This document shows, one piece after another, positions 1-64,000 of a DNA stretch of 64,000 nucleotides (position 1 is the stretch's first letter; every line of letters starts with the position of its first letter). Position numbers and translations under genes: made by a program. The stretch covers positions 62,001 to 126,000 of the forward strand of contig NZ_JADMNM010000001.1 of assembly GCF_016461955.1 (NCBI RefSeq), in the 5' to 3' direction. Below the pieces are notes generated by a model. The model did no database searches. It saw nothing but the letters and a program-made list of their open reading frames with translations, and had not been told where the DNA came from. Origin of the DNA: Qipengyuania sp. YIM B01966 (GTDB lineage Bacteria; Pseudomonadota; Alphaproteobacteria; Sphingomonadales; Sphingomonadaceae).

Positions 1-40
1 CCCCTTGCGCAAAGGCAGCTTGCGGTTATCACGCCGTCTC

Positions 41-715
41 ATGAGCAAGACCAGCACCGTGCCCGATCAGGACGCGCTGCGCCGGGTGGGCGAGACAGTC
101 CGCCGCCGGCTTGAAGCCGATCCGCAAGCGTACAAAGTGCCAACCGACAAGGCGGAAATCTATGCCATCGGGGGCTTTCTGACCTCTGCCGAATGCACGC
201 GGCTCATCACCATGATCGACGCCGTCGCGCAGCCAAGCGAGCTCTACGACCAGGCCTACGCCGCCCAGTTTCGCACATCCTATTCCGGCAATGTCGACCG
301 CGACGATCCGTTCGTGAAGGGCATCGCGCGGCGGATCGACGACTTTCTCGGCCTGCCGGGCGAAACGGGCGAGGCGGTTCAGGGGCAGCGTTACCTGTCG
401 GGACAGGAATTCCGCGCCCATAATGACTGGTTCTATACGACCGAGGATTACTGGCTGAAAGAACGCAAGCAGGGCGGGCAGCGGAGCTGGACCGCGATGG
501 CGTTCCTTAACCCGGTCGAGGCGGGCGGCGCGACCCATTTTACCGAAGTCGGCATAACCATCGAGCCAAAGCCCGGCGTGCTGCTGGTGTGGAACAACGC
601 GCTGCCCGACGGCACCCCGAACGAGAACACGCTCCACGCCGGAACGCCGGTCGAGCGCGGGGTGAAATACGTCATCACCCGCTGGTATCGCACGCGCCGC
701 TGGGGCGGTGCCTGA
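41..715 (+). CDS. 2OG-Fe(II) oxygenase, prolyl 4-hydroxylase-like
   Basis: A 224-residue protein of the Fe(II)/2-oxoglutarate dioxygenase family (P4H type), which hydroxylates protein or peptide side chains. The iron-binding triad is visible as His-Asn-Asp in 'FRAHNDWF' and a distal His in 'NTLHAGTPV'. A Lys a few residues later ('RGVKYVITRW') is placed to bind 2-oxoglutarate. The frame is open back to a TTG near position 5, but the ATG at 41 is preferred because the residues before it do not look conserved. The window edge limits a view of the promoter. It converges on the lysyl-tRNA synthetase gene, 3 bp from its stop. The substrate is not predictable from sequence. Confidence 0.85.
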   Translation: MSKTSTVPDQDALRRVGETVRRRLEADPQAYKVPTDKAEIYAIGGFLTSAECTRLITMIDAVAQPSELYDQAYAAQFRTSYSGNVDRDDPFVKGIARRIDDFLGLPGETGEAVQGQRYLSGQEFRAHNDWFYTTEDYWLKERKQGGQRSWTAMAFLNPVEAGGATHFTEVGITIEPKPGVLLVWNNALPDGTPNENTLHAGTPVERGVKYVITRWYRTRRWGGA

Positions 716-718
716 GCG

Positions 719-2335
719 TCAGCCAGCGCCGTCCAGCGCCTCAGCAATGAGCCGCCTTGTGTTGGCGATCCCATAAAGCGCGATGAAGCTGCCCATGCGC
801 GGCCCCTGCGAGGAGCCGAGCAGCGTTTCATAGAGCGCCTTGAACCAGTCGCGCAGCGCGGCAAAGCCGAACTCCTCGTGCTTGCCGATCTCGTAAACCA
901 GCGTTTGCAGCGCATCGGCGGGCGTATCCTCGGGCAATGCGGCAAGCTCCGCGTCGAGCGCCCGCAGCGCCGCAGCCTCGCCGGGCGCGGGTGCGCGGCG
1001 GACCAGTGTCGGGGCCACGTAATCGCGATTATAGGCGAGCGCCCGTTCGACCAGCACGTCGAGCGCAGGGTGCCGCGCGGGATCGGGATCAGCGATGTAA
1101 TTGCCCAGATACGACCAGACCTGGTCGCGCGTGGCCCCCGCGCCGAGGACGCCGACCAGATTGAGCAACAGCCCATAGGTCACCGGCAGGCTGTCGCCCG
1201 CCCCGCCACGGGCAGGGTCGGTCGCGCCGAGCAGATGCCACACCGGATTGCCCAATTGCTGTTCGACCGGCTGGTCGGCGAGCTTTTCGCGGAACTGCCA
1301 ATATTCATCGACCGCGCGGGGGATCACCCCGACATGGAGGCTCTTGGCGCTCTTGGGTTCGCGGAACAGATAGAACCCGAGGCTCTCCTCGCTGCCATAG
1401 GCGAGCCACTGGTCGATGGTCAGGCCATTACCCCTCGACTTGGAAATCTTCTCGCCATTTTCATCGAGGAACAATTCGTAGATCAGCCCATCGGGCTTGC
1501 GGCCGCCCAGCACCTGCGCGATCCTGCCCGACTGGATGCCGCTGTCGGTCAGATCCTTGCCGTACATCTCGTAATCGACGCCCAGCGCGACCCAGCGCAT
1601 CGCCCAATCGACTTTCCATTGCAGCTTGGCCTGCCCGCCCAGCGCGGACTGTTCGACCACCTGGCCATCCTCGTCGGTGAAGCGGATCAGACCGGCGGCG
1701 GCGTCAACCACCTCCACCGGCACCTGCAGCACCCGGCCTGTCGCGGGCGAGATCGGCAGCACCGGCGAATAGGTTGCCGCGCGTTCGGCGCGCAGCGTCG
1801 GCAGCATGATATCGAGGATCGCCTGATACTGCGTCAGCACGCCGACCAGCGCGGCATCGAACGCGCCTGAATTATATCGTTCGCTGGCCGAGACGAATTC
1901 ATATTCGAACCCGAACCGGTCGAGGAAGCGGCGCAGCATGGCGTTGTTGTGCGCAGCGAAACTCTCAAACCCGGCGTCGAACGGATCAGGTATGCGGCTC
2001 AGCGGCTGGCCCAGATGCGGCTCCAGCCGATCCCGGCTGGGCACATTGTCGGGCACCTTGCGCAGCCCGTCCATATCATCGCTGAACGCCAACAGCCGGG
2101 TCGGCGCGCCGCCTGTCAGCACCTCGTAAGCCCGGCGGACCAGCGTGGTGCGCAGCACCTCCTGAAAGGTGCCGATATGCGGCAGGCCGCTGGGGCCATA
2201 ACCGGTTTCGAACAGCACCGGCGCGCCGCCGGGCTTGCCGTCGGGATAGCGCTTCAGGAGCTTCTTTGCTTCCTCGAACGGCCAAGCCTTCGATGTCTGG
2301 GCGGCGGCCAGCAGGGCGGGATCGAATTCGGTCAT
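719..2335 (-). CDS. lysK: Lysyl-tRNA synthetase, class I
   Basis: Charges tRNA-Lys with lysine in the cytoplasm. This is the class I form (Rossmann fold) found in archaea and many alphaproteobacteria, unrelated to the class II LysS of E. coli. The HIGH-type motif is near residues 55-60 ('SGLPHIGTF') and the KMSKS-type motif is 'KISKSRGNG'. The 538-residue length is normal. The start was set at ATG 2335 ('MTEFDPALLAAA'); the open frame runs 45 codons further upstream, but that part is arginine-rich, non-conserved and overlaps the divergent transporter promoter region. The 99 bp to the divergent gene at 2435 must hold both promoters. Confidence 0.95.
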   Translation of the reverse strand: MTEFDPALLAAAQTSKAWPFEEAKKLLKRYPDGKPGGAPVLFETGYGPSGLPHIGTFQEVLRTTLVRRAYEVLTGGAPTRLLAFSDDMDGLRKVPDNVPSRDRLEPHLGQPLSRIPDPFDAGFESFAAHNNAMLRRFLDRFGFEYEFVSASERYNSGAFDAALVGVLTQYQAILDIMLPTLRAERAATYSPVLPISPATGRVLQVPVEVVDAAAGLIRFTDEDGQVVEQSALGGQAKLQWKVDWAMRWVALGVDYEMYGKDLTDSGIQSGRIAQVLGGRKPDGLIYELFLDENGEKISKSRGNGLTIDQWLAYGSEESLGFYLFREPKSAKSLHVGVIPRAVDEYWQFREKLADQPVEQQLGNPVWHLLGATDPARGGAGDSLPVTYGLLLNLVGVLGAGATRDQVWSYLGNYIADPDPARHPALDVLVERALAYNRDYVAPTLVRRAPAPGEAAALRALDAELAALPEDTPADALQTLVYEIGKHEEFGFAALRDWFKALYETLLGSSQGPRMGSFIALYGIANTRRLIAEALDGAG

Positions 2336-2434
2336 GGCCGCGTCCTTCGCCGGTTTGCCCGGCCCGCGCAAGACCGCCCGTCCGCAGCCGATTTCCCGTT
2401 CCGCGCGGCCTGCCAACCGGCTAGTGGCGCATAG

Positions 2435-4246
2435 ATGCTCGCACCCCTCCAAGCCTTTGTCGCACAGCACAGCGCCATCATCGGGCTGGTCATGCTGGCG
2501 GCGCTGCTGGTTGCCTTTGCCCGCGAACGCCAGCCGCCATCGGTGATCGCTGTCGGCGGCGGGGTGGCGATGATGGCGCTCGGCTATCTCTCGTCATCCG
2601 AGATGCTGTCGGTGTTTTCCAACCCGGCGCCGATCACCATCGCGGCTATGTTCGTGCTGTCGGGCGCATTGCTGCGCACCGGCACGCTGGAGGCGGTCTC
2701 AGGCTGGGTAATCCAACGAACCTTGCGCAAACCGCTCCTGGCGACAGCGGAAATCGGCGCCGGTTCGATGTTCGCGTCGGCCTTCATGAACAATACGCCG
2801 GTGGTGATCGTGATGATCCCGATCGTCAAACGCCTGGCCCGGGTGCTCAAGATCGCCCCGACGCGGCTGCTGATCCCGCTGTCCTATATCTCGATCCTGG
2901 GCGGCACGCTGACGCTGATCGGCACATCGACCAACCTCCTGGTTGACGGCGTTGCACGAAGCCTGGGCGAAGAACCGTTCGGGGTGTTCGAAATCACCCC
3001 GGTAGGTCTGGTTGCCGCCGCCGCGGGCGTGACGATGATGGCGCTGGTCGGCAAGTTCCTCCTGCCCGACCGCGCCGCCCATGCGCTCGACGAAAGCGGC
3101 GAAAGCGACCTCTATTTGTCAACTTTGCAACCGGCTGAGGCGGGCCGCGCCTTCATCGGCACCGCGGCCGGACAGCTGCGGCTGTTTCGGCGGGCTGGGG
3201 TGAAATTGGTCGGCATCAGGCGCGGGGGCGAGATCGTCCGCCGCAATCTTGATGAGGAGGTGCTGCGCGCAGGTGACCAGATGGTGGTGGCGGCAAGCCC
3301 GGTCGAGCTGACCTCGCTCGCCGAAGCGCGCGAATTCCGCGTCGGGCTGACCGGTGTCGGCGGCGGGGTGGCGACCGCCGGGCCAGACCGGCCAAGCGAC
3401 CTCAAGATGGTCGAAGCGGTGGTCGCGGCGACGCACCCGATTGTCGGACGGCGGCTGGCCGATATTCCGCTGCTGTCGAAGCTCAAGGTCCGGGTGCTGG
3501 GCCTGTCCCGCCCGCGCCATGTGGCCGGGCCTGATCTCGCCAATGTCCGCGTGCGCGCAGGTGACCGACTGCTGATCGCAGCCGGATCGGAGGCGGTTAC
3601 TGCGCTGCTTGCCAATATCGGCCTTAATGATGTGTCGGAAACACCGGTCCGCCCGTTCCGCCGATTGAAGGCGCCGATCGCCATTGCCACGCTGGCGATG
3701 GTGGTGATCGGCGCGGCGCTGTTCGGCTTTCCGATTGAGGCGCTGGCGATCGCCGGGGTGGCCGTGGTGCTGGTCACGCGGGCGATGGACCCCGAAGATG
3801 CCTGGCGATCAATCGACGGCAACACGCTGGTGCTGATCTTCGGGATGCTGGCCTTCGGCATTGGCCTGCAAAATGCCGGCACGGTCGATCTGCTGGTCGA
3901 ATGGCTGCGCCCGCTGCTGACCGCATCCTCGCCGCTGCTGCTGCTGATCGCGGTCTATACGGTCACCAGCCTGCTGACCGAAACGGTCACCAACAATGCC
4001 GTGGCGGTGATCATGACACCGATCGTACTCGGTATTGCCGAGGCGGTGCCGCTGCACGAACGCCAGCTGGTGATGGCGGTGATGTTCGCCGCCAGCGCCA
4101 GCTTCGCCACTCCAGTCGGCTATCAGACCAACACGCTGGTCTATGGCGCGGCGAATTACAAATTCGTCGATTTCCTCAAGATCGGGGTGCCGATGAACAT
4201 CGTCGTGGGGATCGCCACCTGCGCGGCTATCGTGGCGTTTGTCTGA
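2435..4246 (+). CDS. SLC13/DASS-family permease with two RCK-C (TrkA-C) domains
   Basis: A 603-residue inner-membrane transporter of the divalent anion:Na+ symporter superfamily, with a hydrophobic N-terminal half, a central soluble region (about residues 220-400) and a hydrophobic C-terminal half. The soluble region carries two TrkA-C-like repeats ('GVKLVGIRRGGEIVRRN' and 'KVRVLGLSRPRHV'). The hairpin motif 'NNTPVVIVMIPIV' and its C-terminal counterpart 'TNNAVAVIMTPIV' are the paired substrate/sodium-binding signatures of the family, and 'GTSTNLLVDG' follows the first. Relatives are usually annotated as sulfate, citrate or dicarboxylate permeases; the substrate cannot be assigned here. It has no obvious partner gene. 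Confidence 0.88.
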   Translation: MLAPLQAFVAQHSAIIGLVMLAALLVAFARERQPPSVIAVGGGVAMMALGYLSSSEMLSVFSNPAPITIAAMFVLSGALLRTGTLEAVSGWVIQRTLRKPLLATAEIGAGSMFASAFMNNTPVVIVMIPIVKRLARVLKIAPTRLLIPLSYISILGGTLTLIGTSTNLLVDGVARSLGEEPFGVFEITPVGLVAAAAGVTMMALVGKFLLPDRAAHALDESGESDLYLSTLQPAEAGRAFIGTAAGQLRLFRRAGVKLVGIRRGGEIVRRNLDEEVLRAGDQMVVAASPVELTSLAEAREFRVGLTGVGGGVATAGPDRPSDLKMVEAVVAATHPIVGRRLADIPLLSKLKVRVLGLSRPRHVAGPDLANVRVRAGDRLLIAAGSEAVTALLANIGLNDVSETPVRPFRRLKAPIAIATLAMVVIGAALFGFPIEALAIAGVAVVLVTRAMDPEDAWRSIDGNTLVLIFGMLAFGIGLQNAGTVDLLVEWLRPLLTASSPLLLLIAVYTVTSLLTETVTNNAVAVIMTPIVLGIAEAVPLHERQLVMAVMFAASASFATPVGYQTNTLVYGAANYKFVDFLKIGVPMNIVVGIATCAAIVAFV

Positions 4247-4262
4247 CCGCTAGACTGGCCTG

Positions 4263-7025
4263 ATGGTCGCTGCCGAGCCTGCCCGCCTCCCCGCCCTGCA
4301 CGCCAGCCATGCCGGCACCTGGCTGCGCGACGCCGCAGGCGAGACGCGCGGCTGTTCCAAGGGCGAGGCGATCATGGCGGCGGCTGATACGCCGCTGTTG
4401 TTGCTCAACGCGCCGTTGGTCGCCAACCGGCTGGGCTATCCCGACCTCTCGGGGCTCGATCTGCTCGAGCTGTTCGCCTTCGTTCACCCGGCGAAGTTCT
4501 GCGTGCCCACGCCCAAGGGGCTGGCCCATGCCCTCGGGCTGGCCGAACCGGCGAGCGACGATGCCGTGCCCGCATTGTTGCAACAGGCGGCGGGTGCATT
4601 GCTGGCGACCTGCGCGGGGGATGACTGGGCCGAGAGCGAAGGCGCCTGGTCCTCGCTGCAATCGCTCGCCCGCCTGCGCTGGCCCTGGGCGCAGGTGCTT
4701 GGCCCCCATGTCCGCCGCCCGGCAACGGCCGAACGCTGGCTGTTCGCGCGCCTGCCCGAATGGGAAGAGGCGCCGGAACGGCCGCAGCCCGGGCAGGTGC
4801 TGATCGAAGAACAGGCCATCGCCGCGCGCCTCGCCCGGCTGACCGGCGAAGGGGCCGAGCGCCGCGAGGGCCAGCGCCATTATGCCGCCACTGCCGGCGC
4901 GGTGTTTGCTCCCCGCGCCAGCCGGGGCGCGCCGCATCTGCTGCTGGCGCAGGCCGGCACCGGGATTGGCAAAACCCTGGGCTATCTCGCCCCCGCCTCG
5001 CTGTGGGCCGAGGCAGCGCAGGGCACCGTCTGGGTGTCGACCTATACCAAGAACCTCCAGCGCCAGTTGCGCGCGGAAAGCCGCCGGGCCTGGCCCGCAA
5101 CCCGGCCCGATGGCAGCGAGCCGGTGGTGGTGCGCAAGGGGCGCGAGAATTACCTCTGCCTGCTCAATCTCGAAGATGCGTTGCAGGGCGGCTTTGCCGG
5201 CCGGGCAGCGGTGCTGGCGCAGCTGGTGGCGCGGTGGGCCGCCTACAGCCAGGACGGCGACATGATCGGCGGCGACCTGCCGGGCTGGCTGGGCACCTTG
5301 TTCCGCCAGCGCGGGATCCGCGCATTGACCGACCAGCGCGGCGAATGCGTCTATGCGGGATGCCCGCATTACCGCAAATGCTTCATCGAACGCGCCAGCC
5401 GGGCGAGCGCCCAGGCCGATCTGGTGATCGCCAATCATGCGCTGGTGATGGTCAACGCGGCGCGCGCGCGCGACCCGGCGAACCGGCCGACGCGGATTGT
5501 GTTCGACGAAGGCCATCATGTGTTCGATGCCGCCGACAGCACCTTTGCGGCCGAGCTGACCGGGCAGGAAACGATCGAATTGCGCCGCTGGCTGCTGGGG
5601 CCGGAAAAGGGCTCGCGCGGGCGGCGGAGGGGGCTGGCCGCGCGGCTGGCCGACATTGCCAGCTATGACGAAGCGGGCGGCGCCGCGATCGAGCAGGCGA
5701 TTGCCGCCGCGCAGGCGCTGCCCGCCGATGGCTGGCTGGCACGGCTGGCCGATGGCGAGCCCTTTGGCCCGCTCGAAACACTGTTCGCCGAGGTCCGCCG
5801 GCTGACCTATGCGCGCGATGAGAGCGGCGGGCAGGAGGCCGGTTACGGGATCGAGACCGAGGCCGCGCACCTCACCGGCCCGTTCATCCAGCGCGCGGGC
5901 GATGCGCAAGAGGCGCTGGCCGCGATCCGCCGTCCGCTGATGAAGCTCGGCGCGCGGCTCGCCGCGATCCTCGAAGATGCGCCCGACTGGCTCGACGCGC
6001 AGGGCCGCGCGCGGGTCGATGGCGCGCGCCATTCGCTGACCTGGCGGATCGATCTCCTGCTTGCCTGGGAGGCCTTGCTGGAGCGGCTGGGCGGCTGCGA
6101 CGGCGACCATCTGCCCGACGCCGAGTTTGTCGACTGGCTGGCCGTCGATCGCAACGATGCGCGCGAATTCGATGTCGGCATCCATCGCCGCTGGCTTGAC
6201 CCAATGAAGCCGTTCGCCCGCGTGGTGCTCGAACCCGCGCATGGGGTGATGCTGACCAGCGCGACGCTGTGCGACCGGACCGCCGCCGGGCCCGATTGGG
6301 ACGGCGCGATCGCGCGCAGCGGCGCGCTGCATCTGGGCGCCGTGCCGCAAACTGTCGCGGCCGACAGCCCGTTCGATTACGCCGCCCGCGCCGAAGTGCT
6401 TATCGTCACCGACATTGCCAAGGGCGATCTCGCCGCGCTCGCAGGTGCCTATGGCCGGTTGATCGAGGCGGCCGATGGAGGGGTGCTCGGCCTGTTCACC
6501 GCCATCCGCCGGCTGCGCGCGGTGCATGGCCGCATCGCCGACCGGCTGGCGCGCGCCGGCCTGCCGCTCTACGCGCAGCACGTCGATCCGATCGACACCG
6601 GCACCCTGGTCGACATTTTCCGCGACGATCCGCGCGCCAGTCTGCTCGGCACCGACGCGCTGCGCGACGGGGTCGATGTCCCCGGTCGGTCGCTGCGCTG
6701 CGTGATAATGGAGCAGATCCCCTGGCCCAAGCCATCGATCCTCCATCGCGCCCGCCGCGCGGCGAATGGCGGCTCGGCGCATGACGACCGGATCATTCGC
6801 GCGCGGCTCGCCCAGGCCTTTGGCCGGTTGATCCGAAGCAAGGAGGATTGCGGGCATTTCGTGGTGCTCTCGCCCGCTTTCCCGAGCCGCCTGCTCAGCG
6901 CCTTTCCCACCGGCACCGCGATCTTGCGCCTGCCGCTTGCGGAAGCTTTACAACGGGTCGCCGCTGGTGTTTGCGCACAGCCGACAGGTGCCGACAGCGC
7001 GCCGGAGAGGATGATCGAGCGGTGA
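4263..7025 (+). CDS. DinG/XPD-type Fe-S ATP-dependent DNA helicase
   Basis: A 920-residue superfamily 2 helicase. Walker A is 'GTGIGKT' near residues 232-238. The Walker B/DEAH box is 'DEGH' near residue 415. Four cysteines sit between them (one in 'NYLCLL' near 298, then 'CVYAGCPHYRKC' near 361-373), the layout of the 4Fe-4S cluster of the XPD/DinG family. Motif VI is 'QAFGRLIRSKED' near the C terminus. The N-terminal ~200 residues ('LLLNAPLVANRLGYPDL') are a family-specific extension. DinG-type enzymes unwind forked DNA, R-loops and RNA-DNA hybrids. Its stop overlaps the GTG of the next gene by 4 bp, so the two are probably co-translated. Confidence 0.9.
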   Translation: MVAAEPARLPALHASHAGTWLRDAAGETRGCSKGEAIMAAADTPLLLLNAPLVANRLGYPDLSGLDLLELFAFVHPAKFCVPTPKGLAHALGLAEPASDDAVPALLQQAAGALLATCAGDDWAESEGAWSSLQSLARLRWPWAQVLGPHVRRPATAERWLFARLPEWEEAPERPQPGQVLIEEQAIAARLARLTGEGAERREGQRHYAATAGAVFAPRASRGAPHLLLAQAGTGIGKTLGYLAPASLWAEAAQGTVWVSTYTKNLQRQLRAESRRAWPATRPDGSEPVVVRKGRENYLCLLNLEDALQGGFAGRAAVLAQLVARWAAYSQDGDMIGGDLPGWLGTLFRQRGIRALTDQRGECVYAGCPHYRKCFIERASRASAQADLVIANHALVMVNAARARDPANRPTRIVFDEGHHVFDAADSTFAAELTGQETIELRRWLLGPEKGSRGRRRGLAARLADIASYDEAGGAAIEQAIAAAQALPADGWLARLADGEPFGPLETLFAEVRRLTYARDESGGQEAGYGIETEAAHLTGPFIQRAGDAQEALAAIRRPLMKLGARLAAILEDAPDWLDAQGRARVDGARHSLTWRIDLLLAWEALLERLGGCDGDHLPDAEFVDWLAVDRNDAREFDVGIHRRWLDPMKPFARVVLEPAHGVMLTSATLCDRTAAGPDWDGAIARSGALHLGAVPQTVAADSPFDYAARAEVLIVTDIAKGDLAALAGAYGRLIEAADGGVLGLFTAIRRLRAVHGRIADRLARAGLPLYAQHVDPIDTGTLVDIFRDDPRASLLGTDALRDGVDVPGRSLRCVIMEQIPWPKPSILHRARRAANGGSAHDDRIIRARLAQAFGRLIRSKEDCGHFVVLSPAFPSRLLSAFPTGTAILRLPLAEALQRVAAGVCAQPTGADSAPERMIER

Positions 7026-7549
7026 AGACGCTGGGCCTGCTGCGCCACGCCAAATCCGACTGGAGCGATGCGGACAAGCGCGATTTCGATCGCGGCCTCA
7101 ACGCACGCGGTCGCAAGGGAGCGGCACTGATGGGCGCCCATGTCCGCGCGCATCCGGTGAAATGGGGACTGCTGCTGGCGAGCCCGGCCGAACGGGTGCA
7201 GCGCACGCTCGAGGCGGCGGCGCTGGGCCTGTCCCCGCACTTCGACGACCGGCTCTATCTCGCCAGCGCGGCGGCTATCCTCGATATCGTGCGCGAACAG
7301 GCAAGCGAGGCGGATGCGGTGCTGGTCGCCGGGCACAATCCGGGCCTGCAGGATGTCTTGCTCGAGCTGGTGCCGCCCGCGGCGGAGAACGCCCTGTTCG
7401 ACGAAGCCGTGGCCAAGTTCCCCACCGCGGCGTTTGCGGTGCTCGACTTACCTATCGATGACTGGCCCAGCCTTGGCAAAGGGCCGGCAATGCTCAGCCA
7501 TTTCGCGCGCCCCCGCGATCTCGATCCCGCGCTCGGACCGGAAGATTAA
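7022..7549 (+). CDS. SixA-like histidine phosphatase
   Basis: A 175-residue member of the histidine phosphatase (RHG) superfamily, close in form to SixA, which dephosphorylates phosphohistidine. The catalytic 'LLRHAKSDW' (Arg-His-Gly family variant with RHA) is near residue 7 and the second His is in 'VAGHNPGLQD'. The GTG start is chosen because it gives a GTGA overlap with the helicase stop and starts the conserved block directly ('MKTLGLLRHAKS'). The stop is followed after about 110 bp by the presumed left edge of a genomic island. Confidence 0.9.
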   Translation: MKTLGLLRHAKSDWSDADKRDFDRGLNARGRKGAALMGAHVRAHPVKWGLLLASPAERVQRTLEAAALGLSPHFDDRLYLASAAAILDIVREQASEADAVLVAGHNPGLQDVLLELVPPAAENALFDEAVAKFPTAAFAVLDLPIDDWPSLGKGPAMLSHFARPRDLDPALGPED

Positions 7550-7659
7550 CCCGGCTGGTCGCCTGCAGGCTGCAGATCGAGAAACTCGTCGATGAAGCTG
7601 CCGATCAGCATGGCTTGGCTGGTGACGCCGGCTTTCGCAGGAATGTGTGGGGATAACGC

Positions 7660-7679
7660 TGGTGGAGAGGGTGGATTTC
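7660..7679 (+). repeat. att-like partial copy of the tRNA-Ser(CGA) 3' end
   Basis: This 20-mer matches the 3' end of the tRNA-Ser gene at 14484-14503 at 18 of 20 positions, in the same orientation. The first 15 bases have a single mismatch (position 4, T for C). The sequence reads TGGTGGAGAGGGTGG and then TTTC after one more mismatch. Integrases that use tRNA genes leave such a partial copy at the far end of the inserted element. Base composition becomes visibly AT-richer just inside it (7680-7780). No integrase gene remains. Confidence 0.6.
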
Positions 7680-7885
7680 ACAATTATCAGATAGGCAACC
7701 ATAAAAGTGCGCCACCTTGTTCAAATCAAAAAGGACATCGATCCAAACTGTACCCTTATAAAATTGGGTTCGGCTCAGGCTAAGAACACGCCTTTCGCTT
7801 ACTGCCGCGAAACCGTTTTCCGATAGCGGTTTGGGGAGCTTTTATAACATCTGAACACATATCCCAACGTCGAGCGATCGATCGG

Positions 7886-8140
7886 ATGCTTGCGCAAGGT
7901 CCGTGGCCCTCGGTGAAGGGGTCCGGTACGGTAGCTGAAAGAATCCGCGAGCATCGCGAATGCGATGTGGCGGTCACTGCCATGCTGCTGCGTTGGCTGG
8001 TGGTAACCGGTGAGCTGCGCGCCGACCGGATGAGGCTCGATGCGCTAATCGCCGACAGCGTGGCGCGCTTACGGCCCTACCGCCCCCAGATGTTGGCCGC
8101 GCTCGCAGGATTCCGGCGCGAGGAGAGTCAGGCTGCGTGA
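7886..8140 (+). CDS. Hypothetical ORF, possibly a gene fragment
   Basis: An 84-codon frame from ATG 7886 that stays open upstream to 7784 without a start codon. The product is helical and charged, with a hydrophobic patch 'DVAVTAMLLRWLVV', and ends 'FRREESQAA'. I do not recognise a family. It lies inside the degraded part of the island, so it may be the 3' piece of a larger lost gene rather than a functional one. Confidence 0.25.
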   Translation: MLAQGPWPSVKGSGTVAERIREHRECDVAVTAMLLRWLVVTGELRADRMRLDALIADSVARLRPYRPQMLAALAGFRREESQAA

Positions 8141-8400
8141 GGAGGCAGTATCAGGCAGCTGCGCCTCTCAGAAGAGGAACTTACCGCTCGACAGTGCGCC
8201 CCAGAGCAACGTCAAAATTATATACATGGCCGACCCTCAGCGAGCCGCCCCTATTTTTGCAGCCCGACTCGCACACGACGATCCCGGGCCGTCCGCCAGA
8301 TGGGCTTGATCCATCGGATCACAGCGACAACATCGGCGCGGGAGGCCCCGTGGATACCTGCTCACAATCTGACCACAAAGCGGATCACATATTGGTCAGG

Positions 8401-8625
8401 ATGCTGAGCGAGGCGCGCCGTGGGGCCGGCTTCTCCCGCCGCGCGCTCGCCATGCGCTGCGCTCTCCCGTAGCAGACGATCAAGCGGCTCGAAGACGGTC
8501 TTGGATCATTGGCAACGCTCTATCGGGTGATGTCGGCTCTCGACTTCCGCCTGGCCGGCCTGCCGCCCGGCGCGACCCTGCACGAGCAATTGAAGACCCG
8601 CCGGCTTGCAGTCCCTCATGGTTAA
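8401..8625 (+). pseudogene. XRE-type HTH regulator interrupted by an amber codon
   Basis: The frame from ATG 8401 to TAA 8625 (75 codons) reads as a small helix-turn-helix protein but has an in-frame TAG at 8470-8472. Before the stop: 'MLSEARRGAGFSRRALAMRCALP'. After it, in the same frame: 'QTIKRLEDGLGSLATLYRVM'. The break falls inside the recognition-helix region, where XRE/Cro proteins usually have a polar residue ('SxQTIKRLExG'). A single base change (CAG to TAG) would restore it. It is probably a relic of the mobile element's own regulator or antitoxin. A programmed readthrough is unlikely, since TAG is used as a normal stop elsewhere in the window. Confidence 0.6.
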
Positions 8626-8749
8626 GCAGGCTAGGATCAAGCAGCACTGCACAGGGGAACTGCCGTTCAGCTTTTTGGTCACCGCAGGTCCCGGATTAGA
8701 CAGGGTGCCCGAGCGCGCCTCAACCCCGCTAGCGAGACATTGGGCCCCA

Positions 8750-9826
8750 TTACGCGCCCGCTCGGTTCGTCACCATTGCGGCCACCAACGCAGACAGCCC
8801 AAGAGCCGCAGCGAGCAGCAAGGAGTCCGAGGCTGCCGGCAGTGGCGCGCCCATTTGGTCCAACAGCAGCAGCGCCCGGCCGATCTGGGTCGATGGCAGC
8901 AGGCCGCCGAGCCACTCGATCCATTGCGGCATGGCTTGACGGGGCCAGGTTGCGCCCGAGAGGAAAAAGATCGGCAGCGAGGTAGGGATCAGCACCAGCA
9001 GCGCCTCGCGCGGGGAACGGAAGAGCGATGCGCCCAGCAGCGCGAACCCGGCGAACGCTCCCCCGCCGACCAACGCCACGATAAGCAACGCCGCCAGCGA
9101 AGCCTGGCGCGGCACGTCCTGCAAGACGAAGAACCAGCCGAAATAGACCAGCGCCAAAGTAGCGGAAATGGTGCCGAGAGCGAGCCACTGCCCGATCAGT
9201 TCGCTGCGCTGCACACGCCGATAACCGGCAAACAACAACGCCGCGCCGAACAGCAGGGTCTGTTGCAGGATCACCGGGGTTACCGCGGGAAAGATGTAGG
9301 CATCGTAGGCGAGATCGGGATTGAACATTGGTTGGCTGACCACGGTGAACGAGGCCTCCGGCACCGGAGCCCGCCGACCCGCGCCAAGATCGTCGCGCAA
9401 GCTGTCCGTCAAAGCCTCCTCGACTGCAGTGCCTATCGCCTTAGCGCGCACGAGGTAGGTGCCATTGACCCACACCGCGATGCCGCTGTTTTCGCCGCGC
9501 AGTGCGCGCTGGACCGTTCCGGCGGGCAAGAGGACGATGCCGTCCACTTCGCGCCGCATCAGGGCTGCTCGGGCCGCAGAGAGGTCGGATGCGTACGCTC
9601 CAACGCGCACTGCCTCGCTTGCTTCAAGCCGGGCGACCATGGCGCGCGTCAGCGGCGTGGGTGCTTCGTCCACCAGCGCAATGGCCACGTCCTGCGCGTG
9701 TCCCTGTCGATAGGGCGCGGGATAATACACGCCGTAGAACAACGCCGCGAGCACGATCATCAACACTATCTGGCGGCTAGCGGCGATCCGGCGGAAGGTG
9801 TCGACGAAGGAGGTGCGCACCGTCAC
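8750..9826 (-). CDS. ABC-2-type permease, second of two (efflux operon)
   Basis: A 358-residue inner-membrane protein of the ABC-2/YhgE-like permease group: one N-terminal membrane helix ('IVLMIVLAALFYGVYY'), a periplasmic domain of roughly 170 residues ('VAIALVDEAPTPLTRAMV') and a C-terminal bundle of about five helices, including 'FLSGATWPRQAMP'. The GTG start at 9826 overlaps the stop of the upstream permease by 4 bp (GTGA), and 'VRTSFVDTFRRIAAS' looks like a normal permease N terminus. It is the last gene of the tetR-tolC-hlyD-permease-permease operon. No nucleotide-binding subunit is encoded beside it, which is unusual if it is a true ABC exporter. Confidence 0.85.
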   Translation of the reverse strand: MTVRTSFVDTFRRIAASRQIVLMIVLAALFYGVYYPAPYRQGHAQDVAIALVDEAPTPLTRAMVARLEASEAVRVGAYASDLSAARAALMRREVDGIVLLPAGTVQRALRGENSGIAVWVNGTYLVRAKAIGTAVEEALTDSLRDDLGAGRRAPVPEASFTVVSQPMFNPDLAYDAYIFPAVTPVILQQTLLFGAALLFAGYRRVQRSELIGQWLALGTISATLALVYFGWFFVLQDVPRQASLAALLIVALVGGGAFAGFALLGASLFRSPREALLVLIPTSLPIFFLSGATWPRQAMPQWIEWLGGLLPSTQIGRALLLLDQMGAPLPAASDSLLLAAALGLSALVAAMVTNRAGA

Positions 9827-10956
9827 GGCATCTGGTCCCGATCCGACGTCAGCCCGGCGATCGCGAGCGCGGCGAGCGCGTAGAAGGTCAGCAATATCAC
9901 GCTCCTGATCGCCAACACCGTCGGCGCACCAAGGAACTGATCCATCTGCGCTTCGAGATAATGCGTAAAAGGTAGCGCATAGTGCCAGATTCTCGCTGGC
10001 AGCGACGCGCCATCGATTGGCAGCGAGCCTCCAGAATATGCCAGCGCCGAACCGGCATAAAGCGCGCTGACCGAGTAGGCGATCACATCCTTGCGCGATG
10101 TGGCGACCAGCGCCAGCGAGATCGCCAGCGTCGCCGCCAGCAGCGCCACTTGTGCGGCGTAGGTCGCGGGCAGTGACCCCGCCATTCGCCAGCCTTTTAC
10201 GCCCACCAGCCAGATCATCCATGCAGCGCCCCACCATGCCAGTATGGCAAGGTATGGGATAGCCTTGCCCGCGAGCGCGACCGCTCCGCCCCCGGTCTCA
10301 GCGCGCCACCGAGCGAGGCTCGCCCCGTCAAGTTCACGCGCCATCGCGAATACGCCGACGCACGCCGCAACAAGATGCAAGATTGCAGGTTGTATCAAAG
10401 CCTGCAGGAACCATTCGAAGCTCGCCTGTGGGTTGAACAGCACTGATACCTGGACCTGTGGCAGAGCAATGCGATCGATGGGTAGCCCAGCGCGGCGCGC
10501 GCGCTCCATCGCCTCCTGCCGCATCGCCCCCGTCAGCGCGGTTTCGAATGTTTGCGCGAGCACCGAACCCACGCTGAGATAGGCGGCGTTGTAAAATATC
10601 CGCACCGGCTGGCGATTGTCTGCCGCCCCGGCCGGCTCGCCGAACCCGGCGGGTATCTGCGCGTAAGCCCACAACTCGCCGCGCCGCATTGCAACTTCCG
10701 CGGCAAATGCGCTGGGCGGGGCGGGAACGATCCGAAGCTCTGGGCGAGCCGCCAGCAGCGCGGTGACCGAACGACTGACCGGGCTCTGTGCCTCGTCCAC
10801 TACCGCCACCGGTAGCCCCTCGAGGGCGCCGCGCGACAGCATGGCGGCGATCAGAACCAGCGAGGAAAGCGGAACGAGGATCAGCGCCACCAGCATGATC
10901 CGCGAGCCGAAGATAAAGCGTGCTTCGCGCTCGGCGACGGCGAGCAGCCGCATCAT
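9823..10956 (-). CDS. ABC-2-type permease, first of two (efflux operon)
   Basis: A 377-residue inner-membrane protein paralogous to the next gene: an N-terminal helix ('IMLVALILVPLSSLVLIAAM'), a periplasmic domain ('LPVAVVDEAQSPVSRSVTA') and C-terminal helices including 'SVILLTFYALAALAIAGL'. Family members such as YbhS/YbhR work as a heterodimer with a membrane-fusion protein and TolC to export drugs or lipophilic compounds. It overlaps both the hlyD-like gene upstream and the second permease downstream by 4 bp. The matching ATPase is absent from the operon. Confidence 0.85.
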   Translation of the reverse strand: MMRLLAVAEREARFIFGSRIMLVALILVPLSSLVLIAAMLSRGALEGLPVAVVDEAQSPVSRSVTALLAARPELRIVPAPPSAFAAEVAMRRGELWAYAQIPAGFGEPAGAADNRQPVRIFYNAAYLSVGSVLAQTFETALTGAMRQEAMERARRAGLPIDRIALPQVQVSVLFNPQASFEWFLQALIQPAILHLVAACVGVFAMARELDGASLARWRAETGGGAVALAGKAIPYLAILAWWGAAWMIWLVGVKGWRMAGSLPATYAAQVALLAATLAISLALVATSRKDVIAYSVSALYAGSALAYSGGSLPIDGASLPARIWHYALPFTHYLEAQMDQFLGAPTVLAIRSVILLTFYALAALAIAGLTSDRDQMP

Positions 10957-12119
10957 TGCGGCCAGTCGAACAGCACGCTCATGCCCGGGCGCAGGTCGCC
11001 CACCCGCGCCAGCGGCTCGAGCTTCACCTCGAAGGTGCGAGCATCGAAGCCCGTGCTCTGGCGCGTAGCGCGTTCGCTGGTGAAGCCGGCCTGCACCGAA
11101 ATCGACGTCACCCGGAAGCGCACGCCGGCATTCCCCAACGCAGGCACGCGCCCGGTCAGCACCTTGCCCTTGTTGATGCCTGCGTAGTCTTTCTCCGACA
11201 CGCGCAGTGTGACGTGCGGATTTGCGACGTCGACGATCTGGAACAGGGGGACTCCCGGCGCCACGACCTCGCCCGGCTCAATCAGCCGCCGCGCGATCTC
11301 GCCGCTGACAGGGGCCACGACGGTTTCCTCTTGCGCGAGCTGGCGCGCAGTGTCGACGCGGTCCTGCGCGGCCCGCGCGCGGATGTCGGCAATTGCCTGC
11401 GTTTCGGACCGCCGCCCCGCCAGCGCCTTGTAGTATTGCGCCTGCGCGGCGGATGCATTGGCGCGGGCCGCGCGGTCAGCGGCCATCGCCTCGTCGCGCC
11501 GCTGAGCCGAGACTACCCCCTGAGCATAGAGCCGGCTCATCCGCCCAGCCGTTACCGAGGCGAGCTCGGCCGCGGCCTGGGCTGCCGTCGCCGCCCCGCG
11601 CAACGTATCGACATCCTCGCTGCGCGCCCCGGCGGCGATCATCGCATCCATCTGGCGCGCAGCGTCGAGTTGCGCCTCGCTCTGGGCGACGGCCGCGTCG
11701 CGCAACGGTGAAGAAAGCCGAGCAAGAATGTCGCCGGCCCGGACCATGGCGCCCTCATCAGGGCCAACGCTCTCGACGCGGGCCAGCGCGCGCGTGGCGA
11801 CATTGACCTCACGCGCCTCGATTGTGCCCTGGAGCGGCACCGCTTGGGGCCGTGAGGAATACCACAGCCCCGTCAAGGCCAACACTGCCAGCGCGGCAAG
11901 AGCCCACAACAGCCAAGGCGCGCGCCTGCCGTGCTCTGGGGGCTCGTCGGCGATGGCAGTCGCGGTTGGGGCTGTATCGCCCGAAGGTGGGACCGGCGGG
12001 CCGGTGGTGGGTTCCATTTCGACAGCCGGTGCCGGAGGGATAACCTCCGGTGCCAGCGCAGCGGAGTCCGACGATTGCAACTTGGGATGGTCGGGGCCTG
12101 TTTCAGTGGGTCTACTCAT
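10953..12119 (-). CDS. HlyD/EmrA-type membrane fusion protein
   Basis: A 388-residue periplasmic adaptor linking the inner-membrane permeases to the TolC channel. It has a long, acidic and proline-rich cytoplasmic N terminus (about 65 residues), one membrane helix ('APWLLWALAALAVLALTGLW', about 69-88), then the biotinyl-lipoyl and hairpin regions ('GTIEAREVNVATRALARV', 'VVAPVSGEIARRLIEPGEVV') and a beta-barrel end. The cytoplasmic tail is longer than in most family members. Start codon ATG; 4-bp overlap with the tolC-like gene upstream and with the permease downstream, so the operon is tightly coupled. Confidence 0.88.
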   Translation of the reverse strand: MSRPTETGPDHPKLQSSDSAALAPEVIPPAPAVEMEPTTGPPVPPSGDTAPTATAIADEPPEHGRRAPWLLWALAALAVLALTGLWYSSRPQAVPLQGTIEAREVNVATRALARVESVGPDEGAMVRAGDILARLSSPLRDAAVAQSEAQLDAARQMDAMIAAGARSEDVDTLRGAATAAQAAAELASVTAGRMSRLYAQGVVSAQRRDEAMAADRAARANASAAQAQYYKALAGRRSETQAIADIRARAAQDRVDTARQLAQEETVVAPVSGEIARRLIEPGEVVAPGVPLFQIVDVANPHVTLRVSEKDYAGINKGKVLTGRVPALGNAGVRFRVTSISVQAGFTSERATRQSTGFDARTFEVKLEPLARVGDLRPGMSVLFDWPQ

Positions 12120-13570
12120 GGGATGGTCAACCTTGCAGGATCCTCCGCGAAATCGGCGAAACGGCCAGGGGAGCCGCTAATCGCCAGTAGCGCGGCGAGC
12201 GCGACATCGTATTCGTACGCCGCCGTGGCCCGCTGGGTCTGTGCCAGCGCGAGCGCGGTCTGTGCATCGGTGACCTGTGCCGCGGTGCCTTCGCCTTCAC
12301 GGAAAGCGATCTCGTTGACCCGCAAATTTTCTGCAGCCGCGGCCAGACTGCTGTCCATCGAAAGGAACGCGCGGCGCGCGTTTTCTACCAGCAAGCGGCT
12401 GCTCTCGACTTCGCCGGCCACGCGATCGTCGGTCTGCTCCGCACGCAGCCGTGCCGCTTGGCGCCGTGCGACAGCGGCCGCGACCAGCTCGCGCCTGTTG
12501 ACCGCTGTCATCAGCGGCACGCGCACGGTCACACCCACGACCCAGTCGGGATCAACCGGCATGGACTGCTGCGGGGAGGCGCTCACCGAACCGAAGGCGT
12601 ATGCGGTAGGTCGTGTTGTTGACCGCGCCAGGCGTTCGCTGGCTGCGGCCGCCTGCTCCGCTCCGCGCGTCAGGAGCGCCTGTCCGTTGCTGCCGGACGT
12701 CGCCTCGCTTTCCGGCACCGGCGCGGGATTGACGAACAGGGGAGTTGCGAGCTCCTGTGCGGGTCGGCGGGTCAGCCGGACCAACGCCAGCCGCGCCATT
12801 TCGCGATCGCGCTCCGCCCGCTCGACGGCGCGCTGGGCTGCGTCGCGCGCGACAATCGCTTGCAGCGTGACCGAACGCGCGATGACGCCCTCGCGCTCCA
12901 TAGCGCGCGCGTTGTTGAGATGGCGCTCAGCCGATTGCAGCGTCTGCTGCGCCGATCCCGCCAGCACGTCGGCCAACTGGGCACCGAAATACACTTGGGC
13001 CAGACGCACTGTATCGGCCTGCCGCGCGACGTCGCGAACGCCCATGGCAAGCACGACCTGTGCATTCGCGGCATCGCGCACCGCCTCCAGAGCGCCACCG
13101 GTGTAAAGCGGCATCACCGCGGTAAGGTTGGGCCGCACTATCGTGTCACGCGCGGTATAATCGTAGCGATCGGGAATCGCCGACAGCAGCCCCGGCACCG
13201 CCGCGCCGATGCGCCCGGTAACGGCTTCGACTATGCTGGCAAAAGCGGGCGGGAACTGCCCCGACAGCGACGCGAGGTAGCTATCGATTTCGCTTTCGAC
13301 GCGCATCTTGGACCCGGACAGGTCGAGCCCGAGCGTCTTCTCGTAGGCGATGAGCGAGGCCGAAGCAGTGACCGTGGGACGATAAAGGTGTGCCACCGCC
13401 TCCGCTTGATGTTCCGCCGCGCGCACCTCCGCATCCGCGGCTGCAGTGCCGGCGGGGGAGGCATTCATGGCCGTCTGTGCCGCGCGGAAGTCGAGCGGTT
13501 GCTGAGCAAGCGCGCCGGTTGGGATCGCGACGGCCAAAGTGAGCGCGAAAACGCGAGCGCTGTACCTCAT
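12116..13570 (-). CDS. TolC-family outer-membrane efflux protein
   Basis: A 484-residue outer-membrane channel with a Sec signal peptide ('MRYSARVFALTLAVAIPTGALAQQ', cleavage after ALA). The mature protein is rich in Ala, Gln and Arg with long alpha-helical segments arranged in two TolC repeats (e.g. 'VRLAQVYFGAQLADVLAGSA' and 'TAAQVTDAQTALALAQTQ'). The start at 13570 is chosen because the signal peptide begins there and its ATG overlaps the TetR stop (ATGA). It supplies the outer-membrane exit duct for the pump encoded downstream. Confidence 0.9.
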   Translation of the reverse strand: MRYSARVFALTLAVAIPTGALAQQPLDFRAAQTAMNASPAGTAAADAEVRAAEHQAEAVAHLYRPTVTASASLIAYEKTLGLDLSGSKMRVESEIDSYLASLSGQFPPAFASIVEAVTGRIGAAVPGLLSAIPDRYDYTARDTIVRPNLTAVMPLYTGGALEAVRDAANAQVVLAMGVRDVARQADTVRLAQVYFGAQLADVLAGSAQQTLQSAERHLNNARAMEREGVIARSVTLQAIVARDAAQRAVERAERDREMARLALVRLTRRPAQELATPLFVNPAPVPESEATSGSNGQALLTRGAEQAAAASERLARSTTRPTAYAFGSVSASPQQSMPVDPDWVVGVTVRVPLMTAVNRRELVAAAVARRQAARLRAEQTDDRVAGEVESSRLLVENARRAFLSMDSSLAAAAENLRVNEIAFREGEGTAAQVTDAQTALALAQTQRATAAYEYDVALAALLAISGSPGRFADFAEDPARLTIP

Positions 13571-14199
13571 GCGCGTGTCTCCAGCATGGCGCGAAGGCAA
13601 GTGATGAATAACTCCCTTGCAGGCAGGACCGGCTCGCCCGCCATTTCGTCTCGCAAGGCAATGCCGCGCCACAGGATCAGCAGCGCCTCGACAATGGCTT
13701 GAGGCGAAAACTTGGGCGCGAGACCATAGTGTTCGATGACATTCCTGAGCCAGGCTGCGAAAAGGCGATCGATCCGCGCTTCGGCGGCTGCCAACCGGCG
13801 CGCGAAAGTAGGATCGCGCAGCCCCTCCAGGCGCAGCTCGATCGCCATCCGGGCCCACTCGTGTCGTCCAGCCACGGTAGACAGCCAGTCTCCGACCCGC
13901 TCCAGCGTGTCGTCTAGGTCATCGGTGCCGAAGTCCGTCGTCAGCTCGCCCAATGATCGCGCCCGTTCGGCCAGGTTGCGCTCCATAAGCGCCAGCAGAA
14001 GCTCCTCGCGCGAGGCAAAGTTTGAGTAAAACGCGCCTTGGGTGAAACCAGCGCGGGCACACACAGCGCGCAGCGACAGGCCCGCCAGCGACGATTCGAG
14101 GATCATCGCTTCTGCCGCATCAAGCAGCGCGGCCCTTGTGACAGCCTGCGATACTTCGCGGCTTAGAGGTCGAACAGTGGCTGATCTGACAGCGGCCAT
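13567..14199 (-). CDS. TetR-family repressor of the efflux operon
   Basis: A 210-residue regulator with an N-terminal TetR helix-turn-helix ('TRAALLDAAEAMILESSLAGL' region, then 'VCARAGFTQGAFYSNFASREEL', about residues 24-70) and a C-terminal ligand-binding domain. It is the first gene of the operon, so it probably represses its own transcription as well as the pump. A perfect 12-bp palindrome lies 23 bp upstream of its ATG (14222-14233). The inducer is unknown; relatives in such clusters sense the exported compound. Confidence 0.9.
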   Translation of the reverse strand: MAAVRSATVRPLSREVSQAVTRAALLDAAEAMILESSLAGLSLRAVCARAGFTQGAFYSNFASREELLLALMERNLAERARSLGELTTDFGTDDLDDTLERVGDWLSTVAGRHEWARMAIELRLEGLRDPTFARRLAAAEARIDRLFAAWLRNVIEHYGLAPKFSPQAIVEALLILWRGIALRDEMAGEPVLPARELFITCLRAMLETRA

Positions 14200-14221
14200 G
14201 CGTCATTCGTAGAGATATCGG

Positions 14222-14233
14222 TTGAAATTTCAA
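14222..14233. promoter_or_regulatory. Candidate TetR operator (12-bp palindrome)
   Basis: TTGAAATTTCAA is its own reverse complement. One base beyond it on each side does not pair, and the next pair (G/C) does. It sits 23 bp before the tetR start, where a self-regulating TetR protein normally binds. It is AT-rich against a GC-rich background. Confidence 0.5.
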
Positions 14234-14483
14234 TCCGGCTTCGCGCATAAAGCTTGAGGGCATCCGACTGGACCGCTGCCGAGCCGCCAATGGGTATTCC
14301 CACCGCCGCATCCAAAGCTGCTGTCAGACAAGCGTATGACATAGATCGCTTCCGGGAAAGCCTGCTGATCCAAGGCTTGCTGTCAATCATCCCGCCCCGA
14401 TCTAACCGCACGGTGCCCGAGCATCCCGCCTTCGCCGGAGCAAGGGGCGGGTGCGGAGATACAGCCCTGTGGAAACCTGGCGG

Positions 14484-14573
<90 letters not shown>

Positions 14574-14769
14574 GCGAGGATCGTGCATGGGCACCGTGCG
14601 CCCGGCCGAAAATGAGCCGCGCGGTTAGCCGAGCCGCGGCGGCTTGCCAAGCCCTTTGCACATCGTTTGGCACCCGCCCGCGCTTGCTTGCGGCGGCGCA
14701 GCGGGCGCCTATATTGTCGCGATAGACCGGACACAGTTCTTTTCCCCGCAGGCTGGGCGCACGATCGAC

Positions 14770-15102
14770 ATGCCGCGTCATGCCAGCGCTCGTTTCGGAA
14801 TCGGCGACGTCGTGCGTCACCGGCTGTTCGACTTTCGCGGGGTGGTGTTCGACATCGACCCTGTCTTTGCCAATAGCGAGGAATGGTATGCGGCCATCCC
14901 CGCCAACGTCAGGCCGCGGCGAGACCAGCCCTTCTATCACCTGCTCGCCGAAAATGGCGAAAGCAGCTATGTCGCCTATGTCAGCCAGCAGAATCTTCTT
15001 GCCGACAGCGGCGGAGGTCCGGTCGAACACCCGCAACTCGCCGAGTTGTTCGATGAATTCACCAATGGCCGTTACAGAATGCGGCGCAAGCTGACACATT
15101 AG
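14770..15102 (+). CDS. hspQ: HspQ / YccV-like hemimethylated-DNA-binding heat-shock protein
   Basis: A 110-residue protein of the YccV-like domain family: 'FGIGDVVRHRLFDFRGVVFDIDPVFANSEEWY' and 'PFYHLLAENGESSYVAYVSQQNLL' are hallmark stretches. E. coli HspQ is a Lon specificity factor, and the same family was described as binding hemimethylated oriC DNA. The start at ATG 14770 gives the usual length; the frame continues upstream into the tRNA flank without conservation. It converges on the ABC-2 permease gene. Confidence 0.88.
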   Translation: MPRHASARFGIGDVVRHRLFDFRGVVFDIDPVFANSEEWYAAIPANVRPRRDQPFYHLLAENGESSYVAYVSQQNLLADSGGGPVEHPQLAELFDEFTNGRYRMRRKLTH

Positions 15103-15123
15103 CCCGCCGGAGCAAGCGAAGCG

Positions 15124-16014
15124 TCAGTCCTTCAACTTCCAGCCCGACCGCAGGATCAGATAGATCACTGCCGCGAGCGCAAGATTGAATACGCCGAGGC
15201 CGATGGCGCCATGGACCACCGCCATGTTGCTGTTGCCGATGTCGCTTTGCCCGAGGAAGCCAAAGCGAAACCCTGAAATGACATAGAAAAACGGGTTGAA
15301 CCGGCTGATCGACTGGAAAGCTGGGGCGAGATTGTCGATAACGTAGAATGTGCCCGATAGCAGCGAAAGCGGCGCAATCACGAAGTTGGTGATAGCCGCA
15401 TTGTGGTCGAACTTCTCTGCCCAGATCGAGGTCAGCAAGCCGATCAGCGCCAGCATCACCGATCCCATCAAGCCGAACCAGACGATGGCCCACGGATGCG
15501 CCGCGCCCAGAGTGACACCCGGATAGAACGCCATCGCCAGTGCGACTGCCCCGCCAACCAGGACCGCGCGCGTCACCGCGGCGGCGACGATGCCGGTCAT
15601 CAACTCCCCATCCGACAGCGGTGGCATCAACAGGTCGATAATCGTCCCCTGGATCTTACCTGACAGGAATGAAAACGAGGAATTAGCAAAAGCATTCTGC
15701 ATCATCGCCATGACGATCAGACCGGGCGCAATGAAGCTGGCGAAGGGCACGCCCAGCACCGTCCCCCCGCTCCGCCCCAGCGCGACGGTGAAGATCACCA
15801 AGAACAGCAGCGTGGTGACGGCCGGAGCCCAGATCGTCTGCGTCTGGACCTTGAGAAACCGGCGCACCTCCTTCATATAGAGCGCGAACAGGCCGATGCG
15901 GTTGATCCCGTGAATGACGGGCTGGCCGCGCGGCGCAAATCCGGGCCGCCTGGCGGCTGTTTCACCATCTGGCGCGGATGCTGGTGCGGCGTGGATGTGG
16001 GCTTGATCGGCCAT
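15124..16014 (-). CDS. ABC-2-type transporter permease (YadH/NodJ-like), standalone
   Basis: A 296-residue inner-membrane permease with a cytoplasmic N terminus of about 55 residues, then six predicted helices ('APAVTTLLFLVIFTVALG', 'FIAPGLIVMAMMQNAFA', 'LIGLLTSIWAEKFDH', and a last helix before 'YLILRSGWKLKD'). The ABC-2 signature region 'APLSLLSGTFYVIDNLAP' is clear. The start was taken at 'MADQAHIH' (16014); the upstream extension is arginine-rich and overlaps the gcrA promoter region. No ATPase gene lies next to it, so its partner must be elsewhere in the genome. Relatives export polysaccharide, lipid or drugs. Confidence 0.85.
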   Translation of the reverse strand: MADQAHIHAAPASAPDGETAARRPGFAPRGQPVIHGINRIGLFALYMKEVRRFLKVQTQTIWAPAVTTLLFLVIFTVALGRSGGTVLGVPFASFIAPGLIVMAMMQNAFANSSFSFLSGKIQGTIIDLLMPPLSDGELMTGIVAAAVTRAVLVGGAVALAMAFYPGVTLGAAHPWAIVWFGLMGSVMLALIGLLTSIWAEKFDHNAAITNFVIAPLSLLSGTFYVIDNLAPAFQSISRFNPFFYVISGFRFGFLGQSDIGNSNMAVVHGAIGLGVFNLALAAVIYLILRSGWKLKD

Positions 16015-16085
16015 ATCCCGGCGGTTACGGCGAAGCGCCCTCACTGGCAAGCTGGCAGGGGCCGGCGCGCAAAATTGGAATTTCG

Positions 16086-16787
16086 ATGAGCTGGACCGAC
16101 GAACGTATCGCCAAGTTGAAAGATATGTGGGAAGGTGGCGCGACGGCAAGCCAGATTGCCGACGAACTGGGCGGCGTCAGCCGCAACGCGGTGATCGGGA
16201 AGGCGCATCGGCTGGGTCTCAAGGCGCGCCCCTCTCCGGTCAAGGCAGGCGAAAAGAAGGACGCCCCTGCGGCGCCGGTCGTCGCAATCGCGGCGCCCGC
16301 GGCGCCAATCCGGCGGCCCCCGGTTTCCCGGCCCGCGGCAGCGGGGGCCGAACGCCGGCCGGCGACGGCTCCGTCTCCGGTCGTGCCGGCAACACCGCCC
16401 GCAACCGAAATGAATGCACCGCAGCCCTTGCCCAACCCCACCGCCGATCTGACCAAGGTTGTGTCCGTCGGCCCGGGCGGCTTCTTGCGACAGGGGCCGG
16501 GCGATCAGCAGGCACCCATCCCGCCTGCGCCGCCGCGCCGGCTTGTCCCGGCGAAACCGAGCCCCGAAATTGCCGACAAGACCAGCCTGCTCGATCTGTC
16601 GGACCGGGTGTGCCGCTGGCCGATGGGCCATCCGGGCGAGGCCGATTTCCATTTCTGCGGCGAAGCGGTCAATCCAGGGTTTCCCTATTGCGTCGAACAT
16701 TGCGGGAGGGCCTATCAGGCGCAATTGCCGCGCGGTGCCCGCCGCCCCCCTCCGCCGCTGCCTTATGGCGGGCCACGCGTCCGTTGA
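16086..16787 (+). CDS. gcrA: GcrA cell-cycle regulator
   Basis: A 233-residue homologue of Caulobacter GcrA, which binds sigma-70 RNA polymerase and recognises m6A-methylated GANTC promoters. The N-terminal DNA-binding domain (about 1-45) begins 'MSWTDERIAKLKDMWEGG' and continues 'SQIADELGGVSRNAVIGKAH'. A Pro/Ala-rich linker (about 46-165) follows. The C-terminal sigma-interacting part has 'CRWPMGHPGEADFHFCG' and 'FPYCVEHCGRAYQ', whose Cys/His residues are typical. It is longer than the Caulobacter protein because of the linker. It is divergent from the ABC-2 permease with only 71 bp between. Confidence 0.95.
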   Translation: MSWTDERIAKLKDMWEGGATASQIADELGGVSRNAVIGKAHRLGLKARPSPVKAGEKKDAPAAPVVAIAAPAAPIRRPPVSRPAAAGAERRPATAPSPVVPATPPATEMNAPQPLPNPTADLTKVVSVGPGGFLRQGPGDQQAPIPPAPPRRLVPAKPSPEIADKTSLLDLSDRVCRWPMGHPGEADFHFCGEAVNPGFPYCVEHCGRAYQAQLPRGARRPPPPLPYGGPRVR

Positions 16788-16811
16788 TTCCGTCTTCAGG
16801 AGCCTCTGACC

Positions 16812-17342
16812 ATGCCGATGAGCCTGCACGAAGCCACCATTCCCGGTTTCCTCCAGACCATCGGCGCAGTCAGAGGCCTCCTCGACAAGGTCGATAGCCA
16901 TGTGGCGAGCGGCGCGAGTGGCGAGGAAGAGCTGCTGAGCGCGCGGCTCGCACCCGATATGCTGCCCTTCAGCTATCAGGTAAAGAGCGTCTGGACGCAT
17001 TCGGCCCTCGCCGTCGAACGGTGCTTCGATGGGCGGTTCTCGCCGCATATGGACCCGCCGCCGCGCTCGGTCGGCGACCTGCGCGCGCTGCTGGACGAAG
17101 GCGTGCAGTCGCTGCGCGCTGTCTCGCCCGAAGCACTGGAGGATGTTGCCCAGCGCCCGATGGTGTTCACCATCGGCGAGGCGTTGCGGCTCGATTTCAC
17201 CGTGCAGAATTTCCTGCTCAGCTTCTCGCAGCCGAATTGTCATTTCCACGCGGCGACGGCCTATGCGTTGCTCAGGATGCAGGGGCTGCCGATCGGCAAG
17301 CGCGACTATATGGGCCAGATGCGCGTCGGCCTGCCCGGCTGA
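16812..17342 (+). CDS. DUF1993-type protein (DinB-like fold)
   Basis: A 176-residue soluble protein resembling the DUF1993 family: 'MSLHEATIPGFLQTIGAVRGLLDK' at the N terminus and 'NFLLSFSQPNCHFHAATAYALLR' near the end, where the family has a conserved 'PNFYFHxTTAYxILR' motif. The structural relatives are DinB-like four-helix bundles, some binding metal; the function is unknown. It follows gcrA by 24 bp on the same strand and may be transcribed with it. Confidence 0.8.
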   Translation: MPMSLHEATIPGFLQTIGAVRGLLDKVDSHVASGASGEEELLSARLAPDMLPFSYQVKSVWTHSALAVERCFDGRFSPHMDPPPRSVGDLRALLDEGVQSLRAVSPEALEDVAQRPMVFTIGEALRLDFTVQNFLLSFSQPNCHFHAATAYALLRMQGLPIGKRDYMGQMRVGLPG

Positions 17343-17346
17343 GTGG

Positions 17347-18027
17347 TCAGGACGGCCGGCCAAACCACAGCGTATGGCGTGGGCCCTTATTGTTGGGCCG
17401 CGCACGGACGGTCAGTTCCTCGACTGCAAAGCCGGCTTTGGCGAAGCGCTGGGCAAAGGCTGGATCGGGCGCGGCTGACCATATCGCCAGCACCCCGCCC
17501 GGCGAGAGCGCCCGGCGCGCGCGCTCGAGTCCGCGGCGGCTGTAGAGCGCGTCATTGTCTGGCCGGACCAAACCGTCGGGGCCGTTATCGACATCGAGCA
17601 GGATCGCGTCATAATGCCGGGTGAAACCCTCACCCGCATCGTCGATTAGCGCGGCGACATCGCCGATCTCGAGCGTCAGGCGCGCATCGGACAGGCTGTC
17701 GCCGGTGAGGTCCGACAGCGGCCCGCGGGCCCATTCGACAATCTCGGGCACCAGCTCGCCGACGACCACGCTGCCATCGGCCGGAAGCCGCGCCAATGCG
17801 GCGCGTAGCGTAAAGCCCATGCCGTACCCCCCGATCAGGATGCGCGGCGCGGGCGCCGTCACGCGGTCGAGCGTGAGTTCGGCTAGCTGCTCTTCAGAGA
17901 AACGCATCCGCGTCCCCATCAACTCCTCGCGGCCCAGCATGATCACGTGATCGCGCCCGTGGCGGAGCAAGGTCAGCGTGCCGCCGCCGGGAATTTCCGC
18001 CGTGGCAATCGGTTCACGGGGCAGCAT
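17347..18027 (-). CDS. Spermidine-synthase-like SAM-fold protein
   Basis: A 226-residue Rossmann-fold protein resembling the spermidine synthase / class I methyltransferase group. The nucleotide-binding loop is 'ILIGGYGMGFTLRAAL' (about 64-79), the acidic residue after beta-2 is in 'VVVGELVPEIVEWA', and 'YDAILLDVDNGPDGLV' is the motif corresponding to the active-site Asp region. It is shorter than a full SpeE (about 280 residues) and lacks the N-terminal beta domain, so true polyamine synthesis is doubtful. It converges on the DUF1993 gene and is 71 bp downstream of pnp. Confidence 0.7.
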   Translation of the reverse strand: MLPREPIATAEIPGGGTLTLLRHGRDHVIMLGREELMGTRMRFSEEQLAELTLDRVTAPAPRILIGGYGMGFTLRAALARLPADGSVVVGELVPEIVEWARGPLSDLTGDSLSDARLTLEIGDVAALIDDAGEGFTRHYDAILLDVDNGPDGLVRPDNDALYSRRGLERARRALSPGGVLAIWSAAPDPAFAQRFAKAGFAVEELTVRARPNNKGPRHTLWFGRPS

Positions 18028-18098
18028 CGGTGTCTCCGGTTACATGCGAAGGGCCGCCAGGATTGCTCCCGGCGGCCCCGATTGCGTCGCGATCCCGC

Positions 18099-20411
18099 TC
18101 AGTCCTTGAGGAAGTCGGGAATATGCGCGGCGCCGCCGCTGTCGCGACCGCCGTCGTCATTGCGCGGGGCCCGGTCGCCCCGGTCACCCCGATCACCGCG
18201 ATCACGGCGCGGGCCGCGATCGCCACGGTCGCCTCGGGGGCCACGGCGGTCGCCGCCGCGATCGCCCCGGTCGCCGCGCGGTTCACGCGGTTCGCGGGCC
18301 GGGCGCGTGTCTTCCAGCTCTTCGCCGGTTTCCTGGTCGACCACCCGCATCGACAGGCGCACCTTGCCGCGCTGATCGATCTCAAGCACCTTGACCTTCA
18401 CGTCTTGCCCTTCGGAGACGACGTCGGTCGGCTTCTCGACCCGCTCGTTGCGCATCTCGGAGACGTGTACGAGGCCGTCCTTGCCGCCCATGAAGTTCAC
18501 GAAAGCGCCGAAATCGACGATATTGACGACCTTGCCGTTGTAGATCTTGCCCACCTCGGCTTCCTCGACAATCCCGAGAATCCAGTTCTTGGCCGCTTCG
18601 ATCTGGTCGGAATCGGACGATGAGATCTTGATGATCCCCTCATCGTCGATATCCACCTTGGCGCCGGTTTCGGCCACGATCTCGCGGATCACCTTGCCGC
18701 CGGTGCCGATCACGTCGCGGATCTTCGACTTGTCGATCTGGATCGTCTCGATGCGCGGGGCGTGCTTCGAAACGTCGGTGCGGGCGGTGCCGAGCGCCTT
18801 GGTCATTTCGCCCAGGATATGCGCGCGGCCGGCTTTGGCCTGGTCGAGCGCTTTTTCCATGATTGCGCGGGTGATGCCGGCCACCTTGATGTCCATCTGC
18901 AGCGAGGTGATGCCTTCGCTGGTGCCGGCGACCTTGAAGTCCATGTCGCCGAGGTGATCTTCATCGCCGAGGATGTCGGACAGCACGGTGAACTCGTCGC
19001 CTTCGAGGATCAGGCCCATCGCGATGCCCGAGACAGGGCGGGTCAGCGGCACGCCCGCATCCATCATCGCCAGCGCGCCGCCGCACACGGTCGCCATCGA
19101 GGACGAGCCGTTGCTCTCGGTGATGTCCGAGACGACGCGGATGGTGTAGGGGAAATCCTCGTGGCTCGGCAGCACGGCCTGCAGCGCCCGCCAGGCGAGC
19201 TTGCCGTGGCCGGTATCACGCCGCGACGGCGCGCCGAAGCGACCCACTTCGCCCACCGAATACGGCGGGAAGTTGTAGTGCAGCATGAAGCGCGAGTAGC
19301 TCAGCCCCTCGAGCCCGTCGATCATCTGCTCGGCATCCTTGGTGCCGAGCGTGGTGGTGCAGATCGCCTGCGTTTCACCGCGGGTGAACAGCGCCGAACC
19401 ATGCGTGCGCGGCAGCAGGCCGACCATCGCCTCGATCGGGCGGACCTGATCGACCGCGCGGCCGTCGATGCGCTTGCCATCCTTGAGGATCGCGCCGCGC
19501 ACGACGTCGGCCTCGACCTTTTTGGTCAGCTTGATCGCGGTCATCACGGTCTGGCCGTCCTGGCCCTCGTAATGCGCCTTGACCTTGTCGCGCGCGACTT
19601 CGAGCGCCTCGCGGCGGGCTGACTTGTCAGTGGTGGCATAGGCCTTGGCGACGTCCTCGCCGATCAGCCCCTTGATCTCGGCCTTCATCGCCGAATTGTC
19701 GGCCTGGATCACGTCCCACGGATCCTTGGCGGCCTGTTCGGCCAGCTCGACGATCAGATTGACGACCTTCTTGCATTCGTCATGCGCGAACATCACCGCG
19801 CCGAGCATGATTTCTTCCGAAAGCTCGCGGGCTTCGGATTCGACCATCATCACCGCATCGGCGGTGCCGGCCACGATCAGGTCGAGCTGCCCTTCGGCGA
19901 GCGCCGCATCCTGCTTGGGATTGAGCGTGTATTCGCCATCCTTGTAACCCACGCGGCAACCGCCGATCGGGCCCATGAACGGCACGCCCGAAATGGTCAG
20001 CGCGGCCGAGGCGGCGATCATCGCCAGCACATCGGGCTCGCACTCGCCGTCAAAGCTCAGCACTTGGGCGATGACGTTGATTTCGTTGTAGAACCCTTCG
20101 GGGAACAGCGGCCGCACCGGGCGGTCGATCAGGCGCGAAACCAGCGTTTCCTTCTCGGTCGCGCCGCGTTCACGCTTGAAGAAGCCACCCGGGATGCGCC
20201 CGGCGGCGAAGAACTTTTCCTGATAGTGGACGGTGAGCGGGAAGAAATCCTGCCCTTCCTTGACGCTCTTGGCGGCCGTGACGGCGCAGAGCACAACGGT
20301 TTCGCCATAAGTGGCGAGGACCGCGCCGTCGGCCTGACGGGCAATGCGGCCGGTTTCGAGGGTGAGGGTCTTTCCGCCCCACTCCATGCTTACAGTCTTG
20401 ACGTCGAACAT
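18099..20411 (-). CDS. pnp: Polynucleotide phosphorylase
   Basis: The 3'-5' phosphorolytic exoribonuclease of the RNA degradosome, 770 residues. Domains in order: RNase PH 1, all-alpha linker, RNase PH 2 ('[19 protein letters not shown]'), KH ('[20 protein letters not shown]') and S1 ('[18 protein letters not shown]'). It is about 60 residues longer than E. coli PNPase because of an Arg/Gly/Asp-repeat tail (last ~65 residues, GDRGDRG-type units) ending '[10 protein letters not shown]'. The start at 20411 ('[13 protein letters not shown]') matches the family; 14 upstream codons were discarded. It lies downstream of rpsO as in many bacteria, separated by a terminator and a repeat element. Confidence 0.97.
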
Positions 20412-20552
20412 CCATGTTTCCTTCGACCCGCGGGCCCTATTGCCCAATGCCATGCGGCGCGGGGTTTGCTGCCGGGGATACCGTCCCGGTCCGGTGCGGG
20501 GCCTTGGTGTGCCCCTGAACGCCCCTGCCGAATTGCAGGTTAGTTCTCATGA

Positions 20553-20642
20553 CCGTCATGCCGTACTTGATCCGGCATCCCGCTGCCTCGGCGAATGGGC
20601 CCGAAGTTCAAGCGGGGCCCCCGGTCAAGCCCGGGGCGACGG
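20553..20642. repeat. Palindromic extragenic repeat (MITE/REP-like)
   Basis: A ~90-bp element between rpsO and pnp. Its ends form an imperfect inverted repeat: CCGTCATGCCGTACTTGATC on the left and, on the opposite strand at the right end, CCGTCGCCCCGGGCTTGACC. Elements of this appearance are, in my experience, common between genes in sphingomonad genomes. It could act as an RNA hairpin protecting or terminating the rpsO transcript, or simply be a mobile repeat. Confidence 0.6.
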
Positions 20643-20647
20643 ATACT

Positions 20648-20670
20648 AAACGGCCCGCCGAAGCGGGCCG
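20648..20670 (-). terminator. Rho-independent terminator after rpsO
   Basis: On the minus strand the hairpin CGGCCCGC-TTCG-GCGGGCCG (8-bp stem, stable UUCG-type loop; 20651-20670) is followed by TTTAGT. It begins 10 bp after the rpsO stop. Confidence 0.8.
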
Positions 20671-20680
20671 AATGATTTCG

Positions 20681-20950
20681 TCACTTACGCAGGCCCAGCT
20701 TCTGGATCAGCGCGTTATAGCGGGCCACATCCTTTTTCTTGAGATAGGCCAGCAGGCTGCGGCGCTTGTTGACCATCATCAAAAGGCCGCGGCGCGAATG
20801 GTTGTCCTTGTGGTGATCCTTGAAATGCTCCGTCAGATTGCGGATGCGTTCGGTCAGGATCGCGACCTGCACTTCCGGGCTGCCGGTATCGGTGGCACCT
20901 TGCGCGTTGTCCTTGATGATTTCCTGCTTCTTTTCGGCGGTAACCGACAT
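20681..20950 (-). CDS. rpsO: 30S ribosomal protein S15
   Basis: An 89-residue S15 that binds 16S rRNA early in 30S assembly. The family core '[16 protein letters not shown]' and '[19 protein letters not shown]' are complete and the length is exactly standard. It is 5 bp downstream of truB, the common truB-rpsO-pnp order. In E. coli S15 represses its own translation through an upstream pseudoknot; whether that applies here was not assessed. Confidence 0.98.
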
Positions 20951-20955
20951 ATCAC

Positions 20956-21930
20956 TTACTCCGCGACATCGGGTAGGTTGAAGCCCCGCACGATCCTGGT
21001 CATGCCCGATTGCACTTCGATCAGCGCCACCGGCACAGCGCCGGATTTCGCCAGATAAAGCCCATCGGATTGGGGCCGCCCGGTGAGAACGCGGCCCTGG
21101 CGGACCGCCCCTGCCTCTTCGGGCGAGAGGCAAAGGGCCGGGATGTCGTCCAGCCCCGCCTCCAGCGGCAGGATTACGTCTTCAAGCGGCGCGCCCTGAC
21201 CGATGGCGTTCAATTTGTCCAGTGAAATCGCCTGGTCGAGCGTGAACGGCCCCGCCTGTTCGCGGCGCAGCATAGTGACATGGCCGACCGTTCCCAGCGA
21301 ATGGGCAATGTCGCGCGCCAGGCTGCGGATATAGGTGCCTTTGGAGACGTGGCCGCGAAGCGTGATCTCGTCCAACTCCGCTCGTGCTGAGCCTGTCAAA
21401 GCACCGCCCGTCAACGGCCGGCCATCGCTTTCACAGGACGGCCCTTCGACAGGATCAGGGCGAACGGACAAGGCATGGATTGTCACCGCGCGCGCCGCCA
21501 GTTCCACCGCCTCGCCCGCCCGCGCGCGGGCGTATGCGCGCTGGCCACCCACCTTGATCGCGGAGAATGCCGGCGGCACCTGTTCAATGGGGCCGGTGAA
21601 GCGCGGCAGAATGGCCGTCAGCGCGCCCATCGTGGGCCTGACCGGGCTGGTCGCCACCACCTCCCCTTCGGCATCCAGCCCTGCCGTCTCAATCCCAAAA
21701 CGGATGGTGAAGGCATAGACCTTGCTCGCATCGAGCATCCGGCCGGCGAGCTTGGTCGCTTCGCCCAGCGCGATCGGCAGCACGCCGCTGGCCAACGGAT
21801 CGAGCGTGCCCCCATGGCCGACCTTGACTTTACCGAACCCAGCTTCGCGCAGATTGCGCTTGACCGCACCGACCGCCTGCGTGCTCCCCAGCCCGACCGG
21901 CTTGTCGAGCACGATCCAGCCATGCGGCAT
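20956..21930 (-). CDS. truB: tRNA pseudouridine-55 synthase, with a repeat-encoded insertion
   Basis: Makes pseudouridine-55 in the T-arm of tRNAs. The N-terminal '[14 protein letters not shown]', catalytic Asp 44 in '[13 protein letters not shown]', '[10 protein letters not shown]' and '[13 protein letters not shown]' are all present. Residues about 155-185 ('[10 protein letters not shown]' through '[12 protein letters not shown]') have no counterpart in ordinary TruB. They are encoded by a ~92-bp palindromic repeat (21377-21468) inserted in frame between the 'TIHAL' strand and '[14 protein letters not shown]'. The 324-residue total is otherwise normal. It probably remains functional, since the insertion falls at a surface loop. 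It lies 4 bp from the M50 peptidase gene. Confidence 0.95.
21377..21468. repeat. Palindromic repeat inserted inside truB
   Basis: The left arm (21377-21402, beginning TCCGCTCGTGCTGAGCCTGT) and the reverse complement of the right arm (21441-21468, beginning TCCGTTCGCCCTGATCCTGT) agree at most positions, giving a ~26-bp imperfect stem around a ~38-base centre. The element is translated as part of TruB without breaking the frame. The peptide 'RPDPVEG' is the usual reading of this repeat type in sphingomonads (from general knowledge). Confidence 0.7.
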
Positions 21931-21934
21931 CGTC

Positions 21935-22627
21935 TCAGCGCCCGCTAACCGCCTGGGCCAGGGCGAAGAACTGCCCCGACAGCCATTGCACCGGCGGCAC
22001 CACGACCGCGCGGATCAGATCAAGCTGGGGCGAGATCATCGGCAGCACCACGATCACCAGCAGCACCAGCAGCAGCCCGTATTTCGCCAGCCGGCCATAG
22101 GCTTCGGCCAGATCGCGGGGCAGCAACCCCTGAACGATATGCGAACCGTCGAACGGCGGGATCGGCAGCAGATTGAACACGCCGATGAACACGTTGATCA
22201 GCACCAGATTGACCAGGTTGGCGATCAGCAACCGGGCCCCCAGCCCGACCTGATCGGGCGTGCCCAGCGCGGCAATGGCGAGGCCGAGCAGCACGGCGCT
22301 CACCGCCGCCAGCGCGAAATTGGTCGCCGGCCCGGCAGCGGCCACCGCCATCATTCCCGCGCGCGGATTGCGCAGGCGCCAGAAATTGACCGGCACCGGC
22401 TTAGCCCAGCCGAACACCGGCAGCTTCATCAGCGCCAGTGCCCCGGGAACGAGGATCGTACCCACCGGATCGACATGGCGCAGCGGGTTCAGCGACAGCC
22501 GGTTCTGCTCCGCCGCTGTCGGATCGCCCAGCGCGCGCGCCACCCAGCCATGCGCGACTTCGTGAAAAACAATCGCGATGATCAGCGGAATGATCAGCGT
22601 AACCGCCTGGAAAACCGTGTCGTTCAT
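21935..22627 (-). CDS. M50-family site-2-type zinc metallopeptidase, membrane
   Basis: A 230-residue integral membrane peptidase. The zinc motif His-Glu-Val-Ala-His is at residues 22-26 ('VFHEVAHGW') and the third ligand region is 'NLLPIPPFDGSHIV'. About five to six helices, no PDZ domain: this is the short 'minimal' site-2 protease subgroup (SpoIVFB/YwhC-like), not RseP. The start at 22627 ('MNDTVFQAV') overlaps the tdk stop by 4 bp. Its presence inside the nusA-infB-truB block suggests co-transcription, but the substrate is unknown. Confidence 0.88.
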   Translation of the reverse strand: MNDTVFQAVTLIIPLIIAIVFHEVAHGWVARALGDPTAAEQNRLSLNPLRHVDPVGTILVPGALALMKLPVFGWAKPVPVNFWRLRNPRAGMMAVAAAGPATNFALAAVSAVLLGLAIAALGTPDQVGLGARLLIANLVNLVLINVFIGVFNLLPIPPFDGSHIVQGLLPRDLAEAYGRLAKYGLLLVLLVIVVLPMISPQLDLIRAVVVPPVQWLSGQFFALAQAVSGR

Positions 22628-23199
22628 CGCCCGAGCGCCTCCGTGAAGTGGCGCCGGCATAGCGCAAGATAACGGTCATTGCCGCCGATTTCTGTTTGCT
22701 CGCCCTGCTGCACGGCGGCGCCGGCGGCATCGACGCGCAAGTTCATCGTCGCCTTGCGCCCGCAATGGCAGACCGCCTTCAGCTCGACCAGCGCATCGGC
22801 AATGCCGAGCAAGGCGGCCGAACCGGGAAACAGTGCCCCCTGAAAATCGGTGCGGATGCCATAGCAGAGCACGGGGATCCCCGCCTCGTCAGCCAGCCGG
22901 GCCAGCTGCCAGACCTGCGCATCGGTAAGGAACTGCGCCTCGTCCACCAGCACGCAATGGATCGGCTCGGCGCGGTGCGCGGCGCCGATCGCCGTCCACA
23001 GATCGGTCTCGGGCGCATAGAGGTGCGCCGGCGCCTCCAGCCCGATACGGCTGCGGATCATCCCATCGCCGCGCGTGTCGAGCGCGGCGCTCCACAGCAT
23101 GGTCCGCATCCCGCGCTCGCGATAATTGAAATCGGCCTGCAGCAGCGTGGTCGATTTGCCCGCATTCATGCTGGAGAAATAGAAATAGAGCTTGGCCAA
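22624..23199 (-). CDS. tdk: Thymidine kinase (type II)
   Basis: A 191-residue cytosolic kinase that phosphorylates thymidine in the salvage pathway. Walker A 'SSMNAGKST' near residues 9-17, 'DEAQFL' (catalytic Glu), 'YGIRTDFQGALFPGS' and the zinc-site cysteines 'CHCGRK' plus 'CRRHF' are present. It is 6 bp downstream of rbfA and overlaps the M50 peptidase gene by 4 bp, an unusual position within a translation operon. Confidence 0.95.
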   Translation of the reverse strand: MAKLYFYFSSMNAGKSTTLLQADFNYRERGMRTMLWSAALDTRGDGMIRSRIGLEAPAHLYAPETDLWTAIGAAHRAEPIHCVLVDEAQFLTDAQVWQLARLADEAGIPVLCYGIRTDFQGALFPGSAALLGIADALVELKAVCHCGRKATMNLRVDAAGAAVQQGEQTEIGGNDRYLALCRRHFTEALGR

Positions 23200-23205
23200 G
23201 GCCGC

Positions 23206-23601
23206 TCAATCCTCGGTCAGATCGCGGGCGACCTTGGGGTCGGACAGCAGGCGCTCGATCCGCTCGGCCTCGTCGAAGCTCTCGTCGGGCTTGAACTGCA
23301 GGCGGGGCGCGAATTTGAGGCCAAGGCGCTTGGCCACTTCGCGCTGGAAAAAGGCGGTGTTGGTGCGCAGCGCCTTCAGCACCGCGCCCTCGTCCTCGCC
23401 CAGCAGCGGCTTCACATAGGCGGCCGCGTTGCGCAGGTCGGGCGTCATCCGCACCTCGGTGACGCTGACCGAATGCGCGGTCAGCACATCGTCATGCACC
23501 TCGCCACGCGCGAGCAACTCGCTGAGGATATGCCGTACCCGCTCGCCCACCTTGAGTACGCGGACCGATTGCTGTTCGGAAGTGGCGGGGTTGCGGGGCA
23601 T
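23206..23601 (-). CDS. rbfA: Ribosome-binding factor A
   Basis: A 131-residue KH-fold factor for late 30S maturation. '[23 protein letters not shown]' and '[20 protein letters not shown]' are family signatures. The start at 23601 ('[10 protein letters not shown]') is supported by a TGATG overlap with the small upstream gene. It follows infB in the usual order, but with an extra 53-codon gene between. Confidence 0.95.
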
Positions 23602-23762
23602 CAGGTCAATATCATCACGGGGACGAGGAAGAGCAAGGCAATTGCGGGCAGGCATCCGGCCGTAAGGCCGCTGTCAACGTAGCGCCAGTTGCGCGACCAC
23701 CACGATCTCTTCCGCGAGGGTTGCTCTGCCGGACGCTTCTTGCGCTTGCGACTTTCAGGCAT
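23601..23762 (-). CDS. 53-residue basic single-helix membrane protein
   Basis: A short ORF between infB and rbfA: '[20 protein letters not shown]', then '[17 protein letters not shown]', ending in a hydrophobic helix '[16 protein letters not shown]'. Its stop overlaps the rbfA start by one base (TGATG), so it is probably co-translated with rbfA. It has a Lys/Arg-rich N-terminal third and a C-terminal helix, as in tail-anchored proteins. I recognise no family. The Trp pair and positive charge would suit membrane-surface or RNA contact. The spacing, overlap and codon pattern support a real gene. Confidence 0.65.
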
Positions 23763-23801
23763 CCGACCTCCTCGCCGAAAGTACCACTTTCGGCGAAACC
23801 C

Positions 23802-26345
<2,544 letters not shown>

Positions 26346-26363
26346 AAAAACTCGTATCGTCCT

Positions 26364-27275
26364 TCAATCTCGGTTCGTCGTCCGGCGCTGCCCGCCGGCA
26401 GCGCGCGCGCCCTGCCGGGCATGGCCCGTGCCACCACCGCCAAGGTCCGGCGGACCTTCGAGGAAATGCAACAGGCGCTCTACATGTTGGCGCACGCGGG
26501 CTGCAGCCCGCGGATCGCTCAGCGCCAGATGGACGACGTTCTCGCGGCCCAATGCCACAGACAGAGCGGTGCGGTCCAGTGGCAAGCTGATGCCGCTATC
26601 ACCGGTGCCTTCGCGTTCGTTGCCCACGCGCCACGCCTGATCGAGCTTGCGTGCGCCATCGGTGCTGGCATCGGCGGCGTGGAGCAGCAACGCCACCGCC
26701 CCGCCGCGCGCGTGCTCGGCTATCCGGTCGGAGCCGAGCAGCACCTTCCCGGCGCGCATTTCCATACCCAGCCGGTCGAGCAGCGTGCGGGCCAGCGCCT
26801 GTTCGATGCGCTGGGGCAGATCGTCGGGGATGGTCAGCGCCGCACCCTTGAAGGCGCGGGCCAGAGCGCCCTTCAAGCGGCCTTTGGCCATCGCGGCTTC
26901 GAGGTCGGCGCGGTTGACGCCAATCCACGCCCCGCGCCCCGGCGCGCGGGCCAGCGGATCGGGCAGCACCAGCCCGTCGGGCGAAATGGCCAGCCGCAGC
27001 AGACGCCCGCGCGCGCCGTGTTCACCTGTCAGGATGCAGCGGCGTTCCGGGGCGGCTGCGTGTTTGCCCACCCCGCTGCGACCCCGTTCCGGGGCGGCTG
27101 CGTGTTTGCCCACCCCGCTGCGACCAGCTTCGCTTGCGCTCAGCAGGTCTCGCTCCCCTCCTGCAGGCGGGAGGGGGTGCGCGTCGGCTCCCTGCTCCGC
27201 TCCCGCAGGCGGGAGGGGTTGGGGGTGGGCCCGGTCTGTCTCGGAACCTAGCGGCTCATTGTTCGGAGTCCGCAT
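26364..27275 (-). CDS. ylxR: YlxR/DUF448 RNA-binding protein with repeat-derived N-terminal insertion
   Basis: A 303-residue protein of the nusA-infB operon. The conserved YlxR core starts at 'PERRCILTGEHGARGRLLRL' (about residue 76) and includes 'GRGAWIGVNRADLEAA'. The C-terminal half resembles an L7Ae/L30e-type fold ('AGKVLLGSDRIAEHARGG'). Residues about 18-78 are an insertion: two 'LPPAG' peptides encoded by hairpin-forming repeats, then an exact tandem of the 14-residue unit 'GRSGVGKHAAAPER'. The true N terminus ('MRTPNNEPLGSETDRAH') appears to be split from the core by this insertion. ATG 27275 lies inside the end of nusA (20-bp overlap), supporting coupled translation. Confidence 0.88.
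   Translation of the reverse strand: MRTPNNEPLGSETDRAHPQPLPPAGAEQGADAHPLPPAGGERDLLSASEAGRSGVGKHAAAPERGRSGVGKHAAAPERRCILTGEHGARGRLLRLAISPDGLVLPDPLARAPGRGAWIGVNRADLEAAMAKGRLKGALARAFKGAALTIPDDLPQRIEQALARTLLDRLGMEMRAGKVLLGSDRIAEHARGGAVALLLHAADASTDGARKLDQAWRVGNEREGTGDSGISLPLDRTALSVALGRENVVHLALSDPRAAARVRQHVERLLHFLEGPPDLGGGGTGHARQGARAAGGQRRTTNRD
27043..27125. repeat. Exact tandem repeat (2 x 41 bp, 42-bp period) in ylxR
   Basis: Positions 27043-27083 and 27085-27125 are identical. The 42-bp period equals 14 codons, so the duplication keeps the reading frame. Perfect identity implies a recent duplication or ongoing slippage, and copy number may vary between strains. Confidence 0.9.
27154..27217. repeat. 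Two copies of a hairpin repeat within ylxR
   Basis: The first copy (27155-27176) pairs CCCCTCC with GGAGGGG; the second (27200-27215) pairs CTCCCGC with GCGGGAG around a 2-base loop. Both contain GCAGGCGGGAGGGG. On the coding strand they read as Pro-rich 'LPPAG' peptides. Confidence 0.75.
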
Positions 27276-28893
27276 CGGCGGCCTCCTGTTGGTCGGGTTC
27301 GTCGTCGAACCAGTGCGCGCGGGCGGCCATGATGATCTCGTTGCCCTGCTCTTCGCTAAGGCCGAATTCGCCCAGCACGCCGCCCTTGTCCTGCTCGCGC
27401 TGCGGCGCAGCGCGCTTCAGCTGCGGCCCGGCTTCGGGGTTGCGGCGACGGGGCGCCTCGCGCTTCTTGGCGATCAATTCGTCGGTGGCGAGATCGGCCA
27501 AATCGTCGAGCGTCTTGATGCCCGCCTTGCCGAGCACCACCAGCATCGCTTCGGTCAGGTGCGGCAATTCGGCCAGATCGTCCTCGACGCCCAGTTCGCG
27601 GCGCTGGACGCGGGCGGCTTCCTCGTGGCGTTCGATCGCTTCGGCCGCGCGGCTTTGCAGTTCTTCGGCCAGTTCCTCGTCGAATCCTTCGATCGCGGCC
27701 AGTTCCTCGATCTCGACATAAGCGACTTCTTCGAGCTCGGCGAAGCCTTCGGCGACCAGCAGCTGCGAGAGCGTTTCGTCAACGTCGAGCTCTTCCTCGA
27801 ACATCTTCGAGCGCTCGGCGAATTCCTTCTGCCGCTTGGTGCTTGCCTCCTCATCGGTCATGATGTCGATCTGGTGGCCGGTGAGTTGGCTGGCGAGGCG
27901 GACATTCTGCCCGCGCCGGCCAATCGCCAGGCTGAGCTGGTCGTCGGGCACGACCACCTCGATGCGGCCTTCTTCCTCGTCGAGCACGACGCGGCTGACC
28001 GTGGCCGGCTGCAGCGCGTTGACCACGAAAGTCGCGGTGTCCTCGCTCCACGGGATGATGTCGATCTTTTCGCCCTGAAGTTCCTGCACCACCGCCTGCA
28101 CGCGGCTGCCTTTCATGCCGACGCAGGCGCCGACCGGGTCGATGCTCGAATCGCGGCTGATCACGCCGATCTTGGCACGGCTGCCCGGATCGCGCGCGGC
28201 GGCCTTGATCTCGATGATGTTGTCATAGATTTCGGGGACTTCCTGCGCGAACAGGCTCTTCATGAAATCGGGGTGCGCGCGGCTGAGCAGGATTTGCGGG
28301 CCGCGATTGTTGCGTTCGACCTTGGTAATCAGCGCGCGCACGCGCTCGCCCACGCGGGCCGCTTCGCGCGGGATCTGCTGGTCGCGGCGGATGACCCCTT
28401 CCGCGCGACCGAGATTGACGATCACATGGCCGAATTCCACCGACTTGATGACGCCGGTGATGACTTCGCCGGCGCGGTCCTTGAATTCCTCGAACTGGCG
28501 CTCGCGTTCGGCATCGCGGACCTTCTGGAAGATCACCTGCTTGGCGCTCTGCGCGTCGATGCGGCCCAGATCGACCGGCGGCAGCGGATCGACGATATAA
28601 TCGCCCACCTTGGCGCCCGGCTGCAATTTCTCGCCTTGCGCCAGATCGACCTGCTTGAAGTAATCCTCGACCTCTTCGACCACCTCGACCACGCGCCACA
28701 GACGCAGATCGCCGGTCATCGGGTCGAGCTTGGCGCGAATGTCGTTTTCCGCGCCATAGCGGTTGCGCGCGCTCTTCTGGATCGCCTCTTCCATCGCTTC
28801 GATGACGATCGCCTTGTCGATCATCTTTTCCGAAGCGACCGAGTTCGCAATCGCGAGCAGCTCGGCCTTGTTGGCGGAAATTGCACTGGCCAT
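27256..28893 (-). CDS. nusA: Transcription termination/antitermination factor NusA
   Basis: A 545-residue RNA polymerase-binding factor. Domains in order: N-terminal RNAP-binding domain ('MASAISANKAELLAIANSVA'), S1 ('VITGVIKSVEFGHVIVNLG'), KH1 and KH2 ('DPVGACVGMKGSRVQAVVQEL' and 'VPDDQLSLAIGRRGQNVRLA'), then a helical acidic repeat region and an acidic C terminus. Its start overlaps the rimP stop by one base (TGATG). It ends 20 bp inside ylxR. Confidence 0.97.
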   Translation of the reverse strand: MASAISANKAELLAIANSVASEKMIDKAIVIEAMEEAIQKSARNRYGAENDIRAKLDPMTGDLRLWRVVEVVEEVEDYFKQVDLAQGEKLQPGAKVGDYIVDPLPPVDLGRIDAQSAKQVIFQKVRDAERERQFEEFKDRAGEVITGVIKSVEFGHVIVNLGRAEGVIRRDQQIPREAARVGERVRALITKVERNNRGPQILLSRAHPDFMKSLFAQEVPEIYDNIIEIKAAARDPGSRAKIGVISRDSSIDPVGACVGMKGSRVQAVVQELQGEKIDIIPWSEDTATFVVNALQPATVSRVVLDEEEGRIEVVVPDDQLSLAIGRRGQNVRLASQLTGHQIDIMTDEEASTKRQKEFAERSKMFEEELDVDETLSQLLVAEGFAELEEVAYVEIEELAAIEGFDEELAEELQSRAAEAIERHEEAARVQRRELGVEDDLAELPHLTEAMLVVLGKAGIKTLDDLADLATDELIAKKREAPRRRNPEAGPQLKRAAPQREQDKGGVLGEFGLSEEQGNEIIMAARAHWFDDEPDQQEAADADSEQ

Positions 28894-29462
28894 CAGTCGT
28901 CAGCCTTCTCTTCTTCGTTGAGCTCTACAATCTCGTCCGCGCCGCTCATGTCGAGCGGGCGGGTGGCGGCGATCAGCGCGTCGGTGAGGACGAGCTGCGC
29001 CGTATGAATATCGGCCAGCGGCAGGGTGACGGTGCCGGCCTTGCGATCCTCGATCGTCACCTGATCGCCGGCAATGCCTTGCAGCACACCCTTCAGCACC
29101 CGCTGCCCTTCGGCGCCCCGGTCGCGGACGATGCGCGCTTCGTGGCCGGCCCAGTTGGCGTAATCCTTGGGCCGGGTCAGCGGCCGGTCGATGCCGGGGC
29201 TGCTGACCTCGAGGTGATAGGGGCCTTCGACCAGTTCCTCGCCCGCTTCTTCCAGCGGATCGATCCGGTCGGAAATGCGGCGCGACAGTTCGGCACACTG
29301 GTCGATCACCAGCTGGCCGGTGGCGGGATCTTCCGCCATCACCTGCAACGCCTGCGCCCCGTCACCCGCCTCCGACGGCATCATCTTGACCCGCACCAGT
29401 TCCAGCCCGAGCGCGGCGGCTTCGGGTTCGATCAGGGCAGTCAGGCGGGCAATATCGGTCAT
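28893..29462 (-). CDS. rimP: Ribosome maturation factor RimP
   Basis: A 189-residue 30S assembly factor and first gene of the nusA operon. 'YHLEVSSPGIDRPLTRPKDY' is the family signature, and the C-terminal SH3-like domain ('VTIEDRKAGTVTLPLADI') is followed by an acidic tail. The start at 29462 is the only one that keeps the N-terminal 'LTALIEPEAAALGLELV' motif. A candidate promoter lies about 80 bp upstream. Confidence 0.95.
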   Translation of the reverse strand: MTDIARLTALIEPEAAALGLELVRVKMMPSEAGDGAQALQVMAEDPATGQLVIDQCAELSRRISDRIDPLEEAGEELVEGPYHLEVSSPGIDRPLTRPKDYANWAGHEARIVRDRGAEGQRVLKGVLQGIAGDQVTIEDRKAGTVTLPLADIHTAQLVLTDALIAATRPLDMSGADEIVELNEEEKADD

Positions 29463-29542
29463 CAGGTTCCTGCAAGCGGGGTCGGCGCCGGCCCCTTGCG
29501 GCGCCAGCCCTCGATTGTCGCGACAATGTCGGGATTGGCGCC

Positions 29543-29571
29543 CCTCTAGGCCGGTTGGCCGGCAATGGCAA
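29543..29571 (-). promoter_or_regulatory. Candidate sigma-70 promoter for rimP-nusA-infB operon
   Basis: On the minus strand a TTGCCA box (29571-29566) is followed after exactly 17 bases by TAGAGG (29548-29543). The -35 is good and the -10 is weak. It lies 81 bp upstream of the rimP ATG and is the best match in the short gap between rimP and pspF. Confidence 0.35.
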
Positions 29572-29583
29572 GCGCCGACAGGT

Positions 29584-30615
29584 CTAATCCCCCGCCTGCT
29601 CCATCAGCCCGTGCTTGCGGATCGCGTGGCGTAGCTGATCGTAGCTGAGGCCGAGCGCCTTGGCGGTCTGGCGCTGGTTCCAGCGATGTCGCCCCAGCGC
29701 ATGTTCGAGAATGGCGCGCTCATGCGCATCGACCGCGCTGCGCAGATCGTCGATCTGGTCGAACGCGGGTGCAGTTGCGGCCGTGCCGGGCGCTGCACCC
29801 TCGCTCTCGGCCGGTTTGCGCGTGGCGGGTTCGGCTGGTTTCCACGGGCTGTCGAACGGGTCGAACTGGACGTGGCCGACCGGCTCGTCCCAACTGCCCC
29901 AGCGATAGACCGCGCGTTCGATGACATTGCGCAATTCGCGGACATTGCCCGGCCAGGCATAGTCCTCCAGCTGCGACTGGACATGGCCGGCGAAACCCGG
30001 CCAGCCGTCCCAGCGCAATTCCGCCGCCATCCGCCGTCCAAAATATTCGGCCAGCACGCCGACATCCCCTTCGCGCACGCGCAACGGCGGCAGGGTGATG
30101 ACCTCGAAGCTCAGCCGGTCGAGCAGGTCGGCGCGAAACCTGCCCTGATCGGCCAGGCGCGGCAGATCCTCGTTGGTGGCGGCGACGATCCGCACATCCA
30201 CCCGCAGCGGGCGCGAGGCACCGATCCGCGTCACCTCGCCATATTCGACCGCGCGCAGCAGCCGCTCCTGCGCCCCCATCGACAGCGTCGCCAGTTCGTC
30301 GAGGAACAGCGTCCCCTTGTCGGCTTCCTCGAACCTTCCCGCGCGCGCTCTGGTAGCGCCGGTGAAGGCGCCGGCCTCGTGGCCGAACAGTTCGGCCTCG
30401 ATCAGGCTTTCAGGCAGCGCGGCGCAGTTCATGGTGACGAGCGGTTCGTCCCACCGCGAGGACAAGCGATGCAGGCGTTCGGCGATCAGTTCCTTGCCTG
30501 TCCCGCGCTCGCCGATCACAAGCACCGGGCGCGAGAGCGGCGCCGCGCGGCTGGCCCGCTCGACCGCATCGAGAAACGCGCCCGATTGGCCGATAAACTG
30601 AGTTTCCCGCTCCAT
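29584..30615 (-). CDS. pspF: PspF-like sigma-54 activator of the psp operon
   Basis: A 343-residue AAA+ enhancer-binding protein without a receiver domain, as in PspF. Walker A 'GERGTGKE' is at 35-42, the sigma-54 contact loop 'GAFTGA' at 82-87, Walker B 'GTLFLDE' at 101-107, and a Fis-type helix-turn-helix at the C terminus ('RQTAKALGLSYDQLRHAIRK'). The start at 30615 ('MERETQFIGQSG') matches the family; 80 upstream codons are non-conserved and cover the divergent promoter. In E. coli PspA inhibits PspF until membrane stress releases it, and the divergent arrangement here fits that circuit. Confidence 0.93.
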   Translation of the reverse strand: MERETQFIGQSGAFLDAVERASRAAPLSRPVLVIGERGTGKELIAERLHRLSSRWDEPLVTMNCAALPESLIEAELFGHEAGAFTGATRARAGRFEEADKGTLFLDELATLSMGAQERLLRAVEYGEVTRIGASRPLRVDVRIVAATNEDLPRLADQGRFRADLLDRLSFEVITLPPLRVREGDVGVLAEYFGRRMAAELRWDGWPGFAGHVQSQLEDYAWPGNVRELRNVIERAVYRWGSWDEPVGHVQFDPFDSPWKPAEPATRKPAESEGAAPGTAATAPAFDQIDDLRSAVDAHERAILEHALGRHRWNQRQTAKALGLSYDQLRHAIRKHGLMEQAGD

Positions 30616-30694
30616 CGACCGAATATTAGCGATTTTCACCAGAGCTTGGCAATATCCGCCCCGCCCAATTTTCATTTTATCCGTATCGTGAAAT

Positions 30695-30709
30695 TGGCAC
30701 GCCCCTTGC
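30695..30709 (+). promoter_or_regulatory. Sigma-54 promoter of the psp operon
   Basis: TGGCAC-N5-TTGC is a full match to the -24/-12 consensus (GG at 30696-30697, GC at 30708-30709). It is 33 bp before the first ORF and divergent from pspF, so transcription should start near 30721. PspF sites would lie in 30616-30690. Confidence 0.92.
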
Positions 30710-30741
30710 TGATAGGTGAACATCCAATCTGGAGGGTGACA

Positions 30742-30900
30742 ATGTTTGACCGTCAATTCCGCCAAATCCGTCTGGGACAGGCTGCCATGGCCAGCACTGC
30801 GGCGATGTTCCTGTTTGTGGTGCTGAGCGCGCAGATCGCGGCCGAACCTGCCCACGCCGCGCCGGCGTCGCAGGGCGCGCTGATCGTGGAGTTGGCATGA
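30742..30900 (+). CDS. 52-residue signal-peptide-like ORF leading the psp operon
   Basis: First ORF after the sigma-54 promoter, with a GGAGGGTGAC ribosome site just before ATG 30742. Product: 'MFDRQFRQIRLGQAAMASTA', then the hydrophobic stretch 'AMFLFVVLSAQIAAEPAHAA', ending 'PASQGALIVELA'. It reads as a short membrane segment followed by an Ala-His-Ala signal-peptidase-like site, so it may give a tiny periplasmic peptide or stay as one helix. The stop overlaps the next ATG (ATGA). I know no named family, but its position makes it part of the membrane-stress response. Confidence 0.6.
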   Translation: MFDRQFRQIRLGQAAMASTAAMFLFVVLSAQIAAEPAHAAPASQGALIVELA

Positions 30901-31748
30901 GCGCGCCCGACGATTTCGACCATCGGCTGACCCCTGAACGGCGCCCGGCCTCGCGGCTGGACGCCGAGGTCGAACGGCTGCGCCGCAGCCCGACGCCCAC
31001 TCAGGGGCGCCCCGATCCCGCTTTCGACACCTTCAACACCGGAGCCGCCTTCATGGGCATTTTCAACCGCGCACGCGACATTTTCGCGGCCAATTTCAAC
31101 GAGCTGCTCGACAAGGCTGACGATCCGGCGAAAATGATCCGGATGATCATCCTCGAGATGGAGGAAACGCTGGTCGAAGTCCGCGCCAGCGCCGCGCGGA
31201 CAATTGCCGACCAGAAGGAAATGCACCGCCACACGGTCAAGCTTGACAAGCTGCAGGCCGACTGGGCCGACAAGGCGCAACTGGCGCTGAGCAAGGATCG
31301 CGAGGATCTCGCCCGCGCGGCGCTGGTCGAGAAAAAGAAGGCCGGCGACATGGCCGACCAGCTCAAGCAGGAAATCGCCGTGCTGGACGATGCGCTGCGC
31401 GCCTACGAGCAGGATATCGAGAAGCTGCAAGTGCGCCTGCGGGAAGCGCGCAGCCGGCAGACCGCCATTGCGGCGCGGCTCGAAAGCGCGGAGAACCGCG
31501 TCAAGCTGCGCACGCTGCTCTCAACCGAGCGGGTGGACGAGGCACTGAGCCGGTTCGACCAGCTCGAACGGCGGGTCGATTACGCCGAAGGCCGCGCCGA
31601 TGCGATGAGCATCGCCGATGGCCGCACCGGCACGCCGAGCCTGGCTGACGAGATCGCCGCGCTCGAAGGCGCCGATGCGATCGACGATGAACTCGCGGAA
31701 ATGAAACGCGCGCTCGGCAAGGGCGATGCAGACAAACAGGAGGGCTGA
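30897..31748 (+). CDS. pspA: Phage shock protein A (PspA/IM30 family), with possible N-terminal extension
   Basis: A peripheral membrane coiled-coil protein that forms oligomers on stressed inner membrane and restrains PspF. The PspA body starts at 'MGIFNRARDIFAANFNELLD' and continues with long coiled coils ('ALSKDREDLARAALVEKKKA'). Two starts are possible. ATG 30897 overlaps the preceding stop, has GGAG 6 bp upstream, and adds 52 charged residues ('MSAPDDFDHRLTPERRPASR...'). ATG 31053 has GGAG 9 bp upstream and gives the family's usual N terminus (231 residues). The long form is annotated; the short form may be the main product, and its amphipathic N-terminal helix is the membrane-binding part in known PspA. 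Confidence 0.9.
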   Translation: MSAPDDFDHRLTPERRPASRLDAEVERLRRSPTPTQGRPDPAFDTFNTGAAFMGIFNRARDIFAANFNELLDKADDPAKMIRMIILEMEETLVEVRASAARTIADQKEMHRHTVKLDKLQADWADKAQLALSKDREDLARAALVEKKKAGDMADQLKQEIAVLDDALRAYEQDIEKLQVRLREARSRQTAIAARLESAENRVKLRTLLSTERVDEALSRFDQLERRVDYAEGRADAMSIADGRTGTPSLADEIAALEGADAIDDELAEMKRALGKGDADKQEG

Positions 31749-31751
31749 ACG

Positions 31752-32054
31752 ATGGACGGCTTTGAAGTCATTGGCGTGCTGGGTGTGGCCATCGGCCTGC
31801 CGTGGCTGATCATGCACTATATCACGCGTTGGAAGACCGCCGCCACCATCACGCAGGACGACGAGGTACTGCTCGACGAGCTCTACCACCTCGCTCGCCG
31901 GCTGGACGAGCGGATGGAAACGGTCGAACGGCTCGTCGCCAGCGACAATCCCGAATTCCGCCCTGCCCGCCTCGTCCACGACCATGAGATCGACAACCAG
32001 AAGCTGCGCGAGCTCGATCGCCTGCTCGCCGAGAAGAAGGGAACCCGCGCATGA
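31752..32054 (+). CDS. pspB: PspB-like membrane protein
   Basis: A 100-residue protein with one N-terminal helix ('VIGVLGVAIGLPWLIMHYIT') and a cytoplasmic coiled coil. The 'LARRLDERMETVERLVASDNPEFRPA' part matches the PspB leucine-zipper motif ('RLxxRIETLERIL...P.WR'). A further ~30-residue charged tail is longer than in E. coli PspB (74 residues). PspB and PspC sense envelope stress and bind PspA. It is 3 bp after pspA and overlaps pspC by 4 bp. Confidence 0.85.
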   Translation: MDGFEVIGVLGVAIGLPWLIMHYITRWKTAATITQDDEVLLDELYHLARRLDERMETVERLVASDNPEFRPARLVHDHEIDNQKLRELDRLLAEKKGTRA

Positions 32055-32431
32055 CCCGCACGCAGCACACCACGCTTTACCGCGACAAGCAGAATGCGAA
32101 GCTGATGGGCGTCTGCGCCGGGATTGCCGATTATACCGGGGTCAACGCGCTGTGGGTGCGGCTGGGCACGGTGTTCCTCACCATGGCGTCGGGCGGGGCG
32201 ACCATCCCGTTCTATTTCCTCGCCGGCATTCTGCTCAACAAGAAGCCCGAGCATCTCTATATCGACACCAGCGAACGCAATTACTGGCAGGGCGTGCGGC
32301 AAAGCCCGCAGCGCGCGGCGCGTGAAATCCGCGCCCGGTTCCGCGACATCGACCGCCGCCTGGCCGAGGTCGAAACCTATTACGTGACCAGCAATCCGCG
32401 CCTGTCGGCCGAAATCGACCGGCTGCGCTGA
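32051..32431 (+). CDS. pspC: PspC-domain envelope stress sensor
   Basis: A 126-residue PspC. The conserved domain 'YRDKQNAKLMGVCAGIADYTGVNALWVRLG' is followed by a membrane helix ('GATIPFYFLAGILLN') and a C-terminal coiled coil ('FRDIDRRLAEVETYYVTSNP'). The last part resembles the PspB zipper and may pair with it. It starts inside the pspB stop (4-bp overlap). Confidence 0.92.
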   Translation: MTRTQHTTLYRDKQNAKLMGVCAGIADYTGVNALWVRLGTVFLTMASGGATIPFYFLAGILLNKKPEHLYIDTSERNYWQGVRQSPQRAAREIRARFRDIDRRLAEVETYYVTSNPRLSAEIDRLR

Positions 32432-32465
32432 GCGCCGGATCAACCACTTACAAGGGGGTTTTATC

Positions 32466-32774
32466 ATGGAAGGTGTAATGGCGCTGTCGATCCCGATCCT
32501 CGCGCTGATGATCCCGTTCTTCGCGATCTGGACCAAGCACAAGGAACGGATTGCAAAGGCCACGGTCAATGTGACTGCCGAACAGACCGCGGAGCGAGCG
32601 GCACAATATGCCAGCCAGATCACCGCGCTGGAGGACCGGGTCCGCGTCCTCGAACGGATCGTCACCGACAAGGGCTATGATGTGGCGACGCAGATCGAGG
32701 CGCTGCGCGATCAGCGCCGCGTAGATGATAATGCGGGCGTCGCGCTCGACTTTGCGAGCAAGGAGCGGGTGTGA
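32466..32774 (+). CDS. Small membrane-anchored coiled-coil protein, PspB paralogue 1
   Basis: A 102-residue protein: an N-terminal helix ('MALSIPILALMIPFFAIWTK'), a charged linker, then 'ALEDRVRVLERIVTDKGYDV'. The last segment matches the PspB zipper of the gene at 31752. It has its own ribosome site (AAGGGGG before ATG 32466) after a 34-bp gap. Its stop overlaps the next ATG (TGATG). No family name can be given with certainty; it probably joins the Psp complex. Confidence 0.75.
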   Translation: MEGVMALSIPILALMIPFFAIWTKHKERIAKATVNVTAEQTAERAAQYASQITALEDRVRVLERIVTDKGYDVATQIEALRDQRRVDDNAGVALDFASKERV

Positions 32775-33112
32775 TGGAGCTTTCGGAAATCATCCCCTAT
32801 CTGGGCTATATCATCGCCGGCGCCTTTACGCTGGGCGCCGCCGGGATCATCGCCTCGGTCCACACGACCAGGCTGAAGATCAAGAATGGCTACCCGCTCG
32901 AAGGGATGTGGGGCCAATCGCTCAAGCCGGGCATGACCAGCGACGCGCAAAGCCGCGTCACCCTGCTGACGCAGGAGAATGCCGAACTGCGGGCCGAACT
33001 GGGCTCGGTCAAGGACCGGCTCGCCAATGTCGAGCGGATCGTCACCGATGGCGGCTACCGTCTGGGCGCCGAGATCGAACAATTGCGGATCAGCGAAGGA
33101 GCACGCCAATGA
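32774..33112 (+). CDS. Small membrane-anchored coiled-coil protein, PspB paralogue 2
   Basis: A 112-residue protein with an N-terminal helix ('EIIPYLGYIIAGAFTLGAAGIIA'), a ~45-residue linker ('LKIKNGYPLEGMWGQSLKPG') and the repeated zipper 'VKDRLANVERIVTDGGYRLG'. It shares 'ERIVTDxGYxxxxxIExLR' with the preceding paralogue. Overlapping start and stop codons on both sides suggest tight coupling. Confidence 0.75.
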   Translation: MELSEIIPYLGYIIAGAFTLGAAGIIASVHTTRLKIKNGYPLEGMWGQSLKPGMTSDAQSRVTLLTQENAELRAELGSVKDRLANVERIVTDGGYRLGAEIEQLRISEGARQ

Positions 33113-33366
33113 GCTTCTGGACAGCGATGGTCATCATCGTCGCCATCTGGGCGGCGGTCGAAGCCTACAAGGCGCGGCAGGGTATCGTGACGGACTGGAG
33201 CGGCAATGAACGGCTCGAACGCCCCGCCGCGCAGGTTGACGAGGCCGCGCAACGCGAGCTCGCTGAACTACGCGAGCGGGTCAAGGTGCTCGAACGGATC
33301 GCCACCGAAGATCGCGAAGCGCGCCGGCTGAGCCACGAGATCGAGGAATTGCGCGAACGGCCCTGA
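33109..33366 (+). CDS. Small membrane-anchored coiled-coil protein, PspB paralogue 3
   Basis: An 85-residue protein: an N-terminal helix ('MSFWTAMVIIVAIWAAVEAY'), then a coiled coil 'LAELRERVKVLERIATEDRE'. It matches the PspB zipper, is closest in length to E. coli PspB, and has an ATGA overlap with paralogue 2. Confidence 0.78.
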   Translation: MSFWTAMVIIVAIWAAVEAYKARQGIVTDWSGNERLERPAAQVDEAAQRELAELRERVKVLERIATEDREARRLSHEIEELRERP

Positions 33367-33395
33367 GCCGCCGCGTTCTGGACCGGAGGCCGCCC

Positions 33396-33629
33396 ATGGA
33401 CCCGCTGATGATCATCGCCGCCACTTGCATCGTCGGCCTCGCCATCGTCGCGCTGGCCGCGCTGCAAGGCTGGCGCGATTGGGTGGCGCTGAAGCGCGAG
33501 GAGCTGGAACGCGGCGCTGTGCCCTCCCCGCGTGAGCCGACCACGCCCGCCGGCGCGCGGATCGAACTGGCCGATCTGCGCGAACGGGTCCGCAAGCTCG
33601 AAGCCATCGCCAGCGGCGTCGATCTCTGA
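33396..33629 (+). CDS. Small membrane-anchored coiled-coil protein, PspB paralogue 4
   Basis: A 77-residue protein: an N-terminal helix ('MIIAATCIVGLAIVALAAL'), then a Pro-rich linker and the terminal zipper 'LADLRERVRKLEAIASGVDL'. It is preceded by a GGAGG ribosome site. It is the last member of the psp operon as far as spacing shows; sufE follows after 38 bp. Confidence 0.75.
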   Translation: MDPLMIIAATCIVGLAIVALAALQGWRDWVALKREELERGAVPSPREPTTPAGARIELADLRERVRKLEAIASGVDL

Positions 33630-33667
33630 CCCTATCGCTGCCGGTTCAATCTGTTAGACGACCCGCC

Positions 33668-34084
33668 ATGCGCCCGCTTGCCGATATCGCCGAGGAATAT
33701 GACTTCCTCGATCCGGACGAACGCTATCGCCTGCTGATCGAGCTGGGCCGCGAGCTCGAAGCCATGCCCGACGCGCTCAAGACCGACGCGACGCTGGTGC
33801 GCGGCTGTTCGGCACAGGTATGGGTCTATCCGACCGGCGATGCCGGCAAGCTCCACTACCTGGCCGACAGCAACGCGGCGATCACCAAGGGAATCGTCGC
33901 GCTGGTGGTGGCTGCGGTGCAGGACAAACCGGCGGCAGACATCGCCGCGCTCGACATTGCCGAATTGCTGGCCCCGTTCGACCTCAAGAACCAGCTTTCG
34001 TCCAATCGGACGCAGGGGCTGCCCAACATGATTGCGCTGGTGCAGGACCACGCCCGGCGCATTTCAGCCGGCGATGGCGGATGA
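33668..34084 (+). CDS. sufE: SufE-family sulfur acceptor
   Basis: A 138-residue protein that takes sulfur from the SufS cysteine desulfurase for Fe-S cluster assembly. The active Cys is in 'LVRGCSAQVWV' (about residue 45), and 'SNRTQGLPNMIALVQDHA' is the conserved C-terminal motif. No suf genes are adjacent. Its stop overlaps the YbaN-like ATG by 4 bp. Confidence 0.92.
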   Translation: MRPLADIAEEYDFLDPDERYRLLIELGRELEAMPDALKTDATLVRGCSAQVWVYPTGDAGKLHYLADSNAAITKGIVALVVAAVQDKPAADIAALDIAELLAPFDLKNQLSSNRTQGLPNMIALVQDHARRISAGDGG

Positions 34085-34431
34085 AGCGCCAGCTTTATCT
34101 TGCCGGCGGGCTCTTGGCGCTCGGTCTCGGGCTTGTCGGCGTGGTGCTGCCGATCATGCCGACCGTGCCGTTCCTGCTGGTTGCGGTCTATTGCTTCGCC
34201 CGGTCCAATCCCGAATGGGAGCAGCGCATCCTCGACCATCCGCATTGGGGGCCGCAAGTGCGCGACTGGCAGGAACGCCGCGCGATAAGTCGCAAGGCCA
34301 AGACGCTTGCAATCCTGGCCATGGCGGCCGGCGCGGTGTTCACCTGGTATTTCCTGGGTGAACCCTATTATTTCATTTCCATCGCCATTCTTGTCGTCGC
34401 TGGCGGCTGGATCGCCACGCGTAACGAATAG
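34081..34431 (+). CDS. YbaN/DUF454 inner-membrane protein
   Basis: A 116-residue protein with three predicted helices. The DUF454 signature 'LGLVGVVLPIMPTVPFLLVAVYCFARSNPEW' is near the N terminus, then 'RAISRKAKTLAILAMAAG'. The function is not established; it is often found near Fe-S or haem-related genes. It overlaps sufE by 4 bp. Confidence 0.88.
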   Translation: MKRQLYLAGGLLALGLGLVGVVLPIMPTVPFLLVAVYCFARSNPEWEQRILDHPHWGPQVRDWQERRAISRKAKTLAILAMAAGAVFTWYFLGEPYYFISIAILVVAGGWIATRNE

Positions 34432-34458
34432 CGCGACGTAGCTCGGTGCCGCCCGTGT

Positions 34459-34860
34459 TCAGTCGCGATGGAAGAAAAAGCGGGCAATATCCTCGCCGAT
34501 GCGCGCCGGGCGATGCGTGGCGGCATCGACGCAGCACCAGCTCGAATTGACTTCGGCCAGCACCTCGCCGCCGCGCTCGATGATCGTGCGATAGAACGCC
34601 CGCGCGCCCTTGGTGCTTTCGAGCACCGTGCGGGCGATCACCTCATCGTCGAGGAAGGCGGGCTTGCGGTAAGTGATCTCGTGCTTCAACGCGACCCACA
34701 GCCGGCTGGCGACCGCTTCGGCCGGGGCAAAGGCGTTCCAGTGGCCCAGCACGGCATCCTGCACCCAGCCCAGATAACGGGCGTTGTTCACGTGGCCCAT
34801 GAAGTCGATATCTTCGGGCACGATGCTGATCGGATGAAGGTGGGGCGCGACTGCTGACAT
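34459..34860 (-). CDS. Acyl-CoA thioesterase (hotdog, 4HBT/YbgC-like)
   Basis: A 133-residue hotdog-fold thioesterase. 'EDIDFMGHVNNARYLGWVQDA' contains the Asp/His/Asn active-site motif of the 4-hydroxybenzoyl-CoA thioesterase family (D-x-x-G-H-V-N). The start at 34860 ('MSAVAPHLHP') is chosen over one 7 codons upstream. It is divergent from leuC. The natural acyl-CoA is unknown. Confidence 0.85.
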   Translation of the reverse strand: MSAVAPHLHPISIVPEDIDFMGHVNNARYLGWVQDAVLGHWNAFAPAEAVASRLWVALKHEITYRKPAFLDDEVIARTVLESTKGARAFYRTIIERGGEVLAEVNSSWCCVDAATHRPARIGEDIARFFFHRD

Positions 34861-34961
34861 GATTGTCAGTATCCTATGCAAAGCTTACCTTTCCGTGACA
34901 AGCGATTAAGTGTGCCCGGCCCGGCTTGCCAGCCCGCCCCGCCCGGCGATAGCAGCAACCC

Positions 34962-36395
34962 ATGGCCAGCCGCCCGCGCACACTTTACGAGAAGATCTGG
35001 GATGCCCATCTGGTGGAGAGCCGGCCCGATGGCACCGCGATCCTCTATATCGACCGGCACCTGATCCACGAGGTGACCAGCCCGCAGGCGTTTGACGGCT
35101 TGCGCGCGGCTGGCCGCCCTGTCCGCCGCCCCGATCTGACGCTCGCCGTTCCCGACCATAATCTTCCGACCACCCCGCGCCTCGATGCGGCCGGGCGCCT
35201 GCTGCCGATTGCCGATGCCGAAAGCGCCGCGCAGTTGGCCGCGCTGGAGCAGAACACGGCAGACTTCGGCATCCGCTACATCCCGGCCACCGCGCGCGAG
35301 CAGGGGATCGTTCATGTGGTCGGCCCAGAACAGGGATTCTCGCTGCCGGGCGCGACGATCGTCTGCGGCGATTCGCATACCTCCGCGCATGGCGGCATCG
35401 GCGCGCTCGCCTTCGGGATCGGCACCAGCGAGGTCGAGCATGTGCTGGCCACGCAGACGCTGCAATTGCGCCCCTCGCGCACCATGGCGGTCGAGGTGGC
35501 GGGCGCGCTCGGCCCCGGCGTCACGCCCAAGGATCTGGTGCTGCACATCATCGGCGTGCTCGGCACGGCGGGCGGCACGGGCCATGTAATCGAATTTCGC
35601 GGCCCCGTGTTCGAGGCGATGAGCGTCGAAGGCCGCCTGACGGTCTGCAATATGAGCATCGAGGCCGGCGCGCGGGCCGGGCTGATCGCGCCCGACGAGA
35701 CGGTGTTCGCCTGGCTCAAGGGCCGGCCCTACGCGCCGCAGGGCGACGAGTGGGACCGGGCGATGGCCTGGTGGCGCACGCTGGCGAGCGATCGCGGCGC
35801 GCAATTTGACGCTGTTGTCCGGATCGACGCCGCTACGGTCGAGCCGACCGTTACCTGGGGCACGAGCCCGGAAGACGTCGCCCCGATCACCGGCACCGTC
35901 CCCGACCCGGCGCGCTTTGCCGACCCGGCCAAGCAGGAGGCCGCCCGCAAGAGCCTCGATTACATGGGCCTCGCCCCCGGCACCCCGCTGGCCGCGATCC
36001 CGGTCGAGAATGTCTTCATCGGCAGTTGCACCAACAGCCGGATCGAGGATTTCCGCGCCGCCGCTGCGATCCTGCGCGGGCGGCACAAGGCGGCCAATGT
36101 GCGCTGGGCGATCGCCGTGCCCGGTTCGGGGCTGGTCAAGGCGCAGGCCGAAGCCGAAGGGCTCGACGCGATCTTCACCGCGGCGGGCTTCGAATGGCGC
36201 GAGCCGGGCTGTTCGGCCTGCCTTGCCATGAACCCCGACAAGGTCCCGCCGGGCGAGCGCTGCGCCAGCACTAGCAACCGCAATTTCGTCGGCCGCCAGG
36301 GACCGGGCGCGCGCACGCATCTGATGTCGCCCGCCATGGCCGCCGCGGCCGCGGTAACCGGCCGGCTGACCGACGTGCGGGAATTGACGGGCTGA
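34962..36395 (+). CDS. leuC: 3-isopropylmalate dehydratase, large subunit
   Basis: A 477-residue aconitase-family Fe-S enzyme of leucine biosynthesis that isomerises 2- to 3-isopropylmalate with LeuD. Cluster cysteines appear in '[13 protein letters not shown]' and '[11 protein letters not shown]'; '[20 protein letters not shown]' is the substrate/active-site region. The length is standard. leuD follows after two short genes, a split arrangement. Confidence 0.96.
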
Positions 36396-36399
36396 GCCG

Positions 36400-36888
36400 A
36401 TGCGCCGCCACGCCTTCGCGCCCCATGCCGGGCCGGGCACGCGCGTCCTTATCCTCGGCAGCCTGCCGGGCGAGGCATCGCTCGCGGCGGGGGAATATTA
36501 CGCCCATCCGCGCAACCTGTTCTGGCACCTGGTCGGAAGCGTGATCGGCCGCGATCTAGCCGACCTGCCCTATCCCGAGCGGCTGGCCGCGCTTGAGGCG
36601 GCCGGGATCGGTGTGTGGGATACGATCGCCTCGGCCCGGCGCGCGGGCAGCCTCGATGCTGCGATCCGCGACGAGGAAGCAGCACCTTTGCCCGATCTTG
36701 TCGCGCGCCTGCCGCAACTGCGCGCCGTCGCCTTCAACGGGCGCAAGGCCAGCGCAATCGGCCGCCGCCAGCTTGGCGGGACAGGCTTCACCCTGCTCGA
36801 CCTGCCCTCCTCCTCGCCCGCTTATGCCGCCATACCCCTGGCCGACAAACAGCGGCTTTGGGCGCGACTAGCCGATTTCCTTGCCTGA
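36400..36888 (+). CDS. DNA-deoxyinosine/mismatch uracil glycosylase (UDG superfamily)
   Basis: A 162-residue base-excision repair enzyme. The motif '[28 protein letters not shown]' is typical of the hypoxanthine-DNA glycosylase (family 6) branch, and 'LPSSSPAY' near the C terminus is motif 2. It starts 4 bp after leuC, so it rides in the leu operon. Confidence 0.85.
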
Positions 36889-36927
36889 CCCCTTGCGCTG
36901 CTGGCGCGCGGTGCCCATGCTCGCAGC

Positions 36928-37086
36928 ATGAGCGACAAGATTTCCAAGGCAGCCATCGCCGCGGGTGCCGCGATCGGTTCGGCGGCAATCGCCGCTGCCG
37001 TAATGTATGCCAGCAAGCGCAAGCCGAAGAACGAGCCGCAGCAATTGCCGCCCATCCCTTCGGGCGAGAAGCCGGAAACCGATTGA
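36928..37086 (+). CDS. 52-residue single-helix protein between glycosylase and leuD
   Basis: A short ORF: '[20 protein letters not shown]', '[20 protein letters not shown]', '[12 protein letters not shown]'. An Ala-rich membrane helix (about 8-27) precedes a basic then Pro-rich tail. The stop and the leuD ATG share a base (TGATG), supporting translation. I recognise no family; comparable one-helix Ala-rich proteins are common in sphingomonads. Confidence 0.6.
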
Positions 37087-37688
37087 TGCAGCCGGTTTCG
37101 ACCATAGCCGGCCGCGCGATTCCGTTCGGGCGCAAGAATGTCGATACCGATGTCATCATTCCCGCCCACTGGCTCAAGACCACCAGCCGCGAGGGGCTGG
37201 GGCGCGGTGCATTCGAAAGCGTGCGGGCCGAACCGGGCAATGTATTCGACGATCCGGCCTATGCCGGCGCGCCGATCCTGATCGCGGGTGACAATTTCGG
37301 CTGCGGATCGAGCCGAGAACACGCCGCCTGGGCGCTGCTCGACATGGGGGTGCGCGCGGTGATCGCGCCAAGCTTTTCCGACATCTTTAGCGGCAATGCG
37401 TTCAAGAACGGTATCCTCGCGGTGGAACTGCCGCAAGATCAGGTTGACCGGCTGCTGGCGGTGGCGGCGACCGATCCGGTGTATATCGATCTGGCCGAGC
37501 AGACCGTCACCACGCCCTTCCAGGATCGCTTCACCTTCGCCATCGATCCGTTCCGCAAACACTGCCTGCTGGAAGGGCTTGATGAAATCGGCCTGACGCT
37601 GGCTTCGGCCGAAGCGATCGGGGCTTATGAACAGCGCCAGGCGGCACAGATGCCGTGGCTGGCACAGGGAACGGAGAGAGCGGCGTGA
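37086..37688 (+). CDS. leuD: 3-isopropylmalate dehydratase, small subunit
   Basis: A 200-residue partner of LeuC. '[18 protein letters not shown]' and '[17 protein letters not shown]' are family signatures. It overlaps the preceding small ORF by one base and the quinone oxidoreductase gene by 4 bp (GTGA). Confidence 0.96.
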
Positions 37689-38680
37689 GAGCATTGCTGA
37701 GCAAGGAAACGGGTGGTCCGGAAACGCTGGTCGTGGAAGAAATTGCCGATCCGGTGGCGGGCGCGGGCGAGGTGGTGGTCGATGTCGCCGCCTGCGCGAT
37801 CAATTTTCCCGACACGCTGATCATCCGCGACCTCTACCAGTTCAAGCCGCCGCGCCCGTTCTCGCCGGGTGGTGAGATCGCGGGGACCATCGCTGCGCTG
37901 GGCGACGGGGTCACGGGCTGGCAGGTGGGTGACCGGGTACTCGCCGGAGTCGGCGCAGGGGGTCTGCGCGAAAAGATCGCCGTTCCGGCGGACAAGCTGT
38001 TCCGCGTACCAGAAGCCGTCGGCCTGACCGAGGCCTCGGCCCTGCTGATGACCTATGGCACCACCATCCACGCGCTGAAGGATCGCGGCCAGATCAAGTC
38101 TGGCGATACCGTGCTGGTGCTGGGCGCGGCGGGCGGGGTCGGCCTGTCGGGCGTCGAATTGGCCAAGGCCTATGGCGCGCGGGTGATTGCCGCCGTCTCG
38201 AGCGAAGAGAAAGCCGCCGCCGCGCGCAAAGCGGGGGCGGACGAGATTGTCATCTATCCTCGCGCGCCGTTCGACAAGGATGCGTCCAAGGCGCTGGCCG
38301 ATGCGTTCAAGGCGGCGGTCGGGCCGCAAGGCGCGGACATCGTCTATGACGTTGTTGGCGGCGATTATTCCGAACCCGCGCTGCGGGCGATCGCGTGGGA
38401 GGGCCGCTTCCTGGTCATCGGGTTTCCTGCCGGGATTGCCAAGATGCCGCTCAACCTGACGCTGCTCAAAAGCTGCGACATTCGCGGCGTGTTCTGGGGC
38501 GCCTTCGCCGCGCGCGAACCGGCGCGCAATGCGGCCAATATCCAGGAACTGTTCGATTTGTGGCAGGCGGGCAAGATCGCCCCGCTGATCAGTGAGACCT
38601 ATCCGCTCGAGCGCGCGCACGAGGCAATCGCCAAGCTCGAAAGCCGGGGCGCCATCGGCAAGTTGGTGGTGACGATGTAG
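37685..38680 (+). CDS. NADPH:quinone oxidoreductase family protein
   Basis: A 331-residue medium-chain zinc-free reductase/dehydrogenase. The NADPH-binding motif is '[20 protein letters not shown]' and '[15 protein letters not shown]' is in the catalytic domain. The GTG start overlaps the leuD stop. It ends with TAG, showing that amber is a working stop here. The substrate is unclear; it is possibly a quinone or enoyl-CoA. Confidence 0.9.
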
Positions 38681-38933
38681 GCGCGCCCGCCTGTCCTACA
38701 AAGGCGCGAGCGACTATTCTTCCTTCGCAGTGCAGGCGCAGGCCGGGTGACAACCAAGGCTCGAAAGGTCACAGCCGAACTGACAGGATGTCCGCCAAGT
38801 CATTGAGCCGTAACAGATAATCGCCAAGGTCAGGTTATTCGGGAGGGGGCTTGTGTGTCACCCGGACCCTTGCCCCCGCCCGGTCCAGCCACTATCGCTC
38901 CGGCCACCGCCGCATCACATCACGAGGACGAAA

Positions 38934-39257
38934 ATGACCGATTTCAACGACCGCCAGAAGGGCGAAGAAGCCAAGTTCGCCTTCGACCAGGAAAACGCGT
39001 TCAAGATCATGGCCCGCCGCAACCGGTTGCTCGGCCAGTGGGCGGCGCAGCGCATGGGACTGACGGCGGAGGAAACCGACGCCTATGCCAAGGCAGTCGT
39101 GCAGGCCGATTTCGAGGAAGCCGGCGATGAAGACGTGATCCGCAAGCTGCTGGGCGATCTGACCCAGGCCGGTTGCGAAGCCGACGAGGCCGAAATCCGT
39201 GCCGCGCTGGAAGAAAAGCACATCGAGGCTCGCCGCCAATTGATGGCCGAAAGCTGA
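38934..39257 (+). CDS. F1-ATPase inhibitor zeta-type protein (DUF1476)
   Basis: A 107-residue helical protein: 'MTDFNDRQKGEEAKFAFDQENAFKIMARRN' is the family's inhibitory N-terminal region. The Paracoccus zeta subunit blocks ATP hydrolysis by F1Fo; in other alphaproteobacteria the role may differ. It heads a zeta-bolA-grx cluster. Confidence 0.9.
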   Translation: MTDFNDRQKGEEAKFAFDQENAFKIMARRNRLLGQWAAQRMGLTAEETDAYAKAVVQADFEEAGDEDVIRKLLGDLTQAGCEADEAEIRAALEEKHIEARRQLMAES

Positions 39258-39270
39258 GGGCGGCCCGATC

Positions 39271-39510
39271 ATGGCGATGACGGCTGACGAGATTGCCGGC
39301 ATGATCCGCGCCGCGCTGCCCGATGCGGAGGTGACGATCACCGATCTTGCGGGCGACGGCGAACATTATGCCGCGCGCGTGGTCAGCGCGGCCTTTGCCG
39401 GCCTGACCCGCGTGGCGCAGCACAAGCTCGTCTATGACGCGCTCGGCGGGCGAATGGGCGGCGTGCTCCACGCCTTGCAACTGACCACTGCGGCCCCCAC
39501 TTCGGGCTGA
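39271..39510 (+). CDS. BolA-family protein
   Basis: A 79-residue BolA/IbaG-type protein ('MIRAALPDAEVTITDLAGDGEHYAARVVSAAF', then 'RVAQHKLVYDALGGRMGG'). BolA proteins bind a shared 2Fe-2S cluster with monothiol glutaredoxins, and the next gene is one. 13 bp after the zeta gene. Confidence 0.92.
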   Translation: MAMTADEIAGMIRAALPDAEVTITDLAGDGEHYAARVVSAAFAGLTRVAQHKLVYDALGGRMGGVLHALQLTTAAPTSG

Positions 39511-39540
39511 TCCACCGTTTCATCCTCAAGGGGTATGCCC

Positions 39541-39888
39541 ATGTCCGACTTTGCCGACTCGCCCGACACTCGCCAGCGCATCGACCAGATCGTCAACGGC
39601 AATGATGTCGTGCTGTTCATGAAGGGCACGCCGCTGTTCCCGCAATGCGGCTTTTCCAGCCGCGCGGTGGCCATCCTCGAACATTGCGGCGTCGCCTATG
39701 AAGGCGTGGACGTGCTGCAGGACATGGAAATCCGCCAGGGGATCAAGGCCTATTCGGACTGGCCGACCATCCCGCAGCTCTATGTGAAAGGCGAGTTCCT
39801 GGGCGGCAGTGACATCATGACCGAGATGTTCGAAGCCGGCGAATTGCAGGAATTGCTCACCGAGCGGCAGGTCGCCAGGGCGGATTGA
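39541..39888 (+). CDS. grxD: Monothiol glutaredoxin (Grx4 type)
   Basis: A 115-residue glutaredoxin with the CGFS active site ('[16 protein letters not shown]', Cys near 39) and '[19 protein letters not shown]'. It carries or transfers 2Fe-2S clusters with BolA. ATG 39541 is preferred over 39535 (MPM start). Confidence 0.95.
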
Positions 39889-39901
39889 GGGTTCTTCCGG
39901 G

Positions 39902-39931
39902 GAGGCGGGATCGAGACCGTGATCCCGCCTC
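39902..39931 (+). terminator. Strong hairpin after grxD
   Basis: GAGGCGGGATC pairs perfectly (11 bp) with GATCCCGCCTC around an 8-base loop, 13 bp after the grxD stop. There is no T-run, so it may be a 3'-end stabiliser or an atypical terminator. Confidence 0.55.
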
Positions 39932-40060
39932 GCTTGGAAGACTTCAGGGTATCGCAGCGGATGCAGCCCGCGTGCCAATTGGCACAAGACGGCGGAATTG
40001 GCGGAATGTAATGGTTAACAGGATTTGCCCCCGCACGCGCTTTGTCAGGAAATCCGACAG

Positions 40061-40840
40061 GTGCGCCGCGTGACTGGCGCGGAACAGCCGATCCCTGCGG
40101 CAACGCTAGTCATCTTCCGCCGCGCGGCCGATGGCGGTCCGCCCGAACTGCTGATGGTGGAACGCGCACAAAGCATGGTTTTCGCCGGCGGTGCGGCAGT
40201 ATTCCCCGGCGGCCGGGTCGATCCGGCAGATTATGCGTTGGGCCATCGCCTCGCGCCCGAGCTTGATCGGGATGAGAGCGCCGCACGCGTGGCGGCGATC
40301 CGCGAAACACTGGAAGAAGCCGGGCTGGTGGTCGGCCTCGCTACGAATGTATCGGCCGAGGAAGCGCGTGCAGCACGCGCGCTGCTGCTTTCACAGGGTG
40401 AGCTTGCGCCGGTGCTCGACCGATTCGACTGGCAGCTCGATCTTGGCGCGCTCATTCCGTTTGCGCGCTGGCTGCCGCTGGGGATGCAGCATCACCGGAT
40501 CTTCGACACCCGCTTTTACCTCGCCGATCTCGGCACCGGCGCGGTCGAAATCGCGGTGGACGAGACCGAGAACACGCACCTGTTCTGGACCAGTGCGGCA
40601 GGCGCGCTCGAACTGGCCGATCGGGGCGAGATCAGCATCATCTTCCCCACGCGCCGCAATCTCGAACGCCTTGCGCTGTTTGGCGATTTCGCCGCGGCCT
40701 GCGCTCAGGCGGCCTGCACCCCGATCCAGGCCATTACGCCTCACTTCGTCGATGAAGGTGCCGAGCGATGGTTGGCGATCCCCGATAATGCCGGCTACCC
40801 GGTGACGCGCGAACGGATCGCCGACCTGCGCCGCGGCTGA
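40061..40840 (+). CDS. Nudix hydrolase (NUDT19/CoA-pyrophosphatase-like)
   Basis: A ~259-residue protein: 'AATLVIFRRAADGGPPELLMVERAQSMVFAGGAAVFPGG' opens the Nudix fold, and 'AAIRETLEEAGLVVG' is the REx2EE part of the Nudix box, separated from the upstream Gly by a longer loop as in the NUDT19 subgroup. The start is uncertain: GTG 40061 is annotated and GTG 40070 is equally plausible. It ends 11 bp from the tRNA-Arg gene. Confidence 0.85.
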   Translation: MRRVTGAEQPIPAATLVIFRRAADGGPPELLMVERAQSMVFAGGAAVFPGGRVDPADYALGHRLAPELDRDESAARVAAIRETLEEAGLVVGLATNVSAEEARAARALLLSQGELAPVLDRFDWQLDLGALIPFARWLPLGMQHHRIFDTRFYLADLGTGAVEIAVDETENTHLFWTSAAGALELADRGEISIIFPTRRNLERLALFGDFAAACAQAACTPIQAITPHFVDEGAERWLAIPDNAGYPVTRERIADLRRG

Positions 40841-40851
40841 TTTAGGGAATT

Positions 40852-40928
40852 TGGCGCGCCTGGCAGGACTCGAACCTGCAACTCCAAGCTTAGAAGGCTC
40901 GTGCTCTATCCAGTTGAACTACAGGCGC
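40852..40928 (-). tRNA. tRNA-Arg (anticodon UCU)
   Basis: A 77-nt tRNA with encoded CCA. Acceptor GCGCCTG pairs with CAGGCGC, the anticodon loop is CTTCTAA (anticodon at 40892-40894) and the T-arm has TTCGAGT. It reads AGA and AGG, codons rare in this GC-rich genome. Confidence 0.97.
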
Positions 40929-40972
40929 GTGCGGTGCTTCATAGCCGAGTTTCAGGGCCAGCCAAGGGCCAC

Positions 40973-40997
40973 AAAAAGCCGGGCCCTGAGGCCCGGC
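40973..40997 (-). terminator. Rho-independent terminator of the TonB receptor gene
   Basis: On the minus strand GCCGGGCC-TCAG-GGCCCGGC (8-bp perfect stem) is followed by TTTTT. It lies 21 bp beyond the natural TGA stop (41019-41021) of the receptor frame. Confidence 0.88.
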
Positions 40998-41018
40998 TGC
41001 GTTGGCACAATGCGGCGC

Positions 41019-43940
41019 TCAGAACCGCACGCCCACCCCGATCCCGTACCGACGCGGGTCGAGCGTGAAGATATTGGTGAAATTCCCCGAAGAGGCGTCG
41101 GTCAAATAGAGGCCCGTGACCGAATCCGAGTCGAAGATATTCTGCACGAAGGCGCGGACATACCATCGGTCATCCGGCCCATTGAGCTAGATCTGGGCAT
41201 TGGCCTGCACGAAGGGTTCGATCCGGTTGACCCGGCCGTTGAAGACGTTGCCATATTGCGGGCCCGTCATCGCGATGTCGAAACGCGGCACCAGCGTCAT
41301 CCCGCCGGCAAATTCGGCCGTGTATTGCACCCCCGCCGAGGCCTTCATCTCTGGGGCCTGCGGCAGATGGTTGCCCCGCAGATTGACCTCAACGCCGGGG
41401 CTTAGCACGCGGATGCCGCCAAACGCCGCGCCCACTGCCGCCGCCTGTGCGGTCAGCGCCGAGCAGATGCTGAACGCCCCGCGCGAGGCGATCCCGCTAT
41501 CGGCTGGAAAGGCGGTCGTTCCGCGCAGGCCAAGTGCCGGGTTGATCGCGTTGACGAACGCATTGGCCCCACCCGCGACCGCGCCCGTAACCGCGCAATG
41601 TGCCCCGTTCGAGATGTCCTTGATGATCACCGCATTGGGATCGCCACCCCCCGGATCGCGCGGGTTGGAGAAGAACTGGTCGCCGGCCACGCGAGCATGG
41701 AGGTAGCTGAACGACAAATTGATCAGCCAGGCCGGATCTGGCCGGACAATGCCTTCCAGCTCGACACCCCAGATATTGGCGTCGATCGTATCGTTGACCG
41801 AGGTGCGGGCAACGATCCGGCTGAGCTGCAAATCCTTGTATTTGTAATAGAACGCCGTCGCGTTCAGCTGCAGCGCGCCGCCGGCAAAGGTGTTCTTGGT
41901 GCCGATTTCGAACGCGTCGATGCTTTCCGAACCGAAGCTCTCCGCAACGGCGAAGATCGGTGACAGCGGTGGATTGATCCCGCCCGATTTGTAACCCCGC
42001 GAATAGGACGCATAGACAAGGTTGTTGTTGGTGATCTGGTAATCGAGCACCGCCCGCCCGGTAATCTCGTCGAACGAGACGGCGCGGGTCTGCGACAGCT
42101 GATTACCCGGCGTCCCCGGATCCGCGTCGAACGCGCCGACATAGGGCGACGAAAAAGGATTGTCGTTGGAGAACGGATTAAGGAAGCTCGCCAGCGTCGT
42201 GCGCGCAGTGATCTCCTTCTCGTCTTTGTTGTAGCGCAAGCCCGCCGTGAACTTCAGCCGGTCGGAGAGGTCGAAATAGACCTCACCGAAGATGCCCAGG
42301 CTGTCGAGCGAGAAGTCCTGCGTGTTGTTGCGGTAGAACGATGTCGCGAGATAGGATGGGGGCAGCGGAACTGGCACGCCGTTCACGCGGTTACCCAGCG
42401 CGCTGAACGTGCCCAGGATACCGGCAGCGTAGTCCAGCCCAAACGCATTCACGTAGTAGCTGTTCTCAGCCACCCGCGAATTGGCGTAGATCGCCCCCAC
42501 CAGGAAGTTGAGCGGCCCGTCGAAATCGGTCGAGACAATCCCTTCGACCGACCAGGATTTCCGCTCCTCATAGGAGCGATCGAAAGCTAGCGGCACGTTC
42601 GAGCAGATCGACTGCCCTTCATACGCCCCGCGATTGTCGAGGTTGGTTTCGGATGTGCAAAGCGGCCCGTTCGGTCCCTGCGGGATCAGGGCCTGCGCGA
42701 TTGGCGCAAAATAGGCCTGCGAGCCGGGGAACACCACCGGATTGGCGGCAAAGAACGCCAACTGATTGAGCGCCGGCGCATACCCCGCCCGGCTGCCCAC
42801 CGCGAGGTTGTAATCCTGTCGCGAATCGACTGTCGTCTCTTGATAGATGCCGGTGAGCTGCAGGTTGATGTTGCCGATATTCTGCGAAAGCTTGCCCTGG
42901 AACTGCAGTTCGTCGGCATAATATTCCGGTGTGAACGGCGTACTGACGACGCGCACATCGTTGGGATTGTCGAATCCCGCGAGCCCGTCCGGACCATAGA
43001 TAGAGCCGAGCCCGAACCCGGCCGGCAGCCCCTGAATGCGATACAATTCCGCCGATGTCAGAACGGATGCGACCGTCGAATTCTGATTGGTCGAATCGAA
43101 GTCCAGCCGATTGGCGAGGCAGCCCAGCACCCCCGTCGGATCGCGCTGACACAGCTGCTTCTGGATGCGCAGGCGGTCGTCATCCTCGCGGAAATAATAG
43201 CCCATCACATCGATGGTCGTGTCGGGGCCCGGTTCCCACCGAAGCGAGCCACGGACGGCGTACATGTCGCGGCCGTCGATCCGGCTGCCGTCGAAGAGGT
43301 TCTCGGTATAGCCGTCCCGCTTCAGGTAGAAACCCGCGAGCCTCGCCCCGAACGTTTCGCCGAGCGGGATGTTGACCATCCCCTTGGCCTTGATCGAATC
43401 GTAATTGCCGTACTCGAAATCGGCCGCAGCCTGAAATTCACTGAGCACGGGTTTGGCGGTGATGACGTTGACCACGCCCGAGGTGGCGTTGCGCCCGAAC
43501 AGCGTGCCTTGCGGGCCGCGCAGCACTTCGACCCGTTCGAGATCGAAATATTCGGTTTCGAACAGGCGCGTGCCGAACAGCGGCGAGCCGTTGGTATGGA
43601 TCGCAGTGGCGCTGTCGCAGCTGACCCCGACGCACAGATCGCCGATCCCGCGGATGGTGAAGCTGGCGGACGTGAAGTTGCCCTTGGTGAATGAGACGTT
43701 GGGCAGCGTCAGCTGGAGGTCGCTGGCGTTTTCGATCTGCTGCGCTTCTAGCGCTTCGGCGGTGAAGGCACTGACCGCGATCGGGACTTCCTGCAGCGAC
43801 TGGTCCTGCCGCTGGGCGGTGACGACGATCTCGTTGCCGGTGACCGGCCTGTCGTCAGTCTCGTCTGCGGTCTGGGCTTGCGCGGGAAATGCGATTGCGC
43901 CGGCGCAAATCCCGGCGAGCAGGGTAGCTTTCACCCTCAT
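41019..43940 (-). pseudogene. TonB-dependent receptor truncated by an amber codon
   Basis: An outer-membrane receptor of about 973 codons. It has a signal peptide ('MRVKATLLAGICAGAIAFPAQAQ'), a TonB-box/plug region ('GNEIVVTAQRQDQSLQEVPI', 'FGRNATSGVVNVITAKPVL') and a beta-barrel. The plug resembles those for large or plant-derived ligands. An in-frame TAG (41187-41189) stops translation after 'FVQANAQI'. The same frame continues 'LNGPDDRWYVRAFVQNIFDS' and ends 'RRYGIGVGVRF' at TGA 41019, a proper C-terminal Phe beta-strand followed by a good terminator. The loss of the last ~55 residues (final strands and insertion signal) should block assembly. A CAG-to-TAG change would explain it; sequencing error is the alternative. 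Confidence 0.85.
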
Positions 43941-44087
43941 CCGTCCTCTCCTCGATAAGCCGTCTGGCGCGGCCTGTGAGGGAAAGTTGTCACCTTTGCG
44001 GGATATGCGCAATAGGATTGCGCCATCGAAGGATCAGAGCGCTCTGGTTACGCTACGTCACGGCCACGCTGTCGCGTCTCGCGCCAG

Positions 44088-45602
44088 CTACACCTTGTGG
44101 AAATCCTGCCCCCCGGCGGTGACGTCGATGATCGGGTCGAGGCCCATGCGCGCAGCGAGGAGCGCAAGATCCTTCTGGCTTTGCGGTCCGACGAGTGCAG
44201 CGAGATCTTCGGTCACCGTGAGCCGCAGGGTGCCATCCTCCACCACCAGGGCAGAGCCTTCGAGCGAAGCGCGCGAGCAGGCGCCTAGCCGGCGACACAG
44301 GCGGATCGACAGGCCCCAGATGATCGCGCTCTCCAGCTGTTCAGCGCTGGCGAGCCCGCCGAACAGGTCCATCATTTCGAGCTGATTGCCATTGGCGCAC
44401 AATGTCGCGGCGAGCATCGCCCGCCCGGCCGGGCTGACCGCCAGCCAGCGTTTGTGCAGCGCCCAGTCGATCCCCTGATGCGTCCGCAGATTGGGTTCGA
44501 CCTGCATCGAGGCGAGCGCCAGCATCGTCGCGGCAAGGCGGAGCCGTTCCGACCCCCGCTGGCCCGGCGTGCTGCTAGCAGCCGTCCAGCCGGCGACACG
44601 CGCTGCGAGGGTGGCGGAACAACCGCGCTGGGCAGCGAAATGCGCGACCCCAGCAATGAGCGGGTCCTGCCGGCGGGCAGCTTCTGGCAGCCGCTCGAAC
44701 AGCAACCCTTCGCGCAGACCCCAACTCGACACGATCAACCGTTCGGGTTGCAGCCGCTTCAGCAGTACCTGCAACAGGCGCGCAGCATCGGGCAGAATGG
44801 CCGCGCGCATCGAGGAAATGCGCGGCTGTTTGCGCAGCGCTGCGGGATCGGCGCGGGCCAGTTCGGCAGCGAGCTCGACCGCCTCCGCAGCGCCGATCGC
44901 CGCGCCATGCGGGTCAGTCAGCGGGGAGCGGATGCGGTCAAGCGCATACGCCGCCATCGCCCGCCAGGTGCCGCCGACGAGATAGAGCGTGCCGCCGCGC
45001 GGGTCATCCCAACCCGCATCGCGCAGTGCCTTCGCCACCGGTCGCTTCAAATCGCCGTGGCTGGCGATCAGCGGGGGCAGGCGCAATGTGCCGAGCGGCA
45101 GGCTGACGCCCTGCCCGATCCGGTCATCACCGATCTCGATCAGTTCGAGACTGCCGCCGCCGAGGTCGGCGACGATCCCCGCCGCGCCGGGAAAGGCGCC
45201 GAGCACGCCCAGCGCGCTGGCTCGCGCTTCTTCCTCGCCGCTCAGCACGCGCGGGGCAAGGCCGAGGCGTTCGACCGCGGCGATGAATTCCGGTCCGTTG
45301 GCCGCCTCGCGCGGGGCGGCGGTGGCGACCGTGGTGATATCGGTGATGCCGAGCCCGTCCAGCAGCAAGCGGAAGCGGGCCAGCCCGGCCAAGGCCTGAG
45401 CGACGCCGGTATCGGGCATCCGCCCCGTCTGGTTCAGCTCGCGCCCCAGGCGGGCGGCGACCTTTTCGTTAAGGATCACCGTCGGCGCGCGCGGTGCACC
45501 CGCATAAGCGACCATGCGGACGGTGTTCGAACCGATATCGATTATCGCGTGCGCCGGCCCGTCGCTGGTGCCGAGCGCCCGCTCGTGCCGGGTCCTCCGC
45601 AT
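44088..45602 (-). CDS. ppx: Exopolyphosphatase / pppGpp phosphohydrolase family
   Basis: A 504-residue Ppx/GppA protein. 'AIIDIGSNTVRMVAYAG' and 'GIVADLGGGSLELIEIG' are the two phosphate-binding loops of the ASKHA fold; a helical HD-like C-terminal part follows. It degrades polyphosphate (or pppGpp) and opposes Ppk. ATG 45602 overlaps the ppk1 stop by one base (TGATG), so the two are translationally coupled. Confidence 0.92.
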   Translation of the reverse strand: MRRTRHERALGTSDGPAHAIIDIGSNTVRMVAYAGAPRAPTVILNEKVAARLGRELNQTGRMPDTGVAQALAGLARFRLLLDGLGITDITTVATAAPREAANGPEFIAAVERLGLAPRVLSGEEEARASALGVLGAFPGAAGIVADLGGGSLELIEIGDDRIGQGVSLPLGTLRLPPLIASHGDLKRPVAKALRDAGWDDPRGGTLYLVGGTWRAMAAYALDRIRSPLTDPHGAAIGAAEAVELAAELARADPAALRKQPRISSMRAAILPDAARLLQVLLKRLQPERLIVSSWGLREGLLFERLPEAARRQDPLIAGVAHFAAQRGCSATLAARVAGWTAASSTPGQRGSERLRLAATMLALASMQVEPNLRTHQGIDWALHKRWLAVSPAGRAMLAATLCANGNQLEMMDLFGGLASAEQLESAIIWGLSIRLCRRLGACSRASLEGSALVVEDGTLRLTVTEDLAALVGPQSQKDLALLAARMGLDPIIDVTAGGQDFHKV

Positions 45603-47770
45603 CACCGGGGTTCCTGCGCCAGCCGCAAGGTCGGCACCTCGCCGCGTTCGAGCGCCTCACCACGCCCCGACAGCGACGGGTTCGTCATGAAATAGCGGTG
45701 GAGATTGAAATTGCGGCTGCCGCCCTCGGCCCCCTCGCCTGCGCGGCGATAGCTGCCATCGGGCTGCATCATCCAGCTTTGTTCGGTGTCCAGCAGATTG
45801 GCGAGCAACACCTGCTTGAGCACCTGGTCGTGCACCGTGCGATTACGGATCGGGACCAGCGCCTCGACCCGGCGGTTGAGGTTGCGGCCCATCAGATCGG
45901 CGGACGAGATGAACACCAGCGCATCGTCCGAAGGCATCGGCGCGCCATTGGCGAAGGCATAGATGCGGCTGTGTTCGAGGAACCGGCCGATGATCGACTT
46001 GACCCGGATATTGTCTGACAAGCCCGGCACCCCGGCCCTGAGCGAACAGATGCCGCGGACCATCAGCTCGACCTCCACCCCCGCCTGGCTGGCGGCGTAA
46101 AGCCGGTCGATCATGCCCTGATCGGTGATCTGGTTGCATTTAAGCCAGATCGCCGCCGGACGGCCAGCTTCGGCATTGGCGATTTCGCCGTCGATCGCGG
46201 AATACAGCTCTTCGCGCAGGTCGATAGGCGAGATCGCCAGCGCCTCGGTCCCGCGCGGTTCGACATAGCCGGTAACGTAATTGAACAGCCGGGCGGCATC
46301 GCGCCCAAGCTGCGGGTCGGCGGTGAAAAACGACAGATCGGTGTAGATCCGCGCGGTGACGGGATGGTAATTCCCCGTGCCGAAATGGCAGTAGGTTCGG
46401 TAGCCATCGCCTTCGCGGCGGACCACCATCGCCACCTTCGCGTGGGTCTTCAAATCGACGAAGCCGTAGATCACCTGCACCCCGGCACGTTCGAGCTGGC
46501 TTGCCCAAAGGAGGTTCTGCTCCTCGTCGAAGCGGGCCTTCAGCTCGACGACTGCGGTGACCGACTTGCCCGCCTCGGCGGCGGCAATCAGCCCGGCAAT
46601 GACCTGCGACTGGTTGCCCGCGCGGTAGAGCGTCTGCTTGACCGCCACCACGTCCGGATCGGCGGCGGCCTGGCGGATGAAATCGACCACCACCTCGAAA
46701 CTTTCGTAAGGGTGGTGGATGACGATGTCCTTCTCGCGGATGGCGGCGAAGCAATCGCCGTCATGTTCGAGAATGCGCTCGGGATAGCGCGGGGTATAGG
46801 GATCGAACTTGAGGTCCGGGCGATCTTCGCGGACGATTTCTTCCAGTCCGACGAGGCCGATCAGCCCCTCGGTCTTGACCACCGTGCCCGCCGACGCGCC
46901 GAGCTGTTCGCGCAGCAGCGCCTCGCCCACCGGGTCGAACCCTTCCTCCAGCTCGAGCTGGATCACCTGTCCGCGCCGCCGCCGCTGGATCGCGGAACGG
47001 AAGGTGCGGACGAGATCCTCGGCTTCTTCTTCGATCTCGATATCGCTGTCGCGCAGGACGCGGAAGGCGCCGCCGCCGGTGATGGTGAAGCCGGGAAACA
47101 TATGGTCGGCAAAGCGGCTGATCAGCGCTTCGATGCTGACGTAGATCGCCTCGCGGCCCGGCACCCGGACATAGCGTTTAAGCGCGGCCGGGATCAGCAC
47201 CATTTCGATCACCCGGGCCCCGTCGCTTTGCCGGGTGAGATTGAACAGCAGCCCCATCCCCCGATTGGCGACAAACGGGAACGGGTGCGCCGGGTCGATC
47301 GCCTGTGGGGTCAAGACCGGGATGATCTCGTCCACGAAATAGGTCCGCAGCCAGTGGTAGGCCTCTTCGGTGACGCGCTGCTCGTCGGCGATGTGGATGC
47401 CGCTATCGGCCAGCTGCCGGCGCAGCACGCGCCAGGCGCCCTGTTGACGGTCGGTCAGATCGTCAACCAGCGCGCGCACTTCGGCCAGTTGCTGCGCCGG
47501 GGTACGCCCGTCGATCGACACGCGGGCAATGCCGCGCTGGACCTGCCCGACCAGGCCTGCGGCGCGGATCATCATGAATTCGTCGAGATTGGCGGCGGAA
47601 ATGGCAAGGAAGCGCAGCCGTTCGAGCAGCGGGTAATTGGGATTGCCGGCTTCGGCCAGCACCCGGTCGTTGAAGGCCAGCCAACTCAGCTCGCGGTTGA
47701 GATAACGGTCGCTGCGCCCGGCGGATGCAGGGGGCTCTGCGCCTGTGCGTCGATCTGGCCGCGTGCTCAT
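45602..47770 (-). CDS. ppk1: Polyphosphate kinase 1
   Basis: A 722-residue enzyme that makes polyphosphate from ATP. The N-terminal 'RYLNRELSWLAFNDRVLAEA' and the active-site region 'YCHFGTGNYHPVTARIYTDL', with the phosphorylated His, are present, as is 'ISSADLMGRNLNRRVEALVP' near the end. The start was set at ATG 47770; an in-frame GTG precedes it. It is the first gene of a ppk1-ppx pair. The 250-bp leader contains a 23-bp perfect palindrome. Confidence 0.95.
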   Translation of the reverse strand: MSTRPDRRTGAEPPASAGRSDRYLNRELSWLAFNDRVLAEAGNPNYPLLERLRFLAISAANLDEFMMIRAAGLVGQVQRGIARVSIDGRTPAQQLAEVRALVDDLTDRQQGAWRVLRRQLADSGIHIADEQRVTEEAYHWLRTYFVDEIIPVLTPQAIDPAHPFPFVANRGMGLLFNLTRQSDGARVIEMVLIPAALKRYVRVPGREAIYVSIEALISRFADHMFPGFTITGGGAFRVLRDSDIEIEEEAEDLVRTFRSAIQRRRRGQVIQLELEEGFDPVGEALLREQLGASAGTVVKTEGLIGLVGLEEIVREDRPDLKFDPYTPRYPERILEHDGDCFAAIREKDIVIHHPYESFEVVVDFIRQAAADPDVVAVKQTLYRAGNQSQVIAGLIAAAEAGKSVTAVVELKARFDEEQNLLWASQLERAGVQVIYGFVDLKTHAKVAMVVRREGDGYRTYCHFGTGNYHPVTARIYTDLSFFTADPQLGRDAARLFNYVTGYVEPRGTEALAISPIDLREELYSAIDGEIANAEAGRPAAIWLKCNQITDQGMIDRLYAASQAGVEVELMVRGICSLRAGVPGLSDNIRVKSIIGRFLEHSRIYAFANGAPMPSDDALVFISSADLMGRNLNRRVEALVPIRNRTVHDQVLKQVLLANLLDTEQSWMMQPDGSYRRAGEGAEGGSRNFNLHRYFMTNPSLSGRGEALERGEVPTLRLAQEPR

Positions 47771-47838
47771 CACCGCGAGCTATTGCCGCCCGGCAACGCG
47801 GCGACAAGCAGTTTTCGAACGTCGGGCGACAGGGTGAC

Positions 47839-47861
47839 AAAGGCGACACCGTGTCGCCTTT
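47839..47861. promoter_or_regulatory. 23-bp perfect palindrome upstream of ppk1
   Basis: Arms AAAGGCGACAC and GTGTCGCCTTT are exact reverse complements (11 bp) around one base. It lies 69-91 bp before the ppk1 start. There is no T-run, so it is more likely an operator or an RNA hairpin in the leader than a terminator. Beside it are further TGTCAC/TGTCGC half-sites at 8-9 bp spacing. Confidence 0.5.
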
Positions 47862-48003
47862 GATATTTGCCATAACTGGTTGATTTGTCGGATATATGGT
47901 AAAGGCGTCGCTCGGCCCGGCAGAGGGGCAGCGTGGCAAAATGCCCAAAATAGGGCAGGCTCAGCAATGAGAAAGATCGGTCCATTCGGTCTAGCCGTCG
48001 GAC

Positions 48004-48020
48004 CGCCTGTAGGACAGGCG
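48004..48020 (-). terminator. Weak hairpin just after virB11
   Basis: CGCCTGT and ACAGGCG (7 bp) flank a 3-base loop, 3 bp beyond the virB11 stop. It lacks a T-run, so a termination role is uncertain. Confidence 0.3.
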
Positions 48021-48022
48021 CG

Positions 48023-49009
48023 TCAAACGAGATCGGCGCTGCGGGCGATCTGGGTGATGCCCCGCTTGCCCTCGCTCCGGCCCAGCTGGACGATCACGTC
48101 GATCACGCTCGCGGCATAGGCGATGGTATCGGCGCGCGACAGGCCGATGCCGGTCTGCATCACCATCAGCGCCAGCTGGTCGAGCGCGCCGCGCAGGGAA
48201 TTGGCATGAATGGTCGAGAAGCTGCCCGGATGGCCGGTATTGATCGCGCGCAGGAAGCTGACGCTTTCCGCGCCGCGCAATTCGCCCAGCACGATCCGAT
48301 CGGGGCGCAGCCGCAGCGCTGCCTGGAGCAGTTCGTTGGCGGTCACCTTGGCTTCGCCCAGCTCGCCCTTGACCGCCACCAGCCCGACCCCGTTATCCCC
48401 CGGCAGGCGCAGTTCGGGCGTATCCTCGACCAGTACGACGCGTTCGCCGGCGGGGATTTCGCCCAGCATGGCGTTGAGGAAGGTGGTCTTGCCGGTGCTG
48501 GTGCCGCCGGAAATGAGGATCGTCTGGCGCGCGGCGATTGCGGCGCGCAGGAACGCCACCGGCTGGCTTTGCGGATCGGGCATGGCGGGGGCGGTGGCCT
48601 GCCCCAGCGGGCCCGTATCGTAGGCGTCGAGCGGCAGGTCGAGCCGGCGGTGCCGCCGGATCGCCATCGCCCAGTGCTTGCGCGCCGCGGGCGGGCCGCA
48701 GAACTGGATACGCGCGCCATCGGGCAGCGTCGCGCCGAGCAGCGGATGTTCGCGGTTGATCCCCTGATGGCTGACCCGCGCCACCTGTTCGGCCAGCCGC
48801 TGGACCAGCCGGTCGTCGATCTCCGGCGCACGGACGCGCTGCATCCCCGGTTTGGCGGCGTCCTCGATCCACAGCTCGCCGGGGCGGTTGACCATGATTT
48901 CGGTCACCGTATCGCGGTCGAGCCATTGCCGAAACGGCGCCAGATAGGCGTCGAGATAGACGCTGCGATCGGCCGCGCTGGCCGGCAATTCGTGAATGTC
49001 GGCGCTCAT
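48023..49009 (-). CDS. virB11: VirB11-type secretion ATPase
   Basis: A 328-residue hexameric traffic ATPase at the cytoplasmic base of a type IV secretion system. Walker A 'GGTSTGKT' (168-175), the Asp-box 'VVLVEDTPELRLPG', the Walker B region 'RPDRIVLGELRG' and the His-box 'NTGHPGSFSTIHANS' are all present. Last gene of the virB cluster, 13 bp after virB10. Confidence 0.93.
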   Translation of the reverse strand: MSADIHELPASAADRSVYLDAYLAPFRQWLDRDTVTEIMVNRPGELWIEDAAKPGMQRVRAPEIDDRLVQRLAEQVARVSHQGINREHPLLGATLPDGARIQFCGPPAARKHWAMAIRRHRRLDLPLDAYDTGPLGQATAPAMPDPQSQPVAFLRAAIAARQTILISGGTSTGKTTFLNAMLGEIPAGERVVLVEDTPELRLPGDNGVGLVAVKGELGEAKVTANELLQAALRLRPDRIVLGELRGAESVSFLRAINTGHPGSFSTIHANSLRGALDQLALMVMQTGIGLSRADTIAYAASVIDVIVQLGRSEGKRGITQIARSADLV

Positions 49010-49022
49010 CAGCCGCGCCCCG

Positions 49023-50177
49023 TCAACCGCCGGTCACGGCCGAGAAATCGAGATCGCGGGCGGTGAACACGCGGATCGGTTCGCCCTGACGCACGCGCAC
49101 GGTCGGGGCGATGTTACCGTCCTGCTGCAAGGCTGCGGCTGCCGCGCTCTGCCCGCCGCCCAGCACCACCCCCGCCCCGCCCGTGCCCAGTGTGGACAGC
49201 CCGCTGATGACCGACATCAGCATCGCCGAGCCGAAGCGGCGGAAGAAATGCGAATTGACCTCGCCGGCAAGGCCGGTGGTCCCGTCGAACCCGACCGCGG
49301 GCGAAGCGATGTTGACCGAGGCGCCATCGGGCCGGATCAGCCGCGTCCAGATGACATAGGCGCGCCGCTGGCCGCCCTGCAGGCCCGACTGGTACTGCCC
49401 GATCAGCCGGCTCGAGCGCGGCACCAGCACGCGGCTGCCATCGAAGCTCTTGACGTCCTGGCTGACCACCGCGCGCACGAAGCCGGGCACGTCGGTATTG
49501 ATCGCGGTTTCCAGCACCGCCGGGATCAGCGTCCCCTGCGTCACCGTGGTCTGCGGATTGACCATCGCCCGCGCCTGCGCCGTGCCGCCACCGACGCCGC
49601 CGATCCGCGCGGCAAAATCGCCCGCGCCGCTGCCGGCGGCTGCCGCATTGTCGCCCGCCGCCGGTGTCGTGGCCGTTGGCGCAGGGGCGGCGCTGACCAG
49701 CTGGCCGCTATCATAAACCAGCGTCGGGCTGGCATAGGGATCTGCCGCCGGAGCAGCCGCCACCGCGCCTTGTGGCGGCGCGGCATAGACCGGCTGACCG
49801 GACGGTGCGGGCGTATAACCGACGCTGGTAACAGCCTGAGGGGGCACCGGCGGAGCGGCGGGCACCTCCTGCACCGGCTGCGGGGTAACAGGCTGGACGG
49901 CAGCCGCCTGTGCGCCTGGCTGCTGACCCCCGACGCCCTCGGCCGGCTCCATCCGCGCGCTCGACATCGCCCACAGCGTGATCGCCCCCAGCGCGCCGAT
50001 AAAGGCGATGCCGGCCGCCATGCCGAGCCCGTCCGAGCGGCCCTTGCGCTGGGTCACGGCGGGGAACGCGTTGCGGCTGGCGAGATCGATGATCTCGGCC
50101 GATTCCTGTTCGCGCGGGTCGATGTCGTTGGCCGCCGGGCTATCGCCCTTCTTCGGCAGACGCATGGCGAGACGCAT
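49023..50177 (-). CDS. virB10: VirB10/TrbI-type core complex protein
   Basis: A 384-residue protein spanning inner and outer membranes: a ~50-residue cytoplasmic tail, a helix ('GMAAGIAFIGALGAITLWAM'), a long Pro/Ala-rich periplasmic linker (about 75-180) and the conserved C-terminal domain ('LIPAVLETAINTDVPGFVRAVVSQDV', 'VLVPRSSRLIGQY', 'FFRRFGSAMLMSVISG'). One-base overlap with virB9. Confidence 0.92.
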   Translation of the reverse strand: MRLAMRLPKKGDSPAANDIDPREQESAEIIDLASRNAFPAVTQRKGRSDGLGMAAGIAFIGALGAITLWAMSSARMEPAEGVGGQQPGAQAAAVQPVTPQPVQEVPAAPPVPPQAVTSVGYTPAPSGQPVYAAPPQGAVAAAPAADPYASPTLVYDSGQLVSAAPAPTATTPAAGDNAAAAGSGAGDFAARIGGVGGGTAQARAMVNPQTTVTQGTLIPAVLETAINTDVPGFVRAVVSQDVKSFDGSRVLVPRSSRLIGQYQSGLQGGQRRAYVIWTRLIRPDGASVNIASPAVGFDGTTGLAGEVNSHFFRRFGSAMLMSVISGLSTLGTGGAGVVLGGGQSAAAAALQQDGNIAPTVRVRQGEPIRVFTARDLDFSAVTGG

Positions 50178-50944
50178 CAGCGGAGCTCCCTGTCATCGCG
50201 GGCCAATTCGCCCGACGCGCGCATAATTTGCCGCACCAGCCGCGCACTGTCGCGGCCAGAGCGCAGCACGATTTGGCCCGGCACGCCATCGACCACGATC
50301 GTTTCGCCCCGGACACTGAAATTGACCGGCCCCTCGGTCCCTTCGGCATCGGTGATCAGGATCGCCGGCACCTCGCGTTCGGCAGGCCAGCTGAGGAAGG
50401 TCGATTGCCCGTCATCATAGGTCCGCACCGGCAGCAGCCGCGCATCGCCGCGCGCGCCCCAGGCAAAGTTGAGGCTGGCGGGATCAGGCGGCGGCGGCGC
50501 GGCGGCGGCCTCTGCCGCGGCCAGTTCTTCCGGGGAGGCGGAGGCCAGCAGCGGGGCGGGCGTCGCAGGCTCGGGCGGATAGAGGAAGGCGAATTCATAG
50601 ACCGGCCGCCCGCGCCCGGCGACGAGGTCGAAATAATAGGTTCGCTTGTCGGTGACGACCGTCATGTTGGTCGCCGCATTGGGGCTCAATGGTTTCACGA
50701 ACAGCAGATTGGCGCGCTTGTTCGGGGTGACCTGCCAGGCCTGCGAATCGCCGATCGCGACATTCTCGATCGTCTCTGTGTCGGCAAAGCGGATGGTCGC
50801 CTGCACGCGGACCTGCCCGTCAATGCGGATCACCGCACCCGGATCATACATCCGCTGCACCAGCCGCGCATCGGCCAGCGCCGGGGTGGGCAGCGCGGCC
50901 AATGTGGCAGCGGCGAGAATCGCGCCAAGCAGCGCACGGTTCAT
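50177..50944 (-). CDS. virB9: VirB9/TrbG-type core complex protein
   Basis: A 255-residue periplasmic/outer-membrane protein. Signal peptide ('MNRALLGAILAAATLAALPTPALA'), N-terminal domain ('IENVAIGDSQAWQVTPNKRANLLFVKP', 'NMTVVTDKRTYYFDLV') and C-terminal outer-membrane domain ('NFAWGARGDARLLPVRTYDDGQSTFLSWP'). The start at 50944 overlaps the virB6 stop by 4 bp, leaving no room for a virB8 gene. Confidence 0.92.
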   Translation of the reverse strand: MNRALLGAILAAATLAALPTPALADARLVQRMYDPGAVIRIDGQVRVQATIRFADTETIENVAIGDSQAWQVTPNKRANLLFVKPLSPNAATNMTVVTDKRTYYFDLVAGRGRPVYEFAFLYPPEPATPAPLLASASPEELAAAEAAAAPPPPDPASLNFAWGARGDARLLPVRTYDDGQSTFLSWPAEREVPAILITDAEGTEGPVNFSVRGETIVVDGVPGQIVLRSGRDSARLVRQIMRASGELARDDRELR

Positions 50945-52152
50945 TTCAGTTTCTCCGTCGAACGGGGCGCGGCGGCACGAAACCGGCTGCCGACCCCATT
51001 GGTCCGCGATTGCGACTGGGTAAGCGGGGCCACCTGACCGGGCGCTGACGGGGCGGTGGCGAACACCCGCGTGGTCCGCGTGCGCCCGCCCTCGCGCGCA
51101 GCAGCTGCGGCGCCTGCCGGGTCGTTGGCGGGCGAGGCGGCCTGGTGGCCCGACAATTCGATCCGCCGTGCGGCCATGCCGCTCGCGGCGGCGGCACTGG
51201 CAGCGGCAGCATAGGGCGCGGCCATCGCCGGTGTGGGCAAACTTCGCGCGGCGCTGGCGGCGGCAAGCGCACCGGCCGTGTCGCTCTCCGCGCCCTTTTC
51301 CGGCACCAGCCCGAACACCGACCAGCCGGCGACCATCGTGGCCGAGACCTTGAGCACCATCACCATCAACGCGACGTGCACCGCGCCGAGGATAAAGAAC
51401 GCCATTGCCGCCTGCGCGTTGATCTCGCCCGGCGTTGCCGCCAGTTGCGACAGCACCGGCACCGCCAGTTCGAGCATAACGCTGCCGCCCAGCACCGCGA
51501 AGAGCGGCGTCAGTGCCAGCATCACCAGCCCCTTGAGCCAGCCGGTAAACAGCCCGCGCGTCCCCTCGAACAGCCCCATGACGACGAAGATCGGCCCCAG
51601 CGCCACCAGCAGCGCCAGCGCGATCCGCGCGGTCACCAGCACCCCAACCGTGCCGAGCAGCAGCAGCGTCGCCCCCATCCACAAAAGGCCCGGCGGCGAA
51701 AAGGCCGAGATACTATTCCCCTGCGTCGCGGTGGCATCGCGCACGGCGGCAAACACGAGGTCGATCTTCTGCGCGAACACATCGGTTGCCGAACCTTGCG
51801 TGCCCATCATCAGGCTGGCGAGGTAATCGGGCGTCGCCACTGCCAGGTTCCAGACCACCCCCTGATAAGCGACCCAGCTGGTGGCAAAGGTCAGCACCAG
51901 CCCCAGCGTCAGGAAGCGCGGGGTCAGCGCGCGCACGCCGAGGCTCGAACGCCCCAGCATCAGGCGGATCGCGAAGAAGGCGACGTAGAGCGTCAACAGG
52001 ATCGTCAGCGCCGGCACCAGCGCGCCGCCCGGCGCGAACAGCCGGCCAAACGCCTGCGCGGTGACCCCGCCGGCGACGCAATCGACCGCGCGCAGCGCGC
52101 CGGCAACGCCGCTGGCAGCTTCGGCCGCGAGCAGTTCGCATTGCGGGTTCAT
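50941..52152 (-). CDS. virB6: VirB6/TrbL-type polytopic membrane protein
   Basis: A 403-residue inner-membrane channel component with about six helices ('LTILLTLYVAFFAIRLMLG', 'MGATLLLLGTVGVLVTARIALALLVALGPIF'), the family motif 'FEGTRGLFTGWLKGLV', and a soluble Ala/Ser/Arg-rich tail of ~110 residues. The start at 52152 ('MNPQCELLAAEAAS') overlaps the virB4 stop. The tail is longer than in Agrobacterium VirB6. Confidence 0.88.
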   Translation of the reverse strand: MNPQCELLAAEAASGVAGALRAVDCVAGGVTAQAFGRLFAPGGALVPALTILLTLYVAFFAIRLMLGRSSLGVRALTPRFLTLGLVLTFATSWVAYQGVVWNLAVATPDYLASLMMGTQGSATDVFAQKIDLVFAAVRDATATQGNSISAFSPPGLLWMGATLLLLGTVGVLVTARIALALLVALGPIFVVMGLFEGTRGLFTGWLKGLVMLALTPLFAVLGGSVMLELAVPVLSQLAATPGEINAQAAMAFFILGAVHVALMVMVLKVSATMVAGWSVFGLVPEKGAESDTAGALAAASAARSLPTPAMAAPYAAAASAAAASGMAARRIELSGHQAASPANDPAGAAAAAREGGRTRTTRVFATAPSAPGQVAPLTQSQSRTNGVGSRFRAAAPRSTEKLK

Positions 52153-54587
52153 TCGGCCGCCAGCCGGGTTGAGTGGACGATCTCCTCGACCGCGCCGGTA
52201 TCTTCGCGCACCCCACCGGGCCACGGTGCGCCGGTCAGCACCGGGAACCAGTCGGCCGGGTGATCGCCCATCGCACCGCGCAACAGGTCGAGCTTCCGAA
52301 CCGACGCCTCGCGGCCCGACAGCACCGTCAGCACTTCGGGCGCGTTCGACAGATCGAGGCGGACGACCACGCTGGCATCGGGCTGGCGCACCAGAAAGGC
52401 GCGGCTATGCGCGGGCAGCGTGCGGATCAGCGCCAGTTCGTGGCTGGTGAGGCCGAAACCGTCACAATAATCTTCGGCCCGCGCGCGGGCGTTGGGCATG
52501 AAGATCATCGTCGCGGTCTGTTCGACCAGCGCGGTCGAAATCCGGCTGTCGAGCGCATCGCGCGCGCTCTGGGTCGCGAAACCGACCAGCGCGTTCCGTT
52601 TGCGGAGCGTCTTCAGCCAGTCGCGAATGCGTGCGGCGAACACCTCGTCATCGAGCGCCTTCCAGCCTTCATCGATCAGGATCATGGTGGGCTGCCCGTC
52701 CAGCCGCTCGTCGATGCGATGGAACAGATACATCATCACCGGCGTGCGCAGGCGCGGATTTTCGAGCAGCGCGGTCATGTCGAAACCGAGCACGCGCTGG
52801 CCCATATCCAGCTGGTCGACCGGATTGTCGAACAGCCAGCCATGCTCTCCATCCGCGATCCACGGCGCCAGACGGTCAGCCAGATCGCCCGGCATCGGCC
52901 GACGCACACCCGAGAGCAGCTCGCGGAAATGGCGCAGCCGCCGCAGCGACGCGTCGTTGGCATAGGCCGCATCGACCGCCTGCGCGATCAGCGCGAATTC
53001 TTCCGCCCCGTCCGCCTTCAGCAGCACCGCCAGCCAGTCGCGCAGGAAGGCGCGGCTGGCCGGGCTGTCGGGCAGCGCCAGCGGGTTGAACCCGGTCGGC
53101 TCGCCGCTGGCGATCCGGTCATAACGCCCGCCGATCCCGCGGATAAACAGTTCGGCCCCGCGATCCTTGTCGAACAGGATCGTGCGCGGGGCGAATTTCT
53201 GCGCCTGCGCGGCGAGGAAGTTCATCACCACCGTCTTGCCCGAACCCGACGGGCCGATGACCGAGAAATTGCCGAGGTCGCCGTGGTGGAAATTGAAGAA
53301 AAACGGCGTCGCGCTGGTCGTTTCCAGCAGCGTGACGGCATCGCCCCAATGATTGCCTGCCGCGCTGCCCAGCGCAAAGCCGTGGAGCGAACCGAAGCTC
53401 GCCATATTGGCCGAGGAAATCATCGCCCGGCGCACGATATAGCTCTCGTTGCCCGGAAATTGCGCCCAGAATGCCGGTTCGAGGTTGGTATCCTCGCGCA
53501 CCACGATTGCGCCGGTATCGGCCAGCGCGGCGGCGCAGGCGGCGGTCGCATCGTCGAGGCGGGCGAGGTCGCGCTCGCGCACCAGCACCGACAGATGATG
53601 ATCGCCAAAGCCGACCGCGCCATTGCCCAGCGCGTCGCGCGCGGCGAGCATATCGGCGCGTTCGGCCACCGCTTCCTCGTCGGCCGATTTGAGCCGGCGG
53701 ATGGCAAGGTCCATCTTCTCGCGCGCGGTCTGGCGTTCGGACGGCGCATAGCTTTCGGTCACGACCATCTCGCACGGCATCCGCAGCAGCCCGTCGAGCA
53801 GGCCGGGCGAGGTCGCGTCGGGATAATCCTTGAGGCTGAGCATGGCCGCGAAATCGGGTTCGCCCGAGCCGCGCAGTTCCATCGCGTCGAGCCCGAAACT
53901 GGCCCGGCGATAGGGCAGCATATGGCCGATATCGGTTTCGTCCGACGGACGGCGCGCCGGCCGCATCTCGCCATTGTAGAGCGCGCTCAGCATTTCGAGC
54001 AGCTCGTTATTGGCCGCCCCGCTCGCGCCCGTGTAATCGCCCAGCACCGCCGCGCCATAGGCTTGCAGCGAAGCGACGAGCCCCGTCGTCGCCGCCTTCA
54101 GCGAACGCACGTCCTTGGGATCGGCGACCATTTCGGGCCGGCCACTGCGGTTCCACAATTTGGCCGCGCGTTCCGCCAGCCCCGCCTTGCCACGCGCCGG
54201 CCGGCGGATGAGGGTGATAAACTGGTCGTTGATGAACAGCGCCCCGCTGCCCAGCCGTTCGCGCCAGCGGCCGTCGATATGGGCCGACAGCGGATCGGGA
54301 AAATCCGCCTCGAGCGTCACCTCGACCCGGCGGCGGATGACGTGGTGATAGAGCACGAAGCGCGCATCGAGGGTCGAGCGCAGCATTACCTCGCGCGTCG
54401 CCGCATGGGCGTTGAGCGCGTCCGAATCCTCGGTCTCGAACAGCAGGCCCGGCACCTGGATGACCGTCATCACGCTGCCATCGCGCAGCATCAGCGTATG
54501 GCCGTCAATCAGCCGTTCGTAAGGGAGCCGGTCGCCCGCCCGGGCTTCCTTCGCGCTCCACGCGGCGGCTCCGATCCACTTGCTCAT
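52149..54587 (-). CDS. virB4: VirB4-type secretion ATPase
   Basis: An 812-residue ATPase that powers pilus and substrate translocation. An N-terminal CagE/TrbE/VirB4 domain ends near residue 400; Walker A 'GPSGSGKT' is near 443-450, Walker B in 'TMILIDEGWKAL', and 'KRNALVGFATQSARDAL' precedes the C terminus. Standard length. It is 29 bp after virB3. Confidence 0.95.
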   Translation of the reverse strand: MSKWIGAAAWSAKEARAGDRLPYERLIDGHTLMLRDGSVMTVIQVPGLLFETEDSDALNAHAATREVMLRSTLDARFVLYHHVIRRRVEVTLEADFPDPLSAHIDGRWRERLGSGALFINDQFITLIRRPARGKAGLAERAAKLWNRSGRPEMVADPKDVRSLKAATTGLVASLQAYGAAVLGDYTGASGAANNELLEMLSALYNGEMRPARRPSDETDIGHMLPYRRASFGLDAMELRGSGEPDFAAMLSLKDYPDATSPGLLDGLLRMPCEMVVTESYAPSERQTAREKMDLAIRRLKSADEEAVAERADMLAARDALGNGAVGFGDHHLSVLVRERDLARLDDATAACAAALADTGAIVVREDTNLEPAFWAQFPGNESYIVRRAMISSANMASFGSLHGFALGSAAGNHWGDAVTLLETTSATPFFFNFHHGDLGNFSVIGPSGSGKTVVMNFLAAQAQKFAPRTILFDKDRGAELFIRGIGGRYDRIASGEPTGFNPLALPDSPASRAFLRDWLAVLLKADGAEEFALIAQAVDAAYANDASLRRLRHFRELLSGVRRPMPGDLADRLAPWIADGEHGWLFDNPVDQLDMGQRVLGFDMTALLENPRLRTPVMMYLFHRIDERLDGQPTMILIDEGWKALDDEVFAARIRDWLKTLRKRNALVGFATQSARDALDSRISTALVEQTATMIFMPNARARAEDYCDGFGLTSHELALIRTLPAHSRAFLVRQPDASVVVRLDLSNAPEVLTVLSGREASVRKLDLLRGAMGDHPADWFPVLTGAPWPGGVREDTGAVEEIVHSTRLAAE

Positions 54588-54616
54588 TGCGTCAGACCCC
54601 TTTCAGGTCACCCCGC

Positions 54617-54898
54617 TCAGGCGGCGTAGCTGTTGCAGCCCCACCGCTTCCAGTTCTTGACCCGCGGGCATTTCGACACCTTCGTCAGATAGAGGTCGAA
54701 CACCCGTGGTTCGCGCAGGCAGGCGAAATAGCCCACGCCGTGAATGACCAGCGCCGCCGGCAGCGCCAGGAAGCTGCCCGTGATCAGGAACAGCTCGGTG
54801 GTGACGGCTGCGTTTATGATGAAGTAGTTATACGTCACCCCGGCGAACATCTGCGGCCTGGTTAGCGCGCGGTGCACGGGATGGCGGATGAGGTCCAT
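54617..54898 (-). CDS. virB3: VirB3-type inner-membrane protein
   Basis: A 93-residue protein: 'IRHPVHRALTRPQMFAGVTYNYFIIN' is the VirB3 signature, followed by two helices and 'CLREPRVFDLYLTKVSKCPR'. It works with VirB4 at the inner membrane. Confidence 0.92.
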   Translation of the reverse strand: MDLIRHPVHRALTRPQMFAGVTYNYFIINAAVTTELFLITGSFLALPAALVIHGVGYFACLREPRVFDLYLTKVSKCPRVKNWKRWGCNSYAA

Positions 54899-54910
54899 CG
54901 GCCCGTCCCG

Positions 54911-55237
54911 TCAGCTCGCGCCGGCGACCGACTGGATGCCGGCAACGATGCTGGCCGCGCCGAACAGGATGAACACCCCGATGATGACGGTGGCGCCGAA
55001 ACGCCAGTTGAGCCGCCCGGTCAGCATCATGAAGCCGACCGCAGCCACCGCCATCACCGCGATCGCAGTGGCGACATTGCCCAGCAGCGTGCCCTGCAAC
55101 CAGCCGAGCGCGGCGACGATCGGGCCCGAGCCTTGCGGATTGGCGCCGGTGGCGGCGGCTTGCGCGAGCGCAGCGCGAGGCGCGGCGGCAAGCGTCAGCA
55201 GGCCGGCAATAAACGGAAGGCGGGTCAGCGCGCGCAT
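54911..55237 (-). CDS. virB2: VirB2-type pilin
   Basis: A 108-residue pilin precursor: signal peptide 'LPFIAGLLTLAAAPRAALAQ', then two hydrophobic helices ('NVATAIAVMAVAAVGFMMLTGRLNWRFG' and 'TVIIGVFILFGAASIVAGI'). It polymerises into the T4SS pilus or a periplasmic stalk. Confidence 0.9.
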   Translation of the reverse strand: MRALTRLPFIAGLLTLAAAPRAALAQAAATGANPQGSGPIVAALGWLQGTLLGNVATAIAVMAVAAVGFMMLTGRLNWRFGATVIIGVFILFGAASIVAGIQSVAGAS

Positions 55238-55243
55238 GGTCAG

Positions 55244-55885
55244 TCAGTCGTCCCTGTATGGCTTGCTTGTATGGCTGGAGAGGCGCCCCAGGATCGAGGC
55301 GACGTAATTCTGGGTTTCGCGGATACGCGGGATGCCGCCGGCGCGGATGACGCGGCCGGGCCCGGCGTTATAGGCAGCCAGCGCGCGTTCGACATCACCA
55401 TCGAACCGGTCAAGCTGCTGGCGCAGATAACGCGCCCCGCCTTCGAGATTGGCAAACGGATCGTGGGGATCGACACCCAGTTCGCGCGCGGTGCCGGGCA
55501 TCAACTGGGCAAGCCCGCGCGCGCCGACAGGCGACACCGCGCCGGGGCGCCAGCGGCTTTCCTGCCACACCAGCGCCTCGATCAAAGCAGGGCTGAGATC
55601 ATAACGCGCGGCCAGTTCGGCAACCTTGGCGCCGTAAGCCAGCGGAACGCCGCGCGCGTGGCTGGCCATGTCGGCCACCGCATCTTGCGGAACCGCATAA
55701 TCGGCGCCGAGCTCGATTACCCCGGTCTGCGCGGGCGCGGCGTCCGGCTGCGCCACCGGGGTAACCCCCCGCCCGGCGACCCAGCGGGCCCCTTCGGCAT
55801 TGATCTCCATCACGTCGGCATGGGCCGGCGAGGCCGCAAACGCGACCGCCAGCAACACAGACCAACGCAGCTTAGCGAGAATCAT
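55244..55885 (-). CDS. virB1: VirB1-type lytic transglycosylase
   Basis: A 213-residue periplasmic peptidoglycan-cleaving enzyme that opens the wall for the secretion system. Signal peptide 'LRWSVLLAVAFAASPAHA'; the SLT domain has catalytic Glu in 'ALVWQESRWRPGAVSPVGARGLAQLMP' and 'AAYNAGPGRV'. First gene of the virB cluster, with a strong GGAGG site before ATG 55885 and a Pho-box-like repeat 35 bp upstream. Confidence 0.92.
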   Translation of the reverse strand: MILAKLRWSVLLAVAFAASPAHADVMEINAEGARWVAGRGVTPVAQPDAAPAQTGVIELGADYAVPQDAVADMASHARGVPLAYGAKVAELAARYDLSPALIEALVWQESRWRPGAVSPVGARGLAQLMPGTARELGVDPHDPFANLEGGARYLRQQLDRFDGDVERALAAYNAGPGRVIRAGGIPRIRETQNYVASILGRLSSHTSKPYRDD

Positions 55886-55919
55886 TGAACCTCCGTCGAG
55901 GGGCCAATGCTTACACTAA

Positions 55920-55936
55920 GTGACAGCGGCGTGACA
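55920..55936 (-). promoter_or_regulatory. Pho-box-like direct repeat upstream of virB1
   Basis: On the minus strand TGTCAC-GCCGC-TGTCAC: two identical half-sites 11 bp apart, the PhoB binding pattern. A possible -10 (TAAGCAT) follows a few bases downstream. It is correctly oriented to activate the virB operon. Confidence 0.6.
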
Positions 55937-55970
55937 AAAACCTGAACGCGCTCGGTAAGATCGCGGTTTG

Positions 55971-56318
55971 CTAGCGGGCAGCCATCCGCGCTTCGCCTTG
56001 GAAAGCGCCGGCATCGAGCATGGCCAGCGCCCGGCGGGCCAGCGCGCGGGAATCAATCCAGCTGCCATCCGCTGTTGCCAGGCTGTACCGCTCCGACGTC
56101 AGCGCGGCCTGTTCAAAGCGAGCCCGTGCGGCCTCGTGCTGGCCCTGCCGGGCCAAGGCAATGCCGGCATTGATCAACCGCGCCGGATCGCGTGCATCAG
56201 CGCCTGCGACCACTGCGATCACTGCGCTATCGGCTTGTGTGGGGGCGATGGGCGTAGCAGCAGCCGTGGCAGGCACGGGGGCGCCAATGACCAGCGCGGC
56301 AAGAGCAAATACGGACAT
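55971..56318 (-). CDS. Small secreted helical-repeat (TPR-like) protein
   Basis: A 115-residue exported protein: signal peptide 'MSVFALAALVIGAPVPATAA', then a helical pair 'DPARLINAGIALARQGQHEAARARFEQAAL' of tetratricopeptide character. ATG 56318 has a properly spaced GGGAG site; an ATG 6 bp upstream does not. It is divergent from the lipoprotein gene across a region with several GTCA half-sites. The function is unknown; it may scaffold an envelope complex. Confidence 0.7.
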   Translation of the reverse strand: MSVFALAALVIGAPVPATAAATPIAPTQADSAVIAVVAGADARDPARLINAGIALARQGQHEAARARFEQAALTSERYSLATADGSWIDSRALARRALAMLDAGAFQGEARMAAR

Positions 56319-56391
56319 TGGCATTCTCCCAATCTTCTTATGTCAGCCAATCTGCGCGCCACCTGCCCGATCTGCAACGCAAATGTCATAT

Positions 56392-56408
56392 TGTCATCGG
56401 TCTGTAAC
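56392..56408 (+). promoter_or_regulatory. Pho-box-like repeat, distal, in the divergent region
   Basis: TGTCAT-CGGTC-TGTAAC: half-sites 11 bp apart on the + strand, with one more TGTCAT at 56384-56389. It is 175 bp from the lipoprotein start. Confidence 0.4.
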
Positions 56409-56433
56409 ATTAGCCCTTGGGTACTTCTTCAAA

Positions 56434-56460
56434 CTGTCATAACCGTCACCGTTTCGTCAT
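56434..56460 (+). promoter_or_regulatory. Pho-box-like repeat cluster before the lipoprotein/TonB receptor pair
   Basis: CTGTCAT at 56434, CCGTCAC at 56443 and TCGTCAT at 56454. The last two GTCA cores are exactly 11 bp apart, and the first is offset by 9. It lies about 120 bp before the lipoprotein start, oriented toward it. Confidence 0.5.
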
Positions 56461-56582
56461 TCTAAGCGGCTCGAATTAAACGACATTCCTGCAAAGAAAC
56501 TGTCACAGGCGGCGCCTAGCGGGGTCGGGCGAAGGGGCATTTCCGCACCTTCGAGTCTCAAGGTTTGAGGGGACCGTTCGCC

Positions 56583-58142
56583 GTGACCAATTTCCATCGC
56601 TCGCTCGTTCTGGGCTGCTCGCTGCTGGCCCTCGCCGGCTGCGGCGCCGACGAAATCGCTTCGCCCGGCACGGGCGGCAATGTGATCATCAACAATCCCA
56701 CCCCAACGCCGACGCCGACCGCCACCGGCGGAACGGGTACGGTGCAACCGGCGGCCGCCTGTCCGACCATTTCCAACCCGACCGCGCTCACCGATGTCGG
56801 CACCATCACGGGCCCGACTGGAACCTGGCGCGTCTGTGAAATGCCCGCCCGCTTCACCGCTTCGGCCACGCTGCCCTATGTCAAGGGCGTGCTCTACGCC
56901 TTCCCGGGCCGCGTCGACGTTGGTTCGGATGGTGGCCCCGCGCCCGATAATTCGGACGGCGCGAGCGACACCAATGTGACGCTCTCGATCGAGCCGGGGG
57001 TGATCCTGTTCGGCAACGGCGCCGACTTCCTGATGGTCAACCGTGGCAATCGCATCAACGCTGTCGGCACCGCGACCCGCCCGATCGTCTTTACCAGCCG
57101 CGCCAACGTGCTCGGAACCAATACCGACACCTCGTCGGGCCAGTGGGGCGGCGTGGTTCTGGCCGGCCGCGCGCCGGTGACCGATTGCGCAGCGCCCAAC
57201 GCGACGCCGGGCACCGTCAATTGCGAGCGCCAGGTCGAAGGTTCGGCCCAGCCGGCCTTCTTCGGCGGGGCGACGCAGAACGACAGCTCGGGCCGGATGA
57301 GCTATGTCCAGATCCGCTATTCGGGGTTCGTCCTGTCGGGCAACAGCGAACTCCAGTCGCTGACCACCGGCGGCACCGGCACCGGCACGCAGATCGACAA
57401 CATCCAGAGCTTCAACAGCTCGGACGATGGCGTCGAATTCTTCGGCGGCTTCGTCAACGCCAGGCGGATGGTCATCATCGGCGCAGAAGATGACGGGCTC
57501 GACACCGACACCGGCGTCAAGGCGAACCTGCAATATGTCATCGCCGTCCAGCGCGCTGGCGCAGGCGACCTGATGATCGAGGCGGACAGCGACAATGGCC
57601 TTTACGAACAGACCCCGCGGCAGAACACCCGCGTGTCGAACGCCACCTTTGTGATGGGCAACACCGCCTCGGCGGCGACCATCCGCCTGCGCGGCGGCAC
57701 GGATTATGCGCTGGTCAATTCGGTGGTGCGCGCGCCCGACAATAATTGCGTCCGCATCGACCATGCCGAAACCATCCGAGCGGCTGACGCGGCCAAGGAT
57801 GAAGCCGGCCCGCCGCTGTTCGCCTCGGTCGTGCTGACCTGCAAGGATCCGTTCATCGCCGGCAGCGGCGTGACCCGCGACCAGACGGCGGCGCTGTTCC
57901 AGGGCCGCAACAACAACTCCGCCTTCACCAGCACACTTACGATGACCTTCATCAACGGCGCCAATGAAGCCGCGGTCCCGGCGTTCGATCCCAAGCAGCT
58001 GTCGAGCTATTTCGAAACCGTCAGCTACATTGGCGCGGTCAAGGATGCGAGCGACACCTGGTATCGCGGCTGGACCTGCGATTCCGCCACCGCCAATTTC
58101 GGCAGCGGCAGCGCCTGCACCGCCCTGCCGATTTACAACTGA
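56583..58142 (+). CDS. Outer-membrane lipoprotein, predicted beta-helix, partner of the TonB receptor
   Basis: A 519-residue lipoprotein. The signal ends in lipobox 'LALAGC' (acylated Cys near 19-20). After a Pro/Thr-rich linker ('NNPTPTPTPTATGGTG') the body is rich in Asn/Gly/Thr turns with repeats such as 'IEPGVILFGNGADFLMVNRG' and 'QIDNIQSFNSSDDGVEFFGG', which look like a right-handed parallel beta-helix. GTG 56583 is preferred because it starts the signal peptide and follows GAGGGGA. The receptor gene follows after 83 bp. Such pairs are surface ligand-capture systems; the ligand is unknown. Confidence 0.75.
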   Translation: MTNFHRSLVLGCSLLALAGCGADEIASPGTGGNVIINNPTPTPTPTATGGTGTVQPAAACPTISNPTALTDVGTITGPTGTWRVCEMPARFTASATLPYVKGVLYAFPGRVDVGSDGGPAPDNSDGASDTNVTLSIEPGVILFGNGADFLMVNRGNRINAVGTATRPIVFTSRANVLGTNTDTSSGQWGGVVLAGRAPVTDCAAPNATPGTVNCERQVEGSAQPAFFGGATQNDSSGRMSYVQIRYSGFVLSGNSELQSLTTGGTGTGTQIDNIQSFNSSDDGVEFFGGFVNARRMVIIGAEDDGLDTDTGVKANLQYVIAVQRAGAGDLMIEADSDNGLYEQTPRQNTRVSNATFVMGNTASAATIRLRGGTDYALVNSVVRAPDNNCVRIDHAETIRAADAAKDEAGPPLFASVVLTCKDPFIAGSGVTRDQTAALFQGRNNNSAFTSTLTMTFINGANEAAVPAFDPKQLSSYFETVSYIGAVKDASDTWYRGWTCDSATANFGSGSACTALPIYN

Positions 58143-58225
58143 TCCGGCGCGGGGGCAGCCGCCGTGCTGCCCCCGCCCATCTTTTTCCAAGCCAGACCCG
58201 ACCTGAAATGAGGGGGCCCGTCATC

Positions 58226-60952
58226 ATGTCCACCGGCAAGCGGTTCGCCGCGCTCTTGCTGCTGTCCACATCGCTCGCCGCGCCGCATGGTGCGTTTGCG
58301 CAGGGAACCGCCGGCGCGGCCGATCCCGGCACGAGCACGCTGCCCGACGACAGCCCCGCGACTGATGCGCAGGCCGCCGCGGATACCGACCCGGCCGCCA
58401 CCGCCCCTCCTGCTGCGGGCGAAGAACCGGTCGAACCCCAACCCGATATTTCGGCGCCCGGCGGCGAGATCGTCGTCACCGCGCGCCGCCGGACGGACAT
58501 AACCCGCTCCTCCACCCAAGTCGTCTCGGTCCTCTCCAGCGAGCAGATCGCCCGCACCGGCGAAGGCAATATTGCCGGCGCGCTGGGCCGCGTGACCGGT
58601 CTGTCCGTGCAGGGCCAGGGTCTCGTCTATGTCCGCGGCCTCGGCGATCGCTATTCGCTGGCGATGCTGAACGGCCTTCCGCTCCCCTCGCCCCAGCCGC
58701 TCAGCCGCGTGGTCCCGCTCGACATTTTCCCGACCAATATCGTCGCCTCGAGCCTGGTGCAGAAAACCTATTCGGCCAACTATCCGGGCGAATTTGGCGG
58801 CGGTGTCATCAACCTCACCACCCGCGCCGTGCCCGACGAGCCGTTCCTCAAGCTCAGTGCCGGGATCAGCGGTGACGAACAGACGCTCGGCCACGATGGG
58901 TTCGACTATTACGGGTCGAGCCTCGACTGGACCGGGTTCGATGATGGCGCACGCGATCTGCCCCCCGCGTTGGCCGCGTTCCTCGGCAGCGGCGCGCGCC
59001 TGTCGGATGTGGGCGTCGATCAGCAGGCGATTGTCCGCGATCTCGGCGACCCCAACAAGATCCTCCTCCAGCGGGTCGGCAATCTGCCGGTCAACTGGTC
59101 GTTCGGCCTGACGGGCGGCACCGCGATCGACCTCGGCGATGCCAACACGCTGGGCATGATTGCCACCGCCTCGATCTCGAACCGCTGGCGCAACCGCTCG
59201 ATCGTCAAGCAGACCGCGGTGGGCAGCAATCTCGACCTCAATACCGATTTCCGCGACTTCACCACCGACAATCGCGTGCTGGTGAACGCGCTGCTCGGCT
59301 TCGGGCTGGAACTGGGCGACCACCGGCTGCGCTGGACCAATCTGTTCATCCGCGACACGCTGAAGCAAAGCTCGCTCGCGCTGGGCGAGGATTTCAGCAG
59401 CGGCTTTTCCGAAGCGACGCAGCAGACCGGCTGGTTTGAACGTCAGCTGCTTGACAGCCAGGTCGTGGCGGAACTCAAGTTTGGCGATCTCTCGCTCGAT
59501 CTGCGCGGCGGCTGGGCGCAGACCCAGCGCGAGGCGCCGCACGAATATGAATTCACCTATGTTCGCACCAACAATCCGAACGATCCGCTGGGCAGCACCT
59601 ATATCAACATCCTCGACCGTCAACGCGGCAGCGGCAAGGTATCGTTCTCGGACCTGACGGAAGAACTTTGGTTCGGCGGCGTCGATCTCAGCTACCCAGT
59701 GCTTGATTGGGCCACGGCGACCATCGGCTACGCCTATTCCGACACCACCCGCCAATCGACCCGGCGCGAATTCCTGTTCAACGCCGGCGGCAATTTCGTC
59801 CCCGGCGTGGGCGCGTTGCGGCCCGATTATCTGCTCGGCGACGGGGTGGTCGATTTCTACAAGATCGGCCTGATCGAATCGACCCAGGCCGATCCGGCCT
59901 TTTCCGCCGGGCTGGAAATCCACGGCGCCTATGGCCAGCTGCGGCTGAGCCCCGTCGATCCGATCTCGCTCGACATCGGCGTGCGTTACGAGACCGCCAC
60001 CCAGCGGGTAGATCCGGTCGAAGTATTTGCCACGCCGACAAATTCGGCCAGCGCCACGCTGCTCGAGAACGAATATTGGCTGCCGGCCGCGACGCTGACC
60101 TGGGAGGCGACCGATCGCCTGCAGATCCGCCTGCACGGGTCCAAAACCATCGCCCGACCGCAGTTCCGCGAGCTGATCTTCCAGACCTATTACGATCCGG
60201 AATCCAATCGCCAGTATAACGGCAACCCGCTGCTGGTGGACAGCACGCTGATCAATGCCGAGGCACGCGCCGAATATTATTTCGACCGGTCCAACCGGGT
60301 CACACTGGCCGGGTTCTACAAGGATATTTCCAACCCGATCGAAGCCTATTCAAGCTTTTCGGACAACAACCAGCTGACCAGCTTCGCTAACGCGCCGAGC
60401 GCGATCCTTTATGGCGCCGAGTTCGACGTCAATTACGGGATCGGGCTGGCGGATTGGGGCACCGGCGAATGGCTGGCGAGCAAGCGGCTCGTGATGGGTG
60501 CGAACTACACCTACACCAAGTCCGAAATCCAGGTTGCCGCGGCCGACACGACGCAGATCTTCCCCGGCGGCACCCGCCCGGCGAGCGATTATTTCGTCGA
60601 TGGCGCACCGCTGACGGGCCAGTCCGACCACATGGCCAATTTCCAGCTTTCGCTGGAAGACACCGACCGGGTGCAGCAATTTACCGTGATGGTTTCCTAT
60701 GCCAGCGAGCGGGTGACCAGCCGGGGCACCTCCGGACTGCCCGATATTCTCGAAAACCCGGGCGTGCGGCTCGATTTCGTCGCCCGCGAAGAGGTCGAAT
60801 TCTACGGCCGCCCGGTCGAGCTGAAGCTCGAAGCGCGCAACATCCTCGGCCGCGATTACGAGGAATACCAGCAGGCGGGTGACCGCCGGATCGAGGTCAA
60901 TTCCTATGAGGTCGGCCCGAGCGTCGCGCTGTCGATGGGGATCGAATTCTAG
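58226..60952 (+). CDS. TonB-dependent outer-membrane receptor
   Basis: A 908-residue receptor: signal peptide 'MSTGKRFAALLLLSTSLAAP', an Ala/Pro/Asp-rich linker to residue ~75, TonB box 'GGEIVVTARRRTDITRSSTQ', plug ('GLVYVRGLGDRYSLAMLNGL', 'YPGEFGGGVINLTTRAVPDE') and a barrel ending 'SVALSMGIEF' with C-terminal Phe. ATG 58226 has a GGGGG site and starts the signal; ATG 58208 is an alternative. It takes up a ligand using ExbB/D-TonB energy. The context (Pho-box-like sites, PhoB-like neighbour) suggests a phosphorus-containing ligand, which is inference. It ends in TAG. Confidence 0.92.
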   Translation: MSTGKRFAALLLLSTSLAAPHGAFAQGTAGAADPGTSTLPDDSPATDAQAAADTDPAATAPPAAGEEPVEPQPDISAPGGEIVVTARRRTDITRSSTQVVSVLSSEQIARTGEGNIAGALGRVTGLSVQGQGLVYVRGLGDRYSLAMLNGLPLPSPQPLSRVVPLDIFPTNIVASSLVQKTYSANYPGEFGGGVINLTTRAVPDEPFLKLSAGISGDEQTLGHDGFDYYGSSLDWTGFDDGARDLPPALAAFLGSGARLSDVGVDQQAIVRDLGDPNKILLQRVGNLPVNWSFGLTGGTAIDLGDANTLGMIATASISNRWRNRSIVKQTAVGSNLDLNTDFRDFTTDNRVLVNALLGFGLELGDHRLRWTNLFIRDTLKQSSLALGEDFSSGFSEATQQTGWFERQLLDSQVVAELKFGDLSLDLRGGWAQTQREAPHEYEFTYVRTNNPNDPLGSTYINILDRQRGSGKVSFSDLTEELWFGGVDLSYPVLDWATATIGYAYSDTTRQSTRREFLFNAGGNFVPGVGALRPDYLLGDGVVDFYKIGLIESTQADPAFSAGLEIHGAYGQLRLSPVDPISLDIGVRYETATQRVDPVEVFATPTNSASATLLENEYWLPAATLTWEATDRLQIRLHGSKTIARPQFRELIFQTYYDPESNRQYNGNPLLVDSTLINAEARAEYYFDRSNRVTLAGFYKDISNPIEAYSSFSDNNQLTSFANAPSAILYGAEFDVNYGIGLADWGTGEWLASKRLVMGANYTYTKSEIQVAAADTTQIFPGGTRPASDYFVDGAPLTGQSDHMANFQLSLEDTDRVQQFTVMVSYASERVTSRGTSGLPDILENPGVRLDFVAREEVEFYGRPVELKLEARNILGRDYEEYQQAGDRRIEVNSYEVGPSVALSMGIEF

Positions 60953-60976
60953 AAGGGCTCCTCGACGGGCCGTTGG

Positions 60977-61000
60977 GGGGTCGCCTTCGGGCGGCCCCTT
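60977..61000 (+). terminator. Rho-independent terminator after the TonB receptor
   Basis: GGGGTCGCC-TTCG-GGCGGCCCC (9-bp stem with one G-T pair and a UUCG loop), then TTCTT. It lies between the receptor and the convergent PhoB-like gene. Confidence 0.8.
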
Positions 61001-61013
61001 CTTGCGCCAGCCG

Positions 61014-61691
61014 TCAGGCGATGTCGAACACGTAGCCGAGCGAACGCACCGTGCGGAGCGGGCGCGGCGCCCCGACAGTCTCCAGCGCGCGGCGTAGCCG
61101 GCCGATCCACACATCGACGGTGCGTTCGTCGATCGGCGGCTCCTGCTTGCCGAGGCCCGCGATCAGATCCGCGCGCGACAGCACCTTGTTGGGATTTTCC
61201 GCAAAGAAGCGCAGCAGGCGAAACTCGTTCGGCCGCAGCGCCAGTGGCCGGCCATCCCAGCGCGCCTGCAGCGCCGCCATGTCGATCACCAGCGGGCCAA
61301 CGCTCACCTGCTGCGGCACCTGAAAGCGGCTCTGGCGGATTTGCAGCGCCAGCACCCGATCGAGGATGCGCGAGCGATCAATCGGCCCGACCATGTAATC
61401 ATCGGCGCCGGCCCGCAGCGCACGGCGCCGGTCCTCGTCATTTTCCTGATCGAGCACCATGGTGATATGCGCGTCAGCCGTGCGGGGGTCGGCGCGCAAG
61501 CGGCGGCACAGTTCCAGCCCCGCGCAATCTTCCATCACCCAGTCGATGAACGCCCACATCGGCCCTTCGACCAGCCGGCGCGGCCCCGCCGCGCCAAGCA
61601 GAGCGAAGGTGAAGCGCAGATGATCGTGCGCGAAATCCTCCATCTGCTCGGCCATCGGATCGGTCAGGAAAATGTTGATCACATCGCTCAC
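61014..61691 (-). CDS. PhoB-like response regulator with atypical receiver
   Basis: A 225-residue OmpR/PhoB-family regulator. The receiver (1-118) keeps the phosphoacceptor Asp 50 in 'WAFIDWVMEDCAGLELCRRLR' but has Gly 102 where the invariant switch Lys belongs ('DDYMVGPID' instead of 'xxKP'), and a weak acidic pocket ('FLTDPMAE'). The winged-helix domain (about 128-223) is very PhoB-like: 'LRPNEFRLLRFFAENPNKVLSRADL' and 'DERTVDVWIGRLRRALE'. GTG 61691 is chosen; upstream codons are not conserved. No histidine kinase is adjacent. It carries its own Pho-box-like site. Confidence 0.85.
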   Translation of the reverse strand: MSDVINIFLTDPMAEQMEDFAHDHLRFTFALLGAAGPRRLVEGPMWAFIDWVMEDCAGLELCRRLRADPRTADAHITMVLDQENDEDRRRALRAGADDYMVGPIDRSRILDRVLALQIRQSRFQVPQQVSVGPLVIDMAALQARWDGRPLALRPNEFRLLRFFAENPNKVLSRADLIAGLGKQEPPIDERTVDVWIGRLRRALETVGAPRPLRTVRSLGYVFDIA

Positions 61692-61728
61692 GGCGCCGCT
61701 CCCATGGCGATCGGATTGGCGCGGCTTT

Positions 61729-61745
61729 ATGACGCGTTCATGACG
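61729..61745 (-). promoter_or_regulatory. Pho-box-like repeat upstream of the PhoB-like gene
   Basis: On the minus strand CGTCAT-GAACG-CGTCAT: identical half-sites 11 bp apart, 38-54 bp before GTG 61691. It suggests autoregulation, or control by the chromosomal PhoB. The site is also within 110 bp of the divergent Crp-like gene. Confidence 0.5.
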
Positions 61746-61833
61746 CGCGATTGCGGCGGCAAGACATTGTCTGCTTGGCAAGCACGCGCAGGCGGGGTTA
61801 CCACTGCCAAAAATGTGTAACAGGGGCGGGGTC

Positions 61834-62604
61834 ATGGACATTGCGACAGAAGTTGCCCGTTATCCGGCTACCGGGCGGTTCCTGATGGGGCGCTTGCGCC
61901 AGGTGATGACCGAAGACGAAAAGACCGTCCTCGAGAGCCTGGTCGAGGAGGTCGTCAGCTTCACCGATTCACACGAGGTTTTGCGTCGAGGCGTCGCGTG
62001 TGATCGCAGCGCCATCCTGATCGAAGGGTTCATGATCCGCCGGATGCGCGAGCATGACCGCCGTTTCATCGTCGGGGTCCAAGTGCCGGGCGATTTCGCT
62101 GACCTTCATTGCTATACGCTGAAGCGGCTCGACCATGACGTGGTCACCATCGGCCCGGCCAAGGTCGGTTACGTGCCGCACGCGCGCCTGAACGAGGTGA
62201 TGCGTGACTGGCCTCGGTTGGCGCGCATCCTGTGGTTTTCGACGCTGCTCGACGCGTCGATCCACCGCCAGTGGATCCTGAAGCTGCAGCAATTGCCCGC
62301 GACAGGGCGGGTGGCGCATCTGATGGCCGAGATGTGGGTGCGGTTCGAGATGGTCGGCCTCGCCCGCGCCAACGGGTTCGACACGCCGCTGACGCAGGCG
62401 GACCTTGCCGATATGTGCGGCACCACGCCGGTCCACATGAACCGCTCGCTGGGCGAGCTGCGGCGCGCCGGAATGATGGATTTTCGCCGCGGCCGGGTGC
62501 TTGTGCCGGATCGCGCAGAGCTCTGCCGGGCTGGTGATTTCGATGCCGACTACCTTTACGGCGACGGCTTGCTGCAGGCCGCCCTGGAATTCGGCGCCGC
62601 GTGA
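61834..62604 (+). CDS. Crp/Fnr-family transcriptional regulator
   Basis: A 256-residue regulator: an N-terminal cyclic-nucleotide-binding-like beta-barrel ('VLRRGVACDRSAILIEGFMIRRMREHDRRFIVGVQVPGDFADLHCY') and a C-terminal Crp-type HTH ('LTQADLADMCGTTPVHMNRSLGELRRAGM'). Fnr cysteines and a clear cAMP pocket are not evident. GTCATGG at 61832 gives the start, with GGGGCGGGG before it. It overlaps the thiolase-like gene by 4 bp (GTGA) and is divergent from the PhoB-like gene. Confidence 0.9.
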   Translation: MDIATEVARYPATGRFLMGRLRQVMTEDEKTVLESLVEEVVSFTDSHEVLRRGVACDRSAILIEGFMIRRMREHDRRFIVGVQVPGDFADLHCYTLKRLDHDVVTIGPAKVGYVPHARLNEVMRDWPRLARILWFSTLLDASIHRQWILKLQQLPATGRVAHLMAEMWVRFEMVGLARANGFDTPLTQADLADMCGTTPVHMNRSLGELRRAGMMDFRRGRVLVPDRAELCRAGDFDADYLYGDGLLQAALEFGAA

Positions 62605-64000
62605 GCGCCGAGCCCGCCGAACGGGTGCCGGTGATCGTCGGCGTGGGGCAGGCCAATGATCGGCCCGACGATCCGGCGGACGGGCTCAATTCACTGGCGC
62701 TGATGGCGGAGGCGCTGGAACTGGCGCAGCGAGATGCCGCCGGCGCAGGCGGCTGGTTGGCCGATTGCGACGCGCTGGCGGTTGTCGGTCAGATCAGCTG
62801 GCCGCAGATCAACCCGGTCGCCGCCAAGCTCACCGCGAGGCTCGGCATGGCGCCCGCCCATGTCGAAGAGACGCTGCCGCATGGCGACAGCCCAGTGCGC
62901 ATGCTCAGCGAGGCGGCCAACCGCATCGGGCGCGGCGAAGCGGTAATTTGCGCAATAGTCGGCGGCGAGGCGCTGCGAACCGCTGGCCAACTCGCGGCGC
63001 GCACGGCCGGGACAGCGCACGATCCGTTACGTCATGCTGCGCATCGCCGCCGGACGGGCTATGCCCAGACCTATGGCCTGACCGTCCCGACCGACATCTA
63101 TCCGCTTTACGAAAATGCCTGCCGCGCCGCGTGGGGCCAATCGCTGGCCGAAGGGCAGGCCGAAAGCGGGGCAATCTGGGCGCAGATGTCCGCGGTCGCT
63201 GCGGTCAATCCGCACGCCTGGCTGCGGCAGGAGCGCACGGCAGACGAGATTGTGGCGCCGGGAGAACGCAATCGCCCGGTCGCTTTTCCCTATACCAAAT
63301 TGCAGGTCGCCAATGCCGCGGTCAATCAGGGCGCGGGGTTCATCGTCACCAGCCTTGCCGAGGCCCGCCGGCGCAAGGTTCCCGAAGAACGGCTTATCTT
63401 CATCGGCCACGGGGCCAGCGCGCATGAGCCGGCCAGCATCCTCGAGCGGCCGGATTTCGTGAGCTCGGCCAGCATGGAGCTGGTCCTGCGCGCGGCACTC
63501 GACCGCAATGGCCTGTCGGCTGACGGGCCGGCGGCGGCCGAGCTCTACAGCTGTTTTCCCTGCGTCCCCAAAATGGCGCGGCGGGTGATCGGCTGGCCGG
63601 TTGACCGGCCGGTAACGGTATTCGGCGGCCTGACCTTCGGCGGCGGACCGATCGGCAATTATATGAGCCATGCCGTCGCTGCGATGGTCGAGCACCTGCG
63701 CGGCACGGATGGGTGCGGCTTGCTGTTCGGCAATGGCGGCTATGCGACCTACAACCACGCGCTGGTGCTGTCCGGGCAGCCGCGAGCCGCGCGCTTCCCG
63801 CAGAATTTCGACGTGCAGGCAGCCGCCGATGCGGCGCGCCGCCCTGCCCCGCCGGTTGACGAGGACTACGCAGGCCCGGCAATGCTCGAGACCTGGACGG
63901 TGCATTACGCCCGCGACGGCAACCCGCGCAGCGCCACCGTTGTTTCGCGCACACCCGCCGGCGCCCGCACGCTGGCGCTGGTGCCGGCTGACGATACGGT
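62601..64000 (+). CDS. Thiolase-like acetyl-CoA acetyltransferase, 3' end cut by the window
   Basis: An open frame from GTG 62601 to the window end, 466 codons so far. 'VPVIVGVGQANDRPDD' at the N terminus, 'TGYAQTYGLTVPTDIYPLYENA', 'FPYTKLQVANAAVNQGAGFIVTSLAEARR' and 'VFGGLTFGGGPIGNYMSHAVAAMVEHLR' match the SCP2/thiolase-like acetyl-CoA acetyltransferase group common in alphaproteobacteria. Family members are about 500 residues, so little is missing. A role in fatty-acid or sterol-like degradation is usual for the group but not shown here. The start overlaps the Crp-like stop. Confidence 0.85.
   Translation, partial: MSAEPAERVPVIVGVGQANDRPDDPADGLNSLALMAEALELAQRDAAGAGGWLADCDALAVVGQISWPQINPVAAKLTARLGMAPAHVEETLPHGDSPVRMLSEAANRIGRGEAVICAIVGGEALRTAGQLAARTAGTAHDPLRHAAHRRRTGYAQTYGLTVPTDIYPLYENACRAAWGQSLAEGQAESGAIWAQMSAVAAVNPHAWLRQERTADEIVAPGERNRPVAFPYTKLQVANAAVNQGAGFIVTSLAEARRRKVPEERLIFIGHGASAHEPASILERPDFVSSASMELVLRAALDRNGLSADGPAAAELYSCFPCVPKMARRVIGWPVDRPVTVFGGLTFGGGPIGNYMSHAVAAMVEHLRGTDGCGLLFGNGGYATYNHALVLSGQPRAARFPQNFDVQAAADAARRPAPPVDEDYAGPAMLETWTVHYARDGNPRSATVVSRTPAGARTLALVPADDT

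Follow-up and report, generated by a model that had tools for sequence, protein, structure and literature searches.

Why does a psp operon carry four further genes for small membrane proteins, and are these genes copies of pspB? PspA is a bacterial relative of ESCRT-III, and to our knowledge its recruitment to damaged membrane and the sensing by PspB and PspC are still open questions. We analyzed a 64,000-nucleotide stretch of DNA from Qipengyuania sp. YIM B01966 (the window), in which the psp genes are followed by an array of four genes, named g1–g4. Psp loci of the Erythrobacter/Sphingomonas family (the family) were compared with it; the relatives retrieved with g2 place the host close to Erythrobacter/Porphyrobacter.

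Layout of the psp locus

The psp locus of the window is of the classical type, with a divergent pspF, a sigma-54 site, pspA, pspB and pspC, followed by g1–g4 on the same strand. The features are listed below.

29584–30615, minus strand: pspF, sigma-54 enhancer-binding activator (Pfam Sigma54_activat, E=1.7e-60, and HTH_8)
30695–30710, plus strand: sigma-54 (-24/-12) promoter, TGGCACGCCCCTTGCT, an exact match to TGGCACN5TTGCW with 0 mismatches
30742–30900, plus strand: small ORF of 52 aa, operon gene 1, with one hydrophobic segment
30897–31052, plus strand: in-frame N-terminal extension of PspA with the motif SRLDxEIExLRRSPTPT; the frame is open from 30897
31053–31748, plus strand: pspA core, from an internal start (TIGR02977, E=2.5e-80)
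31752–32054, plus strand: pspB (PF06667, E=2.8e-19; TIGR02976, E=1.5e-22)
32051–32431, plus strand: pspC (TIGR02978, E=5.5e-36, over the cut-off); its C-terminal tail, ...RRLAEVETYYVTSNPRLSAEIDRLR, resembles the array proteins
32466–32774, plus strand: g1, array type A; one TM, an AAQYA segment and a PspB/PspC-like module
32774–33112, plus strand: g2, array type C; one TM, a KIKNGYPLEGMWG juxtamembrane segment and the module; the frame is open from 32771
33109–33366, plus strand: g3, array type E; a TM starting MSFWTA and the module
33396–33629, plus strand: g4, array type F; one TM, ending in ADLRERVRKLEAIASGVDL without a tail
33668–34084, plus strand: sufE-like gene (Pfam SufE, E=4.5e-35), adjoining the array

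pspF and pspA are divergent in 35 of 36 family loci, and a similar sigma-54 site precedes pspA in 34 of the 36, including the window. The stop of the 52-aa ORF (30742–30900) overlaps the start of long pspA (ATGA). A Pfam search with this ORF returned no family, and in many relatives the sigma-54 site and pspA are likewise separated by a comparable small ORF. On the other side of the array come the sufE-like gene and then DUF454 genes. In 33 of 36 family loci a sufE-like gene is close to the array or 3′ of it, which makes this a conserved neighborhood; that of the window (33668–34084) is probably a neighbor of the array, outside the system.

The gaps pspC/g1, g1/g2, g2/g3 and g3/g4 are 34, -1, -4 and 29 nt. 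A first-pass annotation of this DNA had described the four genes as coupled; they are tightly spaced and run in one direction, but only g1/g2 and g2/g3 overlap. No sigma-54-like site was found inside 55.9 kb of array DNA from the 36 family loci, and one was found in 119.9 kb of the named loci. Between pspC and g4 of the window, no forward sigma-70-like site was found. Separate promoters within the array were rejected on the absence of internal sigma-54-like sites in the 36 loci and of forward sigma-70-like sites in the window. The layout of g1–g4 is compatible with membership in the Psp regulon under the PspF/sigma-54 promoter. The earlier placement of the genes under one sigma-54 promoter is thus borne out at the level of DNA motifs, by the perfect site at 30695–30710 and by the lack of any internal promoter-like site seen.

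The four ORFs begin at 32466, 32774, 33109 and 33396, as first annotated, and each encodes a single N-terminal hydrophobic helix, as was also claimed; hydropathy gave no second one. Positive charge after the TM in types A, C and E predicts a cytoplasmic helix. The AF2 model of g1 is a single helix (2–89) with a pLDDT of 76 and a low pTM of 0.31. Compared with near relatives, dN/dS was about 0.25 for g1 and g2 and 0.2–0.75 for g3 and g4. The array genes are under purifying selection.

Relation of the array to PspB and PspC

The curated PspB cut-offs are 25.6 bits for PF06667 and 51.7 bits for TIGR02976. g1 was under both, at 12.8 and 20.3 bits respectively, and g2–g4 gave no PspB match at E≤1. 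None of g1–g4 reached any Pfam or NCBIfam cut-off or matched the PspC domain PF04024. The top NCBIfam matches of g1 were PspB (20.3 bits) and the PspC tail (18.3 bits), and that of g2 was the PspC tail (E=0.006). In other genomes, the best array relative matched TIGR02976 with E=3e-10. The array sits 3′ of pspC, not between pspA and pspC, and the true pspB is at 31752.

For profile-profile comparison, profiles were built from the 36 family loci, and reversed alignments were used as decoys. Types A, B, C and E matched each other with a probability of 98–99.9%, often over much of their length including the TM; the type E profile (g3) gave 99–99.6% against types A, B and C. The same four types matched PspB at 52–96%, the PspC tail at 5–95% and PspA at ≤3%. 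Decoys were mostly <10%, with a maximum of 36%. When PspB was compared directly with the PspC tail, the probability was only 0.3–10%. g1–g3 are nearer to one another than to PspB. By these profiles, the types of g1–g3 are true paralogs and the array is intermediate between the PspB and PspC tails. The type F profile (g4) matched type E at 95% and type A at 78%, and PspB and PspC at about 2% or less. g4 had been counted among the PspB-related zippers, and no PspB or PspC link was detectable for it.

The motif had been given as (L/V)xxRVxxLERI(V/A)(T/S). This core is present, but the full array motif is longer, (L)xxRVxxLERI(V/A)TD...LxxEIExLR, and g4 has only the helix half, with LEAIASGVDL as its last residues. 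The core LxxRVxxLERI is both PspB-like and PspC-like. The end TD...LxxEIExLR matches PspC alone, up to the last residue of PspC. The PspC of the window carries the motif at its C-terminus too (...VETYYVTSNPRLSAEIDRLR), and the C-terminal end of PspC is ...NPRLSAEIDRLR in the family versus ...RLERELRALED in the outgroup. The array proteins are not plain PspB copies, since the end of their module is PspC-like. The first-pass annotation had grouped g1–g4 with PspB as five related zippers of one kind; this grouping is not supported in that form, as the genes belong to distinct old subfamilies, the module ends as in PspC, and PspC itself is in the set.

Could the four proteins be generic one-TM coiled coils that are merely co-transcribed with psp and have converged with PspB and PspC on a short heptad helix? 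The module is short (22–42 columns) and coiled-coil-like, scores are low, bZIP models match 8 of 90 array members and ZapB models 3 of 90, and orphans occur elsewhere. However, the decoys were mostly low, as given above, and in a blind test of 18,950 NCBIfam families against the 90 members at E≤0.01, PspC matched 26 (best 2.7e-5) and PspB 25 (best 3e-10). The next unrelated family matched 5 of 90, so that PspB and PspC each lead the counts five to one. An array model made without PspB was also searched against whole genomes of the class (241) and the phylum (249), two overlapping sets. Its matches were the family itself, orphans of this kind and, after these, weak ones; in array-less genomes, most of the weak matches were PspB or PspB-like genes adjacent to psp genes. 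The conserved positions TD, EI and LR also go beyond the heptad positions, and two genomes retain an array without pspB. We therefore consider such convergence improbable. As a full explanation, a generic coiled coil is largely refuted by the decoys and blind searches for types A, B, C and E, but not for type F (g4). The relation suggested by the first-pass annotation thus extends beyond a generic coiled coil for three of the four genes, g1–g3. At the level of profiles, the comparisons establish that the C-terminal module of types A, B, C and E (g1–g3) is homologous to the PspB core and the PspC tail. A search for solved structures of PspB or PspC relatives gave none useful.

In another alphaproteobacterial family, one locus (L136) has a one-TM protein after pspC with a clear PspC tail (PspC, E=1.1e-6), adjoining a second PspB-like gene (E=3.4e-11). 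The tail has thus probably been reused on one-TM proteins more than once.

Subfamilies and dependence on PspA

Array types were assigned by signatures first and then by tree. BLAST clustering, tried as a grouping, merged types B, C and E and was replaced. In the tree, types B, C and F each form a single clade across genera, and A and E nearly do; clade C holds 31/31 members with a support of 0.90 and clade F 31/31 with a support of 1.0. The usual gene order is A-B-C-(A)-E-F, E and F closing the array. Monophyly across genera and this usual order indicate that the family has long had the array and that the set of the window (A, C, E, F) is reduced. The array spans at least five old subfamilies in the Erythrobacter/Sphingomonas family. 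The survey of sphingomonad psp loci proposed with the first-pass annotation found the array throughout: P0003 matched 36 of 36 sampled family genomes, whose psp loci have 2–7 array genes, and 77 named psp loci have 2–9 each.

PspB was present in 287 of 299 family genomes and missing in 12. Nine of these 12 have neither PspA nor the array, and the array is absent in all nine genomes without PspA. In another PspB-less genome (G623) the locus breaks at a contig end before pspC, and PspB may merely be cut off. L032 has PspB nowhere in the genome and a tail-less PspC of 88 aa, and keeps two array genes; a PspF homologue with 59% identity lies elsewhere in this genome. L189 has pspA-pspC-array without pspB. 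Together, the nine PspA-less genomes, L032 and L189 suggest that the array goes with PspA and can apparently persist without PspB, the latter in two genomes.

Several similar proteins lie outside the family array. At L041 (4212–4484), the C-terminal module occurs in an orphan one-TM protein whose gene lies directly 3′ of one named by eye as rpoD-like. Further orphan one-TM proteins occur outside the class (L163–L175). Away from psp, L166 (1185–1734) and L134 (1243–1725) each have two similar one-TM proteins in tandem; one of these loci is outside the class, the other in a different alphaproteobacterial family. In a family genome, L038 (4228–4617) encodes a soluble zinc-ribbon-like protein, apparently TM-less, with an array-core-like stretch (RVSTLETIATDPAERTA).

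Since similar one-TM proteins are found away from psp in other families, the module need not imply a PspA partner. The array might even descend from an older orphan one-TM family, present in alpha- and gammaproteobacteria, which entered psp a single time and then multiplied there, and an original function unrelated to PspA might persist. The orphans in other families (L041) and outside the class agree with this origin, as do the MNPFEMV start common to type E and several orphans and a single copy within the psp operon of L044, outside the family (PspC-tail match, E=7e-5). However, trees of these short proteins place the orphans unreliably relative to the array types, and the proposal is about origin rather than present function. 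We regard it as very improbable.

Possible roles and known Psp systems

PspA carries the LxxEIExLR motif as well, in its conserved N-terminal extension. The first 52 residues of long PspA contain SRLDAEVERLRRSPTPT, and in 72 aligned sequences of the extension three positions, R/E/R, are invariant. A crude Nei-Gojobori estimate from non-independent pairs gave a dN/dS of 0.27 for the motif versus 0.61–0.76 for its flanks. All of 71 relatives have GGAG 9–12 nt 5′ of the internal pspA start (31053), which makes production of short PspA very probable. Long PspA would be made provided the upstream start (30897) is used. The PspA motif matched the tails of array types B, C and E at 68–86% (decoys <1%), type A at 26% and the PspC tail of the family at 65% (decoy 20%). 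This likeness covers 12–23 columns and could be convergence. It is also conceivable, though we hold it doubtful, that LxxEIExLR is a docking code common to PspC, the array and the PspA extension, that long PspA and the membrane tails compete for one site, and that the array provides exchangeable membrane inputs to PspA.

In E. coli, the leucine zipper of PspC is required for PspA binding and psp induction (PMC3068692). In Yersinia, the C-terminal cytoplasmic domain of PspC binds PspA in the on state (PMC5596341). If these accounts apply here, the simplest reading is that the array consists of membrane-anchored copies of a docking tail. By this analogy, we suggest with a probability of roughly 55% that the array proteins serve as additional adaptors in the inner membrane, docking on PspA, PspC or PspB. 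The PspF/sigma-54 psp operon of sphingomonads has grown by a set of paralogous one-TM inner-membrane proteins. In types A–E, each protein has its own TM head and a predicted cytoplasmic helix ending in the PspB/PspC-tail module (LERIVTD...LxxEIExLR), which may act like the enterobacterial PspB/PspC tails and bind PspA and other tails. The adaptors might then bring PspA to the inner membrane, free PspF, or adjust PspB-PspC via mixed oligomers. Differing TM heads could receive differing stress or lipid inputs, and long PspA, which has this tail motif as well, could set the threshold by competing for the site.

The module homology, the family-wide spread, the dependence on PspA and the survival without pspB or the PspC tail count for these adaptors; the last argument, that of replacement, rests on two genomes. 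Against them count the short, coiled-coil-like module, scores of g1–g4 under the cut-offs, the tail-less g4 and the orphans away from psp. The PspB zipper of E. coli, moreover, is reported to act on ArcB, and PspB-PspA binding was not seen.

The main rival is that array proteins are PspA-dependent effectors and not sensors, that is, one-helix proteins that are co-induced with PspA and act as scaffolds or stiffen the membrane. They would anchor PspA rods or stabilize the membrane and leave the PspB-PspC-PspF switch untouched, as an enlarged equivalent of PspD/PspG. The array is always 3′ of pspC and missing without PspA, and its high and variable copy number (2–9) suits dosage or scaffold use. 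L032, which keeps the array though pspB and the PspC tail are gone, is explained at least as well by effectors as by adaptors. However, it is precisely the signaling tails of PspB and PspC that the module matches, and the existence of five old subfamilies, each with a head of its own, points to differing roles. We judge the effector role rather unlikely.

Across the family, the presumed sensor tail is repeated in as many as nine membrane proteins whose heads differ. Some members dropped PspB or the PspC tail, which offers natural variants, along with a short motif, for finding the binding partner of the tail. A search of largely open-access literature found no description of sphingomonad psp arrays, and the multi-slot array, the PspC-type tail and the PspA motif are apparently new. 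Ravi et al. (2024, PMC11237479) report PspB duplicates in psp operons (for example AOL22920.1) and a fusion of PspC with a divergent PspB at its C-terminus. In the text searched, the duplicates take up one line, and nothing was found on a multi-slot array, a PspC-type tail, subfamilies, evidence from gene loss or a PspA extension.

Like the array proteins, PspB (PF06667/TIGR02976) has one N-terminal TM, a cytoplasmic helix, a RIxxLERI-type core and a place in the psp operon, and some type A members match it near full length (L012, E=8.1e-8). However, PspB has DxExPxWR after the core, whereas the array has TD...LxxEIExLR; the array also coexists with true PspB in nearly all genomes, and g1–g4 are below the PspB cut-offs. 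The PspC tail (TIGR02978 positions about 71–121) shares with the array the core and a terminal helix up to the C-terminus, but the array proteins have one TM only and no PF04024 domain. PspD and PspG of enterobacteria are small, co-regulated accessory Psp proteins, as the array proteins are small and co-located. However, no sequence relation to them was seen, and neither was among the Pfam/NCBIfam family matches. Compared with the textbook system, sphingomonads probably have more routes from membrane damage to PspA.
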